From positions 310,001 through 374,000 of the forward strand of contig JANQNX010000013.1 in assembly GCA_028279365.1 (NCBI GenBank): a DNA stretch of 64,000 nucleotides, read 5' to 3'. Source of the stretch: Gammaproteobacteria bacterium. GTDB lineage: Bacteria > Pseudomonadota > Gammaproteobacteria > Eutrophobiales > Eutrophobiaceae. Below, in pieces: positions 1 to 64,000 of the stretch. Positions within the stretch are counted from its first letter, which is position 1. Each line of letters begins with the position of its first letter. The notes beneath the pieces were generated by a model that was not told the DNA's origin, did not search any database, and was given only the letters and a program-made list of their open reading frames with translations. The position numbers and the translations under genes are program-made.

Positions 1-75
1 TACCAGGGAGGGGTCTTTGTTTTATCATCAAGCGTTAATAATAATTTCATAAATCTTTTATATAAGGAGAACCTT

Positions 76-357
76 ATGAGCAAAGCATCTGCGCGTCATA
101 TTCTGGTCGACACTGAATCTGAATGTGAATCGCTTAAACAAAAAATAAACAATGGTGAAGACTTTGCCGAAATAGCCAAAGCCCATTCCACTTGTCCATC
201 CGGGCGTAAAGGTGGCGATTTAGGTGAATTTGGCCCTGGCCAGATGGTAAAGGAATTTGATGAAGTCGTATTTAGTGGTGAATTAAATACCGTACACGGA
301 CCGGTTAAAACGCAGTTCGGTTATCACTTACTGGAAATCACCAGCCGCGAAGACTAA
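76..357 (+). CDS. ppiC: Parvulin-type peptidyl-prolyl cis-trans isomerase
   Basis: This 93-residue protein is a stand-alone parvulin domain of the usual PpiC length, with no signal peptide or membrane segment, so it is probably cytoplasmic. It should isomerise prolyl peptide bonds. The family hallmarks are visible: the ARHILV strand with H8, the FAEIAKAHSTCPSG segment, the GGDLGEFGPGQMV loop, and the C-terminal FGYHLLEI strand with H84. The ATG follows a strong ribosome binding site (AAGGAGA) at about 64-70. A TTG-started gene follows 17 bases downstream, probably in the same transcript. Confidence 0.93.
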   Translation: MSKASARHILVDTESECESLKQKINNGEDFAEIAKAHSTCPSGRKGGDLGEFGPGQMVKEFDEVVFSGELNTVHGPVKTQFGYHLLEITSRED

Positions 358-374
358 CAACAGCAGGCAAGCCA

Positions 375-1052
375 TTGAAAGAAACACTGATCGTACTGGA
401 TTTTGATGGCTTGCTTGTTAACTCTTATGCGTTATTAAAAAGCACCTTCGACAAACTCGGGCTGGACATTGGCGAACAACAACGCTTCCAGAACCGACGT
501 AAGTTTTTAAAGTATATTGGCGGTGGTCGTGAGATCATTGGCAACCTGGTCAATATCTCCATACCGAAAAAATCCTTAATCCGCGAACAATTAACTGACA
601 CTTACAATAACGAAGGAAAAGTGTTCCCGGAGTTTGTTGAATTCACTAACGAGTTAATTGACGCACCCAATATTCATGTTGGGATTATCAGTCGTAATTT
701 TACCCATCATCCGGGCAAGACTATTCGGCAGGTGTTAAAAAATAGCAAAATCAATGAATCATCTATTGATTTCGTCATACCTGTCTCGGTCGGCGTAAAA
801 AAAATGAATGTGCTGGAAGGCATGAAGTCATCAGCATATAAACACTGCCTGTTTGCCGCCGATGAAATTGGAGATTACAAGGCCGCCCATGAAACTGACT
901 ACGAACATATTTTTATGGCCAGCTATGGGTTTGATACACGAGAACGGCTGATGCACAAAGGTGAAGTGCCTGAGGGTATTATTTTTGACTCACCGAGAAA
1001 ACTGGTCAAACGGATGAATAAAACCTTAATGAAACTGAATCAGTTATTCTAA
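375..1052 (+). CDS. HAD-superfamily hydrolase-like protein
   Basis: The 225-residue protein opens with VLDFDGLLVNS, the haloacid-dehalogenase motif I, with both catalytic aspartates (D9 and D11). A later ADEIGDY segment, around residue 165, could be motif IV, and GIISRN near residue 113 could be motif II. The substrate cannot be told. The start is TTG; it is accepted because motif I lies only eight residues in and no in-frame ATG is near. The gap to the parvulin gene is 17 bases, which suggests co-transcription. A phosphatase is the default reading. Confidence 0.7.
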   Translation: MKETLIVLDFDGLLVNSYALLKSTFDKLGLDIGEQQRFQNRRKFLKYIGGGREIIGNLVNISIPKKSLIREQLTDTYNNEGKVFPEFVEFTNELIDAPNIHVGIISRNFTHHPGKTIRQVLKNSKINESSIDFVIPVSVGVKKMNVLEGMKSSAYKHCLFAADEIGDYKAAHETDYEHIFMASYGFDTRERLMHKGEVPEGIIFDSPRKLVKRMNKTLMKLNQLF

Positions 1053-1063
1053 ATCTGTATTGT

Positions 1064-2191
1064 TTAACTTGCCGGCTTTAGTCGGTAAATCGCCCCGTTT
1101 TGTTCGTCAGTAATCACATATATCAAACCATCAGGTCCCTGCTTCACATCGCGAATACGCCCGAGCTTTCCATTCAACAAACGTTCTTCATGCACAACCT
1201 TATTCCCTTTCATCTCTAACCGGGCAAGCTGTCCAAACTTTAACGAACCCACAAAAGCATTACCCTGCCAATCCGAAAATTGTTCGCCGTCATAAAATAG
1301 TAAGCTGGACGTGGCAATCGACGGTACCCAGTAATGTACCGGTTGTTCCATCCCCGCTTTTTCCGTCCCTTCACCGATATCCGTGCCGGTGCCATAATTT
1401 TTGCCATAGGTAATCACCGGCCAGCCATAATTCTTACCAGCTTGCATGAGATTTAACTCATCGCCACCTTGCGGCCCGTGTTCAACCGTCCAGATAGCAC
1501 CACTATCCGGATGCATAGCCATGCCCTGCATATTACGATTACCCCAGGTATAGATTTCCGGTTGTGCGCCTTGTTTATTGATGAATGGATTGTCGGTCGG
1601 GATTGAGCCATCAGCCTTGACGCGAATTAATGAACCCGCATGGTCTGACAAGTCTTGTGCCCGATCCATTTCACCACGATCGCCTAATGAAATGTAGAGA
1701 TCACCCTGCTTATCAAACTGCAAGCGAGAACCAAAATGATAGCCCGATTCATTTTTAAAATTGAGACTGAAGATCACAGTCGCATCTTCAAGCCGATTAT
1801 CCTGCAGCCTGGCTTTTACAACTTCGGTTCCAACTCCATCTTCATTCACACCCGCATAACTAAGATAAATCAACTGATTCGATTCAAAGTTCGGGTCTAA
1901 CGCGATATCAAGTAAACCACCCTGACCAAAGGCACGTAATTTTGGCAAGCCTTTTATCGGTTTTGATACCACACCTTGTTTTACTTTACGCAAATATCCC
2001 GGACGCTCGGAAACCAGCATACTGCCATCGGGCAAAAACTCGATTGCCCAGGGATGCTGTAAACCATCAACCAGCCTTTCTGCAATAATTGTATATTTTT
2101 CTGTTTTAAAGCTGTTGTCTGCCAGCGTAATCGACGGGATCAACAGAATAGTAAAAACCGATAAAAATAAAACCCGCATAGAAAACCCCAT
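1064..2191 (-). CDS. PQQ-dependent aldose sugar dehydrogenase family protein
   Basis: A 375-residue exported protein with a hydrophobic signal peptide (about residues 1-24), followed by a six-bladed beta-propeller of the soluble glucose/aldose sugar dehydrogenase family (YliI/Asd type). Recognisable segments are LQHPWAIEFLPDGSMLVSERPGYL, FGSRLQFDKQGDLYISLGDRGE, WGNRNMQGMAMHPDSG, WTVEHGPQGGDELN and the C-terminal LGRIRDVKQGPDGLIYVITD. The family oxidises sugars or aldehydes in the periplasm with PQQ. An internal ATG at 2179 is an equally good start. It is the last gene of a six-gene minus-strand operon, 7 bases after the START-like gene. The substrate is unknown. Confidence 0.85.
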   Translation of the reverse strand: MGFSMRVLFLSVFTILLIPSITLADNSFKTEKYTIIAERLVDGLQHPWAIEFLPDGSMLVSERPGYLRKVKQGVVSKPIKGLPKLRAFGQGGLLDIALDPNFESNQLIYLSYAGVNEDGVGTEVVKARLQDNRLEDATVIFSLNFKNESGYHFGSRLQFDKQGDLYISLGDRGEMDRAQDLSDHAGSLIRVKADGSIPTDNPFINKQGAQPEIYTWGNRNMQGMAMHPDSGAIWTVEHGPQGGDELNLMQAGKNYGWPVITYGKNYGTGTDIGEGTEKAGMEQPVHYWVPSIATSSLLFYDGEQFSDWQGNAFVGSLKFGQLARLEMKGNKVVHEERLLNGKLGRIRDVKQGPDGLIYVITDEQNGAIYRLKPAS

Positions 2192-2198
2192 TATTTTT

Positions 2199-2873
2199 CT
2201 ATTGTATTGATTGCTGAATGTCCTCGGCTTGTACCTTTACCCATTGGGTTGCATCGTTAATGCTGTCTTTAATTAATGAAGCTTCCAGCAATGATGAGAA
2301 AAATCCTTTCAAATCTAAATCAACCGAATAAATTACATAGCTAACGTCAGCATTCGCGTTATTTGTCATCACACGCCAATAACCTACGGTATCATAAATA
2401 TCAGACTGACGAGAATAGTCGAGTTTCCATGTCCCCCATTCCCGATCTTGTACCGGATAATCGTGAATAACATGCCAGATCGTTTTACCACCGAGTAAAC
2501 CACCGGAGAGAAATTTGACTGCCGTTTGTCCCGGTTGTTGTTGATAGACTTCGATCTCATCAACCGTATCTATCCAGCCCGGATAAGAAGGAAAATCTTT
2601 AATCACTGACCAGACATTCTTCTGAGACGCATCGACGCGAAATATCACGACACCTCGATGTCCGTGTTCCAGTTTCTCCTGATAAAAAACGGCCTGATAA
2701 TTATCAAGCCGCTGCAGGTCTTCGTCTGTTAGCTGATGATCAGGCGGAGCTGCATCATAGCTTTGCAACAACCCCTGGTGTTCGTGTGGTTTAACGCCAG
2801 TCTCCTCTGCCATACAGACTGACGACGTTATTAACTGAATCATCAGTATCGTACCAAAGGACAAACTACGCAT
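2199..2873 (-). CDS. Exported START/SRPBCC-fold protein
   Basis: A 224-residue protein with an N-terminal signal peptide ending near SSVCMA (residue 22). The body resembles START/polyketide-cyclase-like lipid-binding domains: HRGVVIFRVDASQKNVWSVIKDFPSYPGWIDTVDEIEV is the typical first helix-grip segment, and WGTWKLDYSRQSDIYDTVGYW follows. Such domains bind a hydrophobic ligand in a cavity. It is the fifth gene of the minus-strand operon, 5 bases after the radical SAM gene. The ligand is unknown. A link to the lipid-like or sugar product of the operon is inference. Confidence 0.65.
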   Translation of the reverse strand: MRSLSFGTILMIQLITSSVCMAEETGVKPHEHQGLLQSYDAAPPDHQLTDEDLQRLDNYQAVFYQEKLEHGHRGVVIFRVDASQKNVWSVIKDFPSYPGWIDTVDEIEVYQQQPGQTAVKFLSGGLLGGKTIWHVIHDYPVQDREWGTWKLDYSRQSDIYDTVGYWRVMTNNANADVSYVIYSVDLDLKGFFSSLLEASLIKDSINDATQWVKVQAEDIQQSIQ

Positions 2874-2878
2874 CGTAA

Positions 2879-3859
2879 TTACGCTAATGGGGAGAGTTTT
2901 GCCGGTGTTTGTAATGCTTGCAGTGGATGTTTTAAATTTGATCCCACTACCCGACTACACATCATGTTACAAGATGATTTATTCGAGCAGCTGTCAATCT
3001 GTTCGCGATCAAAATTTTCCAGGATATCTTCCAACGATTGCTCTAACAGATTACCGCGATGTTTTAATGCCAGACAAGGCGCGACGTTACCCGAGGCATC
3101 AATGGCAATACTGTATTTGCCCGCATCGCAACTTCCCAGGCCACGTTCATTTAACCATTCGACATTATCTTTCAAGTAATGCCGGAAGTAGCCCTTAGGT
3201 ACCAGATCAGACTTCAATACCTGTTCAAATACACCGCTGATCACCTGTTTTTGATACTGTAATTCAGTATCAACTTTGCCATAGCGATCAATATCCCAAT
3301 GATAGGCCCCCACGACCGGCATAAAACCTCGCGCCCTGGAAAACTCAACAACGTCAAGCACGTCGTCTTTATTCACCTCACTGACAATACAGGTAATGTA
3401 CTTGCCATGTGGATAATCATGTAAGCATTCTATCCCGGACAACACCATCCGCAGTTGATCAGCACCGCGAATCTTTTTATAACGCTCGCGATCCAGCGTA
3501 TCCAGACTGATAGAGATACTGGTATTGGTGTTAATCGCGCAATCAATCAATTCCGGGCTTATCCGTGTACCATTGGTAATCAGGGTAAGGTCAAAACCGA
3601 TGTTAAATAAATCATACATAATATCGGTCAGATCACGTCGAAGTGTCGGCTCACCACCTTGCAAGAACAAGTAACGTAAGCCATATCGATACAAGTCAGT
3701 AAATATCGTATGAATTTGCTCCCGACTGAGTTCATAGCGCCCTTTATTCAAAGGAAGATCGCAATAACCACATTGAGAATTACAAGTAAGGTTGAGCTCA
3801 TACACTGCCATTAATGGCTTCTTTTGCAGCAGATTTAAAAACGGTTTGATTGCTACCAT
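2879..3859 (-). CDS. Radical SAM/SPASM domain protein
   Basis: A 326-residue radical SAM enzyme. The [4Fe-4S] motif CNSQCGYC supplies C26, C30 and C33, and LQGGEPTLRRD is the GGEP SAM-binding strand. The C-terminal third carries a SPASM-like cysteine cluster (SCDAG, VAPCLALKHRG, then CSNKSSCNMMC) that would hold auxiliary iron-sulfur clusters. SPASM proteins modify peptides or small molecules, or assist in cofactor assembly. It lies between the glycosyltransferase (4-base gap) and the START-like gene (5-base gap). No short precursor-peptide gene was found next to it, so a peptide substrate is not supported. Confidence 0.85.
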   Translation of the reverse strand: MVAIKPFLNLLQKKPLMAVYELNLTCNSQCGYCDLPLNKGRYELSREQIHTIFTDLYRYGLRYLFLQGGEPTLRRDLTDIMYDLFNIGFDLTLITNGTRISPELIDCAINTNTSISISLDTLDRERYKKIRGADQLRMVLSGIECLHDYPHGKYITCIVSEVNKDDVLDVVEFSRARGFMPVVGAYHWDIDRYGKVDTELQYQKQVISGVFEQVLKSDLVPKGYFRHYLKDNVEWLNERGLGSCDAGKYSIAIDASGNVAPCLALKHRGNLLEQSLEDILENFDREQIDSCSNKSSCNMMCSRVVGSNLKHPLQALQTPAKLSPLA

Positions 3860-3863
3860 ATAC

Positions 3864-4532
3864 TCACCTGAATGCCTTAAAAAAACCCTGCCTTAAGATA
3901 GGCAGTCGTAACTCATAACAACTCATAATGACAAAAATATCAAAGAAGCTTTTATAAATACCGCGTTCTTCGAATTTTCTCGAAGACGTGATAACCGTTT
4001 GTTCCAGAATAACCGGAGTAGTCAGCTCGACAATGGCCTCGCTGATCATCACGTCTTCCAGAATGGACACATCGGGAAAACCGCTAATCTTTTTAAACAG
4101 ACTTGTTCTGATAAACATCGCCTGATCACCATACATAATCCTGGTCCGTGAACAGCGTTTGTTGTGTAACCAGGATACAAACTTCAGAAACCAATGCGAC
4201 TTTGAAAAGGCTTGATGAAAACAGCCCGCCTGCACGTCTGTTGCTAATCGGGATATCTCACTGAGGCCAGCTTCAGGTAACGAGGTATCGGCATGCAAGA
4301 ACAACAACCATTCTCCTTTTGCCAATGCAGCACCAGCATTCATTTGTGCTGCCCGACCTCGCTTGGTAGCGATTATCCTGGCATTTGCTGCTTCTGCGAT
4401 CTCTAGCGTCTTATCATCACTGCCACCATCAACGATGATCAGCTCATGTTCTTCATTATTATTTTGGATAGCAGACAAGGTAGCCGGCAATGCCTGCTCC
4501 TCGTTTAACACCGGAATAATAATACTGATCAT
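3864..4532 (-). CDS. Family 2 glycosyltransferase, TIGR04283-type (radical SAM/selenodomain-associated transferase 2)
   Basis: About 222 residues from the ATG at 4532, whose ATGA overlaps the stop of the preceding diiron-protein gene and so points to translational coupling. The start at 4553 is less likely, because the GT-A fold begins at MISIIIPVLNEE. The GT2 hallmarks are visible: VDGGSDDKTLEIA, RAAQMNAGAALAKGEWLLFLHADTSLP and DQAMFIRTSLF. This matches the TIGR04283 group, named for its frequent proximity to radical SAM genes, as here. The donor and acceptor are unknown. Confidence 0.82.
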   Translation of the reverse strand: MISIIIPVLNEEQALPATLSAIQNNNEEHELIIVDGGSDDKTLEIAEAANARIIATKRGRAAQMNAGAALAKGEWLLFLHADTSLPEAGLSEISRLATDVQAGCFHQAFSKSHWFLKFVSWLHNKRCSRTRIMYGDQAMFIRTSLFKKISGFPDVSILEDVMISEAIVELTTPVILEQTVITSSRKFEERGIYKSFFDIFVIMSCYELRLPILRQGFFKAFR

Positions 4533-5182
4533 TTCCGCTGCTCTGATACCCAAACCGGTAAGGACTGATAAAATTCATCCATATACAAATCAGTATTTTC
4601 GTCAAAATAATGGAATAACTCCTTGGTTGACTCCATCAACTGCTCGATCAATTCGAGGTAATCCTGACATTGTTGTCTCAACTGTGCTGATATCTCTGAT
4701 TCCTCACCCAAAAGGTTTTGGAAGGTATTAATACCAAACTGGTGATGTGCATCTTCCTGGCCCAGGATTAAATATCTGACACGTTGGCACATGCCATCTA
4801 TGCCTCTGAGTTCAAAGCCGGCATCGATGTGGTTGAGTGCGACATCCCCTAAGCCTTCCAGCAAAATCTGCATGCCTAACAAGCTTCCCATACTATCGTT
4901 ACGCTGCAAACATTCCGATAACAACATCCCATACTGCTCAAACTCGCGCTTGCCAGGAATCGCTGACAAACCCTTGGGCGTTAGCATACCTGATGCTGAG
5001 CGAAAAACGGCGGCATGAAACCGTTCCTGTCTGGCCTGGTTAGCAAGAAAACGCCGATGCCATGTATCAGTAAAAAAGACTGACTGACGTTTCGCGCAGT
5101 CAAACGCAAGTTGTTCACCCTGCAATAAAAACGCAAACAGCCGGGAAATTTGCTGTCGCTCGTTCTTTGCCAGAAAAATCAT
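4529..5182 (-). CDS. Ferritin-like diiron protein
   Basis: A helical protein of about 217 residues from the ATG at 5182; a TTG at 5209 would add nine residues. It carries a full set of candidate diiron ligands: ExxH in QERFH (E53, H56), a glutamate in ILLEGLGD (E109), and a second ExxH in GQEDAHH (E143, H146), with an acidic residue in the first helix. This spacing is that of four-helix ferritin-like oxidases and hydroxylases. The gene sits between the DUF547 gene and the glycosyltransferase, overlapping the latter. It may oxidise the product of the operon or handle peroxide; neither can be decided from sequence. Confidence 0.65.
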   Translation of the reverse strand: MIFLAKNERQQISRLFAFLLQGEQLAFDCAKRQSVFFTDTWHRRFLANQARQERFHAAVFRSASGMLTPKGLSAIPGKREFEQYGMLLSECLQRNDSMGSLLGMQILLEGLGDVALNHIDAGFELRGIDGMCQRVRYLILGQEDAHHQFGINTFQNLLGEESEISAQLRQQCQDYLELIEQLMESTKELFHYFDENTDLYMDEFYQSLPVWVSEQRK

Positions 5183-5220
5183 TACAACATCAACACCATC
5201 CAGGCACAAAAGTCAGTCCA

Positions 5221-5952
5221 TTAAATAGACTTACCGTTAAGAGACCAGTCATATTTTAAATACTTAATCTTAAACGCTTCCTGTTCCAGTAACTTTGCAA
5301 CTTCAGCATTACCGACATACTTTGCCAGATATTTCTGCAAAGAGCCCGAATGCTTTTCAAAATCACTGGTAAACCAGTCAAAGATCTTGGAAATGGATGC
5401 GACCTTTTTACCTGCATCAAATTTATTCTTAAATTCATTGCTCAGGAAGGCGCGAGTGTTGGCTTCGAGCTGCTGTTCAAGCTTATCCGCAGTATAGGCC
5501 TCGGAAATCAATTTCGGACACGATGCTGAAGCACAAACAATGGCAAAATGAATTCGCGGCTCAGCGAAAGGAATAATAATATCGCGCTCCAGGTCATACA
5601 GATTAATATCCTCACCGGCTAATTTATACTCAGTCGACTTAAAATAGGTAATACGTGAGAAAAAACTACCCGGGCTCAAACCATCGAGAATACCCTTGAT
5701 TGCCAGTGCGTTGTAAGCATTAATATAAAATGCCAGTTTTTCCGGTACGGTCTTGAATGAAGCAGGATCTGCATCAGCCAGATAATCCAGATATTCACTA
5801 AATCGCTGATCTTTCTGTATTGCCGGATAATTGACCACACCCTGCTTCACATGGGCCTTTAATACTTCATCGAATAGCGTGTGATCAGCCGCCATCGCAT
5901 GGCTGGTAAAAAACAGGGTCATGAAAACCAGAAAAATTCGAACAACTGACAT
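5221..5952 (-). CDS. Exported DUF547 protein
   Basis: A 243-residue protein with a signal peptide ending at SHAMAA (about residue 22). The DUF547 signature is clear: KLAFYINAYNALAIKGIL, then the DLERDIIIPFAEPRIHFAIVCASASCPKL segment with the conserved histidine and cysteine pair, and a C-terminal WFTSDFEKHSG region. The biochemical role of DUF547 is not established; a cysteine-protease-like fold has been suggested. It is the first gene of the minus-strand operon, so the promoter should lie in the 175-base gap shared with the divergent gene at 6128. Confidence 0.88.
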   Translation of the reverse strand: MSVVRIFLVFMTLFFTSHAMAADHTLFDEVLKAHVKQGVVNYPAIQKDQRFSEYLDYLADADPASFKTVPEKLAFYINAYNALAIKGILDGLSPGSFFSRITYFKSTEYKLAGEDINLYDLERDIIIPFAEPRIHFAIVCASASCPKLISEAYTADKLEQQLEANTRAFLSNEFKNKFDAGKKVASISKIFDWFTSDFEKHSGSLQKYLAKYVGNAEVAKLLEQEAFKIKYLKYDWSLNGKSI

Positions 5953-6127
5953 AATAGCTCCATAATTTAGTGATTAATGACGACGTAGGGGTAGATATGC
6001 AGGAAGATAATTAGTTCATTAATCATTAGAAACACTGATAATTATTGTCAGATTAACGAATGTTGGAATGCAGAAATGAGATAAAAACCGATATAATCGC
6101 CATTTCGTTATCAATAATAATTAAAAT

Positions 6128-7042
6128 ATGACGAAGCAGAGAGAGAACGGCACCCGCCGTAAAATAAAGGGGAAGCCTTGTGTTTATTATGATGGCTACT
6201 GGATCCGTCATTACGATTATGACGACGGCAGTCTTGCGGACAAAAAACGTACCATCGATAAGCTGACTCGCCGTGTGTTCCACCATGTTGAACCGGGGAT
6301 TAATACGCCAGGCCACCGGCTCGAACAGATTCGTGAAAGCTTTGATATTGAGCAGGATCCTGCCAAAAAACGGGTAAAAGGTGCGATGCTGGCCGGTGCC
6401 TTATTAAACCGCGGCCGCGATATTCTGACTAAACTGGTCGAGCTGCAAGATGCCGGTGTTGAAATCGGCACCGACAATGAGCTATTTAATATGTGTAGCG
6501 AACACTTCGCCGAAGCGCTGGAACTGGGCAAAAATATCAAACTGGCTAACGGTCACGAAGGGCTGGATGAACTATGGGGAGAACCGTTTAAAGCCTTCTC
6601 GCTATCACCCGAGGACTTCTATCGAAGCCGCTATATCAAGGTTGCACAAACGATGTCGCAGATAGATACCATGCATAGCGTGATCAATAACATCATTCGC
6701 TTGAGCCCCTGCCTGAAAGCCGCCAGGCCGTTAATCAATGAATTGTGTAGCAGTGCCAAACTCGCCTGTGAAACGCTGCGCACCGATCCGGTAATTTATG
6801 AAGTCTGGCCAAGATATATCGCTGCCAAGGAAGCCTTTGAGCAATTTAGCCCGATTAAAATCAATAATGGAAAGAAGCTTAATTACAAACCGGGCTTTAG
6901 ACTGATTAAGGAAGGCGCAGATCTGATGGCACAACTGTCCATTGTCAGGGTCAGCATGCCAAGAAGCGTCGGCGAATATATTGCAAGGTGTGATAACTAT
7001 ATTAAAGAGGTAGAAACTGGCGGTGAAGATTTTATGATTTAA
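6128..7042 (+). CDS. Unrecognised 304-residue protein
   Basis: No family recognised. The protein is soluble, rich in charged residues and mostly helical, without signal peptide or membrane segment. The N-terminus is basic (KQRENGTRRKIKGKP), followed by an aromatic stretch, YYDGYWIRHYDYDDG. A central helical part includes KGAMLAGALLNRGRDILTKLVELQDAG. The start at ATG 6128 has no clear ribosome binding site but no better one exists. It is transcribed divergently from the DUF547 operon and converges on a broken exporter gene. Confidence 0.7.
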   Translation: MTKQRENGTRRKIKGKPCVYYDGYWIRHYDYDDGSLADKKRTIDKLTRRVFHHVEPGINTPGHRLEQIRESFDIEQDPAKKRVKGAMLAGALLNRGRDILTKLVELQDAGVEIGTDNELFNMCSEHFAEALELGKNIKLANGHEGLDELWGEPFKAFSLSPEDFYRSRYIKVAQTMSQIDTMHSVINNIIRLSPCLKAARPLINELCSSAKLACETLRTDPVIYEVWPRYIAAKEAFEQFSPIKINNGKKLNYKPGFRLIKEGADLMAQLSIVRVSMPRSVGEYIARCDNYIKEVETGGEDFMI

Positions 7043-7650
7043 TCATCATACTGCCACCTGCCCCTATCATTAATCCACCTGCAATTTGATTCAGAAAACC
7101 AAACCGGTTCTTGCCATCGATATTCAATAGAGAGGAACCGAGTTTAGCCGCCGCATAAGCATAAGCAATTTTGACGCTTCCGATTGCGACGATAGCAAGA
7201 CCGAATAAATACGCACCATCCCTGATACTTATAAGTTCAGGTTCAATAAACAAAGGCAACAGGCTCATGTAAAACAAAACCGCCTTAATATCTCCGAGCG
7301 TAATGAATAGCCCAATCAGAAAACTCTTAAAAAGAGAAGCCTCTCCATTAAGATTAATATTGTTATAGTTTGTTTTTGAAAACAGTAATAATGAACCAAA
7401 TCAAATAAGCGGCGGCCATACATTTTATAATAAAAAAAAGCGCGCCGAGCGATTCAGCGATCAAAGACATACCGGCAACAGCCAGTAAAATAAATGTTGC
7501 GTCACCCGCGATAATCCCAATTGCTGTTGATACACCGCTTTTAAATCCTTTGCTGATCGAATTGGCAACCACTACCATCACACTCGCTCCAGGCACAGCT
7601 GCCAGCAACAACATAATGGAAAATAACAATATGGCTTGATACAAAGTCAT
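7032..7650 (-). pseudogene. LysE/RhtB-family exporter, broken by one frameshift
   Basis: Two open segments on the minus strand give the halves of one LysE/RhtB amino-acid exporter. The N-terminal half (from ATG 7650) carries LLLAAVPGASVMVVVANSISKGFKSGV and ends with FKNKL and a stop near 7366. The C-terminal half is open in another frame from about 7380 and continues as GLFITLGDIKAVLFYMSLLPLF, the typical second half, to the stop at 7032. The halves join within an A/T-rich run near 7370-7385, where one base gained or lost would explain the break. Combined length, about 205 residues, is normal for the family. A sequencing error is an alternative. Confidence 0.75.
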
Positions 7651-7656
7651 TGATAA

Positions 7657-8013
7657 CTAGGCAGGCTCGGACCACACGGCAAACTCATTACCACTGGGAT
7701 CGGCAAAATGGAAACGCCTTCCACCCGGGAATTCATAAATCGGTTGTAAAATCTCTCCGCCTGCCTGTTCGATCTTTTTCAGGGTCAGTTCCAGTTCGTT
7801 ACTGTAAAAAACAATCAACGCGGCACCATTAGCAGTTCTCGATTGTTCTTGCGACTTGAAAAAGCCACCTTCAATGCCGGCATTATGAAAAGCCACATAT
7901 TCCGGGCCAAAGTCTTCAAACTGCCAGTTAAATACGTCGGCAAAAAAATGTTTGTTTGCCTCAATATCGGTAGCGGGAAGCTCTACATAGTTAATTTTCT
8001 CATGTTGATTCAT
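7657..8013 (-). CDS. VOC/glyoxalase-like protein
   Basis: About 118 residues from ATG 8013; the TTG at 8034 gives a less typical extension. The single vicinal-oxygen-chelate module shows KINYVELPATDIEANKHFFADVFNWQFEDFGPEYVAF at the N-terminus and GGRRFHFADPSGNEFAVWSEP at the C-terminus, as in the CFP-30/bleomycin-resistance-like group. Substrate unknown. It lies 6 bases from the start of the broken LysE gene, so the two were probably co-transcribed. Confidence 0.82.
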   Translation of the reverse strand: MNQHEKINYVELPATDIEANKHFFADVFNWQFEDFGPEYVAFHNAGIEGGFFKSQEQSRTANGAALIVFYSNELELTLKKIEQAGGEILQPIYEFPGGRRFHFADPSGNEFAVWSEPA

Positions 8014-8039
8014 GAATAGCAGACTTGAACTCAAGTGAA

Positions 8040-8336
8040 TCAGATTGTCTCTTCATCGCCGACTGTTTCTGCTTCGGCTTCGACGTCTTCAGTATTAGGG
8101 TCAATGCAATTAAATTCGACGATTTTCATCTCTCTCGACTCATCGGTAATATATTCTGCATAGCTATCCAGTTTCAGACATTCTATTCTTGCTAAATCAT
8201 AGGCCTCAAGATACCGCTCCGGTTTAGCCTGCACTCTAACAATGCCTTCACTTGATTCCAGCAATCTTGTTTGCGTGCTACAGGCAGTCAACAACAAAAA
8301 CGCCACGATAATTGAATGAATAGCGAGTATTTTCAT
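8040..8336 (-). CDS. Small lipoprotein of unknown function
   Basis: About 98 residues from ATG 8336. A hydrophobic segment ends in a lipobox, LLTACS, so the mature protein should be lipid-anchored at a cysteine near residue 18. The rest is polar. It contains two further cysteines (IECLKL, FNCID) and ends in an acidic tail (DVEAEAETVGDEE). Family not recognised. Confidence 0.65.
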   Translation of the reverse strand: MKILAIHSIIVAFLLLTACSTQTRLLESSEGIVRVQAKPERYLEAYDLARIECLKLDSYAEYITDESREMKIVEFNCIDPNTEDVEAEAETVGDEETI

Positions 8337-8416
8337 AGTCACAGTCAACTCTCAAAGTTGATAACAATAGCGATAACATTTTCACAAATCCGGACAGATG
8401 TAAAGGCTGCCTATAA

Positions 8417-9391
8417 TTACTTATCAGCCAGCAATATGGCACGAACCGGTGCCGGGTAGCCTTCTATGGTTTTCGATGGGTCATGCTCATCCAGAAAATC
8501 GGCCAGTGATTCATACTGCATCCAATCGGTAACACGCTGCTCACCCAGGCTGGTTCTTGTTACATCAATAATTCTCGGCTTATGAAAACCGGCTTTTTCA
8601 GCCCACGCTAACAACAACTGACAGGATGGAATCTCATGCACATTATTCATTTTTGCATAGCGGCCTTGTGGTGTTAGTGACTCAGCACCATCAGCTTCAA
8701 TGACCAGGGTCTCCAACACCAACTCACCACCTGGTATTAAACAGTTTCGCAGTTGTTGTAAATGCGCCAACGGATCGCGTCGATGATAGATCACGCCCAT
8801 GGAAAATACCGTGTCAAAATTTAATTCATATTCCGGCAATGCCTGAATGCCGAATGGGATGATCGACATGTTATCGGTGGCAAGATATTTATTAATCGCC
8901 CTGAACTGCATTAAGAATAACAAGGTCGGGTCAACACCAAGCACATAACTTGCACCCTGACCAAGCATCCTGAGACCATAATAACCGTTGCCACAACCGA
9001 CATCTAACACTGTGCGATTTTGAAGCGGCTTAATATGTGAGTGCAGACGTTGCCATTTCAGGTTGGAACGCCATTCTGTATCAATTTGTATTCCAAACAG
9101 ATTAAACGGCCCTTTACGCCAGGGCATTAATGTTTGTAATTGAGTGTGCAGTAATGATTTATCCTGTTCAGACAAATCCTTAGTTGTTCCGATTTGCACG
9201 GCGTCTTGTTGCAGTGCTATCGAGCCGGGTTTGATAGACGGCATACTATCTATCGCCGCTTTCCATTTTGGATAGTCACCATGTTTTACCTCAGTGAAAT
9301 AATCAGCCAGCTGTTGTTGCAGCGTCGCTGACCAGTCAGACATACCGTTTTCTTCCAGCATGCCGAACAGATGCTGATAATCATGTTGCAT
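8417..9391 (-). CDS. cmoB: tRNA U34 carboxymethyltransferase CmoB
   Basis: 324 residues, the normal CmoB length. It transfers the carboxymethyl group of carboxy-S-adenosylmethionine to 5-hydroxyuridine 34 of tRNA, giving cmo5U. The signature segments are WRKGPFNLFGIQIDTEWRSNLKWQRL, then the Rossmann motif TVLDVGCGNGYYGLRMLGQGA, VLGVDPTLLFLMQF, FSMGVIYHRRDPLAHLQQL and GYPAPVRAIL. It is the last gene of trhO-GST-cmoA-cmoB, six bases after cmoA, next to the enzyme that makes its cosubstrate. Confidence 0.96.
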   Translation of the reverse strand: MQHDYQHLFGMLEENGMSDWSATLQQQLADYFTEVKHGDYPKWKAAIDSMPSIKPGSIALQQDAVQIGTTKDLSEQDKSLLHTQLQTLMPWRKGPFNLFGIQIDTEWRSNLKWQRLHSHIKPLQNRTVLDVGCGNGYYGLRMLGQGASYVLGVDPTLLFLMQFRAINKYLATDNMSIIPFGIQALPEYELNFDTVFSMGVIYHRRDPLAHLQQLRNCLIPGGELVLETLVIEADGAESLTPQGRYAKMNNVHEIPSCQLLLAWAEKAGFHKPRIIDVTRTSLGEQRVTDWMQYESLADFLDEHDPSKTIEGYPAPVRAILLADK

Positions 9392-9397
9392 GTTGAA

Positions 9398-10114
9398 TTA
9401 TTTAATTGCCAATAATGAAATAAAATTAAGGCAACGTAACCATAATGTAGTTTGATTGAAGCCGGCTTGCTGCAACCGTACCTGATGCGTTTCAATGGTT
9501 TCCGGCATCAAGACTTTTTCCAATGCCTGCCGTTTGCCGGCGATTTCCATTTCGTTATAACCATTCAGTTTTTTCATCCGATGATGCAGGCCTTGCATTT
9601 GCTGCTCCAGGCTTTCATCATCAAACATGATCTTCTCGGAAAGCACCAACACTCCACCCGGTAACAAACCCTGGTAAATTCGCTTAAGCAATGTCAGACG
9701 TTGCTCTACCGGCACAAACTGCAAGGTAAAATTCATCACAACCATCGATGCATTGTTGATCGCGACATTAAGCACATCATCTTCCACAAACTCAATATTT
9801 GTTTGCTCCTTTAATGTCTCGCGACAGGCTTGCATCATGGCGTGGGAGTTATCGACGGCAACTAACTGAAAGGATTTATCGACCACGCCCTGCTCTATCG
9901 CCAGACAACCCGCCCCAAGCGAACAACCGAGATCATAAACATGGCTGTCTGCTGTGACATATTGATTAGCAATTGTACTAATCATTGATATCGCCAACGG
10001 ATAACCCGGCACAGAACGCTTAATCATGTCCGGAAACACCTTGGCTACCGTTTCGTTAAATTCAAACGGAGAAACAGGATCGTTGCTCCGATAGAGGGTG
10101 TCTTTGTTATCCAT
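9398..10114 (-). CDS. cmoA: Carboxy-S-adenosyl-L-methionine synthase CmoA
   Basis: 238 residues, typical CmoA. It converts SAM and prephenate to carboxy-SAM, the cofactor used by CmoB. Visible segments are FNETVAKVFPDMIKRSVPGY, VYDLGCSLGAGCLAIEQ (motif I), VAVDNSHAMMQACRE, MVVMNFTLQFVPVEQR and GGVLVLSEKIMFDD, all characteristic of this family. It is separated by three bases from the upstream GST gene and by six from cmoB, so the operon is continuous. Confidence 0.96.
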   Translation of the reverse strand: MDNKDTLYRSNDPVSPFEFNETVAKVFPDMIKRSVPGYPLAISMISTIANQYVTADSHVYDLGCSLGAGCLAIEQGVVDKSFQLVAVDNSHAMMQACRETLKEQTNIEFVEDDVLNVAINNASMVVMNFTLQFVPVEQRLTLLKRIYQGLLPGGVLVLSEKIMFDDESLEQQMQGLHHRMKKLNGYNEMEIAGKRQALEKVLMPETIETHQVRLQQAGFNQTTLWLRCLNFISLLAIK

Positions 10115-10117
10115 GCA

Positions 10118-10768
10118 CTAATTCGGAAAATAAACTGGCGACATGGTCGCATTCCATTGCGAATATTTTTTCATACAGCCCGTGAACAACTCACTCTCGT
10201 GCAGCCGATGATACCAATCAATCAAATGCTGATAGGAAGTAGAAAAAAACCAGTCTGGCTCGACATTCGCAAACTGACGAATAAACGGAAAGATCGCGAT
10301 ATCGGTAAATCCTAATTTGGATCCCAACAAGGCGAAACCCTCGTGTTGACTCAACATGGATTCCAAGCCTTGTAAAAAAAGCTCCGCCTGATCGCGATAA
10401 TACTGCTGTGAATGTTCTGGATACCCGACGTAATATTTATACCGATCCAGATAATATTTAAATTCATTATCATTCTGTTCTAACAGCGTATTCGCCTCCT
10501 CGTTATCAAGCTGTGATAACCAATCATCCGGATCGGATTGATTCAATGCCCACTTCATAATATCTAGACTTTGTTCAAGCACTTCATCATCGCTAATAGA
10601 GAGCACCGGCACCGTCGCTTTGTCCGAAATAGCCAGCATCTGTTTCGGTTTGTCTTTCAACACCACCTCGCGTAATTCACAACGTATATTGGCTTTACTT
10701 ATCGCCATTCTGGCTCGCATGGCATAGGGACAGCGCCGAAATGAATAAAGAACAGGTAGCTGAGACAT
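10118..10768 (-). CDS. Glutathione S-transferase family protein
   Basis: 216 residues from ATG 10768, where the thioredoxin-like domain begins (MSQLPVLYSFRRCPYAMRARMA). The open frame extends upstream inside trhO, but that part is a shadow. The N-terminal domain has a CPYA motif in place of a dithiol CxxC. The C-terminal helical domain includes LGSKLGFTDIAIFPFIRQFA. It is ten bases after trhO and three before cmoA, embedded in the wobble-uridine operon. Its role there is unknown; redox repair or glutathione chemistry would be a guess. Confidence 0.85.
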   Translation of the reverse strand: MSQLPVLYSFRRCPYAMRARMAISKANIRCELREVVLKDKPKQMLAISDKATVPVLSISDDEVLEQSLDIMKWALNQSDPDDWLSQLDNEEANTLLEQNDNEFKYYLDRYKYYVGYPEHSQQYYRDQAELFLQGLESMLSQHEGFALLGSKLGFTDIAIFPFIRQFANVEPDWFFSTSYQHLIDWYHRLHESELFTGCMKKYSQWNATMSPVYFPN

Positions 10769-10778
10769 AACACACAAA

Positions 10779-11702
10779 TTAGCTGGGCATTTTCGCGCCA
10801 ATATGTGCTTCATTGCGCTGCTCGGCAAGCTCCACCTGACGTTGGCGTTCACCGAACGCTTCCCGTTGAGTGGTGGTAGTTTCATTAATGCACTGCGGAC
10901 AAGACACGCCCTTCTGATAATGTTCAGAGGCCATGTCTTGTTCTGATATAGGCCGACGACAGGCAAAGCACTGCTCATACTTTCCCTCGGCCAGTTCATG
11001 ATCAACAGAAACCCGTCCATCGAAGACAAAACATTCGCCTTCCCAAAGACTGTCATCGCTGCTGACTTCTTCCAGATATTTCAGAATCCCACCTTTTAAA
11101 TGATAGACCTCTTCAAAACCCTGGTTGAGCATATACGCTGATGCTTTTTCGCAGCGAATTCCTCCAGTACAAAACATGGCCACTTTTTTGTGTTTCTTCG
11201 GGTCAAGGTGTTGTTTGACGTATTCCGGAAATTCGCGAAAGTTCGTGGTATCCGGATCGATGGCATGTTTAAAACTGCCAATCTGATATTCATAATGATT
11301 GCGCGTATCGACCAAGGTCACATCCGGATCCGAGATCAAGGCATTCCAGTCTTTGGGTTCTACATAAGTGCCAACGTTTGTGGTCGGATCGATATCCGGC
11401 TGCCCCAGGGTCACGATCTCTTTCTTAAGTTTGACCTTGGTTCGATGAAACGGTATCTCATCGCTGAGCGATTCTTTATGCTCCAGATCAGCCAAACGCG
11501 CGTCGGATTTCAAATAATCCAGTAAGGCATCAATCGCGGCACGAGTGCCGACGACTGTACCATTGATCCCCTCTCTCGCAAGCAGGATCGTGCCCTTGAT
11601 GGCATGGCGCTGACAAAAATTCAGCAGTGTGGCTTGCAACGCCTCAAAATCATCCAGACGGACAAATTTATACAGGGCCGCGACAACATAATGTTCTGAC
11701 AT
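10779..11702 (-). CDS. trhO: tRNA uridine(34) hydroxylase TrhO (rhodanese family)
   Basis: 307 residues, UPF0176/YceA family. TrhO uses oxygen to hydroxylate U34 to ho5U in tRNA, the first step toward cmo5U. The order is an N-terminal acylphosphatase-like part ([29 protein letters not shown]), a rhodanese domain with active-site cysteine in [16 protein letters not shown], and a C-terminal CxxC pair (CFACRRP and CPQC) suggesting a zinc knuckle. It is first in the operon leading to cmoA and cmoB. The promoter should lie in the 164-base gap shared with the divergent gene at 11867. Confidence 0.95.
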
Positions 11703-11866
11703 AAACCTTTTTTTTACATTAAGTTTAATTTTTAAGTTATTGTTTTTATTAATTTTTTAATAGTTAACTAATGTAGATTCAGCGTTTATCTGAAAACTTT
11801 CAAACATATCACTGAATATGCCGCTATAGTTTATCATTTATACAATTCTTCAAAATACGTTCCGGG

Positions 11867-12946
11867 ATGCAAGCTCAAAAAGAAAACAACATGGCCGAGA
11901 GGCGAAACTATTATCGTATTCTCAATGTGCAACCCGACGCCCCGCTGTCGCAAATTAAAAGTAATTACCGCACGCTATTACAAAAATTACGATTACACCC
12001 GGATTTAGGTGGTCAGGAAGAACAGGCGGCAATCATTAATGAAGCCTATAACATCCTGCGTCATCCGGAAAAGCGTGCCGTCTATGATGCAGAATTATTG
12101 AAACAGCATGACATCAAATCGCTGTCTCAGGGGCATTTACAGCAACAGGCAAGTACAATAACAACAGACCGTCACGGCAACAAACGCAACTTCTATCGTT
12201 TATTTAATATTCAGGCAGATGCATCGGCGGCAATCATCAAGACCAGCTATCAGACATTATTAAAGGCAGACAACATTCCCGCCGCAGCCATCAAGGAAGC
12301 CTACGCTATCCTGGGTAATCAGAAAAAACGCGCCGTTTATGACCAATTACTACAGAAAGTCGGACATGCGGAAGCAGTCAAGCGATTACTGAATATATCG
12401 ACCAACGTCAAAACCGAACTGTCTACGCAGGCAACCGAACATAACGATGCGTCACGTCTCAATCGCAATCGCCTATCGGCCTCCTACGGCAACAAGCCCT
12501 ATCAGCCACTCATTACGCGTTATTGTCATTTTTGTAAAACGCCGCATAACGAAAATGAAGGCGATGACGGTCTGGCACTCTGCCTCGAATGCGACAGTCC
12601 ATTGTTTCCGCCATCGAGTCTCTTTACCGAACAACAACGACGGGATATTGTTCGCATTGCCAAACGTGATGATCGCATCACGTTTTATACCGATTGGCCG
12701 GGTGAACAGTATCACGCTGCCATGCTTGATATGTCGCCAACCGGTCTGAAGCTACAAACCAGCGCATTACTACAGGAACAACAACTGCTCAAAATTGAGG
12801 CGGACACCTTCAAAGCAGTGGGCCAGGTCACGCATATTAGTCATGAATATATCGAAGGAAAAATTGGTGATGATAGCGTCGGTATCAAATTCCTGACCGT
12901 GAACTTTGATAAATTAAAGGGGCAGTTTTTTTCAGCGAGTGCCTAA
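11867..12946 (+). CDS. J-domain / degenerate J-domain / zinc-ribbon / PilZ multidomain protein
   Basis: 359 residues, with an alternative ATG at 11891. Domains in order: a J-domain (about 10-75) with the HPD motif (LHPDLGG), which should stimulate an Hsp70 partner; a second J-like domain (about 105-165, NFYRLFNIQADASAAIIKTSYQTLL) in which HPD is missing; a CxxC..CxxC pair (CHFCKTP and CLECDSP, about 220-245); and a C-terminal PilZ domain with RxxxR-like KRDDR and DMSPTGLKL, the DxSxxG motif that binds cyclic di-GMP. The reading is a cytoplasmic c-di-GMP-responsive DnaK cochaperone. No dnaK or grpE gene is adjacent. Confidence 0.8.
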   Translation: MQAQKENNMAERRNYYRILNVQPDAPLSQIKSNYRTLLQKLRLHPDLGGQEEQAAIINEAYNILRHPEKRAVYDAELLKQHDIKSLSQGHLQQQASTITTDRHGNKRNFYRLFNIQADASAAIIKTSYQTLLKADNIPAAAIKEAYAILGNQKKRAVYDQLLQKVGHAEAVKRLLNISTNVKTELSTQATEHNDASRLNRNRLSASYGNKPYQPLITRYCHFCKTPHNENEGDDGLALCLECDSPLFPPSSLFTEQQRRDIVRIAKRDDRITFYTDWPGEQYHAAMLDMSPTGLKLQTSALLQEQQLLKIEADTFKAVGQVTHISHEYIEGKIGDDSVGIKFLTVNFDKLKGQFFSASA

Positions 12947-12984
12947 CACTAATATTTAAAGATAATGGACCTTTATTATCTACG

Positions 12985-13395
12985 TTAAGCTCTTCGCAAT
13001 CCTTTTATACTCTGCCATGAACCCTGATTGGGTAGGCGATATTCCCAAAAATTCCAGCCATTAACGTGATTACCAGTAATCTTCATCGCAGCAGCTGAAG
13101 GTGAATCGAAGCTCTCATTATTTATCACCAACGCTCCATCTATTACTCTGGCTAAATATGTTCGGCCTTTATAGTGTGCACGGAATTCGGTTCTCTCGGG
13201 AAAAGTCACACCTTTGGTGATCCAGGCACCTTTGTTCCGCTCTGGTTCATTGCCGTTCACCTCTTTTATCGCGAGACGCGCTGGTAAATCCAACAACTCT
13301 CTCAGCACATCATTCTCAGTAACATGTTCATTTGGCCTTCGCAAAGTCAACGCCTTAAATACATCGAAATCCACTTCTATGGTGTGCATAGTCAA
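12985..13395 (-). CDS. RHH-like/RAMA (DUF4357-like) DNA-associated protein
   Basis: 136 residues. The N-terminus (TIEVDFDVFKAL, then NDVLRELLDLP) resembles the SeqA N-terminal or ribbon-helix-helix module. The C-terminus (YKGRTYLARVIDGALVINNE, SPSAAAMKITGNHVNGWNFWEY) matches the RAMA/DUF4357 type, usually fused to or encoded near restriction-modification enzymes. It is transcribed away from the XRE/AbiEii pair; the shared 159-base AT-rich gap holds an inverted repeat. No methyltransferase is adjacent; the nearest is 12 kb away. Family assignment is by eye. Confidence 0.65.
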   Translation of the reverse strand: MTMHTIEVDFDVFKALTLRRPNEHVTENDVLRELLDLPARLAIKEVNGNEPERNKGAWITKGVTFPERTEFRAHYKGRTYLARVIDGALVINNESFDSPSAAAMKITGNHVNGWNFWEYRLPNQGSWQSIKGLRRA

Positions 13396-13521
13396 CTCCT
13401 AATCTAAATACTATTCATTAGTGCTATAGTACTAATATTTTTCATTATCAGCAAAATATATCTAAATTATTGATTATATCAATAGTAATTATGACTTGTT
13501 TAATAGTATTGAGCTAGCTAT

Positions 13522-13543
13522 TATGTTCAATATATTTAACATA
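13522..13543. promoter_or_regulatory. Inverted repeat, probable operator of the XRE antitoxin
   Basis: TATGTT and AACATA arms (13522-13527 and 13538-13543) flank a 10-base AT-only-plus-C spacer, 12 bases before the XRE gene start. Helix-turn-helix antitoxins of this kind usually repress their own operon from such a site. The function is inferred from position and symmetry alone. Confidence 0.5.
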
Positions 13544-13554
13544 TAGAGAGCTTA

Positions 13555-14034
13555 ATGCGATTACAAGAATTCGGTTTTGCCGTTCGACATGCTCGCCAGC
13601 AACTGGGGCTGACACAACAAGCGTTGGCCAAATCAGCAGGGGTATCTCGAACGACATTAAACCAGCTAGAAAACGGTTTATTTAGCAATCTCAGTGTGAA
13701 TAAGCTCCAGTCACTATTGGAAAAAGTCGGACTGACATTGGCACTTTTGCCTGCTACAAAAAACAAGCGCAAAGACCCTTTCGAAGCTGCCTGTACGACA
13801 GCGAGTATCAGCTATAAAAACCCGTTAACAGTGGATGAATTGATTCGAGGTCTGCTGACTGGAGCAATACCTGCTGGAAAACGTCCGCATTTTCGTACCC
13901 TCTTACAGGAAGTGCCAAAGATTCTACTACAAGAATTGGTTAGCGAGGCAAAACGCTGGAGCGAAGCGGGTAAAGTGGAAAAAAACCTGGTGAAAATTGC
14001 CGATGAACTCGGTGTGTCATTGAACGATAATTAA
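13555..14034 (+). CDS. XRE-family antitoxin of an AbiEii-type toxin-antitoxin pair
   Basis: 159 residues. The helix-turn-helix of the XRE/Cro type occupies about residues 8-62 (VRHARQQLGLTQQALAKSAGVSRTTLNQLENG). The rest is helical and probably binds the toxin. It ends one base before the nucleotidyltransferase gene, so the two form a tight bicistron. An inverted repeat upstream suggests autoregulation. The antitoxin role rests on pairing with an AbiEii-like gene. Confidence 0.78.
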   Translation: MRLQEFGFAVRHARQQLGLTQQALAKSAGVSRTTLNQLENGLFSNLSVNKLQSLLEKVGLTLALLPATKNKRKDPFEAACTTASISYKNPLTVDELIRGLLTGAIPAGKRPHFRTLLQEVPKILLQELVSEAKRWSEAGKVEKNLVKIADELGVSLNDN

Positions 14035-14035
14035 T

Positions 14036-14707
14036 ATGGACGAACAAGCATTAAAAATATGGGAAACATTATTTCAGCGTGCACTTGCACTGATTGATTC
14101 AGTCAATGAGAACGGCACTGCCTTAAACGACTGGAGTTTTGGCGGTGGAACGGTATTGATGCTGAGACACCAACACCGCTTTAGTAAAGATATCGATATC
14201 TTTATCCAGGATCCACAATACCTCGGCTTTCTCACACCACGACTCAGTGATGTGGTGGAATCCTTCACCGGCAAGTACATTGAACACGCGGGGTTTATAA
14301 AACTGATTTTTGACGAAGGCGAAATTGATTTTATCGCTTCAGCACCTCTTACTCAGAACCCGTTTATAAAAGAAACGCTTTTTGATAGAGAAATTCAACT
14401 GGAGACATCCACCGAGATCATCGCAAAAAAACTCTGGCATCGAGGTGATCAGTTTACTGCGCGTGATATCTTTGATCTCGCCACAGTCATCGAAAAAGAA
14501 CCGGAAGCACTGACTGAAATCACACCGATCCTGTCGGAAAGAAAAGAAACAATAACAAATAGAATTACCTCACTAAGTGACGCATTACGTGAAGATTTCA
14601 ATGAACTTGAGGCACTCGAATGCAAACGCAGTTTTGATGACTGTGTGGAATTAGTTAGCGAATGTTTTAATCGTGCACTACGGTATACGCAACAATCAAC
14701 AAAATGA
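14036..14707 (+). CDS. Nucleotidyltransferase AbiEii/AbiGii-type toxin
   Basis: 223 residues of the AbiEii/AbiGii toxin group (DNA polymerase beta-like fold). The core GGGTVLM motif and SKDIDIFI (DxD metal ligands) lie near residues 39-60, with a third acidic site at EGEIDFI. EIIAKKLWHRGDQFTARDIFDLA is the family's conserved helical motif. The family blocks growth by nucleotidylating tRNA or similar targets. The last codons, about ALRYTQQSTK, read in antisense across a truncated brnT gene, so the present C-terminus was apparently acquired by insertion into brnT. Confidence 0.78.
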   Translation: MDEQALKIWETLFQRALALIDSVNENGTALNDWSFGGGTVLMLRHQHRFSKDIDIFIQDPQYLGFLTPRLSDVVESFTGKYIEHAGFIKLIFDEGEIDFIASAPLTQNPFIKETLFDREIQLETSTEIIAKKLWHRGDQFTARDIFDLATVIEKEPEALTEITPILSERKETITNRITSLSDALREDFNELEALECKRSFDDCVELVSECFNRALRYTQQSTK

Positions 14708-14873
14708 CATCATCAATCATGCTCAATGTCTGCCAACGCTCTTCTCCCTGTTCATGACGATCCTGAATACTAAGATGATGCGGATCGTCAAAGTCGAGGC
14801 TGGCCGTTCCAAAAGAAACATTATGTTTAATCCGGTGTGCCTTGTCCTTATTTTGATTCCATTCAAAACGCAC
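14667..14873 (-). pseudogene. brnT: Truncated brnT toxin remnant
   Basis: From a GTG start at 14873 the frame gives a BrnT N-terminus (RFEWNQNKDKAHRIKHNVSF, SIQDRHEQGEERWQTLSMIDD). It closely resembles the intact BrnT at 38481-38780 but stops at VAYTVVHD, after 68 residues. The final strand-helix (IIRIISARKATKQE in the intact copy) and the brnA gene are missing. The break coincides with the 3' end of the opposing AbiEii-type gene. The brnT promoter elements survive upstream. Presumed inactive. Confidence 0.78.
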
Positions 14874-14879
14874 TTCATA

Positions 14880-14908
14880 AATGTAGTTACAATTTCGTAA
14901 ATATACAA
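14880..14908 (-). promoter_or_regulatory. Surviving brnT promoter
   Basis: Read on the minus strand, TTGTAT (14903-14908), a 17-base spacer and TACATT (14880-14885) form a sigma-70-like promoter directly upstream of the brnT remnant. The arrangement and flanking bases match those in front of the intact brnT (38787-38815), including the AAGCTTGT/AGCTTGTG context. Confidence 0.55.
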
Positions 14909-14996
14909 GCTTTACTCAAAAATGGAATATATTTATTTAAGACACGACAGCATTAAGCGATTAGGTAACCGATTGATTAAATTTTGATGCATAAAA

Positions 14997-15018
14997 AAAG
15001 CCCCATTGCTGGGGCTTT
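14997..15018 (-). terminator. Rho-independent terminator of the 15046 gene
   Basis: Arms AAAGCCCC (14997-15004) and GGGGCTTT (15011-15018) with a six-base loop. On the minus strand the hairpin is followed by a run of Ts (14993-14999 as As on plus). It lies 28 bases after the stop of the small secreted-protein gene. Confidence 0.85.
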
Positions 15019-15045
15019 CATGTTAATCCTGGAATAAGAATGAAC

Positions 15046-15324
15046 TCAGCGTTCCAGGCTCTCCAGATAATCAGTCATATGAATGCTGTCATAATCCGAC
15101 TGAGGATCAACGAAGCGCTCATTAACATTAACATTTTCAGTAAGCGCTACGGTTTCCAGTGCGGAAATGTCGATAACCCTTGTCTCATTCAGATCAGTTT
15201 GCGAGTCTGTGAAATAAAGAGAGTTATAGTCTGATTGCGGATCATCAAAAGCGAAGGCCGTTAAAGATAAACCAGAGAAAGCCAAAGCTAAAATTACATT
15301 ACCTGCTAATTTCATTGTAGTCAC
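15046..15324 (-). CDS. Small secreted protein with an internal DPQSDY repeat
   Basis: 92 residues with a signal peptide (hydrophobic NVILALAFSGLSLTAFA) and a mature part of about 67 residues. The mature protein holds two imperfect copies of an 18-residue acidic unit, DPQSDYNSLYFTD and DPQSDYDSIHMTD, at each end. No cysteines. Family not recognised. It has its own terminator, so it is a single transcription unit. A cell-surface or metal-binding role is only a guess from acidity. Confidence 0.68.
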   Translation of the reverse strand: MTTMKLAGNVILALAFSGLSLTAFAFDDPQSDYNSLYFTDSQTDLNETRVIDISALETVALTENVNVNERFVDPQSDYDSIHMTDYLESLER

Positions 15325-15741
15325 CTCATACTCTTATGTGTTTTTAGTATTATTAATCTTGTCTAAGAACTAATAGTTTAGACGAAAATCAAGAATATAG
15401 TTCGCGTTAGCTAATGAGTAAAACTGATTTTATCTATCAGCTTAACAGATAATGAAAATGCTGCATTGCACACAGATAACTTCATAAAATTGACATATAG
15501 GCAATATATATTCAAGCAGTTATCGGCAAGCATTCCTTACCCGTCACAGTCTTGCTTACGTAACAATAATCATTTAAAAGTAACATTCATTTCACATCGA
15601 GTTATTGGTGAATAATGATATTTTTAATATAATGCAAGTTCAGGCACCTATAAGATACATAAAGCCATGGAATTGAAGTAAGAAGGTAATTGAAAAACTT
15701 TTACCGCTAACTGAATTACTTACAATTTTACAATCCTGTTT
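15325..15741. other. AT-rich intergenic region
   Basis: A 417-base gap between two divergent genes. No open frame of note. It should hold the promoters of the small secreted protein and of the GGDEF/EAL gene, but no convincing paired -35/-10 or regulator site was picked out. The GGDEF/EAL start at 15742 lacks an evident ribosome binding site. Confidence 0.6.
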
Positions 15742-18165
15742 ATGAGTTTAGTTGTACCCCGCTTGTTATCAAGTAAATCTATCGAAATCTATTCGATACT
15801 TATCATTATTGTCTGGACAGCTGTTTTTTCATTCTCATTATGGTTTAACATTAAACACGAAAAGCGGCATGTGTTTGAGATGATTACCGGTGAACTCAAT
15901 AGACATTATGCTGATATCGATTTATTTCGGCATTGGATTGCAAATAACGGCGGTATTTATGTGCCCGTTAGTAATAAAATACAGCCGAATCCTGCATTAG
16001 AGCACTTTCCTGAACAAACGATTAAGACTCAATCAGATAGAGTATTAACTTTGGTTAATACTCCCCAACTTTTACGATTACTGTCAGATGAAAAAAATAA
16101 CTTCAATGTGCATATGACAAGTTTGCGCCCACTGAATCCCATGAATAAAGCGGATGAGTGGGAAACGAAAGCCTTACTGAGTTTTGAACAGGGGAAAGAA
16201 GAAGTTTGCGAGGAGGCGGATTATAAGAGCGCGTCTTATATGCGTTTAATTCGTCCTTTTCGTTATGAAGCGAATTGCGCAGAATGTCACTTTGATAGAA
16301 CTTATAAAGAGGGTGATGTTTTAGGTGGAATGACAGTCAGTATTCCATTACAAAGTCATTATAGCAATGCTGAAAAAGTCATTAATAATTTATATGTTTC
16401 CCATGGAACAGCATGGTTTTTAGGTTTAATCGGCATCGGCTTTGGTTATGGACAACACAGAAGTCATGAAAAGAAGCGTAAAATCAATGAAGCACAGTTA
16501 AGAGAAACAAGCCTGGCATTTAACAATCTGGATGAAGGCCTCGTTATGATGAATGCTGACAGAAATATTATTGCAGTTAATGACGCCTTTTCAAGAATAA
16601 CGGCTTATGACAAACAGGAATTAGTTGATAAAAACCTGTCTTATCTTCGGTCTCAATTCGTTTCCCCAGATCAATATAATCAGATGATGAGTTCATTGCA
16701 AAAAACTGATAGCTGGGAAGGCGAAATCAAGTTTCTGAATAAAGATGATATGGTTGTTCCCATCAATCTTCGCATCGACGCAATTTTCAATGCTGAGAAT
16801 AACATTAGTAAATATATATTAGTTTTCTCTGATATAAGTGAACGTAAAGAGTTTGAAAAGACCCTGGATCATCTTGCCCATCACGATCATCTTACCAACC
16901 TGCCAAATCGTTTATTGTTAAATGATCGATTATCGCAAGCATTTATTCGTTCGAAACGCGAAAATAAAGCCGTCGCTTTATTATTTCTGGACCTCGATAA
17001 CTTCAAGAATATTAATGATAGCCAAGGGCACCATATGGGCGACGTCGTATTAATCGAGGTAACGCAACGACTAAAAAAGGCGATTCGCAAACAAGACACC
17101 CTGGCACGACTTGGTGGAGATGAATTTGTCGTCATTATCGAACAAGTCGAGTCTGAGGAAGACGTCCTGAATTTAGCGAACAAACTGATTCATACGTTAA
17201 GTGACCAATTTAGTCTTGAACAGAAGGAATACTATTTGGGCATCAGTATTGGCATCAGCATGTATCCTAAAGATGCAGAGACAGTCTCTGATCTACTCAG
17301 TAAAGCCGATATAGCCATGTATCAAGCAAAAGCTAAAGGCAAGAATAATTGTGTATTTTATAACCCGAGTATTGATAAAGATTTCCTCGGAAAGATTACG
17401 CTTGAATCGGAGCTACGCAAAGCAATAGAAAACCAGGAGTTTATCCTGCATTATCAGCCGCAGGTATCAATCAATAGTAATAAAATTATTGGCGCGGAAT
17501 GTCTGATACGTTGGCAGCATCCTGAGAAAGGGTTAATGTATCCGGATAGCTTTATCCATATCGCAGAATCCAGTCCATTAATGATTAAAATGGGAGAGTT
17601 GGTCATTGAACAAGCATGCACACAAATGCAAACCTGGCTAAATCAAGGGATCGCGCTGGAAAAATTATCAATCAATATTGCTGCACAACAAATCTCTTAC
17701 CCTGATTTCGCAAAAAATCTGATCGAATGCATAGAAAAACACAAGTTGCCTGAAGATTGTTTGGAATTGGAAATTACTGAAAACTTTATCATGGAAAAGG
17801 ATAAAGAATCTGTTAACAACCTGAAGATGATTAGTGATGCGTCAATTCAAGTGGCAGTCGATGATTTTGGCACCGGTTATTCCTCGCTAAACTATCTCAA
17901 GCAATTACCCATTAGCAAGATTAAGATTGACCGTTCCTTTACAGATGGCTTACCTTTTGATCAACATGACAGCGCTATTATTCATGCAGTCATTGCTATC
18001 GCAAAAAGTTTAAACTTCAAAGTGATTGCGGAAGGCGTAGAGAATCTTGAACAGCTTAATTTCCTGAAAAAAGCCGGCTGCGATGAATACCAGGGTTATT
18101 ATTGCTCCGAACCACTTGATGCAACTGCATTTAAAAATTTATTAGCAAAATCTTCGGTGATTTAG
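15742..18165 (+). CDS. Haem-c sensor / PAS / GGDEF / EAL cyclic di-GMP protein
   Basis: 807 residues. A first membrane helix (about 13-33) leads to a periplasmic DUF3365/Tll0287-like domain with one c-type haem motif, CAECH (179-183). A second helix follows (about 215-232), then a PAS domain (about 250-370), a GGDEF domain with intact GGDEF at about 458-462 (RLGGDEFVVI), and an EAL-type domain. There the EAL signature is ECL (586-588, AECLIRWQHP), while DDFGTGYSSL and the later IKIDRSF are intact. It should sense redox state or a gaseous ligand and tune c-di-GMP. Whether the phosphodiesterase half is active is uncertain. Confidence 0.88.
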   Translation: MSLVVPRLLSSKSIEIYSILIIIVWTAVFSFSLWFNIKHEKRHVFEMITGELNRHYADIDLFRHWIANNGGIYVPVSNKIQPNPALEHFPEQTIKTQSDRVLTLVNTPQLLRLLSDEKNNFNVHMTSLRPLNPMNKADEWETKALLSFEQGKEEVCEEADYKSASYMRLIRPFRYEANCAECHFDRTYKEGDVLGGMTVSIPLQSHYSNAEKVINNLYVSHGTAWFLGLIGIGFGYGQHRSHEKKRKINEAQLRETSLAFNNLDEGLVMMNADRNIIAVNDAFSRITAYDKQELVDKNLSYLRSQFVSPDQYNQMMSSLQKTDSWEGEIKFLNKDDMVVPINLRIDAIFNAENNISKYILVFSDISERKEFEKTLDHLAHHDHLTNLPNRLLLNDRLSQAFIRSKRENKAVALLFLDLDNFKNINDSQGHHMGDVVLIEVTQRLKKAIRKQDTLARLGGDEFVVIIEQVESEEDVLNLANKLIHTLSDQFSLEQKEYYLGISIGISMYPKDAETVSDLLSKADIAMYQAKAKGKNNCVFYNPSIDKDFLGKITLESELRKAIENQEFILHYQPQVSINSNKIIGAECLIRWQHPEKGLMYPDSFIHIAESSPLMIKMGELVIEQACTQMQTWLNQGIALEKLSINIAAQQISYPDFAKNLIECIEKHKLPEDCLELEITENFIMEKDKESVNNLKMISDASIQVAVDDFGTGYSSLNYLKQLPISKIKIDRSFTDGLPFDQHDSAIIHAVIAIAKSLNFKVIAEGVENLEQLNFLKKAGCDEYQGYYCSEPLDATAFKNLLAKSSVI

Positions 18166-18283
18166 CTGTTATACTAACTATTCAGTTAACACTAATTCCT
18201 GGTTCCGTCAAACTACTAAGCACAAAAGCTATTTTATCCCTTAAATAAATTTAGGATGATACAAAGTATAAGGACTTAGTGAT

Positions 18284-19381
18284 ATGTGGTTTCTTTTTGG
18301 GTTTATTACGTTAATCTCATTTAGTATTTATTTTGGCCTACAAAGACATCAGTCAAACTGGAAAGGCGTTACCAATTCAACCAATCGCATTCCTTTCAAA
18401 CATAAGACTGTTAGCCACAAAAATAAGCACCACCATCTTTACATAGGTTGTTCGGCAATAAAGAACATTAACTTTTCGATAAAAATAGAAAGATGGTGGG
18501 ACAGGCTGTTTAAATGGCTAGGAATATCTGTTGAACACCAGGTTGGTTCAAGTGAATTTGATGAGAAATTTTATCTGATAACTGATGATCGTGAGCTTTG
18601 TGACATATTTAGTCATTCACCCCAATTACAGGAAACGGTTAATCACATAGCATCCTGCTGCGCAAAGCACGATTTAAAAATCAGAAGATTACATTGCAAA
18701 CATGGCAGAATATGGCTACATCTTATTCCTGAGTATAAGAGTAACAGACCTAAAGTTCTCATCGTTGCTCGTGATCTTATCCCTAAGCTGAAAAGTATCT
18801 CGGATATTTTTGAAGAACAATTATTAATCACGCAAAACAAGAAATACGATCCTTTTATTTTACGGGCTATCGTTATACTTGCGATAAGCACTGGTCTGGC
18901 GATAAATGGCTTAACACATTTCTTCAGGATTATAGTCATTGAGGTCCCATTTATTATTGATGATAAACCGCTGTTTTATCAGTCATTGCCATGGGCGGTC
19001 GCAGTAATTGCAACGCTAGTAACAATTACCTTTTTATTGCTTGGTCGCACAGCCAGGACACACCTAGTCTTGATTGAACTTCTCCTGGTTGGCTCATTTG
19101 GCGCATTATCCAGTTCATATCTTACGTTAAGAGACGCGAATATAGACTTAGACACAGGTAAGCCAGCGCATTTTGATGTAATGATATACAAGAAAAAAGT
19201 ATCACGAGGGAGAAGAAGCACAAGTTATTATCTTACCGTCGATGACTGGTATGGAGAAAAGAAGAAACGAAGAATAGAGGTGACAAGAGATATCTATTAT
19301 CGTTTCAAACAAGGAGACAATGCCAAAATTAAGCAAATGCCGGGATATATGGGGCATCGTTGGGTAGCAGACATCATGTAA
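18284..19381 (+). CDS. Unrecognised membrane protein
   Basis: 365 residues. One N-terminal membrane helix (residues 1-20) is followed by a polar domain of about 180 residues with several histidines and cysteines. Two or three membrane helices follow near residues 195-285 (ILRAIVILAISTGLAING, SLPWAVAVIATLVTITFLLLG, LIELLLVGSFGALSSSYLTL). The basic C-terminal domain includes SRGRRSTSYYLTVDDWYGEKKKRRIEV. Family not recognised. It may be co-transcribed with the GGDEF/EAL gene 118 bases upstream. Confidence 0.65.
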   Translation: MWFLFGFITLISFSIYFGLQRHQSNWKGVTNSTNRIPFKHKTVSHKNKHHHLYIGCSAIKNINFSIKIERWWDRLFKWLGISVEHQVGSSEFDEKFYLITDDRELCDIFSHSPQLQETVNHIASCCAKHDLKIRRLHCKHGRIWLHLIPEYKSNRPKVLIVARDLIPKLKSISDIFEEQLLITQNKKYDPFILRAIVILAISTGLAINGLTHFFRIIVIEVPFIIDDKPLFYQSLPWAVAVIATLVTITFLLLGRTARTHLVLIELLLVGSFGALSSSYLTLRDANIDLDTGKPAHFDVMIYKKKVSRGRRSTSYYLTVDDWYGEKKKRRIEVTRDIYYRFKQGDNAKIKQMPGYMGHRWVADIM

Positions 19382-19425
19382 ATCCTTCGCCTTTTTATTC
19401 AAACCTTTTAAAACGATTACTTTTA

Positions 19426-19932
19426 TCAAGCAACCTGCTTTTTGGTGAATGTATAAATTGCGAAAGTAAGAATTAACAACTCTATTGTAAAAGTCCAATG
19501 TAATACGAAATTCCAAACCCACCAATGGTGTGTCGCCGGAATAGTGACTAGACTAAATGCCTTAAGAGAAAACGGATATAGCCAACGTATGCTTCCGCAT
19601 AGTGTATCCAGGATAAAGTGCAGCAGGAGGTTAATAGTCAACACTATTACAGCCACACACAGTTTTTTACGGTTAAGTACTTTGCTTATAAAAAAACATA
19701 TAGACATTAAGGACACCCAAAAGAACGGGATATGTGTCAGATAGCTGTGATGGTTATGTTGCCGATTATCAACTAAATAAAAAAACAAAAGGTCAATATC
19801 AGGAAGCACACCCGCCAAGACACACCCGGCAATCAACCAGGCTCTCTCTTTATCGGTAAAACTGTCCTGCAGAAAATGATTAATTAAAAACCGACTAAAC
19901 AGGTAACTCGCCGGCGCATGCGCGATAAACAT
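19426..19932 (-). CDS. YdjM-like inner-membrane metal-dependent hydrolase
   Basis: 168 residues with four predicted membrane helices. The PF04307 (YdjM/DUF457) motifs are present: the N-terminal histidine in FIAHAPASY, GVLPDIDLLFFY, and HNHHSYLTHIPFFW, which supplies the conserved metal-binding histidines and aspartates. The family is called a metal-dependent hydrolase, but the substrate is unknown. It lies six bases downstream of creD on the same strand. Confidence 0.8.
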   Translation of the reverse strand: MFIAHAPASYLFSRFLINHFLQDSFTDKERAWLIAGCVLAGVLPDIDLLFFYLVDNRQHNHHSYLTHIPFFWVSLMSICFFISKVLNRKKLCVAVIVLTINLLLHFILDTLCGSIRWLYPFSLKAFSLVTIPATHHWWVWNFVLHWTFTIELLILTFAIYTFTKKQVA

Positions 19933-19938
19933 AAACGT

Positions 19939-21258
19939 CTAACCGTTCGTTTCTCTAGGCATACGCCAGTTAAAATCACGAGTAAAATACATGATAGATG
20001 CCAGAATAGTGAACAGACCAATACTGCCTATTAATAAAGCGAAATCCTCAGACTTGAGAATAATCAAAAGAAAACTGTACAGAATGGATAGTTTGATAAA
20101 GATTAAGACACCATGCGTACGGCTCTGCAAAATACTTATACTGTAAAGCGCGATAAGAATGCTTGAAGCAATGGCGCTGATGAAATACGCAACCGTAAAA
20201 TTGATATGCTCCGCGAGTGACAACAGCAATAAATAAAAGACACAGTTTGCGAAGCCGATAAACATATATTGAATCGGATGCAACGGTTTATTGCCAAGCG
20301 TCTCAAACAGGAAATAAACTGCAAACACCAGCGTTAAAAAAAGCACGGCATATTTAATAACTCGGGTAACTTGCTGATAGGTATCCACTGTCTGGATAAA
20401 CTTCACACCATAGCTCGGAAATTGTTTAAACCAGGCCGGCTCAATACGTTCATGGTATTTTCTGCCGATATCGGAGAAGAAATTGCTGTGTTTCCAGCTT
20501 GCCTCGAATCCAGCATCGGTAATGCTATGTGATAAAGGTAATATGCCACCATAAAAACCGGGCGAAGCCCAATTTGAATCCAGCGTTATTTCCGTCTCGC
20601 GTGAACCGGTCTGAAAACTCAGTGCATTACTGCCTGACAAATCCAGAATAATTTCAAATGAATTATTTCCAGCAATAACGTCCGACGCTTCTTTGAGTTT
20701 TGCATAAAACACCAGCTGTCCGCTTTTATCGTCAACTTTGTCAGTAATAATCGGCACTGATTTGCCATTCCATTTAAAGACAGGTGGTTTGTTAAGTGAA
20801 TTTGCATCCAGGATCATTTGCATGGACGCTATCTCATCGTAATCGAGAGCCTGATCCATGTCTTTTGTTATATTGAAGTGGCCTCTCAAATGAAGCTTGC
20901 CAGTGTAGACAGGCACTTCATAAATACCCTTTTTACGTAACTGTGTCTCGATACGTCCGTTAATATTCAATTTGTCCGGTAATAAATGAATATAATGCGT
21001 ATTGTAGTAATAACCGGTATTCATATTCGGTGTCTTACCGGATTTTGCAAGCGCTAATACGGGTTCAGATAACGACACTTCCCTACCCCAGGAACCCGTC
21101 ACTTCTGTCTTGGCGATACGATACGTCTTGACTCGCTCCGATATAACACCTTCCACCATCGCTAAGGGAATAAGTAATAACAATACTAGAAACCCGATTG
21201 AAAGTACTTTCCCGGTCGCTGAATTAAACAGCTTTTGTGAATTTGACACAGCACTCAT
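19939..21258 (-). CDS. creD: Inner-membrane protein CreD
   Basis: 439 residues, the usual CreD length. One membrane helix at the N-terminus (about 15-38) is followed by a large periplasmic domain that includes RVKTYRIAKTEVTGSWG and FYGGILPLSHSITDAGFEASWKHSNF. There are five or so C-terminal helices, with the typical KYAVLFLTLVFAVYFLFE and HPIQYMFIGFA. CreD contributes to envelope integrity and colicin or beta-lactam responses in enterobacteria. No creB or creC regulator genes are nearby. Confidence 0.92.
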   Translation of the reverse strand: MSAVSNSQKLFNSATGKVLSIGFLVLLLLIPLAMVEGVISERVKTYRIAKTEVTGSWGREVSLSEPVLALAKSGKTPNMNTGYYYNTHYIHLLPDKLNINGRIETQLRKKGIYEVPVYTGKLHLRGHFNITKDMDQALDYDEIASMQMILDANSLNKPPVFKWNGKSVPIITDKVDDKSGQLVFYAKLKEASDVIAGNNSFEIILDLSGSNALSFQTGSRETEITLDSNWASPGFYGGILPLSHSITDAGFEASWKHSNFFSDIGRKYHERIEPAWFKQFPSYGVKFIQTVDTYQQVTRVIKYAVLFLTLVFAVYFLFETLGNKPLHPIQYMFIGFANCVFYLLLLSLAEHINFTVAYFISAIASSILIALYSISILQSRTHGVLIFIKLSILYSFLLIILKSEDFALLIGSIGLFTILASIMYFTRDFNWRMPRETNG

Positions 21259-21472
21259 AATGAATCCTCCTAATGACTAGGCTTATTCAACTATGAAAAT
21301 CTGGCAGGATTATGGCAGATAAAAGGAAAAGCGAGGGTTTATATGATTTTAAGCACAACCCACTTAAAACCAAACGGCATATGTTTAAACAGGCATAAGA
21401 TGACTCATATACCAATTAACAACTCAATTGCTTTACTAACTGTAGAAATGAATGATGCTAACAACCCATCAC

Positions 21473-23176
21473 TTAATCAAGTAACGATTCAAAATCAGGG
21501 TTGGCCCCTTTTTCACAGGCAAGTCTGGCACGTTGTTTTTCTTCTTCTGCTCGTTCCAATTCACTCATAAACGATGGTTCAATTTTTTCCTGAGGAATCG
21601 GAATTGCACTAGTAGAGTAAGCTCCTGAAAAACCAGCGACCTTATTTTTTGTCAGCGATTCCAAAGATTTAATCGTTGGCATAATGCTCGAGCCTTCACA
21701 ATGAAACCTGCTACCGCCCGTACATCGACAATTTGCTTGTTTACGATAATTTCCCAAGCGTTTTTTAGAATTCAATAACAGTGCTGATGCAGGAATGTCA
21801 CCCGTTACTCTCGTGCCAGGGCTATATGAACCATAGACAATCGCCTTTATATCGGCTTTGTGAGTATTGTTAATATTCCAGTTTATCGTGCTATAGGAGC
21901 TTAGAAACAACACCATCGGTCCATCGATACGGCCAACATTCACATCAATTCCAAGATCTTGGCTTTTACTTTCGTACACACCTGCATAATAGACAGCGTA
22001 TTTCCCTGAAATTTGTTTTTGTAGTTCTTTCCCAATTTCACTTAATGACAGTTTCTTAACGGTATCAAGGAAATTGACTGAAAACTCTGTGGTGTGCCAG
22101 TTGTTAACGTACTCAACTTCGATTAAATATTCGCCTGGTTCAAATTGAACCTGTATTTCCTGATCTGAACCGCCTTCATAAACAATAGCGCCATTTATAA
22201 GCAGTCGTGTTTTTGCCCAACTTTGACTGACAGTAATGGTTTTTATGGTCGCTTGATCAACAGTAGTTTTACCAACCCAATATGCGCCAAAGTCCTTTGA
22301 ATTGATGTCATGAAAATCGCTATACGAATAGTTAATGCCTATGCTTTTTACTTCTGCTTTGCTAATTACCGTACCCGGATTATTCGTATTCAGATAATAC
22401 GCGCTGAATCCCTGCTTAGGCACTTTACCAGTAGGATTGAGTTTACTCCCCCATGTTTTAGTAGCTTTTGAAAAATCCTCTAACTTGTAAATGGCATCCT
22501 TGTTTCTTCGCTTCGTAGGCTGCCTTGAGGTTTGTTGTCGTTGCGATACAAGATAGGTTTGTTCTGCTGCGTTACAATCCAGCCAGTAACCATAATCAAA
22601 CAATGCCGGTTCATACTGGCATAAATCAATATATCTTCGATCAGCCGCGGAAATATCCAGCACAGATAAATCAGCAGGATAGGAAGCATGTTGCTTGTAG
22701 TAATTCTGGATGCCGCGGACAACCTGTCTGGAAAATCGCCCCCGATTTTTTTTCACTGAATCCTCAGTCATACCCTCGACTTTTTGTCGATATTCCCGCT
22801 TTAAATCGGTTCGGGTGATGACGGCTTTTAATGATGCCTGTGTGTCGCCATAGTCTTGTTCGAGGGTATTAAAATCCAATTCTGCTTCACGTATTTGATC
22901 ATCATGCCATTTGCCAAGCGCAGATAAGTACAGTTCGTAAGCTTCGCTATTATGCTGTTCTTTTTCTAATGACTGTCTGATTTTATATGCTTCAATTGCA
23001 GTAGAGGTACTACCGAAGAGTGTGTCGATCTCGTCAAATTTTGATTCAGCGCCGATGAAATCTTCAGCCTGCCAAGCCTTAATCGCCTGATTTAACGTTA
23101 TTCTCGCTTCTTGTTCTTTATTTTCACAGCCTGTCAAAAAAAGAAAGCAGACAAAAATATAATTAAAAAGACGCAC
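21473..23176 (-). CDS. Lipoprotein with helical repeats and a PA14-like domain
   Basis: 567 residues from a GTG at 23176. This start is chosen over the ATG at 23230 because a perfect AAGGAGG ribosome binding site (23183-23189) sits six bases upstream, and the product then begins with a clean lipoprotein signal peptide ending in the lipobox FLTGC. Tandem TPR-like helices follow (about 25-120), then a pilin-C-terminus-like stretch (VRGIQNYYKQHASYPADLSVL). A beta-rich domain resembles PA14 (DFGAYWVGKTTV, LLINGAIVYEGG, GEYLIEVEYVNNWHTTEFSV). It may bind carbohydrate at the outer membrane. Confidence 0.7.
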   Translation of the reverse strand: MRLFNYIFVCFLFLTGCENKEQEARITLNQAIKAWQAEDFIGAESKFDEIDTLFGSTSTAIEAYKIRQSLEKEQHNSEAYELYLSALGKWHDDQIREAELDFNTLEQDYGDTQASLKAVITRTDLKREYRQKVEGMTEDSVKKNRGRFSRQVVRGIQNYYKQHASYPADLSVLDISAADRRYIDLCQYEPALFDYGYWLDCNAAEQTYLVSQRQQTSRQPTKRRNKDAIYKLEDFSKATKTWGSKLNPTGKVPKQGFSAYYLNTNNPGTVISKAEVKSIGINYSYSDFHDINSKDFGAYWVGKTTVDQATIKTITVSQSWAKTRLLINGAIVYEGGSDQEIQVQFEPGEYLIEVEYVNNWHTTEFSVNFLDTVKKLSLSEIGKELQKQISGKYAVYYAGVYESKSQDLGIDVNVGRIDGPMVLFLSSYSTINWNINNTHKADIKAIVYGSYSPGTRVTGDIPASALLLNSKKRLGNYRKQANCRCTGGSRFHCEGSSIMPTIKSLESLTKNKVAGFSGAYSTSAIPIPQEKIEPSFMSELERAEEEKQRARLACEKGANPDFESLLD

Positions 23177-23182
23177 CTTGAA

Positions 23183-23189
23183 CCTCCTT
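23183..23189 (-). promoter_or_regulatory. Ribosome binding site that fixes the lipoprotein start
   Basis: AAGGAGG on the minus strand, six bases before GTG 23174-23176. It decides the start of the 21473 gene and removes an 18-residue false extension. Confidence 0.8.
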
Positions 23190-23323
23190 ATTTCATGTTT
23201 TCTAAGTATCATTGAAATTGAATCACTCATTTAATCCATTTACTTTTTTTATTTTTAAAATATAAAAAGCTATCGCTCTTTTCATTGTTGCTCCAAGTGA
23301 ATCGAAACACAAACGCGAAAGCA

Positions 23324-24169
23324 TTATTTATAACTTAGGTAGCAGGCGAATGAGCCGTCAGGACCTTTATCTTTTTCGTTAAGGCTAATTTCTCCTAGCC
23401 GGTATGGCTTACCGTTGTTTTCAGGTATTTCCAACTCATTTGGCTTAAACCAGACCTCGATCAATCGATTATATTCACTATCAAACGGATAGTCCCTCAA
23501 GACAGTAACTGCTATCTCTTGACCTACTACGCAAGACTCCTGGATATCCAGTCGTTGTTTCAACGCCATAATGATGCGCATTTCGTGAAAGGCTTTATCA
23601 ACCTCTATAGCAGTCAGCTCAAACACACCATCGGCATAAGTGGTTATGGTTAATTTAGGCGTACGATGCTGCCAATAGTCAAAACCAATATAGGCGAGCA
23701 CGGCAAAAACAAGCACAGCGGCAAAACAAGTGGCAGGAAACAAGATAGGATTAGCTCGGCGGCTCGGTGGAACCAATACCAGACTGAACACGAATCCTGT
23801 TAACGCATCTACCCATGGAAACAGCACGAAGGGTATTTTTTCATTTAAAAACAGCAAAAGCAGACCAGCGGTGATGAAACAACACAATCGATAATATTGC
23901 GTCAGTTTTTTCCTAGCTTGAGTAAGAAGTAACAAGGGAATGCCGAAAATAAGCATGGACGGCCAATGCGCCAGCGCCCAGGTAAACGGCAAAGGAACCG
24001 CATACTCACCAAAGCTGGCATTGACATTGAACAGAGAGGGATAGTTCAAAGAAAGAGCCAGATACCCGGACAGCAGGTTCACGCATACCAGATAAAGGAA
24101 AAACACCAAGAGCATTGGCCAGCGTGTTGAGACTTTAGTCATAACTTTCAGCAGAATAAACGATAACAA
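23324..24169 (-). CDS. Unrecognised polytopic membrane protein
   Basis: 281 residues. Five or six hydrophobic segments fill the first 165 residues (WPMLLVFFLYLVCVNLLSGYLAL, WPSMLIFGIPLLLL, LCCFITAGLLLLFL, ALTGFVFSLVLV, FAAVLVFAVLAYIGF). A soluble C-terminal domain of about 110 residues contains two cysteines (QESCVVG, FACYLS). Family not recognised. It stands 147 bases from the lipoprotein gene on the same strand and could be co-transcribed with it. Confidence 0.65.
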   Translation of the reverse strand: MLSFILLKVMTKVSTRWPMLLVFFLYLVCVNLLSGYLALSLNYPSLFNVNASFGEYAVPLPFTWALAHWPSMLIFGIPLLLLTQARKKLTQYYRLCCFITAGLLLLFLNEKIPFVLFPWVDALTGFVFSLVLVPPSRRANPILFPATCFAAVLVFAVLAYIGFDYWQHRTPKLTITTYADGVFELTAIEVDKAFHEMRIIMALKQRLDIQESCVVGQEIAVTVLRDYPFDSEYNRLIEVWFKPNELEIPENNGKPYRLGEISLNEKDKGPDGSFACYLSYK

Positions 24170-24273
24170 TCATATCTATCGAAAGTATACTCGATATATG
24201 ACAAATCAAACGACTCCGGGCCGTTTGATTCATAACGAATTAATGTGATTAAAGGGCTTTGAGGACTTAAGGC

Positions 24274-25296
24274 TTAATGATCGAGGGCATAGTCTAACAT
24301 CTTGTTTGCATTGGTACCGCGCAGTTGCAGTGACATACAACGCACACCGCCACCCATATGACAGACTTGCTTAGAAGAAACGGGGACGACTTCTTTTTGC
24401 GTGATCGCTTTAATCTGTTTCAATGCGATGCCATCTTCAGGAATACCAAACTGAGGAAAATAAATACGTTCAGGTGTCACCAATGCATTCGTATACAAAC
24501 CACAGGCAGAGCCAAAGCGTTCATCATAAATTTTACTATCATCATAAGGCGCAATGATTTCATGAATTGCAACACCGGGCAGTGATGCTTTTAGAACGGC
24601 CTTCACTTCACTGGCATACTCTGGATCATCAGGATACGCATTAATAATTAGAGTATTTTCATCAATAAAGCTGACAACACCGTCTGCATGTTCAAGCCCG
24701 CCTTGTTCATCTGCTTCAATAAACGCAACGTGTTTTGCACCGGTAACCGCCCTGACCTTTTCCCGTGCAACAGATTCATTTAACTTATTATCTCGTAAGA
24801 ATTTACGACTGATGACGGCATGACCCGCATAATCATCAACGAAGTTGCCACCATCGTTAATCAAACCCGTTTCAGAAAACTCCAAGCCCACTTCTTCTGC
24901 AAAAGCAGCAAAGACTTCCTGAACCTCATCCGCTGCCTTCTGATCATGCCCCTGCCCTGCCGCGCTGTAACGAAACATTACCGGCTTCACGGCATTCAAT
25001 ACCGTAAAATCACGCATCCAGATATCCAACATCGGCGCCAAGACAACCTTCTCACTACCTAATGCAGCGACATAATCATCATAAAACTCATCATTCGTTA
25101 AAATGATGACATGATCACCATACTTTTCTATTAACTTTGCATAAGCAACATGAAAATCAAAAATATCATCCGTGACCTCATCATAATAATCATCCAAATG
25201 CGTTGGCGCCGCCGCCAACACAATCACTTCCGCTTGAGTTGCTTGACTAGAAGTCATCATTAAAAAGAAGAATATCAGATATGCGATGTATTTCAT
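24274..25296 (-). CDS. Exported agmatine deiminase/PAD-family protein
   Basis: 340 residues with a signal peptide (about 1-22, ending near SQATQA), which is unusual for bacterial agmatine deiminases, normally cytoplasmic. The guanidino-group-modifying fold is evident: APMLDIWMRDFTV, INDGGNFVDD, LEHADGVVSF (the Glu-His pair) and CHMGGGVRCMSLQ, where C320 is the expected catalytic cysteine. It probably deiminates agmatine, peptidyl-arginine or a similar periplasmic guanidine. It has no obvious operon partner. Confidence 0.83.
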   Translation of the reverse strand: MKYIAYLIFFFLMMTSSQATQAEVIVLAAAPTHLDDYYDEVTDDIFDFHVAYAKLIEKYGDHVIILTNDEFYDDYVAALGSEKVVLAPMLDIWMRDFTVLNAVKPVMFRYSAAGQGHDQKAADEVQEVFAAFAEEVGLEFSETGLINDGGNFVDDYAGHAVISRKFLRDNKLNESVAREKVRAVTGAKHVAFIEADEQGGLEHADGVVSFIDENTLIINAYPDDPEYASEVKAVLKASLPGVAIHEIIAPYDDSKIYDERFGSACGLYTNALVTPERIYFPQFGIPEDGIALKQIKAITQKEVVPVSSKQVCHMGGGVRCMSLQLRGTNANKMLDYALDH

Positions 25297-25366
25297 TTTT
25301 CTTACTTAAGAGTTAGAGGGTTAATAAATCGACACTGACTCTTTTGCTTGTAAATTTCTTTTATAA

Positions 25367-27028
25367 TTAAGAAATACGCGATTTAATATTTTCTATTTTA
25401 GTAATGTTTTTATCTGGAGTCTTACCTCCAGGAAATTCAAAGAAAAATTCACCTTGTTTGTTATCAGCTTTTCTTTTTACTTCTTTTATAGTAGACACAG
25501 CATATGATGGAGGAACTTCTGGCATCTTTCCGTTAAATAAATCATCTATTGTTGTAATCTGTATCTTAGGAAACTTTCCATGTGCAGTATTAACAAATCC
25601 TGCTGATGCAGCTTCTCTAATCATATGTTGTGTTGGTGAAGTTAAAGTTACGAATATACCGAGCTCTGCACTCTCTCTTTCAACAACACCTCTTAGATCT
25701 CTTATCATATGTGGTCCAATATTTTCTCCACCTTTGACAGAAATTATTACCATTCCAGTTCCTTTGGGCCCATTTTTAAAAAATCTTAATCCGTCAATTC
25801 CTCTGTCAGATCCTTTTTTATTACCTCGGTATGCTTGCGCTCCAATCAACCATGTTGCCCACCACTGAAATTGATATTTATCTCTTTTTGCTAAATCATG
25901 GGCAGCATTTATATCGCTTGGCCTACCAATAACTGTGAAATTATTATTATTGAATGCTTCTTTAAATCTATTCTCAATAATTTCTATTGCATGATGCGTA
26001 ACATCAATACCTAACCATTTACGATTAAGTTTTTCTGCAGCATGAATTGTGGTGCCACAACCACAAAACGGATCTAGTACAATGTCTTCAGCTTCACTTG
26101 ATACATTAATAATCCTTTCGAGTAGTGAAAGAGGCTTCTGAGTTGGATAACCTAGTGATTCATTACTTGAACCATGTAAATGTTCGATATCATCCCAATC
26201 ATCTGTTATAGGATTACCAGGCATTTCATCCAAATATCGTTTACCCTGTGGTACAGCTCCAGGTTTGGTTTGGACTACAATTCCTTTATCGTATGCTTCT
26301 TGCATTCTATCTTTTGTCCATCTCCAAACACGCGTTACTCCTAAAAACTCGTATGTTAGATTAGGCCTGTTTTTGTTGGGGTTAGTAATATCTCCAAGCC
26401 TATAACGCCTTCCATCTGGTTCAGTAAAACGATAAAACTTCTTTATATATTCAGGATCATGTTCTTTATAAATTTTATTAAATATAGCTTTACTAGTTTT
26501 TGTATATCTAAGTAGTATATCTCTGCTGTTTGGGAAGTTAACTTTTGCATGGCTTTTAGGTTGTGAACGCTTCCATGATATTTCATTACGGAAATTAGTT
26601 GGCCCGAATATGCCGTCTAATAAAATTTTTAAATAATGACTTGCTGTAGTATCGCAATGTAAATAGATAGTTCCTGTGGAACTTAAAACTCTATGGAGCT
26701 CGATTAGTCTAACGGCCATATTTGATAAATATGCCATCATCGCGTTGTCTCCTAAAAAGTTTCGAAGGCTTCTTAGTAATAAAGCGACTTCAGTACCTGA
26801 TTCCAGCACATCATCAAAAGCTCGAGCGGAAACATCACTCCAGTGCCATGTATCAACAAAAGCATCTAATTGTGCTTTTGGAGCTTCTCCTGTGGGAGTT
26901 TTGAAAAGAATGTTGTAATCAACACTAGGAGTAAAAGGAGGATCAAGATAAATAAGATCAATAGACTCATCAGGAATACTCTCCCTAAGAACCTCTAGAT
27001 TATCACCATAATAAAGTGTGTTATCCAT
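25367..27028 (-). CDS. Beta-class DNA methyltransferase fused to an Mrr-like nuclease domain
   Basis: 553 residues. The N-terminal part is an amino-methyltransferase with motif IV DPPF (29-32) before motif I DPFCGCGTT (319-327), the beta-class order, and a target-recognition region between them. The C-terminal third resembles an Mrr/PD-(D/E)xK domain: GSDRGIDGLRFF, then VIISVKGGENIGPHMIRDLRGVVERE, with D..(V)K as candidate catalytic residues. A GGGAGAAGG site precedes the ATG. It could be a single-chain restriction-modification enzyme or a methylation-guided nuclease. Flanks are strongly AT-rich, consistent with transfer. Confidence 0.82.
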   Translation of the reverse strand: MDNTLYYGDNLEVLRESIPDESIDLIYLDPPFTPSVDYNILFKTPTGEAPKAQLDAFVDTWHWSDVSARAFDDVLESGTEVALLLRSLRNFLGDNAMMAYLSNMAVRLIELHRVLSSTGTIYLHCDTTASHYLKILLDGIFGPTNFRNEISWKRSQPKSHAKVNFPNSRDILLRYTKTSKAIFNKIYKEHDPEYIKKFYRFTEPDGRRYRLGDITNPNKNRPNLTYEFLGVTRVWRWTKDRMQEAYDKGIVVQTKPGAVPQGKRYLDEMPGNPITDDWDDIEHLHGSSNESLGYPTQKPLSLLERIINVSSEAEDIVLDPFCGCGTTIHAAEKLNRKWLGIDVTHHAIEIIENRFKEAFNNNNFTVIGRPSDINAAHDLAKRDKYQFQWWATWLIGAQAYRGNKKGSDRGIDGLRFFKNGPKGTGMVIISVKGGENIGPHMIRDLRGVVERESAELGIFVTLTSPTQHMIREAASAGFVNTAHGKFPKIQITTIDDLFNGKMPEVPPSYAVSTIKEVKRKADNKQGEFFFEFPGGKTPDKNITKIENIKSRIS

Positions 27029-27415
27029 AATCCTTCTCCCAATATGAGAAGATTGTTTAATAAACTATTAAATGTCAAGTAGTTACATTAATTAATTAAT
27101 GTAATTTAAGATAAATAATAGTTATTTTTATATCCGTTCTAATACTCAAAAACTAATGTAATACTATGTAAACTATTGATTTAAAACGTATTAGTGATTT
27201 ATCTTGAGTTTGCGTTTAATACATTTAAGAAAAATAAATGTTCAGAAAGGACGCAGATAGTTTTCGTTAGGACAAGGCGCGAGCCGGCGAGGACACGGAC
27301 GACTACATGGATGTAGTCGTTAGAGCGAAGCAGGAGCCAGAGCCGAGTTTGTAGATAATAAATGAGTACCGCAGGTGATGCAGCAACGAAGTTCTGATGA
27401 AAAATAAACTGTCTG
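27029..27415. other. Intergenic region: AT-rich half plus GC-richer repeat-like half
   Basis: The first 210 bases are nearly all A/T and should contain the methyltransferase promoter. From about 27250 to 27400 base composition changes and a repeat-like segment with a perfect palindrome appears (see separate entry). No gene is supported here. Confidence 0.6.
27300..27319. repeat. Perfect 9+9 palindrome in a repeat-like element
   Basis: Arms CGACTACAT (27300-27308) and ATGTAGTCG (27311-27319) around GG. The surrounding block, about 27250-27400, carries GGCGCGAGCCGGCGAGGAC on one side and AGAGCGAAGCAGGAGCC on the other, and is markedly richer in GC than its neighbours. This looks like a dispersed intergenic repeat or MITE-like element, but only one copy is in this window. 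Confidence 0.55.
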
Positions 27416-28786
27416 CTATCGGCCGTAAACGTCGATGCCTGGCAACGGTCTGTGATACTTCACCACCTCACCATACTTCGCCGTCGCCGCGGCAATACCT
27501 TTTGTCGCATCTAAAGGCACGCCCGCTTCTTCACATGACAGCAGAAAAGCAATGGAAGCCGTCATCGCGTGTTGTGGTTGGATACCGCCAGTCGCACAGA
27601 GACGCCAGCCCATATCCGGATAACCTGGAATGGCTGCCGCTTCTACGGCGTGTTTGGTAAACATGATATTAAGGACTTCCGTAATTTTCTTTATACCAAA
27701 CCCTTCCGGTGCTTTAATTGCCGTCACGGCATTAGAGCGGTTATGTTCTTCTTTTGCGACCAGTTCTAAACCGGCACCCAATACCGCAGCACGGTAAATT
27801 TCAGAACATTCTTTATGACGTTCACAGACGCGATCGATGCCTTCAATCGCGATCGCATCCAGCGCCACTGCAAACTGCGAGTAATTTCCCGGGGTTTCAA
27901 TGTGCAAACCATTCGCATCCATCGCATTAATGATCTTGGCGAGGTCGAGATAATGCTGGCCTTGTTTAAGACCCGCATCTTTCATCTGCTTATCCGATGC
28001 CTGGATTTTCTCAACTGCTTTAGGACTGAGCGTAATCATGCCAATACCGGGTGTGCCCATCACACCCTTTTGGCTACAACCAATTAACATATCAATACCC
28101 ATTTCAGTCATATTGGCTGGCATACAACCAATAGAAGAAATACCATCAATAACCAGTAGCGCCGGATGATTTAGTTCATCCAATAACGCACGTAATTTAT
28201 TCGGATCGGTCGTGACACCTGCAGCGGTTTCATTCTGTGGTGCCATGACCATTTTAATATTGTGGTCGGTGTCTTTCTCCAGGACTTCTTTTAGTCGTGC
28301 ATAAGGTAAGTCATCACCCAGATCACATTGAAGGCGGGTGACACCTCGGCCCAGGTTTTCGACACAATTACCCATGGCCATACTGAACCAACCAATCTCA
28401 AGGGTAACGGCGACTATCTTGTCTGAATCGACTTCGTCTGGTGTATAACAGGAACCTGCCGCTGCTTCAGTCGCAGATGTTCCCGAGCCAGTAAAGAAGA
28501 TAGATTTACCGCCCTCTTGTAAGCCGACCATCTTGCCGTATTCCTCACGAACCGTGGTGAAAAATTTCGCGACGGTTGGGCCACGCATCCCACGTGTTTG
28601 GGTTGATGAAAATTGCGTGACCAGCTCAGAACCAAAGGCGGGGCCCGGCGTGACATTAATGATCTTGTTATGTGGCGACCAAACAGGCGCTTTGTCATTA
28701 AGAAACCCGTTTTCAAATTCGCCAACCTGATCGGTTTCGATGAGACGTCTCAGTCCGGAGAGTGGAGAGATTAATTCATTGTTCAT
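27416..28786 (-). CDS. Class V aminotransferase, serine/alanine-glyoxylate type
   Basis: 456 residues from ATG 28786, with an AAGGG site 11 bases upstream; the TTG at 28792 is less likely. The PLP-binding lysine is in GCSQKGVMGTPG (K240). Other family marks are FFTGSGTSATEAAAGS, MAPQNETAAGVTTDP, LLVIDGISSIG and WRLCATGGIQPQHA. Such enzymes transfer amino groups between serine or alanine and glyoxylate or pyruvate. In a methylotroph this could feed the serine cycle, but no other serine-cycle gene is in view. It is longer than the usual 390-400 residues. Confidence 0.85.
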   Translation of the reverse strand: MNNELISPLSGLRRLIETDQVGEFENGFLNDKAPVWSPHNKIINVTPGPAFGSELVTQFSSTQTRGMRGPTVAKFFTTVREEYGKMVGLQEGGKSIFFTGSGTSATEAAAGSCYTPDEVDSDKIVAVTLEIGWFSMAMGNCVENLGRGVTRLQCDLGDDLPYARLKEVLEKDTDHNIKMVMAPQNETAAGVTTDPNKLRALLDELNHPALLVIDGISSIGCMPANMTEMGIDMLIGCSQKGVMGTPGIGMITLSPKAVEKIQASDKQMKDAGLKQGQHYLDLAKIINAMDANGLHIETPGNYSQFAVALDAIAIEGIDRVCERHKECSEIYRAAVLGAGLELVAKEEHNRSNAVTAIKAPEGFGIKKITEVLNIMFTKHAVEAAAIPGYPDMGWRLCATGGIQPQHAMTASIAFLLSCEEAGVPLDATKGIAAATAKYGEVVKYHRPLPGIDVYGR

Positions 28787-29273
28787 TTTCAAGCACCCTT
28801 AACATTTATATAAATTTAGATTTTTTATGAGTAGGCTATCAACCCGTCTGTCCTGGACCAGCCCAGATACAGTTGATTGATAACAATAACGGTATTCGAT
28901 TCTGTAATTAAAAGGCTCTAACCCTTTGATTTTAATGATTTATTCTTCATGCTTTTAAGCAGAATGCAGGGAGACAGATGATGCTGTTCCTTTTCGCTTA
29001 TTCTCTTTATAGATAGCCTTTTTGCATAGAATAAATGATAAGCCGCCTATTTCCAAACAGCTTCCCGAATTCATAATTTACCGCTTGTTCACTTGCCGAA
29101 TTACCCGGTATCTCAACAGGATTCATACCTTCCCGTATCAGAAGCGCATTAACAATACCCACAAAAAAAGACAGACACAGAAATCAGTTTGTGACAGATC
29201 AGTCAACACTGAGCCTTTTGATTCCAATTAATTACGCTATGATAATTCACAATAAACCTTGTTAGAGAGTGCT
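28787..29273. other. Intergenic region without recognised gene
   Basis: A 487-base gap between the minus-strand aminotransferase and the plus-strand EF-hand gene. Both promoters must lie here. A small imperfect hairpin around 28850-28864 (CTGG...CCCAG) does not match any riboswitch I know. No coding signal on either strand. Confidence 0.55.
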
Positions 29274-29495
29274 ATGGACGATCTTGATTACGACGACATG
29301 CTCGCCTATTTCAATAACTTCGACAGTCGAAAAAACGGCGTCCTGGTATTTTCCGAATTTGCTGAACTGATTCGCAGTATCGGATTCAATCTTGACGAAG
29401 CAGAATTACGAAAAGGCTTTGATAAGGTGGATAAAGATAATAATAACGAAATTGACTTTGAAGAATTTATGGCATGGTGGGGCAATCGAACGTAA
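29274..29495 (+). CDS. Small two-EF-hand calcium-binding protein
   Basis: 73 residues from ATG 29274, five bases after a GAGAG site; the upstream TTG at 29259 is less likely. Two EF-hand loops are visible: D17-E28 (position 3 is arginine, so binding is probably weak) and D53-E64 (DKDNNNEIDFEE), a canonical loop. No signal peptide, so it is predicted to be cytoplasmic and calmodulin-like. It precedes a DUF6159 membrane protein by 40 bases and may be co-transcribed with it. Confidence 0.85.
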   Translation: MDDLDYDDMLAYFNNFDSRKNGVLVFSEFAELIRSIGFNLDEAELRKGFDKVDKDNNNEIDFEEFMAWWGNRT

Positions 29496-29535
29496 TATTA
29501 TTAATCAATCTACATTGATCCTTTTGATTTAGACA

Positions 29536-30360
29536 ATGTTATTACGAATTAAGACAGGATTGCTGCTGGCTAAACAAAGCCTCTCTGTATTAAACGCCGA
29601 CAAAGAACTTTTATTGTTCCCACTCATCAGTTGTTTTTCTTTGTTGTTATTAAATATCAGTTTTCTTACTCCTTTTATTACTACCGATATTTTAAATACG
29701 ATGAGTAAAAGCGATAGTGTCAGTCCTTTGGTATTTGTTTTTGCCTTTTTATTTTACTTCTTCAATTATTTTGTCATGCTTTTTTTTAATACATGCCTCA
29801 TCAAATGTGCAGTAATTCGGTTTGAGGGAGGAGATCCTACCTTTCGCGATGGAATTAATGCTGCAGCTCGATGTTTACCGCAAATATTTAGTTGGTCAAT
29901 AATCTGCACTACCGTAGGCTTGACTCTGCAAATCATTGAATCATTCTCAAAAAAGCTTGGGGATATCATTCCAGAAATACTTGGTATCGCATGGAATATT
30001 GCCACCTATTTCGTATTACCTATATTAGTCATCGAAAAAATCGGACCAATTTCTGCTATTAATCGCTCGGTAGATTTATTAAAAAAGAATTGGGGCGAAG
30101 CGCTTAGTGCAAACATAGGTCTAGGCCTCGTGACTTTTGGCTTGATTATTTTGTCATTATTACCTTTACAAATTGGAATTACGATTGGTGGCTCATTTGC
30201 CAAACTAACAGGATTATCAATATCGAGCATTAGCATTATATTAATCTTATTAATTAGTAGTGTAACGAAAGCTATAATTGTTGCAGCTCTATATGAACAT
30301 GCCGAAAACCGGACACCTAAAGGATTTAATAAAGAGTTGATTGAGCAAGCATTTAATTAA
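29536..30360 (+). CDS. DUF6159-like membrane protein
   Basis: 274 residues with five or six hydrophobic segments. The N-terminus (TGLLLAKQSLSVLNADKELLLFPLISC) and the internal FFNTCLIKCAVIRFEGGDPTFRDGI and FVLPILVIEKIGPISAINRSVDLLKKNWGE resemble the DUF6159 group. Function is not established. It follows the EF-hand gene closely and converges on the bufferin operon. Confidence 0.7.
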   Translation: MLLRIKTGLLLAKQSLSVLNADKELLLFPLISCFSLLLLNISFLTPFITTDILNTMSKSDSVSPLVFVFAFLFYFFNYFVMLFFNTCLIKCAVIRFEGGDPTFRDGINAAARCLPQIFSWSIICTTVGLTLQIIESFSKKLGDIIPEILGIAWNIATYFVLPILVIEKIGPISAINRSVDLLKKNWGEALSANIGLGLVTFGLIILSLLPLQIGITIGGSFAKLTGLSISSISIILILLISSVTKAIIVAALYEHAENRTPKGFNKELIEQAFN

Positions 30361-30385
30361 AAAGATCGAAATCTTTTAACATTAA

Positions 30386-31171
30386 TTAATCAAACGGTGT
30401 TTCCTGAAGCATCCCGTCATTAATCCAGGACTGCAGATATTGAATAAAAATCTGAGGCGCTGCTTCATCACCGATATCCTTGGCCAAAAACTCGCACAGT
30501 TCACCAGCGCTATTTCCTTCATTGAGACGCTCTAAGCAATCCCACTCCTGTTGCGTTAAGTCACGAAAATAAACCATATAGTCCTTACGCCAATGAACCA
30601 AATAAGTATCAACGGCCTGTGTCGCAACGGGTTTCTCATCGTTTAAACTCTGCCACAACGCAGCCACATTAGACTCAGCCTGCGACAGCTTAAAGCAAGG
30701 AATCACTTGAAAGCACAGATCCATCCAACGCTCAGGATCAATCTGACTTAATGCATCGGAAGATAATACCGACACATCTTCACCATCATAAAGATCATGG
30801 ATCGTCCATTCAAAACGAATCAGGTCAACCAGTTCAGGTTGATTGAAGGGCGCAGTTTTTTCACAGAAATCAGGCAACTGTTCGCCCCAATAGCGCAGGC
30901 TATAGCTGGATGGCGGACACGCACTGATAAAGGCAGTAAATAATGCTAAATAATCATCATCGCCCAAGTAATGATAGGTCTCAGGATAATGCTCCTTTAG
31001 CACTTCATATAGCCTGCCCCGATAATCGCGCACATAAATATCCAGTCGTTCATGCGGTGTCATCCGCGTATCATGCTCAAGCACGCGGATCAGCGGATCG
31101 ATTTCTGTCGTCTCACTAGTGGTTTGGGTGATCTGGTTTAAGAAGGCTTGTTGAAACGCATGAAAATTCAT
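30386..31171 (-). CDS. bufC: Bufferin/oxazolin biosynthesis partner protein, DUF2063 (BufC/HvfC)
   Basis: 261 residues. The N-terminal DUF2063 domain is recognisable (FHAFQQAFLNQI, YVRDYRGRLYEVLKEHYPETYHYLGDDDYLALFTAFI, PPSSYSLRYWGEQLPDF). A helical C-terminal region with ECLERLNEG-like repeats follows. In characterised systems it delivers the precursor peptide to the MNIO enzyme. Its ATGA start overlaps the bufB stop at 31168-31171, so it is translationally coupled. It is last in bufABC. Confidence 0.88.
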   Translation of the reverse strand: MNFHAFQQAFLNQITQTTSETTEIDPLIRVLEHDTRMTPHERLDIYVRDYRGRLYEVLKEHYPETYHYLGDDDYLALFTAFISACPPSSYSLRYWGEQLPDFCEKTAPFNQPELVDLIRFEWTIHDLYDGEDVSVLSSDALSQIDPERWMDLCFQVIPCFKLSQAESNVAALWQSLNDEKPVATQAVDTYLVHWRKDYMVYFRDLTQQEWDCLERLNEGNSAGELCEFLAKDIGDEAAPQIFIQYLQSWINDGMLQETPFD

Positions 31172-32028
31172 ACTGCCCCCACCGATACTGAACGCAAGCC
31201 ATCTGTTTGCGTTTTTTGTTCATTAATGGCTTCATCATGAATAGCACGAGCCTGATTCAATTCAACCATCAGCTCATCGAATTCAGGCACATTGTCATCG
31301 CGTTCAATCATAAACGGGATCGAGCCTAACTTCTGACAGGCCACACGAAACAAATCCCATACCTCATGACAAACCGGTGCGCCATGCGTATCAAATAAAT
31401 AACTACCACAATCTTCATGGCCAGCGAGGTGAATTTGCCGGATATGACTCGCCTGCATCTTGTCCAGAAATTCCACTGGGTCACGTTTCAAGTTCATACT
31501 GGATACATACACATTATTAATATCCAGCAGTAAGCTGGCACCGCTACGTTGCATGATTTCATTGATAAAGTCCGCTTCATCCATATCAGAATCGGCAAAC
31601 TCCAGATAATTCGACAGGTTTTCAAAGGTCAACGGGCGTTTCAAGTAATCCTGCACTTGTTGTATACGATCCACGAGATGATCGACCACGGTCTTGGTCA
31701 GCGGCATCGGCAACAGCCCGTGACTATTATGCGCATTCACCGTCGCCCAACAAAGATGATCGCTTATCCATTCCGGTTCGACTTCATCAACCAGATCTTT
31801 TAACCGACTTAAATAGGTTTGATTAAGTGGATCGGTCGATCCAATAGATAGTGAAACGCCATGCAACACCACCGGGTAATCCCTGTGAATGGAATCAAGC
31901 ACCTCTCGCGGTCGACCACCTGGTTCCATCAGATTTTCTGTGATGAATTCAAACCAACCTACGTCAGGAAGGTGTTCTTTGATGTATTGATAATGGGGAT
32001 AACGAAATCCCAGACCATAAGGTTGCAT
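31168..32028 (-). CDS. bufB: MNIO-family multinuclear iron oxidase, DUF692 (BufB/HvfB)
   Basis: 286 residues of the MNIO (formerly DUF692) family. This is an iron-dependent TIM-barrel oxidase that modifies cysteines of a ribosomally made peptide, to oxazolone/thioamide or thiooxazole, to bind copper. Metal ligands are recognisable in VVLHGVSLSIGS, EWISDHLCW, TFENLSNYLEF, LLLDINNVYVSS, IRQIHLAGHED, DTHGAPVC and FMIERDDNVPE. It follows the precursor gene after a terminator-like hairpin and overlaps bufC. Confidence 0.92.
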   Translation of the reverse strand: MQPYGLGFRYPHYQYIKEHLPDVGWFEFITENLMEPGGRPREVLDSIHRDYPVVLHGVSLSIGSTDPLNQTYLSRLKDLVDEVEPEWISDHLCWATVNAHNSHGLLPMPLTKTVVDHLVDRIQQVQDYLKRPLTFENLSNYLEFADSDMDEADFINEIMQRSGASLLLDINNVYVSSMNLKRDPVEFLDKMQASHIRQIHLAGHEDCGSYLFDTHGAPVCHEVWDLFRVACQKLGSIPFMIERDDNVPEFDELMVELNQARAIHDEAINEQKTQTDGLRSVSVGAV

Positions 32029-32049
32029 AAGCTTTTGCGTAAATTAAAA

Positions 32050-32071
32050 AACCCTCTGTTAGCAGAGGGTT
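32050..32071 (-). terminator. Hairpin between bufA and bufB
   Basis: Arms AACCCTCTG (32050-32058) and CAGAGGGTT (32063-32071) with loop TTAG. On the minus strand the hairpin is followed by TTTTTT (32046-32051). It lies 22 bases after the bufA stop and 22 before the bufB start. It should end most transcripts after the precursor and let a minority through to the enzymes. Confidence 0.85.
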
Positions 32072-32092
32072 TTAATTGTCAGGAGAATTAAC

Positions 32093-32350
32093 TTAGACTT
32101 CTTTTCCGCCTTTCGCGTCACATTGCTTCTCAGTTAAATATTTAAATCCGTAAGGACCACATGCGTTTTTACCTGCGCCTGGGCTACCGTTACCTTTACA
32201 ATCGCTATTGCCTTTACAACTATGGGTACCGGCACATTTAATTTTGTCGCCACCCGCTGCGCTTGAATCGGCTGCTCCGGCTTGAACCGCACCAGCTTGA
32301 GAGGCAAATATTAAAGCAGCAGCCGAGGCTAACATCATTTTCTTATTCAT
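32093..32350 (-). CDS. bufA: Bufferin/oxazolin-type RiPP metallophore precursor
   Basis: 85 residues. A signal peptide ending near GAVQA (about residue 25) is followed by a cysteine-bearing core: IKCAGTHSC, SDCKGNG, NACGPYGF and KQCDAKGG, five cysteines in all. The C(A/G)GTxxCKG and C-terminal CxxKGG pattern resembles the bufferin (BufA2-like) peptides found with DUF692 and DUF2063 genes, which are exactly its neighbours. After modification it should bind copper in the periplasm. An AGGAG site precedes the ATG. Confidence 0.87.
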   Translation of the reverse strand: MNKKMMLASAAALIFASQAGAVQAGAADSSAAGGDKIKCAGTHSCKGNSDCKGNGSPGAGKNACGPYGFKYLTEKQCDAKGGKEV

Positions 32351-32734
32351 AAGTCTATAACTCCTGATAATCTATCAAAAATAATCTGACAAGCGTCCTC
32401 AGGATCGTCAAGCAACCCAAAAAATGAGTAAAACCTGAGCCTAGCTTGCTATATTAAAAAATAAAATATGAACGTACTTACTTGACACCCGTTCGGACAG
32501 GCCAGGTTTTTGTAAGTTCATAAAAAGGCACCCTCCCCTATAATTTTGTGACTAATTTAACTTTTTACGTGAGTTAAGGACTTTTCAGAATAGTATTATA
32601 TTTTTAAGTTACAGGATTGTATCTTGCGACCATCAATGGCCTCGATATTACAGAACATTTAATACTTTATGTTCAAAGCGCTATTGGCTAAAACATAAAT
32701 ATAATAAGCAATAATTTATGTTTGAAGATGTGTA
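32351..32734. other. Intergenic region upstream of bufA
   Basis: A 384-base gap between two minus-strand genes. It must contain the bufABC promoter and the end of the cupin transcript. A TTGACG on the minus strand (about 32399-32404) is a possible -35, without a strong -10. No known copper or Fur site was recognised, and no coding frame. Confidence 0.5.
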
Positions 32735-33562
32735 TTAAGAAGGCGTTAATTCATACTTGGCGTTTGTTCGTATATAAATAATTGTCTCGGTTTTTTCCGC
32801 TGATTGAATTTTATGGATAGCGTTACCCTCAGCACCAAAATAACTACCCGGCTCAAGTACTGCTGGCATTTGATTTAAGTAGTTCACTTCACCGGAAATA
32901 ACAACTGCATGAAAAATAGAACCCTGACTATGCAACTCACCTGTATAGCCTATAGGTAATTTAATAAATGTACTATTTAACTGCCCTTCTTCGATGCTAC
33001 CTAACAGGTAAGCAATCTTTGGACTATTCTCTGATACAGTCGTGTTTGGTAAGTTAAGCCATACCAGATTGGCAGGCACAATATTTATTGGCTTTTCACC
33101 TTTGTCATAAGCATCCTCAGGTGGGCGTACGACATACGGGCCATTATCTATTTCTACTAGCGCAATGCCCTGCATGCCTTTTTTAGCGGCGGTAATATGA
33201 CTTTCACCCCTTGGTTGTGTCCAAAACGATCCCGGAGGCATCCACATAGGTTCTGCATTTGGATCATCATTATGGATGAAGCCACTTATCACGACAGCGC
33301 GATACGTTTCTTCATGAATATGTGGCGGCAAAGAAAAACCATCAGAAAACTTTGCCAGGAAACCAGTTGCTTCACCTAATCTTAAATTGCCCCAAAGCGT
33401 CCCTGCTCTTGGACCTTTCTCACCACGAGCAGGATTCAATGCCACCCACTTAACATCTGCAACCGGGATTACATTAATTTGTTGTTCTGCATATATTTGA
33501 GTAGTAAATAAACTGATAATCCCACTTACAAAAATACAGACTACATAATGTGTCATATTCAT
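32735..33562 (-). CDS. Exported DUF4437 double-cupin protein
   Basis: 275 residues with a signal peptide ending at QIYA (about 25). Two cupin repeats follow: the first with [19 protein letters not shown] and [20 protein letters not shown], the second with [22 protein letters not shown] and [17 protein letters not shown]. The histidines of the first repeat (HIHEE, ESH) could bind a metal. It matches DUF4437; activity unknown. Confidence 0.82.
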
Positions 33563-33884
33563 ATCATTTATTATAAAAAATTAACTAATTTAAATCTTTG
33601 ATATATCAGCTTATAAAAAAGCTATTTAACTATTAACGATTATTTCTGCACTATTAAAGATAGATATGCACCATAAATAGACTTAATTTACTATCAATAC
33701 ATATTTTTACTTTTTTATCTATTTCTTAACTTATTGATTAATCAATTGATGATTCATATTTAGCTTACTTCATTACAGTGGCATTACAATTGCAGATCTA
33801 TATCTCAACTTAATATAGAACAGCAACGATGCTGATATTCGGGTTTGTACTATTTATGTATTTTCTCTAACGAAGGAGAAGCAA
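33563..33884. other. AT-rich intergenic region
   Basis: A 322-base gap between divergent genes, very rich in A and T, with short inverted repeats such as TTGATTAATCAA (about 33737-33748). No gene. A good AAGGAG site (33871-33876) marks the start of the next plus-strand gene. Confidence 0.5.
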
Positions 33885-34067
33885 ATGAAAAAATCAAGTT
33901 CACTATTCATCACCCTATTCCTAACCGCAAATATTTACGCTGAAGAACCTGCAGTCCCTGTTGAAGAAGCCGCTGAAGTCATGGAAGAAAAATCAGAAGA
34001 GATGATTGCTGAAGCAGAAGAAACGATGGAAGCAGTCACCGAGGAAATGGAAAAACCAGCAGAATAA
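33885..34067 (+). CDS. Small exported glutamate-rich protein
   Basis: 60 residues. A signal peptide (KKSSSLFITLFLTANIYA) is followed by about 40 residues that are mostly glutamate and alanine with regular EEAxExMEEKSEEMxAEAEETME spacing, likely one amphipathic acidic helix. An AAGGAG ribosome binding site at 33871-33876 supports the ATG. Family not recognised; a hairpin follows 30 bases after the stop. Confidence 0.7.
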   Translation: MKKSSSLFITLFLTANIYAEEPAVPVEEAAEVMEEKSEEMIAEAEETMEAVTEEMEKPAE

Positions 34068-34097
34068 CAAGCTGGGGTTTACTTCACCTAGTATTAT

Positions 34098-34116
34098 GAG
34101 GGTCGTTGCGACCCTC
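34098..34116. terminator. Hairpin between convergent genes
   Basis: Arms GAGGGTCG (34098-34105) and CGACCCTC (34109-34116) around a three-base loop. No clear T-run follows on either strand, so it may be a weak bidirectional terminator for the flanking convergent genes rather than a classic one. Confidence 0.55.
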
Positions 34117-34142
34117 GTAATAACAAACAAATTTAGAAAACG

Positions 34143-34583
34143 TTATTCAACGATCTCATAGTTGATATTAGTTAGCTCCACCATAAACGCTTGCACACCC
34201 GGTGGGATACCACGCGGATCATGGTTCATATGAAAACTGTATTTATAATCTTGATCAAAGCTAGGTATTGATGACAACTCTGGTTCGCCGGGCTGCAGTG
34301 TTTCAGTCACAGTAAATGGCTGTGAGGTAATCACCTCGCCTTCCATCGTTTTATAAACCAATTCACCGGTAATATTTTTCACGACGTTATCGCTGGTATT
34401 GCGAATAGAAAAATGTTCCATTTTCGAATCGGTCATCTTTTTAAATAGTAGCAATTCAATACCACTATTTGCCTTCACGCGTTCAGCGTTATCTCTGTAA
34501 CCCGAGATTTCGACATCAGCAAATGCCTGATTCATGGTGATCACTAAAAATAGTACCGACAAACTTTTAATTAATGTTTTCAT
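34143..34583 (-). CDS. Exported protein of unknown function
   Basis: 146 residues with a signal peptide ending at QAFA (about 22). The mature part looks beta-sandwich-like: MEHFSIRNTSDNVVKNITGELVYKTMEGEVI is typical of small periplasmic domains that complement FxxY-type or DUF3426-like folds, but no family is recognised. No cysteines. It appears to be a single-gene unit. Confidence 0.65.
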   Translation of the reverse strand: MKTLIKSLSVLFLVITMNQAFADVEISGYRDNAERVKANSGIELLLFKKMTDSKMEHFSIRNTSDNVVKNITGELVYKTMEGEVITSQPFTVTETLQPGEPELSSIPSFDQDYKYSFHMNHDPRGIPPGVQAFMVELTNINYEIVE

Positions 34584-34749
34584 GATTAGTTTTCCATTTA
34601 AGAGGGATAGCTGTTAGTGACTCAGGCTAAGTGATGGTTCAGCAAATATGGAATTGATCATTTTTGTAAAGGACAAAATTCAGAGATGATAAAACAAAGA
34701 ATAAACATTAATACTCAATCATTGCTTGGTAAGAGCAATCACTGACCGA

Positions 34750-35685
34750 TCACTTTTTAGTCGGCAGAAAATACATGCGGGCAATCGTATTGTGTAAATC
34801 AATAAGACGACGCTGCAACTTGTTCACCAGTTTATCCAAACCGTCTGCATCAAGATTTTCAACTTTGACTGCTTCAAATGCTCGAGCAATGGCTCGTACC
34901 GCCAGCAAGCAAGGTCGATTGACGGCCAACATACCAATGCTCTCTTCAATAGCATTGATACAATGCAGAATTGATCGGGGAAACTCATCGTCATTAAACA
35001 GAAACCAAAGCACATGTTCGCGCTTTACAGTCGCCTGCATTTTTCGTCGATACATATGATAGGCAGATAACGAACCCAGCACGTTGACCCATTGCACACG
35101 AGTAACGGCAGTGTCATCAGGTAACTTATCGGTTTGGGTGATAGCAAGACGCATACCGATAAAACGGCTGGTCATGTCGGCGCGTTCAAGATTTCGACCC
35201 AAGCGCATGAATTGATAACCCACATCCCTTGTCACACCTGAGCTCATCAGTCCCATGCTCATCTGGCAGGTGCGCATGATTCGATCAAGGAATGCTTGTC
35301 GCCCTCGCCTGGTTAAACCTTCGTTAAGATGTTCATCAAGAAATATCTGTAGCTCGGTAAGATAACGCCAGATCTCACGCGGCATGATGTCGCGCACGGT
35401 ACGGCAATTTTCTCTGGCATTGGTCAGGCACGCGCGCACCGAACTAGCCGATTCGGCTTCAGCAAGCAGAAAGCGCACAACATTTCGCTCGCTATATTGG
35501 TTATATATTTTTTCGAAGTCATCATTGGCGCCAACGACATCGATCAGTGGTTGCCAGTCGGGCGTGATACCGCGCGGTAGATCGAGCTGCAGATTGGTAT
35601 TAACGCTAAGCACGCGCGCGATGTTTTCCGCTCGTTCAATATTGCGACTCATCCAGTAAATATTTTCAGCAACGCGGGAAAGCAT
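34750..35685 (-). CDS. Alpha-E domain protein (DUF403)
   Basis: 311 residues, all helical. The alpha-E signature is at the N-terminus (MLSRVAENIYWMSRNIERAENIARVL), followed by RAGLxx-like NARENCRTVRDIMPREIWRYL and VGYQFMRLGRNLERADMTSRFI. The family always accompanies a circularly permuted ATP-grasp protein, as here, in a putative peptide-ligase system. It begins one base after the ATP-grasp gene. The substrate is unknown. Confidence 0.92.
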   Translation of the reverse strand: MLSRVAENIYWMSRNIERAENIARVLSVNTNLQLDLPRGITPDWQPLIDVVGANDDFEKIYNQYSERNVVRFLLAEAESASSVRACLTNARENCRTVRDIMPREIWRYLTELQIFLDEHLNEGLTRRGRQAFLDRIMRTCQMSMGLMSSGVTRDVGYQFMRLGRNLERADMTSRFIGMRLAITQTDKLPDDTAVTRVQWVNVLGSLSAYHMYRRKMQATVKREHVLWFLFNDDEFPRSILHCINAIEESIGMLAVNRPCLLAVRAIARAFEAVKVENLDADGLDKLVNKLQRRLIDLHNTIARMYFLPTKK

Positions 35686-35686
35686 G

Positions 35687-37141
35687 TCAGTTGCTCTCGC
35701 TATCTACAATCCAGGTATCTTTGCTACCGCCGCCCTGAGATGAGTTCACCACCAGGCTGCCCTTGCGCAATGCTACCCGCGTTAGTCCGCCAGTCGTGAC
35801 CTTGGTAACACGCCCGCTAAGAATGAATGGCCTTAGATCAACGTGGCGCGGTTCCAGTTTTCGACCGACCACGGTCGGTACCGTCGACAGGCTTAAAGTC
35901 GGTTGAGCAATATAATTGCGGGGATTCTTGCGAATCAACTTGGCAAACGCCTTTCGCTCAGCGGGGCTAGCTGATTTACCCATCAGCATGCCGTAGCCAC
36001 CGGATTCATTAGCAGGTTTAACAACCATTTCATGAAGATTTGCCAACACATAATCTCGCTCATCATCAAACATGCAGCGATAAGTCGGTACGTTAGGTAG
36101 CAATGGATCTTCATCAAGGTAATAGCGAATAAAATCCGGCACAAAGGCATAGACCACTTTATCGTCAGCCACACCTGCGCCCGGCGCATTGGCCAAACCG
36201 ACATTACCCGCCTTCCAGGCCCGCATCAGACCCGGGACGCCAAGAATAGAATCAGAATTGAATACCTCAGGGTCCATGAATTCATCATCGATTCGTCGAT
36301 AAATCACGTCGACTCTCTCCGGACCGTAAACGGTATGCATATGAACGATGTCATCATCATCAACAAAGAGATCTCGACCCTCAACCAATTCACAGCCCAT
36401 CTCTTGTGCCAGATAGGCATGTTCGAAATACGCCGAGTTATAAATACCCGGAGTCAACACCACGACCTCCGGTCGATTGGTACGCCGTGGTGACAGATCC
36501 GCAAGCGTGGTATAAAGCTGGGCCGCATAACTATCGATAGGCAGTGGCGCATAGCGTTCGAACAATTCAGGAAAAACCTGCTTCGTCACGAGTCTATTTT
36601 CTAACATATAGGAAACGCCGGAAGGCACGCGTAGATTGTCTTCCAGCACATAGATGGTACCTTTGTCGTCGCGAACCAGATCCGAACCACAAATGTGCGC
36701 CCACACCCCATGCGGTGGAGAAACACCAACACATTGAGCACGAAAGTTTTTGGAACCCTCCAGCACCTCTCCGGGAAACACACCCTCGTTGATGATGCGC
36801 TGCTCATGGTAGATGTCATCAATAAACATATTCAGCGCGCGTGCGCGTTGAATCAGTCCCGCCTCTACCTGATCCCACTCTGCTTTCGGAATAAGGCGCG
36901 GCACGATATCAAACGGCCATGACCGATCGATGGTGCCCTGGCCCTCCATGTACACCGAGAAAGTAATACCCATCTCCTTGATGGCCAGTTCAGCAGCGGC
37001 CTGTCGCGCCGCCAATTCCTCATCATCCAGTGAACGAAGTAATCGCACCAGTTGCTTGGCATACGAACGCGAGCGATTACTATTTGCCAACATTTCATCG
37101 AAATAATCAGCAGCTGGATAATGCTTAAGATCAACGGCCAT
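35687..37141 (-). CDS. Circularly permuted ATP-grasp protein (DUF404/DUF407)
   Basis: 484 residues. Typical segments are HYPAADYFDEMLANSNRSRSYAKQLVRLLRSL, IDDIYHEQRIINEGVFPGEV, GVWAHICGSDLVRDDKGTIYVLEDNLRVPSGVSYMLENR, DVIYRRIDDEFMDPEVF and VVKPANESGGYGMLMG (the nucleotide-binding lysine region). It should ligate an amine to a carboxylate using ATP. The related operons usually also carry a transglutaminase-like gene and often an Anbu proteasome-like gene, which are both absent here. Confidence 0.92.
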   Translation of the reverse strand: MAVDLKHYPAADYFDEMLANSNRSRSYAKQLVRLLRSLDDEELAARQAAAELAIKEMGITFSVYMEGQGTIDRSWPFDIVPRLIPKAEWDQVEAGLIQRARALNMFIDDIYHEQRIINEGVFPGEVLEGSKNFRAQCVGVSPPHGVWAHICGSDLVRDDKGTIYVLEDNLRVPSGVSYMLENRLVTKQVFPELFERYAPLPIDSYAAQLYTTLADLSPRRTNRPEVVVLTPGIYNSAYFEHAYLAQEMGCELVEGRDLFVDDDDIVHMHTVYGPERVDVIYRRIDDEFMDPEVFNSDSILGVPGLMRAWKAGNVGLANAPGAGVADDKVVYAFVPDFIRYYLDEDPLLPNVPTYRCMFDDERDYVLANLHEMVVKPANESGGYGMLMGKSASPAERKAFAKLIRKNPRNYIAQPTLSLSTVPTVVGRKLEPRHVDLRPFILSGRVTKVTTGGLTRVALRKGSLVVNSSQGGGSKDTWIVDSESN

Positions 37142-37316
37142 CTAGGTTCCTGGATTTGTTATAACCGCTTATGTGCCAAAACCGTGCCATGCGCTAAAGT
37201 GGGCATAAATCATTGCAATAGATCAAAGGACTGCACTGCTTTAGATAAAACGCAGCTCTGCTTGCCCCAAATTTGTGCTTTGTTATTGCAAAACTAACGT
37301 GATTGTTACTAAAAAT

Positions 37317-38228
37317 TTAACGGTTTTGCGCAGCAGCAAGGCTTGTTTCGATAGCTTTATTCAGCAGCGTAACTTCACTGTCCAAGCCAACAGTGAGTAA
37401 TTTAGGCCCGGTTACAGGCACACCTGAAAAAGGCCGGATATTAATTGTGCCGTCTGGGGTGCGTTCAAAGTACGTATAATTTTCTTCGCTACCGATATGC
37501 GTACAGCCTTTGATACGAAGAATGCTCTGCGGCAATTGATTACAGATATCCATGATGCATTTCTGATCGGGCAAATCGGGTAAATCAACAGAGCAAGACG
37601 ACCAATGTGCTTTCAGGTGATCGAGTTGATGCGCCTCGTTGGTTGAAGGTGAAAGCCGCGGTAACAACGCGACATCAATATCATCCATCTTGATGATTTC
37701 AGCAGATGGGTTGAGTTGTTTTATCTCGTTTATGACATCAGCCTGTCTGTCTTCAGCACAATCATCTAAGTGCGTCAAAACAAGCAAGGAAGATAACTGA
37801 ATCTGGCTAGCTTCCAACTCATTATGCTCACCACGCTCTTGCCAGTTTTTCACATCGACGACCGACACTTGCACCGGCGGCAAAAAACGTTCTTTCACGC
37901 CCACACCAAGAAAGCCCATAAGCGAGCAAGAATCCGTCGTGCCATTGGCTTCAATGAGAGTCACGCCATGCTCTCGTTCCGGCACGCGATTGATAAACTC
38001 TCTGAGTTCATTAATACCACTGCAACAAATACAACTGCCATTCAGCGGCACAACCGATTTATTCTCTAACCATTCCTGAAATTGCTGCGCATCCAGATAG
38101 GCATTTTCATAATCGTTCAGAATGATAAACGGATTCCAGCCTTGATCGACAAAACGAGTCGTTAGAAGCTTGAGTAATGTGGTTTTGCCCGCACCTAAAA
38201 AACCAACAACAGTAATGATTGCTTCCAT
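37317..38228 (-). CDS. CobW-like G3E-family GTPase
   Basis: 303 residues. Walker A is GFLGAGKTT (residues 9-17). The family's metal-binding CxCC motif is CICC in NGSCICCSG (near 65), and VTLIEANGTTDS and VLTHLDD are the G3 and specificity regions. G3E proteins deliver zinc, cobalt or nickel to client enzymes. No Zur box or cobalamin gene is adjacent, so the client and metal are open. It is transcribed as a single gene. Confidence 0.88.
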   Translation of the reverse strand: MEAIITVVGFLGAGKTTLLKLLTTRFVDQGWNPFIILNDYENAYLDAQQFQEWLENKSVVPLNGSCICCSGINELREFINRVPEREHGVTLIEANGTTDSCSLMGFLGVGVKERFLPPVQVSVVDVKNWQERGEHNELEASQIQLSSLLVLTHLDDCAEDRQADVINEIKQLNPSAEIIKMDDIDVALLPRLSPSTNEAHQLDHLKAHWSSCSVDLPDLPDQKCIMDICNQLPQSILRIKGCTHIGSEENYTYFERTPDGTINIRPFSGVPVTGPKLLTVGLDSEVTLLNKAIETSLAAAQNR

Positions 38229-38254
38229 GAATTGAATAGCTGTTTTAAATTAAA

Positions 38255-38512
38255 TTAACGCTGCGATTCCATATAACGGCGAAGAATATTATTGATATTT
38301 GTCTGATATTTTCCTTTTTGAGATTTAAACCAATCCAACATATCCGCGTCGAGTCGTAACGTCACCTGCTTTTTAACAGGTTTGTAATACTTGCCAACGA
38401 CCGCATTACTCCAATCTGTAGTCATCGGAATATCTGAAGTATCAATAGCTTCATCAGGTAGCTCAGCCAATCGCTTAATTTCAGACTTTTGATTTTTTGT
38501 ACGCTTTTTCAT
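38255..38512 (-). CDS. brnA: BrnA antitoxin
   Basis: 85 residues from ATG 38512, inside the brnT 3' end (overlap of 32 bases); the longer frame to 38581 is not needed. A ribbon-helix-helix DNA-binding end is visible: KKQVTLRLDADMLDWFKSQKGKYQTNINNILRRYM. BrnA binds BrnT and represses the operon. The order toxin first, antitoxin second is that of known brnTA loci. Confidence 0.88.
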   Translation of the reverse strand: MKKRTKNQKSEIKRLAELPDEAIDTSDIPMTTDWSNAVVGKYYKPVKKQVTLRLDADMLDWFKSQKGKYQTNINNILRRYMESQR

Positions 38513-38780
38513 AGATATGTCTTTCTTGTTTAGTGGCTTTTCTTGCTGAGATAATTCGGATAATTTCGCCATGTTCATCATCTAGTACTGTATGCGCTAC
38601 GAGTAGTAACACTACTCCATCAATCATTCCCAGAGTCTGCCAACGTTCTTCACCTTTTTCATAGCGGTCCTGAATACTTAAATGATAAGGATCATCAAAC
38701 ACGAGACATGCCGTATCAAATGACACCTTATGCTTAATCAGGTTTGCTTTATCCTTGTCTTGATTCCATTCAAAACGCAT
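38481..38780 (-). CDS. brnT: BrnT toxin (RelE-like fold ribonuclease)
   Basis: 99 residues, the normal size. The family sequence is RFEWNQDKDKANLIKHKVSFDTACLVFDDP, then YEKGEERWQTLGMIDG and IIRIISARKATKQERHIYEKAYK. BrnT is a ribonuclease-like toxin that blocks translation until bound by BrnA. Its gene overlaps brnA. The remnant at 14667-14873 is a close relative. Confidence 0.9.
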   Translation of the reverse strand: MRFEWNQDKDKANLIKHKVSFDTACLVFDDPYHLSIQDRYEKGEERWQTLGMIDGVVLLLVAHTVLDDEHGEIIRIISARKATKQERHIYEKAYKKSKV

Positions 38781-38786
38781 AACAAA

Positions 38787-38815
38787 ATTGTAGTTACATT
38801 TTTATAATTACACAA
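38787..38815 (-). promoter_or_regulatory. brnTA promoter
   Basis: On the minus strand: TTGTGT (38810-38815), a 17-base spacer, TACAAT (38787-38792), 6 bases before the brnT start, so the transcript is short-leadered or leaderless. The layout is conserved at the brnT remnant. Confidence 0.65.
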
Positions 38816-38998
38816 GCTAATTAATATAACCTTAACTATTTATAGTCATTTAAAAAAAAGCATCAGCCTGCATAGTCCATAGATGTGTATATTGTGCAGT
38901 TCGTGTGCATTCAAGAAATCCGGCTGTTATCCGATATAACAAGATGAAGACAAATCCGATCTAGCGGATTTATACCTTTTTCTTGAGATTAAACAGCA

Positions 38999-39778
38999 AT
39001 GTGTGAATTACTGGGTTTGTGTGCCAATGAACCTGCAGATATACGTTTCAGTTTTTCCGGCCTGAAAGAGCGCGGCGGCAGAACCGGCGTGCATAAAGAT
39101 GGCTGGGGCGTATCGCTGTATGAAGGTCGAGCCAGTAATATCTTTCGCGATACCCAATCCAGTGTCAAATCCGAGATGGCACACTTCTTCCAAAATACAT
39201 CCCTTAAGAGCAAAATTATTATCAGCCATATACGCCAGGCCAACCGCGGACGTGTTTGCCTGGAAAATACACACCCGTTTAAGCGTGAACTGTGGGGTTG
39301 CGACTGGGTGTTTGCTCACAATGGCCAGCTTAAAGGTATCAAGAAAAATAAACACCTGCAGTTTTACCGGCCGGTAGGCAGCACGGATAGCGAATATGCC
39401 TTCTGTTATTTAATGGACAAGATAAGAGATGCCTTTCCAAGCAGACCAAGAAGTAACAAGCAACTCTGGCAACTCATCGAAGCCGTTGCCCATGAAATCA
39501 ATGAGCACGGTATCTTCAGTTTCCTGTTGAGTGACTCGCGTTACATGTATGCCTTTTGTAGTAACCGCATGTGCTGGGTAACGCGTCAATATCCCTTTAG
39601 TAAAGCACGGTTAGTGGATACCGGTAAGGTGATCGATTTCAGTAAACGACTGAAACAAAATGAGATTGTCACCGTTATCGCATCTAAAGCGTTAACGGAT
39701 AACGAAGATTGGCATTGCATGGAAAAAGGCGAATTCAGAGTGTTTAGTGACGGCGTGTCGAAACGACTGGCCGCTTAA
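38999..39778 (+). CDS. Class II glutamine amidotransferase (YafJ-like)
   Basis: 259 residues. The N-terminal nucleophile family begins MCELLGLCANEPADIRFSF, where Cys2 is the catalytic residue after removal of methionine. GGRTGVHKDGWGVSLYEG, SHIRQANRG, NTHPF and FAHNGQL are the other conserved blocks. It hydrolyses glutamine or a gamma-glutamyl compound; the acceptor is unknown. It overlaps, tail to tail, the ABC exporter gene by four bases. Confidence 0.9.
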   Translation: MCELLGLCANEPADIRFSFSGLKERGGRTGVHKDGWGVSLYEGRASNIFRDTQSSVKSEMAHFFQNTSLKSKIIISHIRQANRGRVCLENTHPFKRELWGCDWVFAHNGQLKGIKKNKHLQFYRPVGSTDSEYAFCYLMDKIRDAFPSRPRSNKQLWQLIEAVAHEINEHGIFSFLLSDSRYMYAFCSNRMCWVTRQYPFSKARLVDTGKVIDFSKRLKQNEIVTVIASKALTDNEDWHCMEKGEFRVFSDGVSKRLAA

Positions 39779-41589
39779 CTTTCCTCTTTCTCCGGCAGGA
39801 AGCCACCCGCCTGCATGTTCCACAGGTGTGCGTAATGGCCATCGCTAGCTAATAACTCTTGATGACTGCCATCTTCAACAATACTGCCATTATCAAACAC
39901 GAGAATACGGTCCATGTGCGAGATGGTGGATAAACGATGCGCAATGATGACGACTGTGCGGCCTTGCATCAAGGTTTCCAATCCCATTTGAATTTGTTTT
40001 TCGGTATGCGAATCCAAAGATGACGTGGCTTCATCTAGAATTAATATCGGTGCATCTTTTAAAATCGCACGCGCAATGGCGATACGTTGACGTTGCCCAC
40101 CAGAAAGCTTCACACCGCGCTCGCCGACTAAAGAATCGTACTGCTGTTCAGTTTGCATAATAAACTCATGCGCATGCGCTTTCTTCGCTGCCTCGATGAC
40201 TTCTTCATCAGTCGCATCGAGTCGCCCATAACGAATATTCTCCATCAAGGAACGATGAAATAACTGCGGATCCTGCGGAATCATCGAGATGTGTTCGCGC
40301 AGACTATCCTGCGTCACATCAAGAATATTCTGCTCATCAATACGAATCGCCCCGCCTTGCACTTCAAACAAACGCAAAATCAAATTCACAAACGTCGATT
40401 TACCCGAACCCGAAAACCCGACCAACCCGACTTGCTGTTTCGGTTCGATAGTCACACTTAAGTGATCAAAGACCTGTAAGCCTTCTTGATAAGTAAACGA
40501 CACATCATCAAAGGCGATTTCACCTCGGCTCACCTGCAACGCAGGGGCATCCGGTTTATCGACAATCTCATGCGGCTGCACAAAGGTGGTCACGCCATCA
40601 TTAATATTGCCGATGTATTCAAAGAACTCGAGGAAACTACGGCTCAAGCCTCTGGCCGCTTCAATCAACATAATGGCCAGCCCCGCCACCATGGAAAATT
40701 CACCCACAGTCATATCACCTTGCGACCAAATCTTCAGCGCATAACCGACCATCGCAATCATTAATACCATCGCCGCCGAATATTGGAACCAGCGTAATTT
40801 TTCCATATACCAATAAGTGCGCATCGCATGATCCACTTCATGGTTCAGGTAATCAGTCAGATACTCTTCTTCGTGTTGACGACGCGCAAACATCTTCGCA
40901 TTCATTACATTCGTCACCGAATCCACCACCTTACCGGTCACCAATGAACGCGCTCGGGCAAAATCCTGTGAATACACCCGACACTTCTGCGCCAAAATAA
41001 AGGAGACATAGACATAGATTACCAGCCATAGCGTTAATACCAGCGCCAACTCACCACTGGCATTAAACAACAGGAATAACGCGACCACGGATTTAATAAT
41101 CAACGGATAAAAATCAAAGGTCACCGTCCACAGCGCATGCATACTGCTCATCGAGACTTCAGCGATACGATTCGCCAATGAACCAGCAAAATGCGTAATG
41201 AAATAACGATGTGAGTGATACTGCAGGTAACTGAATAGTGTTTTACGTATCTCACGCCGCAAATAAGGCCCAGTGAGAACAATCATCGCGCCACTACCGC
41301 GACTGAAGAAAAGAATACCCAGATTTAACAAACCAAATAAGATCAAGCCATCCTTAGTAGCATCGTAAATATCCATGCCGTTTTCATTCGCCAGCGTCAC
41401 GGCATCGATAATTTCCTTGATCGCATAAGGCAGCAGAATTGTACAAGCCGCCTGCGCGGCTTCGAAAACGAAGATCGCCGCCAACGTAAGGCGCGATTTA
41501 AGATAAAAATACAGCGCAAAGCGCCACGGGGAATGTGGCAGCCTGGGTGCGTTTTCTGCAATGACCATTGATGAATTCATGATGTACAA
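39775..41589 (-). CDS. ABC exporter half-transporter (ATP-binding/permease)
   Basis: 604 residues. A six-helix ABC membrane domain (about 30-330) is followed by the nucleotide-binding domain: Walker A GFSGSGKST, signature LSGGQRQRIAIARA, Walker B ILILDEATSS and the H-loop IIAHRLST. It should work as a dimer to export a lipid, peptide or drug. An N-terminal stretch of several in-frame ATGs makes the exact start uncertain. The substrate cannot be told; no partner gene is next to it. Confidence 0.92.
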   Translation of the reverse strand: MYIMNSSMVIAENAPRLPHSPWRFALYFYLKSRLTLAAIFVFEAAQAACTILLPYAIKEIIDAVTLANENGMDIYDATKDGLILFGLLNLGILFFSRGSGAMIVLTGPYLRREIRKTLFSYLQYHSHRYFITHFAGSLANRIAEVSMSSMHALWTVTFDFYPLIIKSVVALFLLFNASGELALVLTLWLVIYVYVSFILAQKCRVYSQDFARARSLVTGKVVDSVTNVMNAKMFARRQHEEEYLTDYLNHEVDHAMRTYWYMEKLRWFQYSAAMVLMIAMVGYALKIWSQGDMTVGEFSMVAGLAIMLIEAARGLSRSFLEFFEYIGNINDGVTTFVQPHEIVDKPDAPALQVSRGEIAFDDVSFTYQEGLQVFDHLSVTIEPKQQVGLVGFSGSGKSTFVNLILRLFEVQGGAIRIDEQNILDVTQDSLREHISMIPQDPQLFHRSLMENIRYGRLDATDEEVIEAAKKAHAHEFIMQTEQQYDSLVGERGVKLSGGQRQRIAIARAILKDAPILILDEATSSLDSHTEKQIQMGLETLMQGRTVVIIAHRLSTISHMDRILVFDNGSIVEDGSHQELLASDGHYAHLWNMQAGGFLPEKEES

Positions 41590-41782
41590 ATATGGGGGCT
41601 GAACCTAAAAAATCTACTTATCCTTTAATATTAAAGAGTAAATTTGCCCGCTTTTATAAAAAAATGCCAATATATTCATCCAGAGCTTAAGACAAAATGA
41701 ATCTATTTTTGATGCTCTTGAATAATTAACCAACCGTGACTTTTTTGATACAACTTAAGAAAGAAAATAATAGTAAGCGAGA

Positions 41783-42148
41783 ATGAAATACAAATACTAC
41801 CTATTAACAGTCCTAACGATCACTTTAGGCCTATCAGGCGCACGGACAGCTAGCAGTAATCCAGACATTAAAGATGAAGCGATCAAAGTGTTGATTAACT
41901 TTAAGACAAATTGTAACCCACAGAGTCTTAACCGCGAAGTTACAGAAGACGGCGGCCTCAAATTTACTGCCGAATGTAGCGACAAGACATTTTATCCTGA
42001 TGGGCTGACTGTGCTTTGCCCGATTCGTGATGTTGATGTAAGTTGCAAAATCATGACAGCAGCAAAAGAGTTTAAACATCTAAATATGATTTATGGTCCA
42101 GCGGGAAAAAATGTGCATTTTTCTGATGAAAATAAAGAGGAAAATTAA
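41783..42148 (+). CDS. Small exported cysteine-containing protein
   Basis: 121 residues. A signal peptide (KYKYYLLTVLTITLGLSGARTASS) is followed by a mature domain with four cysteines (TNCNPQ, AECSDK, VLCPIRD, SCKIM), probably two disulfides. Not recognised. It precedes the NERD remnant on the same strand. Confidence 0.6.
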   Translation: MKYKYYLLTVLTITLGLSGARTASSNPDIKDEAIKVLINFKTNCNPQSLNREVTEDGGLKFTAECSDKTFYPDGLTVLCPIRDVDVSCKIMTAAKEFKHLNMIYGPAGKNVHFSDENKEEN

Positions 42149-42209
42149 AATCTTTTCCAAACCTGAAATAGAACGCACAAATTAAGAAATTTAATCAAAA
42201 TTAAAATCA

Positions 42210-42641
42210 ATGGATACTGACCCTATTGATTTTATTTCCAGATACGGCGTGTTCGTCATAGAAACAAAAAATATGTCAGGCTGGATATTTGGCAGCGCTC
42301 GGCAAAGACAATGGACTCAAACATTTCCGACTGGTGACAAATACAGAATGCAGAATCCAGTTCGTCAAAATTATAAACACGTCAGGACTGTCCAGAGTGC
42401 ACTAAGGTTGCGGACTGATCATATACATAACGTCGTGTGTTTTACAGCTGCTTGCGAATTTAGAACCGCAATGCCGTCTAACGTAACCCAAGGCGGAGAA
42501 TTAATAAATTTCATCAAAAGCATAACTTACGAAGTATTCACGGCTGAACAAGTCGAGAACATGGTAGCTACTTTGGAGAATTTGAGGCTTGAGGATTCAA
42601 AAGATACAAACGCGAGACATATCGAGAACTTGAGTCGATAA
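42210..42641 (+). pseudogene. NERD-domain protein, N-terminally truncated
   Basis: 143 residues starting at ISRYGVFVIETKNMSGWIFGSARQRQW, the middle of a NERD (nuclease-related) domain. The lysine (ETK) and the PVRQNYKHVRTVQSAL helix are present. The usual 60 or so preceding residues, including the conserved glutamate-glycine-E entry helix, are missing. The TDPIDFIS run looks like a damaged GTTQIDHIxVS block, with two residues lost. Probably a remnant of a longer nuclease-like gene; a short functional form cannot be excluded. Confidence 0.68.
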
Positions 42642-42739
42642 ACGCTTAATAAAGACTAGCCTGCCAAGTAAAAAAAATCTGGCCTTATATGTTTTCTGAA
42701 AACGTGGTCTGTCTTCATTTATTTTTACTTTCAAACCTC

Positions 42740-45340
42740 TTATTTTTCAGTCATTAAAGTTCGTGCATTTTGGCTTTTAAGGTATGAAAAAAGACTATCA
42801 ATATCAAAACCCTTGTTTTGAAGCTGCTCAGATGCTTCCGCTCTCCAAACTAAATTACCTGGTTCTGAAAATGTTTTTCTAAGTTCTCTAACTAATGCCA
42901 TGGCATCAGCAGCCCACTGTTTAAAGTCAGAGAGTTTCCATAAACTAAGGTTATTTAAATGTGGCTCAGCACCAGATTGATATACATCAACTTGAGTTAA
43001 TAAAACTGGAATGATTTCTACTTCTTCAGGCTTACATGAAAGAACGTTTTCTTTCATCCATGCCGGGTGAGATGATGCTTGTCTCGCTTTTGTTGGATCT
43101 AATTTCGATTGCGGATTAGTATCTACATAATCTTCAAATACAATACATTTTAAACCTACTTGCCACCATGGATCAGGTGATGCGCTAGATTCTATTTTTT
43201 CTGCATCATACCCCAAATGTTCTCCTAGCAATTTATGTGCATTTTCAAATTTGCTGGGATCATTTAAACCCTCAAGTATTTCTTTTTCTCTTTTAGAATA
43301 ATTTCGATCATGCCTCATGCCAAGATTACTCAATGTTGTTTCAATCTTTTCAACTTGAAACATCACATTATGATTTACCTTACTTTCTAGTGTGCTCTCC
43401 GTATTACTCTCGCTAGCAGCTGAGAGTTGAACTAACCAAGGTATGCCATGCGCAGCTTTTTTTGCACCTAAAAAATGCTCGCGTGCTTTAACCGCAAATG
43501 AGGAATGCCCCTCTGATGCAGACATAGCAGCAGCAGAACCTGCAAGATATTCCCAAAGTGCTCGATACCCGCGCAGACCACTATCAGTAAGTATAGAAAT
43601 TACACTTTCAGCGTTTGATACAGCCTCTGAATAATCATGACTCCACATTGATAATTGATATTTGACTTCGTATTGAACAGCGTCTGATAGCTGGTCTATG
43701 CTAGGAAAAGAGTCTTTATCTACTTCGTTCCTATAATCAACTATCATCTGATTTACGGCTTCCCAATCTGCGCCATTCTCTATGAAGATTTCGAAGTTCT
43801 CTAGAAAATCAGATATTTCTTTATCCTTAGATTGCTCAACACCAAACCACAATTCCGCTTGAAGTTCTGGGTGAAAATACCTCCTTCTTCTTGGATCCGA
43901 AAGATAATCAGGTAATTCATCTCCTGTAACTACTACCGCAGAGTAATCCTCTAAGGATCTAGTGCATCGACCAATAGCCTGCAAGACCCTAGTTTGTATT
44001 CTCTCATTGTATAGAATATTTGCTCCCATTCTTGTCATAAAGAAGCGTTCTTGAGCATTTACTGCTTTTGGCAACCCCTCTATACACAATAATCGACATT
44101 CATCACCAGGAAAGTCGATCCCATCATATCTATTAGCAACGACTGCAACTGCGTTTTCGGTAGTGACAAAATTATCTTTAGATAACTCTATATCCTCGGC
44201 TGAAAATACTTTCAGTGATAAATTATCATTAATATCTTCAGCTATTTCCTCCCTCATATGATCACTTGGCACAAGCACCAAACTTCGCTTCGATCGTTTT
44301 AATAGTGAGTGTCGCAATGTCACTTCTTCTTCTTGCTCTAATGATAAGCTGGGAAATATAAAAAACCTTCTACCAACCCCCTGTGTATCCCAACCATCTG
44401 GCACTGGTAATCTTAAAATTTTTTCTCTCCCCATTAACCGTTCTAGATCTCCACCTTCTCCTAAAGTGGCAGACATATAGATTCGCTGCTTTGGTTTGTT
44501 GAAAGCCGCTAAAGACCATGTTGGAGCGATGATTGGGCGAATAAAGATCTCTGAAGTCGATAAATATATGTGACAAGATTTTAAATGATCTCGAAGCATA
44601 GACCATGGATAACGCAGATCTTTGTCTTTAGTATAAGTATCTAATACACCGACAATATCATCATGGATTTTTAAAAGTATTGGTGTAGGGACTTTATCAA
44701 CCCAATATATTTCTGAGACAGAGTCCCATTGACCAGTCATTCTAGAGTAAGTTGTAGAATCGAGATGGGGTTCAAATATTGACGACAGAACATTATGCAA
44801 AGCTGCCTGATCATGGGCATGCCTGTTTATAGATAACGTCCACATTTTTGCAACATAGTTTTCTGCCGCATGCGCATCGTCGACTATTACTATATCTGCA
44901 TCAGAGAAATACGGGTTGGTATTAAATAAACTACTATATGTAGTAACTGCTATGCGATCACCCTGATTGTAGTAAGCCTTGTCAGCTGCCGAATATTTTT
45001 TTCGTGAACCAGTAAACCCTACTACTGAAAGGCCATATTTATTTTCAGCTTGAGATACTGCCTGATTAACAAGTTGAATTGTGGGGCAAAGATAAACAAC
45101 TTTTTCTTTATGTTTTCTTCGCCTCCATTCTGCGATCAGCAAACCAACTAAAGTTTTTCCGCTTCCGGTTGGTAACTGCAAAGCGACATCTTTTACATTT
45201 TCAGCTTCTGATGCATATTTCTGCATCATTGTCTGTTGATGCGGTAAGACATCAGGAATTTTTCTTCTAGGCAATTCCCGGAATAACAAATCCGGGCTTG
45301 TAGGAGCCGATGATTTTGGTTTGCTTTTAGTAAATGCCAT
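42740..45340 (-). CDS. XPD/DinG-like superfamily 2 helicase
   Basis: 866 residues. Motif I is LPTGSGKT (56-63). Motif II is DDAH (154-157) instead of DEAH, a conservative change. IYMSATLGEGGDLERL is motif III-like, and VVANRYDGIDFPGDECRLLCIEGLP with QAIGRCTRS gives motifs V and VI of the Rad3/XPD group. The C-terminal 350 residues form an unrecognised helical region, then a segment with KCIVFEDYVDTNPQ and TKARQASSHPAWM that may be a degenerate nuclease-like fold. AT-rich, and no ribosome binding site is evident. Function may be DNA repair or phage defence. Confidence 0.8.
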   Translation of the reverse strand: MAFTKSKPKSSAPTSPDLLFRELPRRKIPDVLPHQQTMMQKYASEAENVKDVALQLPTGSGKTLVGLLIAEWRRRKHKEKVVYLCPTIQLVNQAVSQAENKYGLSVVGFTGSRKKYSAADKAYYNQGDRIAVTTYSSLFNTNPYFSDADIVIVDDAHAAENYVAKMWTLSINRHAHDQAALHNVLSSIFEPHLDSTTYSRMTGQWDSVSEIYWVDKVPTPILLKIHDDIVGVLDTYTKDKDLRYPWSMLRDHLKSCHIYLSTSEIFIRPIIAPTWSLAAFNKPKQRIYMSATLGEGGDLERLMGREKILRLPVPDGWDTQGVGRRFFIFPSLSLEQEEEVTLRHSLLKRSKRSLVLVPSDHMREEIAEDINDNLSLKVFSAEDIELSKDNFVTTENAVAVVANRYDGIDFPGDECRLLCIEGLPKAVNAQERFFMTRMGANILYNERIQTRVLQAIGRCTRSLEDYSAVVVTGDELPDYLSDPRRRRYFHPELQAELWFGVEQSKDKEISDFLENFEIFIENGADWEAVNQMIVDYRNEVDKDSFPSIDQLSDAVQYEVKYQLSMWSHDYSEAVSNAESVISILTDSGLRGYRALWEYLAGSAAAMSASEGHSSFAVKAREHFLGAKKAAHGIPWLVQLSAASESNTESTLESKVNHNVMFQVEKIETTLSNLGMRHDRNYSKREKEILEGLNDPSKFENAHKLLGEHLGYDAEKIESSASPDPWWQVGLKCIVFEDYVDTNPQSKLDPTKARQASSHPAWMKENVLSCKPEEVEIIPVLLTQVDVYQSGAEPHLNNLSLWKLSDFKQWAADAMALVRELRKTFSEPGNLVWRAEASEQLQNKGFDIDSLFSYLKSQNARTLMTEK

Positions 45341-45352
45341 ATTAAATAATAT

Positions 45353-45385
45353 AAAGCCGCAGTGACTTTCATCAACTGCGGCTTT
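45353..45385 (-). terminator. Terminator of the molybdopterin oxidoreductase gene
   Basis: Arms AAAGCCGCAGT (45353-45363) and ACTGCGGCTTT (45375-45385), an 11-base stem. It lies after the stop of the 45424 gene and before the helicase start. The T-run is better on the plus strand (TTTTGTTTT) than on the minus, so polarity is not certain. Confidence 0.75.
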
Positions 45386-45423
45386 TGTTTTCTAATCATC
45401 CATGATTATATTTTGTTAGTAAC

Positions 45424-47544
45424 TTACGATGCGGCTTCCACCTGCACCAGGTTATCGAAGAACGTTGGTGAGTGGCCCATGTCGCCGAACTCGGCAGAGC
45501 TGGTGATGTTCACCGTACCTTTGTTGAGCTGTCGCCAGTAACCTAATGTGGTGACAAGAATACCCTCGTTTACATCATCGGTGATCTTCGCTTTGCCTTC
45601 GTATGCGCCACGGTCATTAAACACTTTGACGTTACTGCCATCACTAATGCCACGTGATTCCGCATCGGCCGGATTCATCAATACGAATTGCTCACCTTGA
45701 TCTTTGATCTTCATGTTCGCATAACACGAATTCAGGAAGGCATGGCTTTTCGGTGCAATCATACTGAGTGGATACTTCGCGGCCATTTCCGGATTAGTTT
45801 CGGGCCGTTCGTATGGTGGCAGGTAATCGGGTAACGGATCCAGATCTTCACCCGGTTGGAAACCTTCGTACATTTGTCGGAATGGTGGTGCGACAAAATT
45901 CTTCGCCCCTTCTACCTTGAAGTTACACTTGCCGTTCGGTGTCGGGAAGTTACCTTCTTTATGTGGTGCACGGTCATCCTTGGTACCCACGTTGAGTCGG
46001 AAGAAACCGTTCTCACGCATGTAGTTCATGTCCGCGCCTTCGCAGGCCGGGGCATCCCAGTCGATGAAGTTTTCCAGGCACTCGGAATCAGACCAGTGCA
46101 AACGCTCTTCCTCGTAACCCATAGCCGTGGCCAGACGACGGAAGATTTCATTATTGGGTAAGCATTCGCCCGGTGACTCGACGCTCTTGGCGTTGTAGGT
46201 CAGGTATAAATGACCCCAGGAAAGAATAATGTCTTCCATCTCGGCACCCATCGAGGCCGGTAACACGATATCGGCATAAGACGCGGTATCTGATATGAAA
46301 TGATCCGCCGCCACATGGAACAGGTCTTCACTTTCCAGTGCTTCGACAATCTTATCGGTTTCCGGTGATTGCGTTACCGGGTTGGTATTCCAGGTCATGA
46401 CCGATTTAATCGGCGTTTCCAGATTTTGTTCGCCGAGTAATGCCCTGCCCAGTTGCAGAATACTGACGACTTGCGTGCCTTCCGGTATCCATTCAGGTTT
46501 ACAAATTACATCAAACTTATACGGATGTTCCCAAACCGGGAATTGTGTGACACCACCACCAACATGACGCCAGGCACCGGTTAATGCCGGAATACTGCTC
46601 ACGGCACGAATGGTTTGACCGCCGCCATAATGACGTTCCAGCCCTACTCCCATACGAATCGCAGCCGGTTGTTCGGTGGCGAGTTCTTTGGCGAGCTTGC
46701 GAATATCAGCAGCAGGAATACCGGTGATCTCTTCTGCCCATTCTGGCGTGTGTTTTTGGCAGTGTGCTTTTAAGTCATCAAAGCCTTCGGTGTAGTTATC
46801 AACATAATCCTGATCGACCAGACCTTGTTCGATGATGCTGTGAATGACAGCCATTGCTAACGCACCATCAGTCGATGGTTTGGGTGCAATATGCCAGTCG
46901 GCTTGTTTTGCAGTACGTGATTTATACGCATCAATGACCACGACCTTGGCACCTTTTTGCTGGGCGTCTTTGACGATTGCCCAGTGATGCAGGTTGGTAC
47001 TGACACTATTACATGCCCAGATAACAATATATTTGGAGTGAATATAACTTTCTGGATCCACACCAGCGGTAGGACCCACGGTGAGTAACCACGCGGTACA
47101 CGAACCTTCACCACAATAGGTACGCTCACAGACAGTGGCGCCCATTTTATTAAAGAAGGCATCGCCACCGTTTAATCCATGCACCAAACCCTGGTGACCT
47201 AAATAGCTCACTGGCAGAATGGATTGCGGGCCGAATTCTTCAATTAGGGCTTTCCATTTATCGGTAATGGTGGTGATGGCTTCGTCCCAGGTAATTTGTT
47301 CGAATTGTTTGCTACCTTTGGGGCCGACGCGTTTCATCGGGTGCAGGATGCGGTCCGGATGATAATGACGTTTTTCGTAATCTTTGAGTTTGACGCAGAG
47401 ACCGCCGCGCGTCATCGGGTGATCTTTATTGCCTCTGACACCGATGACTTTGCCGTCTTCGATATCGAAGACCATCGCGCAGGTATCAGGACAATCGTGT
47501 GGACAGCCACCAAAGGCCGTCTCGACTTTCGGGTTTGCAGCCAT
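45424..47544 (-). CDS. Molybdopterin-dependent oxidoreductase (DMSO reductase family)
   Basis: 706 residues. The N-terminal [4Fe-4S] motif is CPHDCPDTC, with a fourth cysteine in GGLCVKLKD. MGATVCERTYCGEGSCTAW probably includes the Mo ligand. Downstream come the IVIWACNSVSTNLHHW nucleotide-cofactor contact, VLPASMGAEMEDI and a C-terminal molydopterin-dinucleotide-binding domain (MNPADAESRGISDGSNVKVFNDRG). No Tat signal, so cytoplasmic. No iron-sulfur or membrane partner is encoded next to it; the substrate is unknown. GAGAGGAG precedes the ATG. Confidence 0.88.
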   Translation of the reverse strand: MAANPKVETAFGGCPHDCPDTCAMVFDIEDGKVIGVRGNKDHPMTRGGLCVKLKDYEKRHYHPDRILHPMKRVGPKGSKQFEQITWDEAITTITDKWKALIEEFGPQSILPVSYLGHQGLVHGLNGGDAFFNKMGATVCERTYCGEGSCTAWLLTVGPTAGVDPESYIHSKYIVIWACNSVSTNLHHWAIVKDAQQKGAKVVVIDAYKSRTAKQADWHIAPKPSTDGALAMAVIHSIIEQGLVDQDYVDNYTEGFDDLKAHCQKHTPEWAEEITGIPAADIRKLAKELATEQPAAIRMGVGLERHYGGGQTIRAVSSIPALTGAWRHVGGGVTQFPVWEHPYKFDVICKPEWIPEGTQVVSILQLGRALLGEQNLETPIKSVMTWNTNPVTQSPETDKIVEALESEDLFHVAADHFISDTASYADIVLPASMGAEMEDIILSWGHLYLTYNAKSVESPGECLPNNEIFRRLATAMGYEEERLHWSDSECLENFIDWDAPACEGADMNYMRENGFFRLNVGTKDDRAPHKEGNFPTPNGKCNFKVEGAKNFVAPPFRQMYEGFQPGEDLDPLPDYLPPYERPETNPEMAAKYPLSMIAPKSHAFLNSCYANMKIKDQGEQFVLMNPADAESRGISDGSNVKVFNDRGAYEGKAKITDDVNEGILVTTLGYWRQLNKGTVNITSSAEFGDMGHSPTFFDNLVQVEAAS

Positions 47545-47673
47545 GTTATGCTCCTCTCTGACATAGTTAGACTGCGGCTAAGTATATCGAATTGACGAGC
47601 TGATGGCAGGATTCTTTAAAACATATCAGTAAGATACATATACCCTATTAGTCTGCCGAATTAATGTTAACGA

Positions 47674-47943
47674 TCAGTGCCCGGCATTTACCTTTTTCGG
47701 GACAGATTCTGTGATGCGTGAACGCCATAGATTAACGGACTGGCTATAGATATGTTGCTGGGCTGGCATCAGTTGAATATGGGGATGCTGGCATAATAAT
47801 ATGAGCGATTCGACAATATGTTCTGCCAGTTGCTGGCAAGGCCGCGTCGTGTAACGCGTCATCAGAAAAAACAGTCTTGCCTGTAATCGATCGATTGACT
47901 CTGTGGTGACTGTATCGATATGGGTTGACGATTTACTACGCAT
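47674..47943 (-). CDS. Small protein of unknown function (Fur-locus, second gene)
   Basis: 89 residues from ATG 47943, seven bases after GAGGAGAT, a strong ribosome binding site. Helical and basic: RLQARLFFLMTRYTTRPCQQLAEHIVESLILLCQHPHIQLMP, with two cysteines and several histidines. Not recognised. Its first 82 bases overlap the end of the upstream small gene in another frame. Both should be transcribed from the Fur-box promoter. Confidence 0.65.
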   Translation of the reverse strand: MRSKSSTHIDTVTTESIDRLQARLFFLMTRYTTRPCQQLAEHIVESLILLCQHPHIQLMPAQQHIYSQSVNLWRSRITESVPKKVNAGH

Positions 47944-48230
47944 GGCTTATCTCCTCTTGTTTGCGTAAGTTCTCTATTCAGTGTTTGCAAGGTGCTGGCA
48001 CAAATTCGGATGGGTGATTCGCACAGACGTCTCAGCCTGGAATGGCTAACTGAGGCCTGCGCGGCTAACAGGTACAAATCTCGACACAGCGCCTTATTTG
48101 TCTGTTTGTCTCTTGATAACAATGATTTATATTCTGTTAACTTGGAAAATAAATGCATGACTACGCTTTCTGGATTCCATCTGACAACATGAATATGCGT
48201 TTCAGTATTAATGACTTTATACTTGTCCAT
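47862..48230 (-). CDS. Small protein of unknown function (Fur-locus, first gene)
   Basis: 122 residues from ATG 48230, or about 98 from ATG 48158. The predicted transcription start (about 48236) leaves almost no leader for the first ATG, so 48158 is as likely. The residues LCRDLYLLAAQASVSHSRLRRLCESPIRICASTLQTLNRE form a cysteine-containing helical stretch. Not recognised. The 3' end overlaps the next gene by 82 bases, an unusually long overlap. It could alternatively be a leader of the second gene. Confidence 0.5.
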   Translation of the reverse strand: MDKYKVINTETHIHVVRWNPESVVMHLFSKLTEYKSLLSRDKQTNKALCRDLYLLAAQASVSHSRLRRLCESPIRICASTLQTLNRELTQTRGDKPCVVNRQPISIQSPQSQSIDYRQDCFF

Positions 48231-48234
48231 TGAT

Positions 48235-48253
48235 AATAATGATAATCATTCTC
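48235..48253. promoter_or_regulatory. Fur box
   Basis: Matches the 19-base Fur consensus at 17 positions: AATAAT-GATAAT-CATTCTC against GATAAT-GATAAT-CATTATC. It lies in the 57-base gap between divergent genes at 48230 (minus) and 48288 (plus), so iron should repress one or both. Confidence 0.85.
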
Positions 48254-48272
48254 ATTTATTAATGTCAACCGG
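48243..48272 (-). promoter_or_regulatory. Minus-strand promoter overlapping the Fur box
   Basis: TTGACA (48267-48272), an 18-base spacer and TATCAT (48243-48248) on the minus strand. The -10 lies inside the Fur box, so Fur binding would block RNA polymerase directly. Confidence 0.6.
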
Positions 48273-48287
48273 TAAATTACAAAAATA

Positions 48288-49151
48288 ATGAACGAACTTT
48301 ATCAACAACTCTGCAATGCCAATTACGTCGCCGATAAGTCGCTGTGTTTTTCTCTGCAAATGATGAATAGCGTTAACCGACCCTTGCTAATAGAAGGCGA
48401 AGCCGGTGTCGGTAAAACCGCTGTCGCGCAGGCATTGGCCAAAGCTCAGTCAACCGAATTAATACGCTTGCAGTGCTATGAAGGATTGGATGCACAGTCG
48501 GCGGTGTATGAGTGGAATTATGCCAAGCAGTTGATGTGGATAAATATTCAGCAAAAACAGCAGGACGCGGCGACACTCGACCATGTTTTTAGCCGCGAGT
48601 TTTTATTGGAGCGCCCTCTTCTCAAGGCCATCACCCAAAGCAAGGCACCGGTATTACTAATCGATGAAATCGACCGCGCCGATGAGGCATTTGAGGCTTA
48701 TTTATTAGAGTTACTATCGGAATTCCAAGTCAGCATTCCGGAATACGGCACTATTACGGCAACGACAGAGCCCAGCGTGATACTGACCTCCAACGCCAGT
48801 CGCGAACTCAGCGATGCATTACGCAGGCGTTGCCTATATCACTATCTGGACTTCCCGGATAAGGTCAGGGAAAGCGAGATCATTAATGCGTCAATGCCCG
48901 ATATCAATGAAAAACTGACCAGCCAGATCGTGCAGTTCATACAATTGCTGCGCAAACAGGACCTGGTGAAACGTCCCGGTATTGCAGAGACGCTGGATTG
49001 GTCGGCTGCATTATTAAACATGAAAGTGAACGACTTAACCGAAGCTGTCGATCAAGTGTTGCATAGTCTAGGTTGCGTACTCAAGACCAGCGACGACAGA
49101 CAACACATCAATCAGGAAAAAGTCAGTCAGTTACTGGCTGCGGTAAGATGA
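48288..49151 (+). CDS. MoxR-family AAA+ ATPase
   Basis: 287 residues. Walker A is GEAGVGKT (37-44), Walker B VLLIDEIDRAD (122-132). ILTSNASRELSDALRRRCLYHYLDFP is the sensor-1 and arginine-finger region. MoxR ATPases act as chaperones with a VWA-domain partner to mature metal-containing enzymes; the partner gene follows and overlaps by ATGA. It is the first plus-strand gene after the Fur box. Confidence 0.92.
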   Translation: MNELYQQLCNANYVADKSLCFSLQMMNSVNRPLLIEGEAGVGKTAVAQALAKAQSTELIRLQCYEGLDAQSAVYEWNYAKQLMWINIQQKQQDAATLDHVFSREFLLERPLLKAITQSKAPVLLIDEIDRADEAFEAYLLELLSEFQVSIPEYGTITATTEPSVILTSNASRELSDALRRRCLYHYLDFPDKVRESEIINASMPDINEKLTSQIVQFIQLLRKQDLVKRPGIAETLDWSAALLNMKVNDLTEAVDQVLHSLGCVLKTSDDRQHINQEKVSQLLAAVR

Positions 49152-50278
49152 TAGCCAACAATGTTAGCGATCAGTTTGTTGATTTTACCGGTTATCTAAA
49201 ACAAAACGGTTTCTCGATTGGCATTGACCAAACCCGGGACGCATTAACTCTTCTTGGTCGTCAGACCCGACCAGACCAACAATTCACTAAACAAACATTA
49301 CGCGGACTGTTCTGCAGTAACCTCAGCCAGTGGCAACAGTTTGATGATCTGTTTCAACAATTCTGGTTCTCATCCAATTTAGACAATGATGAAAAACCAC
49401 ATGAACGCAATCAAGCAATAACACGCAAGCAAAACAGTCAAAGCAGCGGTATTGCCGGGACCTCGACTGATCATTTCTCGGATATGTCGACCGACACTAG
49501 TGGTTCGGCATGCGGTGCTGGCAAACAACGCACCATTGGCAAGGCTGACTTTCGGTTTTTGAACGATACACGGGCGATGCGTGAGATTGAACGCTTAACT
49601 GAACGCCTGGCACTGTCACTGAAACAACAAAAATCCAGACGCAAGACTTATAGTAATCAAGGCGAACAAATCGACATCCGCCAAACCTTACGTCGTAATA
49701 TGAAATACGGAGGCGCGTTAATCACACCAAGATTCCGACAACAGTTAACCCGTCCATTCGAGTTGGTGATACTGCATGATGTCTCGCATTCCATGACCTG
49801 GAATAATCCCTTGCTGTTTCGGTTTGTGCGTGGTCTGGTCAGAACTCTGCCAAAGACCGAAGCATTTGTGTTTCACACGCAGCTGCATCAGGTCACAACG
49901 CTTTATCGCGAGCGCTCGGTCAAGACCATGCAACAAAAGCTGGAAGCGAAAAATAACTTATGGCTGGGCGGCACCTGCATTGGCGAATCGCTACATGAAT
50001 TCAATCAGCGCTATGCCAAAAAATATCTGAATTCGAAAACCGTATTATTGATTATCAGCGATGGTTTTGATACCGATGCGCCGGAATACCTGGCAACGCA
50101 GTTGAAAATCATGCACCGACAGTGTCGGAGACTGTTGTGGCTCAACCCGATGCTGGGTCGTGAGCATTACCAGGCCGATAGCGAAACATTTAACCAGGCC
50201 AGGCCGTATATTGACTCGCTCGTGCCAGCCAACACACTCGATTCATTACGCTCTGTTATTCAGTCAATTCGACAATAA
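49148..50278 (+). CDS. CoxE-like VWA-domain protein
   Basis: 376 residues from ATG 49148, overlapping the MoxR stop as ATGA; the frame upstream of it is a shadow. The C-terminal VWA domain has an intact MIDAS: D211-V-S-H-S215 (HDVSHSM), TCIGES and ISDGFDTD. A low-complexity linker rich in Q, S and T lies near residues 80-150, and a helical N-terminus precedes it. It works with the MoxR ATPase; the client is unknown. The 75-base gap to the response regulator leaves read-through possible. Confidence 0.9.
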   Translation: MIANNVSDQFVDFTGYLKQNGFSIGIDQTRDALTLLGRQTRPDQQFTKQTLRGLFCSNLSQWQQFDDLFQQFWFSSNLDNDEKPHERNQAITRKQNSQSSGIAGTSTDHFSDMSTDTSGSACGAGKQRTIGKADFRFLNDTRAMREIERLTERLALSLKQQKSRRKTYSNQGEQIDIRQTLRRNMKYGGALITPRFRQQLTRPFELVILHDVSHSMTWNNPLLFRFVRGLVRTLPKTEAFVFHTQLHQVTTLYRERSVKTMQQKLEAKNNLWLGGTCIGESLHEFNQRYAKKYLNSKTVLLIISDGFDTDAPEYLATQLKIMHRQCRRLLWLNPMLGREHYQADSETFNQARPYIDSLVPANTLDSLRSVIQSIRQ

Positions 50279-50359
50279 ATCAATAACACTGCGGAAAGGC
50301 TAAAGAAAACCCGCATCTGGCCGTTACTGTTCCATGAACCATAATAACTGGATGTGATC

Positions 50360-51985
50360 ATGGCCCTGTGGAATTTAAAAAATAAAAAAGTCCTGATTGT
50401 TGAAGACCACCAGGAAATGCGTGCGATTTTGCAATCGATCGTTGAACCGCTGATACCTGAAGAAATCGTTACCGCAAAAAATGGCGAAGAAGCGATAGAA
50501 AGACTTGAGGAACAACAGTTCGATATTGTCTTCTGCGATTATAATTTAGGCAACGGCAGAGACGGCCAGCAAGTGCTGGAAGAAGCAAAATACCGCGAAT
50601 TCCTGCCTTTCAACGCCATCTTTGTCATGTGTACCGCTGAAAACACCTCGGAAATGGTGATGGGCGCAATTGACTATTTACCCGATGACTACATTTCCAA
50701 GCCGTTTAATCGCACCGTCATTCACTCACGCTTGAAGAAACTGTTAGACCGAAAAAATAACCTGACAGACATCTCGTTATCGATGGCCGATAAGGATTAC
50801 CGTAAGGCCTTATCGCAATGTGATGCCTTATTAAAAACGAAACCCGCTAACCGCAGCGACTTGCTTAAAACTAAAGGTGAACTGTTGATCACGCTGGGCG
50901 AATTTGATCAAGCGGTGGATATGTATGAAGACATTATCGAGGAGCGTGATATTCCCTGGGCTTACATGGGCCTGGGCAAAACCTATTTTTTCCAGAAAGA
51001 ATACGAAGAAGCGTTACAGGTATTCTCCGGCCTGATTAAATCGAATCCGTCTAATGTTGCTGCCTATGACTGGATGGCAAAGATCCATGAAGCGATGGGA
51101 GAACTGGATAAGGCCCAGCAGATGTTGGCTATTGGTGCCAGTAAATCACCAAAGTCATTAGTTCGGCAGCGTCATCTGGCCCAGGTAGCGCATAAAAATA
51201 ACGACCTCGAAACGGCAACGAGCAGTTATCAAAAGGCGATCAATGTCGGGCAACACTCCTGTTATAAAGCGACCGATGATTACAATGCGCTGGCCAAGAC
51301 TCTGGTAGAAAACAACAAGGGTAATGAAGCGTTACAGGTTGTGGCCAAGATAGAAAAGGATTTTAAAAACACACCGCAGGCAAAAATGGCGGCCGCGCTG
51401 ACTGAAGGGATGATTCATTCCAGTTCAGGTAATGAAGAAGCGGCAGGTAAATGTTTACAACAAGCACTGGATAGCTATGCCAAAGATGCACAAGGACTCT
51501 CCTCCAGTCTGGCGCTGGAATTAACCGACCTGTGTCTTGCTACCGGCAATGAAGAGGCGGCCAATGAAGTCGCGCAAAACCTTGTGCGTAATAATCATGA
51601 TAATCAGGACATCATTGCCAAAACCAAACAGGTGTTCGCTGATGCCGGCAAGGCTGAGGCCGGTGATTCTCTGGTTGATACGACCAAGAAAGAGATCATC
51701 GATCTTAATAATAGCGGCGCCAGATTACTGAAAGAAGGCAAGCTGGAAGAATCCAGTGAATTATTCATGAAAGCGGCGCGCGGCATGCCGGATAATGTCA
51801 TCGTCAATCTGAACGCAGCCTATTCTTTATTGCAGTTGATGAAGAAGACCGGCAAGGTAAAAAAATATTCAACTCGCGTTGGTGATTATCTGGAACGGGT
51901 TCGCACGCTGGATCCCGCTAACAAGAAATACCACGATCTGATGGCCAGCTTGAAACAAGCTACGCTTGCATCGAAGGCGGCCTAG
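50360..51985 (+). CDS. Response regulator with TPR output
   Basis: 541 residues from ATG 50360; a GTG at 50354 is possible. The receiver domain has E15/D16, phosphoacceptor D60 (VFCDYNLG), T92 and K114 (YISKPFN). The rest is TPR-like repeats (MYEDIIEERDIPWAYMGLGKTYFFQKEYEEALQVF, and others), with no DNA-binding domain, so output should be by protein contact. The small histidine kinase gene follows by 14 bases. Confidence 0.9.
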   Translation: MALWNLKNKKVLIVEDHQEMRAILQSIVEPLIPEEIVTAKNGEEAIERLEEQQFDIVFCDYNLGNGRDGQQVLEEAKYREFLPFNAIFVMCTAENTSEMVMGAIDYLPDDYISKPFNRTVIHSRLKKLLDRKNNLTDISLSMADKDYRKALSQCDALLKTKPANRSDLLKTKGELLITLGEFDQAVDMYEDIIEERDIPWAYMGLGKTYFFQKEYEEALQVFSGLIKSNPSNVAAYDWMAKIHEAMGELDKAQQMLAIGASKSPKSLVRQRHLAQVAHKNNDLETATSSYQKAINVGQHSCYKATDDYNALAKTLVENNKGNEALQVVAKIEKDFKNTPQAKMAAALTEGMIHSSSGNEEAAGKCLQQALDSYAKDAQGLSSSLALELTDLCLATGNEEAANEVAQNLVRNNHDNQDIIAKTKQVFADAGKAEAGDSLVDTTKKEIIDLNNSGARLLKEGKLEESSELFMKAARGMPDNVIVNLNAAYSLLQLMKKTGKVKKYSTRVGDYLERVRTLDPANKKYHDLMASLKQATLASKAA

Positions 51986-51999
51986 AGGAATTCACTTTA

Positions 52000-52695
52000 A
52001 TGAGTCAGGCTCCCGAATTTGACTATAAGGCCTTATTAGCCAGCTCGATTCATGAGGTAAAGAACTCACTGAATATGTTGCTGAACAGTGTTGATCAGGC
52101 GATGTTGTCGGCAGCGGAGCTGGACAACCCGGTGACACAACATCTATTGCAAATTCAATACGAAGGTAAAAAGGTCAATGATGATCTGGTTGGCTTGTTA
52201 GCCATTTATCGTATCGATAATCAACAATATAGCATCAACATTGATGAATATTCGGTGTTTGATTTTCTGCAGGAAAACCTGCAACAGCATGAAATCATGA
52301 TGCAGCATCGGGCTATTACCCCTTCTCTAAACTGTGACGAAGCATTGAACTGGTATTTTGATCGCGATTTAACCAAAGGCGTGATCAGTAATGTGATTAA
52401 CAACCTGTATAAATACACCAAAGACATCATCGATATCTCTGCCACGGTCGAAGACCACTACCTGGTCATTCGGTTAAAAGACAATGGCCCCGGTTATCCT
52501 GAGGATATGATCATTACCCATGATGATGAGGGCTATCAGAAAAATATTTGCTTTGACCGCGCCAATACCGGGCTGGGGCTTTATTTCTCGGAGTTAGTCG
52601 CAGAGCTACACAAAAACAAGGGGCGCTCGGGTTTTATCACTACCACCAACGACGGTATTGACGGTGGCGGCCAGTTTTCACTGTACTTACCCTAA
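52000..52695 (+). CDS. Small soluble histidine kinase
   Basis: 231 residues, without membrane helices or sensor domain. H18 in SSIHEVKNSLNML is the likely phosphoryl site (H-box with HExxN). The catalytic domain has NxxKY (NNLYKYT), DNGPGYPED and NTGLGLYFS. It lies 14 bases downstream of the TPR response regulator, its likely partner. A GAGG site precedes the ATG. Signal input must come from other proteins. Confidence 0.88.
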   Translation: MSQAPEFDYKALLASSIHEVKNSLNMLLNSVDQAMLSAAELDNPVTQHLLQIQYEGKKVNDDLVGLLAIYRIDNQQYSINIDEYSVFDFLQENLQQHEIMMQHRAITPSLNCDEALNWYFDRDLTKGVISNVINNLYKYTKDIIDISATVEDHYLVIRLKDNGPGYPEDMIITHDDEGYQKNICFDRANTGLGLYFSELVAELHKNKGRSGFITTTNDGIDGGGQFSLYLP

Positions 52696-52788
52696 ACGTT
52701 TTTCATCACACATGGTGTGAATCACTGGATATATCGCGTATCACAGGCAATAATGATTTTTTATCTATCATCATTGCTGGAGTGATTT

Positions 52789-53028
52789 ATGTCTGAACCG
52801 ACTGTTCCCCAAAAAGCCCCTATCGCCATTGATGTCACTGCAGGTACAGAATACTGGTGGTGTTCCTGTGGCAAAAGCCGAACCCAGCCTTTTTGCGATG
52901 GTGCGCATAGCGGTTCAGAATTTACGCCTATCCCTTATAAGGCAACCGAAACCAAGACCATCTGGTTTTGTGCCTGTAAACACACATCAGATCAACCGGT
53001 ATGTGACGGCAGTCATAGCAAGCTCTAG
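52789..53028 (+). CDS. Twin-CDGSH iron-sulfur protein
   Basis: 79 residues with two CDGSH-type motifs, each with three cysteines and a histidine to hold one [2Fe-2S] cluster: C25/C27/C36/H40 (CSCGKSRTQPFCDGAH) and C61/C63/C72/H76 (CACKHTSDQPVCDGSH). Cytoplasmic. It should carry electrons or clusters. A GGAG site precedes the ATG. Confidence 0.93.
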   Translation: MSEPTVPQKAPIAIDVTAGTEYWWCSCGKSRTQPFCDGAHSGSEFTPIPYKATETKTIWFCACKHTSDQPVCDGSHSKL

Positions 53029-53305
53029 GTATCACATCCTGCCTCTGCAAAACATCGAGGCTAAAAAATCATCCCGGTAAATTGATTTATTGATCAAGTT
53101 GGCAAACTGACAGACTAAACGATGAATTATTGCTATCACCCTGTTCATCGGGACAGTTTTTTACAATTCATTTTTAGCTAATCGTGGTAACCGATCATTT
53201 TTAGTAACTGGCTGAATTCTCTGACAATTATCTTCAAAGCGCTGCAAACAGCATTTTTTTACCCAGCTTATCCACAGGCAATACCTACCTAAAACACAGC
53301 TCATT

Positions 53306-53321
53306 CCACACTATCTTGTGG
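53306..53321. promoter_or_regulatory. NrdR box 1
   Basis: CCACACTATCTTGTGG, close to the NrdR consensus ACACwATATwTwGTGT-type palindrome. Its start is 32 bases (three helical turns) before box 2, the normal spacing for cooperative NrdR binding. Confidence 0.85.
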
Positions 53322-53333
53322 TTTAATAAATTC

Positions 53334-53362
53334 TTGACCACATTTTATTGTGGTGCTATACA
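53334..53362 (+). promoter_or_regulatory. nrdAB sigma-70 promoter
   Basis: TTGACC (53334-53339), 17 bases, TATACA (53357-53362). NrdR box 2 overlaps it, so repression by steric block is expected. Confidence 0.75.
53338..53353. promoter_or_regulatory. NrdR box 2
   Basis: CCACATTTTATTGTGG, the second NrdR box. It fills the spacer between -35 and -10 of the nrdA promoter. Confidence 0.85.
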
Positions 53363-53446
53363 TTCGCTTACATCAAAAACATCAACAAGTTTCGAGATCT
53401 ATTAACACTCTCGAAACATTACAAATTCGACAAGATGGAGGGGTAA

Positions 53447-56329
53447 ATGGAGGCCGAAAGTAATTCCGGTGAAAATACTGCTGTGGACATATCCGCCAGC
53501 CACATCGACAGCGTAAGCGCCATGGCAACTCATGCGGCCAGTTCGCAAGTCGCGTCCGGCACCTTGGGACAATACCGTGTTATTCGCCGTAATGGCAAAG
53601 TGACTGCGTTTGACCTCGGCAAGATTTCTGTGGCCATGACCAAGGCCTTTATCAACGTCGAAGGCGGGACTGCCGCCGCGTCGACGCGTATTCATCAAAA
53701 GGTCGATACCCTCTCACAACAGGTCTTGAGTGCATTGACCCGACGTCTGCCCGATGGCGGCACGCTCCATATTGAAGATATTCAGGATCAGGTAGAACTG
53801 TCCCTGATGCGCTCCGGTGAACAAAAAGTCGCACGCGCCTATGTGATTTATCGTGAGCAACGTGCCAATGAACGCAATGCCGATGCGGCGGCGCAATCAT
53901 CTGAAGAACAACAGGCAGCGGATTTCTCCGTTAGTGTGGTACGCGCTGATGGCAGCAAACACCCGCTGGATGTCGCACGCTTACATGCTGTCGTTATTGA
54001 AGCCTGCGAAGGTGTGGAAGAAGTCGATAGTCAGCTCATTATCGACGAAACGCTAAAAAACCTGTTTGACGGCGTTAGCGAAGAAGACGTTAGCAATGCC
54101 CTGGTCATGAGTGCCAGGACATTGATTGAAAAAGAACCGAACTATTCGCAGGTCGCAGCCTGTTTATTACTCGACAAACTGCGTAGCGAAGCACTCAGCT
54201 TTATCAATGATAAGCCAAGCCAGGCAACGCAACATGAAATGGCCGATCAGTATGCTGGCTATTTCAAAAAATACATTCAACGCGGCGCCGACCTGGGCCT
54301 GCTTGATCATGAATTGGCGAAATACGATCTGGATAAACTGGGTGATGCGCTACATGCTGAACGCGATACGCAGTTTACCTATCTGGGCCTGCAAACCTTG
54401 TACGACCGCTACTTTATCCATTCAAACGAAATACGCTTTGAGCTGCCGCAGGCATTCTTTATGCGCGTGGCGATGGGACTGGCGATTAACGAACTGGATC
54501 AGGAAGGACGTGCGATTGAGTTTTATGAATTGCTGTCGTCTTTCGACTTCATGAGTTCCACGCCGACGCTGTTTAACTCGGGTACCTGTCGTCCTCAACT
54601 TTCCAGCTGTTACCTAACCACGGTACCGGATGACCTGGATGGCATTTTCTCTTCGATTAAAGACGATGCGTTGTTATCCAAATTCGCTGGTGGCTTAGGC
54701 AACGATTGGAGTCGGGTTCGTGCCCTGGGTGCACATATCAAAGGTACCAATGGTAAATCGCAAGGCGTCGTTCCCTTCCTGAAAGTCGCCAACGATACCG
54801 CGGTTGCGGTGAATCAGGGCGGCAAACGTAAAGGCGCCATGTGTGCCTATCTGGAAACCTGGCATCTGGATGTCGAAGAGTTTCTGGAACTGCGTAAGAA
54901 CACCGGCGATGACCGTCGTCGTACCCATGATATGAATACCGCTAACTGGATTCCGGATTTATTCATGCAACGTGTCGCAGAGGAAGCCGATTGGACCTTG
55001 TTCTCACCCCATGCTACCCCTGACTTACATGATCTGTATGGGGCTGAATTTGAAGCACGCTATACCGAATACGAACAACAGGCGGCCAATGGCGAGATAA
55101 AAGAATTCAAAGTCATTCCTGCAATTGAATTGTGGCGCAAGATGTTGTCAATGCTGTTTGAAACAGGCCATCCATGGATTACGTTTAAAGATCCGTGCAA
55201 CCTGCGTTCGCCGCAACCGCACGTGGGTGTCGTGCATTCATCCAATCTCTGTACCGAGATCACACTGAATACATCCGATGATGAAATTGCCGTCTGTAAC
55301 CTTGGTTCGATCAATCTGCCACAGCATATTGATGAAAATGGCTTAAATGCGGAAAAGCTGGAAAAAACCATTAATACCGCGATGCGTATGCTGGATAACG
55401 TCATTGACTACAACTACTACAGCGTCACCAAGGCCAGACGTTCCAACCTCCGTCATCGTCCTGTTGGGATCGGCATCATGGGCTTTCAGGATGCACTGTA
55501 TAAACTGCGTATCCCCTACTCAACCGAAACCGCGGTCGAGTTCGCCGACAATAGCATGGAAACCGTCAGTTACTATGCCATCAAGGCGTCAACCGATCTG
55601 GCAGAAGAGCGCGGCACTTATTCCAGTTTCCAGGGTTCGCTCTGGAGTCAGGGCATTTTACCGATTGATTCAATGCAACGTTTGGCCGATGCCCGCGGTG
55701 ATTATCTACAGGCTGATTTCAGTCAGAAACTGGATTGGGACAGCTTACGCGAACGCGTCAAAACCACCGGCATGCGTAATTCAAACTGTATGGCCATCGC
55801 ACCAACGGCAACCATTTCAAACATTTGTGGTGTCAGCCAATCCATCGAGCCGACTTATCAGAATCTGTTTGTTAAATCGAATCTGTCCGGTGAATTTACC
55901 GTGGTGAATCCTTATCTGGCTCGTGATTTAAAACAGCATGGCCTGTGGGATGACGTGATGGTTAACGATCTGAAGTATTTCGATGGTAGCGTCCAATCGA
56001 TTGACCGTGTCCCTGACGATCTTAAAACATTGTATGCCACTGCCTTCGAAGTTGATCCGCGCTGGTTGGTTGAAGCCGCATCGAGAAGACAGAAATGGAT
56101 CGATCAGGGTCAATCATTAAACCTTTACATGGCTGAACCCAGCGGTAAAAAACTCGACAACTTATACAAGCTTGCCTGGGTAAGAGGATTAAAAACCACC
56201 TACTACCTGCGCTCATTAGGCGCCACGCATATGGAAAAAAGTGCCACCACTCAATCAGAAACCCGGCAAGAACCAGAAGCGCCAAAAGTCTGCTCGATCC
56301 TGGATCCGGATTGCGAAGCTTGTCAGTAA
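53447..56329 (+). CDS. nrdA: Ribonucleoside-diphosphate reductase class Ia, alpha subunit
   Basis: 960 residues, longer than the usual 760 because of two tandem ATP-cone domains (about 43-140, QYRVIRRNGKVTAFDL; and about 158-255, FSVSVVRADGSKHPLDV). Catalytic blocks: SSCYLTTVPDDLDGIF, GGLGNDWSRVRALGAHIKGTNG, NLCTEITLNT and ATISNICGVSQSIEPTY. The C-terminus ends DPDCEACQ, the redox cysteine pair that re-reduces the site. It makes dNDPs with NrdB. GGAGGGGT precedes the ATG. Confidence 0.96.
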   Translation: MEAESNSGENTAVDISASHIDSVSAMATHAASSQVASGTLGQYRVIRRNGKVTAFDLGKISVAMTKAFINVEGGTAAASTRIHQKVDTLSQQVLSALTRRLPDGGTLHIEDIQDQVELSLMRSGEQKVARAYVIYREQRANERNADAAAQSSEEQQAADFSVSVVRADGSKHPLDVARLHAVVIEACEGVEEVDSQLIIDETLKNLFDGVSEEDVSNALVMSARTLIEKEPNYSQVAACLLLDKLRSEALSFINDKPSQATQHEMADQYAGYFKKYIQRGADLGLLDHELAKYDLDKLGDALHAERDTQFTYLGLQTLYDRYFIHSNEIRFELPQAFFMRVAMGLAINELDQEGRAIEFYELLSSFDFMSSTPTLFNSGTCRPQLSSCYLTTVPDDLDGIFSSIKDDALLSKFAGGLGNDWSRVRALGAHIKGTNGKSQGVVPFLKVANDTAVAVNQGGKRKGAMCAYLETWHLDVEEFLELRKNTGDDRRRTHDMNTANWIPDLFMQRVAEEADWTLFSPHATPDLHDLYGAEFEARYTEYEQQAANGEIKEFKVIPAIELWRKMLSMLFETGHPWITFKDPCNLRSPQPHVGVVHSSNLCTEITLNTSDDEIAVCNLGSINLPQHIDENGLNAEKLEKTINTAMRMLDNVIDYNYYSVTKARRSNLRHRPVGIGIMGFQDALYKLRIPYSTETAVEFADNSMETVSYYAIKASTDLAEERGTYSSFQGSLWSQGILPIDSMQRLADARGDYLQADFSQKLDWDSLRERVKTTGMRNSNCMAIAPTATISNICGVSQSIEPTYQNLFVKSNLSGEFTVVNPYLARDLKQHGLWDDVMVNDLKYFDGSVQSIDRVPDDLKTLYATAFEVDPRWLVEAASRRQKWIDQGQSLNLYMAEPSGKKLDNLYKLAWVRGLKTTYYLRSLGATHMEKSATTQSETRQEPEAPKVCSILDPDCEACQ

Positions 56330-56363
56330 CCTTATTACGATTAAATAAAAAGAGGTAAATTAG

Positions 56364-57518
56364 ATGTTGGACTGGAATGACCCATTATCAAAACCGGTAC
56401 AAAAATCCGAGTCGGTAGAACCAACGATACTTAACCGTGCGCTGAGCCAGACTGCGGTTGAAACCGCACAGGATAATGTTGCAAAGTTTGAAGCACCGGC
56501 GATGCACAGCGTCGATCCGATTAATCCGGAAGACAAACGCGTCATTAATGGCCAGACCGACATCAACCAGTTGGCACCGTTTAAATATCCGTGGGCCTGG
56601 AATTTCTTCCTGAACGCCAATAAGAATCACTGGACGCCGCTTGATATCAATATGGCACAGGACGTAACCGATTATCGACATAAGCTGACATTGGAAGAAA
56701 AGCATGTCTACGAAAACGTACTGTCTTATCTGACGACCTCGGACATTCTGGCCATGCGTAATATCGGTCTGGCGGTGATGGAAAAAATGTCCGCACCGGA
56801 GCTGCAAATTTATCAGGCCCGTCAGGTCTATGAAGAGTCCTTACATACCTGGACCTATCAACACTGTATAGAAACGATTGGTCTGGACCAAAGCGAGATT
56901 TATAACCGCTACCGCGTGGTGCCGGAAATCCATCAAAAGATATCGGTAGCGAACCGTCGCCTGAATTCAGTGTTACGTTCAGACATCGATTTACGCGATC
57001 CGGATGAACTGCATAACTTCATTATTTCCTACATGTTCTTTTCCGCAATCTTTGAAGGCTGCTGGTTCTACAATGGCTTCAGCCCTATCTTCGCATTGCA
57101 ACGACGCGGTTTAATGAAAGGCACGGCGGAACAGCTGCAGTACATCATGCGTGATGAAGTCATGCATGCTGCGTTTGGTATCCGTGTGGTGAAACAAATT
57201 CTGCAGGAAGAAAACATTACGCTGGATCCGAAAGCGATTCGGGATATGTGGGACGAAGCACTGGAAGCCGAGAAAGCTTACAGTAATTATATTTTACGCG
57301 ACCCGATCTTAGGTTATTCCGCTGAAACCCATATTGGCCAGTTTCAATACATTGCTAATCGCCGTGCGGTGCAGCTGGGTCTGAATGAAGAGCCGTTCCC
57401 GGGCGCGGAATCGACCCTGCCCTGGTTGGACGAACAGGCCAACTTGCGTAAAGAGAAGAACTTTTTTGAAACGCGTGTTACCGAATATCAAACCGGTGGC
57501 GCCTTGAACTGGGATTAA
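56364..57518 (+). CDS. nrdB: Ribonucleoside-diphosphate reductase class Ia, beta subunit
   Basis: 384 residues. Diiron/radical site by alignment to the class Ia pattern: D127 (TTSDILA), E158, H161 and radical tyrosine Y165 (EESLHTWTY), then IFEGCWF and RDEVMHAAF. The spacings D-E of 31 and E-Y of 7 equal those of E. coli (D84, E115, Y122), so a tyrosyl radical is expected. The AGAGG site precedes the ATG, 34 bases after nrdA. Confidence 0.95.
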   Translation: MLDWNDPLSKPVQKSESVEPTILNRALSQTAVETAQDNVAKFEAPAMHSVDPINPEDKRVINGQTDINQLAPFKYPWAWNFFLNANKNHWTPLDINMAQDVTDYRHKLTLEEKHVYENVLSYLTTSDILAMRNIGLAVMEKMSAPELQIYQARQVYEESLHTWTYQHCIETIGLDQSEIYNRYRVVPEIHQKISVANRRLNSVLRSDIDLRDPDELHNFIISYMFFSAIFEGCWFYNGFSPIFALQRRGLMKGTAEQLQYIMRDEVMHAAFGIRVVKQILQEENITLDPKAIRDMWDEALEAEKAYSNYILRDPILGYSAETHIGQFQYIANRRAVQLGLNEEPFPGAESTLPWLDEQANLRKEKNFFETRVTEYQTGGALNWD

Positions 57519-57554
57519 TGTCAACAACGATCAACAAGTTTCGATATACCGTGA

Positions 57555-57626
57555 CCGCCTCCGGCGGAAACCGAGCGGGATGCTCGGTTATTGCCTGGTA
57601 TCTCCAGCCTCTTCCGGATACCAGGC
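57555..57626 (+). terminator. Triple hairpin after nrdB
   Basis: Three successive stems: CCGCC/GGCGG (57555-57567), AACCGAGC/GCTCGGTT (57569-57589) and GCCTGGTATC/GATACCAGGC (57593-57626). The last is followed by CTTCTTATTCTC, a weak T-rich stretch. It is probably the nrdAB terminator or an mRNA-stabilising structure. Confidence 0.65.
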
Positions 57627-57705
57627 CTTCTTATTCTCGACCAAACTCCCTTTGTATCGAGAGTTTGTATAGCAGTAGCGTTTAATTAATTTGGAGACAG
57701 TAAAA

Positions 57706-57912
57706 ATGAAAGCTGAAAAAGTTGAGACCACGCAAGACCAGCAGGAAGCACAACCCAGCTTTCTCGACTGTTACCGTATTGCCCTTGATTTCGGTATGCC
57801 AGCAGCACTCAAGGCATTCGAATCATTAACCCTGGACTCTAAGCCTGCGGATACTGATATCAGCGAACAGCAGGCACCAAACTCAATCAAGCCAGACTTA
57901 ATCAAGAGTTAA
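57706..57912 (+). CDS. Small protein of unknown function downstream of nrdB
   Basis: 68 residues from ATG 57706, supported by a GGAGA site at 57692-57696; the longer TTG frame is not needed. [23 protein letters not shown] is a possible amphipathic helix near the middle, within a hydrophilic, glutamine-rich protein. Not recognised. Its last 11 bases overlap, tail to tail, the chemoreceptor gene. Confidence 0.55.
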
Positions 57913-59083
57913 TCGTAAACTTATTTACCTGTGCTTGCAGGTCAGCGGCCAGTCGTGCCAGTTCATCACTGGCACTGGCAGTCTCTCTTGAACCACCAGC
58001 GGTCTCTTCCGCTACTTCACTGATATTCACGATATTACGATTAATTTCTTCTGCAGTTGAGCTTTGTTCTTCCGCCGCACTGGCTATCTGCATATTCATG
58101 CTTTTAATACTATCGACCACGCTGGTAATCGTTTCCAGCGCTTCACCAGCTTTCGCCGCTTGCTCAACACTTTCCTCTGCCTTGTTTCGTCCCTGCTCCA
58201 TGACACTCACAGCCTGATTAGCACCGCTCTGTAGCCGTTCTATCATGTCATTAATTTCCTGAGTAGATTGTTGCGTTCGACTTGCCAGTGTTCGCACTTC
58301 ATCGGCGACAACCGCAAAACCGCGTCCCTGCTCGCCGGCACGGGCTGCCTCAATGGCAGCGTTAAGTGCTAATAAATTGGTTTGTTCGGCAATATCACGA
58401 ATTACATCCAGTACTGCACCAATACTAATGCTGTCACCCTTCAGGTTTTCAATCACTTCGGAGGTACGCTGCACTTCTGAGGCAAGACTATTAATCGTAT
58501 TGACGGTCAGGTTCACTACCTCACAACCACTCTTGGCCTGTTCATCGGCATTCTGTGCCGCAGTCGCCGCGTTACCTGCATTTCTGGCAACCTCGGTTAC
58601 CGTGGCTGACATTTCGTTCATTGCTGTCGCAACTTGCTGTATTTCACCTTGCTGGCGCATGACACCACCGGTACTTTGTTCGGTGATGGCCGATAATTCC
58701 TCTGCCGCTGCTGCAAGCTGACCGGAATTGCCGATAATTTCTTTCACCAGCTCAGAAAAGCCTTTCCTGGCCTGAGAGTATTCCCAACACATCCAGGCAA
58801 ATTCATCCTTACCTAATAAAGTCACTTTATGCGTCAGATCTCCCTTCGCCATCGCTTGTAAGGCATTACATATTTTTTCCGCGCGTTTACCATTTATCTT
58901 GCCGACAGCATGAGCCGTGATCCCCATCAACGTGATCATGATTAGATTACCAGCAACAACAATGGACATTGGTGCACTGAAATAGCGTAATGAAGCTTCC
59001 ATTACCAATATCCACAACGACATTAACCCAACAATTACATAAAATTGTTTACGAATACTGAGTTTGGTAATTAATTTTTCCAT
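57902..59083 (-). CDS. Methyl-accepting chemotaxis protein without a periplasmic sensor domain
   Basis: 393 residues from ATG 59083 (TGGAG site upstream); the GTG at 59095 is less likely. Two closely spaced membrane helices (about 14-32 and 39-60) leave no periplasmic sensor. A HAMP-like segment (about 65-115) and the cytoplasmic signalling domain follow, with the universal hairpin [35 protein letters not shown]. It couples to CheA/CheW. A sigma-28 promoter lies 90 bases upstream. Confidence 0.92.
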
Positions 59084-59171
59084 TTTTTGCTCCACAATTT
59101 ACCAGTTATATTTATTTGTTTTGGATTAAATCAAATAAATGATTCTCTCCTTTGTAAATCAGTTAACTGAC

Positions 59172-59198
59172 TTATCGGTAAAAAAAAATGAAGCTTTA
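59172..59198 (-). promoter_or_regulatory. Sigma-28 (FliA) flagellar-class promoter
   Basis: On the minus strand, TAAA (59195-59198), exactly 15 bases, ACCGATAA (59172-59179), against the consensus TAAA-N15-GCCGATAA (one mismatch). It fits the chemoreceptor gene downstream. Confidence 0.8.
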
Positions 59199-59263
59199 GA
59201 AAATCTTGTATTTTATGGTAGAAAAAATAGCAAAAATATTGCTTCGCTGTTGTTTAAAAGTCC

Positions 59264-59887
59264 TTAAACAACAACCAGGGGCGATTTATCAGGTGCGGGA
59301 GAATTCAGGATAGTAGGGAAATCAGCTTGATTAAAATAATAGATTTTACCTGAGTAATTATCTTTAAATGATTGAAATCCCTTATCTATTTTTTCACTCT
59401 TAATTAATGAGTTTAAGTCGAATTCAGTATTATCGGCTGTGGACTTGACCAGAAACAGCTTATCAGCGTTGAATTGTATCGCCAGCCACAGCGCAATACT
59501 GTCAGACGTATAATTCCAACTAGCAGGGATATCGGTATCACGATCGATTAATGCGTAGGGCAACCAAATAAACGGTGCAGCTTCTGTTGAACCTGTGACG
59601 GATTCTGAAATAGGCGCCTGGATTGATTCAGTTAGTTTGAACTCCGGACACATATCTGACAGCAAATAGCCATACTGGCACATCGATAACAACGCCATGC
59701 GATGGGCTGTTGTTTCTTCAAAACTATGACTGGCATGTATTTCTCTGACCAGATCGGCGAAGCGTCCTCCTCCCGGTACGACAACCACCTGTGACGTTGT
59801 GGCGTATTGCCGGATGCTATCCAGCCAATTAGCCAGTGCGTCACTGTTCAATAAACTACCACCCAGCTTAATGACTGTGAGACTCAT
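59264..59887 (-). CDS. Amino-acid-kinase family protein, probable methanofuran-pathway kinase (MfnE-like)
   Basis: 207 residues from ATG 59887 (AAGGTG site upstream), overlapping the pabB 3' end by 20 bases; the upstream frame to 59932 is not needed. The fold is evident: IKLGGSLLNSDALANWL, VVVVPGGGRFADLVRE and WNYTSDSIALWLAIQF. In methanogens the related MfnE phosphorylates an aminomethylfuran phosphate during methanofuran synthesis. The role here is inferred from the cluster. Confidence 0.72.
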   Translation of the reverse strand: MSLTVIKLGGSLLNSDALANWLDSIRQYATTSQVVVVPGGGRFADLVREIHASHSFEETTAHRMALLSMCQYGYLLSDMCPEFKLTESIQAPISESVTGSTEAAPFIWLPYALIDRDTDIPASWNYTSDSIALWLAIQFNADKLFLVKSTADNTEFDLNSLIKSEKIDKGFQSFKDNYSGKIYYFNQADFPTILNSPAPDKSPLVVV

Positions 59888-61253
59888 TGGTTTCACCTTT
59901 AAATAACTGTAATATCGCTGCCGCTTTATCAAAGCATTCCTTATATTCCTTATCCACTTGCGAATCCCAGACTATGCCACCGCCAGCGTAACAATAAACA
60001 TTGTCTGCATGTCGGATCAGCGTGCGAATCGAGATATTGGTATCGCTATTTCCATCAAAACCAATATAGCCAATTGCACCACAGTAAACTGAGCGTTGAT
60101 GCGGCTCAAGCTCTTCAATGATTTGCATCGCCCTGAGTTTCGGGGCACCGGTAATCGAACCGCCCGGGAAACAGCCACGTAATAAATCAACCACGTGACT
60201 ATTTTCTGACAAGCGACCGTTTATCGTGCTAACCAGATGATGCACCGAGGCATAGGTCTCTAGCGCAAACAGTTTCGGCACGACCACGGAACCGGTTTCG
60301 CAGTTTTTACTAATATCATTGCGTAACAGGTCAACGATCATTAAATTCTCAGCGCGATCTTTTTCGCTTTCCAATAACGACACGGCCAGTGCCTTATCTT
60401 CATAGGCAAAGACTGAACGATGCACCGTGCCCTTTATCGGTTTGGTCTCGACCTGTTGATCAACGACCCGGATAAATCGCTCTGGCGAGGAACTCAGTAT
60501 GGTCCCTCCCGGCAAGTTGATATAGGCAGCATACGGAGCCGGGTTTAATGCCTTAAGTTGTTTAAACAGTTCCCAGTCATTACCTTCGAAGCCAACGGAG
60601 AAACGCTGCGCCAGATTGACCTGATAACAATCACCTTCCCGAATATAGTGCTTAATTTTTTCAAAGGCAGTGCTGTATTGTTGTTTTGATGTGTTCGATT
60701 GGACCTCTGAAGTGAACCGATAAGAGGCTGGCCGGCTCACTTCGCCTTCAAATAGCGATTCCAGTTGTTCCCAATGCTGTGCAGTCGAGTCAAACCGACA
60801 AAAACTGGCCAACCAGGCCCGACGCAAATGATGATCCAGAATCACTGACCAATCATAAATACCTATCGCCATATCGGGTAACGGAATATCACGCGCGGCT
60901 ATAGTTGGCAGCGTTTCCAATCTACGTCCGAGATCATAGGCAAAGTAGCCGACTGCACCGCCGCAAAACGGTAAGCCACTCAGGTTAGTTAAGTTATCGC
61001 CCAGGTAGTGTTTTAAAATCGTGAACGGGTCTTCTTTAGAGACATGAGATTCATTGGCAATGGTAATAGTTGTTTCATCCGCATAGGTTTCCAAGGTTAT
61101 TTCCGGTCGGGCAACAATCACATCAAAGCGTCCGCTATCAATTTTTGGATAACCACTGTCTAACAGCATACTCCACGGTTCGTCTGCAACCCGTTCAAAC
61201 AGTTTGCTGACATCACGTTGATAGCTTATTTCGGCTAATTTCATTGCAGACAA
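59868..61253 (-). CDS. pabB: Aminodeoxychorismate synthase component I
   Basis: 461 residues, chorismate-utilising family. Conserved blocks are YQVNLAQRFSVGFEG, SSPERFIRV, ETKPIKGTVHR, AENLMIVDLLRNDIS, VHHLVSTINGRL and FPGGSITGAPKLRAM. With a glutaminase subunit it makes aminodeoxychorismate, toward p-aminobenzoate, which is a precursor of both folate and tetrahydromethanopterin. It overlaps the next upstream gene by 13 bases and the next downstream gene by 20. Confidence 0.92.
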   Translation of the reverse strand: MSAMKLAEISYQRDVSKLFERVADEPWSMLLDSGYPKIDSGRFDVIVARPEITLETYADETTITIANESHVSKEDPFTILKHYLGDNLTNLSGLPFCGGAVGYFAYDLGRRLETLPTIAARDIPLPDMAIGIYDWSVILDHHLRRAWLASFCRFDSTAQHWEQLESLFEGEVSRPASYRFTSEVQSNTSKQQYSTAFEKIKHYIREGDCYQVNLAQRFSVGFEGNDWELFKQLKALNPAPYAAYINLPGGTILSSSPERFIRVVDQQVETKPIKGTVHRSVFAYEDKALAVSLLESEKDRAENLMIVDLLRNDISKNCETGSVVVPKLFALETYASVHHLVSTINGRLSENSHVVDLLRGCFPGGSITGAPKLRAMQIIEELEPHQRSVYCGAIGYIGFDGNSDTNISIRTLIRHADNVYCYAGGGIVWDSQVDKEYKECFDKAAAILQLFKGETNESHSH

Positions 61254-62296
61254 TATTGACGGTTAATATCGGCCAGTGCCACCGCAGGCGCACAGTAGTT
61301 GCAGTGCTGTTTTAGCTCAGCCTCACAATCGATCAGGCTGGCAAACTCAATATATTGACAGCCTGTTCTTGCCGCGATCTGTTCGACCAGGAAACACCCG
61401 ACTCCCGCGCCGACGATATATTCAGGCAGCACTGACAGTTTTGACATCACACGAAAAATAGAATCGGTAATTAATTGCAGCTGTCGCTCTTTAAAATATT
61501 CGGCCAGTAATAACCAGTGACCTTGTTCAGGATGTAAATCGAGATCGGTACCTAACATTCTGGCGATCCTGACCAGATTGGATCGTTCGTCCTTGCCAGC
61601 TCCATCAGCTGTTGGCATCAGATCGGCATCCGTTTTCAACAGGTTTAACAGTCGATAGATATCACCTGTGCTGGCAAAATGTTCGGCCGCCAGGCTTTGC
61701 CATTGCCCTGCAAAAGGCACGTTGTTAGCTAATGCCATCAGCGGCGTTCGAACCACGCCGGTATAAACCAGCTCATTGTGTTGCATCCTGGTTTGATCGT
61801 CATAACCTGAAGCCAATGGTCGACCCTTTGCAAACGGGATAATATCGGTAGTGGTGCTGCCTATATCGATGAATAGTCCTTGTTCCAATTTGGAAGCCAC
61901 AAACTGAACGCTGGCATGCCAGTTAGCCGATGCCGTATTCATTGCCTGTTCGAGTATGGCATTACGATCAAGCAACATCTTGCCCTGAGCATAATAGCGA
62001 ATGCTACTGGTGTGTTGTTTGATATGAGTCTCACAGATCTCGGCTAATGCTGCGATGCCTTGCTTGCGATCAGGGAAAATATCCACCAGTTCGGCGGTCA
62101 TCGTTACCGCGTGACGCTGGGTGTTGATCGGCAACTGGTTTAATACATCAGGAATCACATCGACCAGTGTCCGCATGCCCTGCCATAAGGGCGTGGCATA
62201 TTGTTTCACCAGATCGAGTTTTCCATCGGCTTTCATTCCGGCGACTTTAAGGTGCGCGCCACCTATATCCCAGCCGGTAAAATAGTGTTCTGACAT
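61241..62296 (-). CDS. H4MPT-linked C1 transfer pathway protein (hydantoinase/ASKHA-type, MfnF-like)
   Basis: 351 residues. GWDIGGAHLKVAGM is the N-terminal phosphate-1 loop, VTMTAELVDIF and FIDIGSTTTDIIPF are the other hallmarks, and the C-terminal VGAGVGCFLVEQIA closes the fold. It matches TIGR03123, found with H4MPT/methanofuran genes in methylotrophs. The methanogen relative MfnF condenses the furan with tyramine-glutamate. It overlaps pabB by 13 bases and follows the ATP-grasp gene by 7. Confidence 0.85.
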   Translation of the reverse strand: MSEHYFTGWDIGGAHLKVAGMKADGKLDLVKQYATPLWQGMRTLVDVIPDVLNQLPINTQRHAVTMTAELVDIFPDRKQGIAALAEICETHIKQHTSSIRYYAQGKMLLDRNAILEQAMNTASANWHASVQFVASKLEQGLFIDIGSTTTDIIPFAKGRPLASGYDDQTRMQHNELVYTGVVRTPLMALANNVPFAGQWQSLAAEHFASTGDIYRLLNLLKTDADLMPTADGAGKDERSNLVRIARMLGTDLDLHPEQGHWLLLAEYFKERQLQLITDSIFRVMSKLSVLPEYIVGAGVGCFLVEQIAARTGCQYIEFASLIDCEAELKQHCNYCAPAVALADINRQYCLQ

Positions 62297-62303
62297 TGGC
62301 TAA

Positions 62304-63281
62304 TTATAAATCGATTTTCACAGGAATCGCTGCCGTTATATCAATCTCGGGTAATTTGTTATCAACTAACAGCTGCATGATTTTGCTTGCTACATTACAC
62401 CCCAAAGACTCACTCAGACCAACATAAGACGTGGTAAAACGAGGGTTAATGTCAACGACAAAAAACTGTTCGCCATCGTTAATTACGTCTACCCCGACAT
62501 AGGCATAGAGACCCGGGAAGGCCTGCGCAATATGACTTGCTATGGATGATAGTGGAGTCAGGTAAGGCAACGCGCCGTTAACGACGATCGACTCAAGCCT
62601 GATTTTTCCGCCCGATCCTATACTGATGTTTTGTTGGTTGCAGGCCAGCATTACTGCCTTACCTTGATGACAAAGCATGGACAGACTCAGATAGTCACCT
62701 TCAATATAAGGCTGGATAATCAAATCAGCTTGTGACCGCTGAATGAAGTGCAATAGTGCATTCTTATCGCGGAACAGATGACATTCTTCTGCACCGGCAC
62801 CATCATCAGGCTTGACCACCCAACCCTGGTTAGATTGAGGAATTGCATCACCTGATCTGACAGTCTCAATGGTCGGTATATCGTGTCGAGTTAATACTTG
62901 GAAGCAGTTATATTTACTGCTGGTGTTTACAATCGCGTCGTAAGACGAGCTGATTAAACGGCAATCCTGTTTGCAGAAAACTGACACCAACTCAGCTAAC
63001 ACAGCACCCGTCTCTGGCGCAATTAACCAGATCAGGTCATCGGTTTCCAACAAATCAATAATGCGTTGCTGATCATATTCATCCAGAAAAAAATGACTTA
63101 GTTCATCGTGCAGTGCGGGTAATCGATCATCACGACAGATAACGACATTCGTCTCTCCTGCTGCGAGCAAATCATTCATCACCGCACGCACCATTTGCTC
63201 ACCCTCCTGCATTAAACTATCGGATAATGGCTGACCGGCTAATCCGCCGCTTGTGATAAACTCAAATAAAAAATGGCGCAT
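62304..63281 (-). CDS. ATP-grasp ligase of the C1-cofactor cluster (MfnD-like)
   Basis: 325 residues from ATG 63281 (MRHFLFEFITSGGLAG); the frame to 63308 is not needed. ATP-grasp features: GWVVKPDDGAGAEECHLF (nucleotide-binding lysine), IIQPYIEGDYLSLSMLCH and FFVVDINPRFTTSYVG (metal ligands). MfnD of methanogens ligates glutamate to tyramine for methanofuran. It is first in the minus-strand cluster. Confidence 0.82.
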   Translation of the reverse strand: MRHFLFEFITSGGLAGQPLSDSLMQEGEQMVRAVMNDLLAAGETNVVICRDDRLPALHDELSHFFLDEYDQQRIIDLLETDDLIWLIAPETGAVLAELVSVFCKQDCRLISSSYDAIVNTSSKYNCFQVLTRHDIPTIETVRSGDAIPQSNQGWVVKPDDGAGAEECHLFRDKNALLHFIQRSQADLIIQPYIEGDYLSLSMLCHQGKAVMLACNQQNISIGSGGKIRLESIVVNGALPYLTPLSSIASHIAQAFPGLYAYVGVDVINDGEQFFVVDINPRFTTSYVGLSESLGCNVASKIMQLLVDNKLPEIDITAAIPVKIDL

Positions 63282-63288
63282 AGAAACG

Positions 63289-63993
63289 ATGGTGGTAATT
63301 CCTGTCATTGATATTCGAAATGGCGAGATTGTACATGCGAAACAAGGTGTACGAACCGAGTACCAGCCAATTCAATCAGTATTAGGTGATATTAAAAGTT
63401 TAACTGATATGCTAACTGCATATCGACGAGTATACCCGTTCTCCACTTTTTATATTGCCGATCTCGATGCTATCGAGGGACGCGGCACCAATAGCGAGCT
63501 GATAATCTCCGCCGCAGAGACTTTTCCTGAATACGAATTCTGGCTTGATGCAGGACTCGAAGGTTTCGATGAGAGGCAGCAGGTATATCCCGCAAACATT
63601 TCGCCGGTGATTGGGTCTGAACATTCAATAGAAAAATCTGAACTGAGCAAACTCCTTAAGCAATGTAACAATGCCATTCTGTCTCTCGACTTTAGCGAAC
63701 ACGGTTTAATCCAAAACCAGTATTTACTGGAGTCAAAATCAATCTGGCCAGAAACCGTGATTATTATGATGCTTCATCGGGTTGGATCGAACGCTGGCAT
63801 TGATGAAAACTGTTTAAAAAGCATTACAACCGCTAGTCATCAACACAAGCTGTTTGTAGCAGGTGGTATCCGTAACGAAAAGGACATCGCAACATTGCAA
63901 CAGCAGCCAGGTGTTACAGGTGTCTTGATTGCCTCCGCAATTCACAATGGAAAGATTGGAACAAAAGAATTAAACGAGATTACCGCTTTATAA
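63289..63993 (+). CDS. HisA-related TIM-barrel protein of the C1-cofactor cluster (COG1411 type)
   Basis: 234 residues from ATG 63289; a GTG at 63253 is a longer alternative. VIPVIDIRNGEIVHAKQGVR is HisA-like, with FYIADLDAIEGRGTN, ILSLDFSE and FVAGGIRNEKDI following. It differs from true HisA and matches the COG1411 group, which accompanies H4MPT genes. The reaction is unknown. It is divergent from the ATP-grasp gene, with seven bases between the two ATGs. The gene ends close to the window edge. Confidence 0.78.
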   Translation: MVVIPVIDIRNGEIVHAKQGVRTEYQPIQSVLGDIKSLTDMLTAYRRVYPFSTFYIADLDAIEGRGTNSELIISAAETFPEYEFWLDAGLEGFDERQQVYPANISPVIGSEHSIEKSELSKLLKQCNNAILSLDFSEHGLIQNQYLLESKSIWPETVIIMMLHRVGSNAGIDENCLKSITTASHQHKLFVAGGIRNEKDIATLQQQPGVTGVLIASAIHNGKIGTKELNEITAL

Positions 63994-64000
63994 ATCAAAC

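Follow-up and report, generated by a model that had tools for sequence, protein, structure and literature searches.

Two small genes behind a candidate Fur box, probably an iron-starvation operon, diverge from a MoxR–VWA gene pair in a gammaproteobacterial genome

The window, i.e., the whole stretch of 64,000 nucleotides that was analyzed, contains two small overlapping genes on the minus strand, here called P1 and P2, and, diverging from them across a gap of 57 bases (48231–48287), two plus-strand genes for a MoxR-type AAA+ ATPase and a VWA protein of the CoxE type (Table 1). The latter two are joined by an ATGA overlap, as the preliminary description of this DNA had reported. A gene for a molybdopterin [4Fe-4S] oxidoreductase follows downstream of P2.

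Table 1. Features at the divergent locus (positions in the window)
Feature	Position	Strand	Remarks
Molybdopterin [4Fe-4S] oxidoreductase, downstream of P2	45424..47544	-	129-base gap without terminator-like site
P2, 89 aa	47674..47943	-	Own Shine-Dalgarno; predicted three-helix bundle; no family in Pfam, NCBIfam, PADLOC
P1, 122 aa	47862..48230	-	Homologous part about residues 1–93; remote PA4570 relative by profile/family comparisons
Fur box (candidate)	48235..48253	.	17/19 to GATAATGATAATCATTATC; equivalent boxes 5′ of the small genes in relatives
Sigma-70-like promoter TTGACA-18-TATCAT	48239..48268	-	11/12, consensus match only
MoxR-type AAA+ ATPase	48288..49151	+	Walker A GEAGVGKT and Walker B LLIDEIDR, intact
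VWA protein, CoxE type	49148..50278	+	Intact MIDAS: DVSHS, GGT, SDG

The candidate Fur box in the gap reads AATAATGATAATCATTCTC and has two mismatches to the Fur 19-mer. By chance 0.07 matches with up to three mismatches are expected per window, and simulated sequence gave 0.03 matches at 16/19. The −10 element of the strong minus-strand promoter match (48268–48239) sits inside the box. Coordinates and mismatch count bear out what had been described for this gap. Because the ATG of P1 is only 8 bases past the −10, the P1 mRNA would be leaderless or nearly so. On the plus strand the sole usable promoter-like match in the gap (9/12) also has its −10 within the box, and the start of MoxR is 34 bases away from the box. 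A good match to Fur itself is encoded in the same genome of 3.14 Mb (Pfam FUR, 146.9 bits). The locus has the sequence marks of a Fur-regulated promoter, a 19-bp box lying over the promoter and kept in relatives. An Rfam scan of the locus for RNA elements gave no match.

In relatives that carry the small genes, Fur-like boxes precede them. For a wider comparison the 300 bases upstream of each P1 or P2 match were searched for the best-scoring 19-mer by a plain consensus count with a threshold of 14/19, other windows of the same loci serving as controls. Boxes of at least 14/19 were present upstream of 14 of 30 P2 matches versus 1 of 373 control windows (p 8e-17) and upstream of 9 of 19 P1 matches versus 5 of 239 (p 1e-8); the matches are not fully independent by descent, yet the contrast is large. 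Leaving out the window's own family, the enrichment still had p values of 3e-16 (P2) and 1e-6 (P1). About half of the distant P2 matches are without a strong box within 300 bases. There is good support for putative Fur control of the two small genes, because the box is present in relatives and the enrichment in the wider families lies far above the controls.

The 82-base overlap of P1 and P2 noted before is present in the window, but it is not conserved. Four relatives (G024, G041, G043, G044) have P1 and P2 fused into a single ORF of 184–190 aa, in two others (G039, G046) the split genes share a 4-base TTGA overlap, and in G002 a short gap separates them if the second ATG is taken. We therefore regard the 82-base overlap as a local peculiarity of a variable junction in a two-domain unit; it reflects the end of P1 continuing in another frame. 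Since a TAA closes the P2 frame two codons 5′ of the ATG and a strong Shine-Dalgarno is present, P2 is read as being translated separately from P1, and the final ~29 codons of P1 are therefore probably under no constraint. A programmed frameshift joining P1 and P2 in the window is ruled out by the same TAA. Both products had been described as cysteine/histidine proteins. This does not hold for P1, whose cysteines its relatives do not share, and holds for P2 as far as His53 (conserved in 16 of 18) and less so Cys36 (12 of 18) are concerned.

The P1 of the window is unusually divergent, its identity to relatives being 21–28% versus 30–64% among most others, and P1 is degraded or broken in three further relatives (G040, G047, G030). 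P1 is thus the less constrained half, which suggests that P2, kept at 38–51% identity, may carry the main function, and P1 may be dispensable or decaying in the window genome. Taken together with the fusion in four relatives, the fast divergence of P1 in the window and its breakage elsewhere could also mean that P1–P2 is what is left of a once fused gene now in decay, with the frame change and the P1 divergence marking a loss of function in this genome. We consider this unlikely, since P1 is open over 122 codons and scores 43.7 bits against a profile built without it, P2 retains its identity and its Shine-Dalgarno, two relatives have split pairs coupled by TTGA, and the Fur box and the promoter are intact.

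Neither P1 nor P2 scored above any family threshold in Pfam and NCBIfam searches. Of 53 genomes from the window's family, 11 have a P2 homolog, and most of these 11 also a P1 homolog. Profile searches of 369 gammaproteobacterial genomes gave relatives of P2 in 28 and of P1 in 19. The matches were picked by protein similarity alone, and the weakest of them may be chance. The objection that the small genes might be unconserved, which the preliminary description had raised against itself, is thereby removed. With the P1 of the window scoring just 14.8 bits (E 0.027) against PA4570_fam, homology to this family rests on intermediates: relatives of P1 score 25–84 bits against the NCBIfam PA4570 model (25.4 for the P1 of G002, up to 84 for wider relatives), and both P1 and its relatives stay below the curated cut-off of 100 bits (NF050178). 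By this sequence comparison P1 is a remote relative of Pseudomonas PA4570; of the two small genes first described as unknown, P2 is still without a match in the families searched.

Iron starvation induces PA4570 of Pseudomonas aeruginosa, which also has a canonical Fur site (PMC13277308); it did not replace RsmA (PMC4950607). P1 resembles PA4570 as a small protein behind a candidate Fur site, and its relatives match the model. It differs in lying under the family cut-off and in forming a pair or a fusion with P2, and an RsmW-like RNA is not known here.

Relatives of P2 adjoin genes for bacterioferritin/Bfd, DUF2325 proteins, TonB receptors, a PepSY protein and AhpC. Two further P2 paralogs, each after a Fur-like box, lie in the window's own genome on either side of a small YCxDC protein (L084:6204-7376, contig C3, ~382,200-383,380), and a similar YCxDC protein comes after P2 at L119. 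DUF2325 proteins adjoin P2-family genes in two unrelated genomes (L112:5400-6584 and L116:1979-3259).

P2 is predicted to be a three-helix bundle. Modelled alone it gave three helices with a pLDDT of 79, only one of five models being good; an AlphaFold model of the fused P1–P2 protein was poor (pLDDT 48). Fold searches with P2 returned only generic helical bundles (MIT-like, CheA Hpt, Avd; best Z 8.4, Foldseek E 0.24).

On the other side of the gap, the VWA protein reaches 182.8 bits against VWA_CoxE (PF05762), well above the gathering cut-off of 26.4. The best NCBIfam matches of the MoxR–VWA pair are MadB/MadC (NF047784, NF047783), but with 264 and 46.5 bits the scores are far below the curated cut-offs of 475 and 600 bits, and a literature search for MadB/MadC as AAA+/VWA proteins found nothing. 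In a PDB sequence search midasin was the only match of the MoxR profile, and the VWA profile gave no match at the thresholds used. That MoxR–VWA pairs mature metal enzymes, as had been stated, holds in known cases: CoxD/CoxE mature the Mo/Cu centre of CO dehydrogenase in Oligotropha carboxidovorans (PMC4240915), and in NorQ/NorD a MoxR AAA+ protein with a VWA partner drives metal insertion (PMC13036017). The pair in the window shares with CoxD/CoxE an AAA+ ATPase gene beside a VWA_CoxE gene but has other neighbours, no coxF or CO dehydrogenase gene adjoining it in the loci read; it likewise has the composition of NorQ/NorD, but nitric oxide reductase genes were not seen in its neighbourhood. 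On the preferred reading MoxR–VWA is a separate metal-enzyme chaperone pair of the CoxD/CoxE or NorQ/NorD kind. A defence system was considered and rejected: PADLOC gave no match for P1, P2 and the VWA protein and only weak AAA matches for MoxR.

The preliminary description had combined all four genes into one Fur-controlled cofactor system and had proposed looking for the small proteins as neighbours of MoxR–VWA in other genomes. Scanning public genomes brought up 23 related MoxR–VWA loci, nearly all labelled gammaproteobacterial. The small genes and the Fur box occur at just two of them, L122 (the G043 locus) and L129 (the G002 locus); the other 21 are without the small genes and have no Fur box above chance level. 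The idea of a Fur-controlled divergent locus holds for the small genes; for a four-part system with MoxR–VWA it finds no support. Within the family the MoxR–VWA subfamily is present in 10 of 53 genomes, P2 in 11 and both in 4, counts which take in the remnants in G030 and give no significant co-occurrence (p=0.11). Seven relatives carry the small genes without MoxR–VWA of this subfamily, and outside the family P2 was not near MoxR–VWA in the loci read. On the whole the small genes mostly occur without MoxR–VWA and stand elsewhere beside other iron genes, and the neighbours of MoxR–VWA vary outside the window's family. Because 21 of the 23 loci are without the small genes and the p value is 0.11, MoxR–VWA does not regularly accompany the small genes and probably does not belong to the small-protein unit.

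Whenever a genome has both units, they stand side by side and diverge, and this in two different surroundings (MOLY/nrdAB in G000 and G043, the HtpX side in G002 and G030). In G030 both have decayed together: an internal deletion has turned MoxR–VWA into one ORF of 131 aa, which lies beside a P2 with a stop codon (L092:7118-7513). These two points, together with the short distance of MoxR from the box and the plus-strand promoter match that ends in it, speak for a single system of four genes in which Fur would de-repress both directions and P1/P2 would deliver or inhibit the client of MoxR–VWA during iron limitation, for example the neighbouring molybdenum/iron-sulfur enzyme. Against the 21 loci without small genes, the seven relatives without this MoxR–VWA, the p value and the separate placement outside the family we judge such a system to be rather improbable. 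Very improbable is also the bolder version that P1/P2 are an undescribed iron-starvation adaptor which in this lineage recruits MoxR–VWA, and that MoxR–VWA would then re-metallate a molybdenum/iron-sulfur enzyme or shut it down under iron shortage. A weak functional link between the two units is possible in view of the adjacency in two surroundings and the joint decay; adjacency, joint decay and proximity of the box suit either an inherited gene order or such a weak tie. With the start of MoxR just 34 bases from the box, Fur could block it, and may affect MoxR–VWA incidentally, in the window.

In seven relatives, the window among them, the oxidoreductase gene lies close behind P2 on the same strand, and because no terminator-like site lies between the two genes in the window, read-through from the Fur promoter into it is possible. 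The same observations would suit an operon of P1, P2 and the oxidoreductase in which the small proteins serve the enzyme under iron limitation. We give this little credence, however: the oxidoreductase also stands without P1 and P2 (G038, G042, G045), P1 and P2 come without it in G002 and other families, and a rise in an iron-sulfur enzyme would be an odd response to iron starvation.

Our preferred reading, to which we assign a probability of roughly 0.7, is that P1–P2 is a Fur-repressed iron-starvation operon encoding a two-domain unit, and that it diverges from a separate metal-enzyme chaperone pair. With ample iron, Fe-Fur would cover the −10 and block transcription, and a shortage of iron would allow P1 and P2 to be made. 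The fused genes in relatives suggest that both act together, presumably as a single cytosolic unit of two domains. A binding or adaptor role is suggested by the three helices and the lack of a recognisable catalytic motif; most likely the unit is a small adaptor or regulator of iron-enzyme turnover or iron sparing. In this lineage MoxR–VWA diverges from the same gap as what would be a chaperone pair of its own. What the sequences show are the box, the promoter match, the family-wide enrichment, the fusion and the homology; the iron response in this organism, the expression and interaction of P1 and P2 and their adaptor role are inferred.

The mechanism proposed is an ordinary one; what the analysis yields is an unnamed Fur-linked protein family, P2, and its tie to PA4570. 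Small proteins of iron starvation are often annotated merely as hypothetical. Here the association with Fur boxes, seen in many families of Gammaproteobacteria, takes in the unnamed P2 family as well as a broadened PA4570 family, and the gene fusion connects P2 and PA4570-like proteins into a testable pair. The locus also cautions against assuming that a Fur box controls both of the divergent genes between which it lies.

Some further genes of the window may be mentioned. Behind the VWA gene (50354-53028, plus strand) follow genes for receiver-TPR, histidine-kinase-like and CDGSH iron-sulfur proteins, an order kept in several relatives. A helicase at 42740-45340 (minus strand) matches the PADLOC candidate defence family PDC-S28 with 389 bits and is absent from the neighbourhoods of the relatives read. 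A pair at 30386-32028 (minus strand) resembles DUF2063 and DUF692 (MNIO) proteins. The gene at 25367-27028 (minus strand) encodes a type II/III DNA methyltransferase whose long C-terminal part may be a nuclease.
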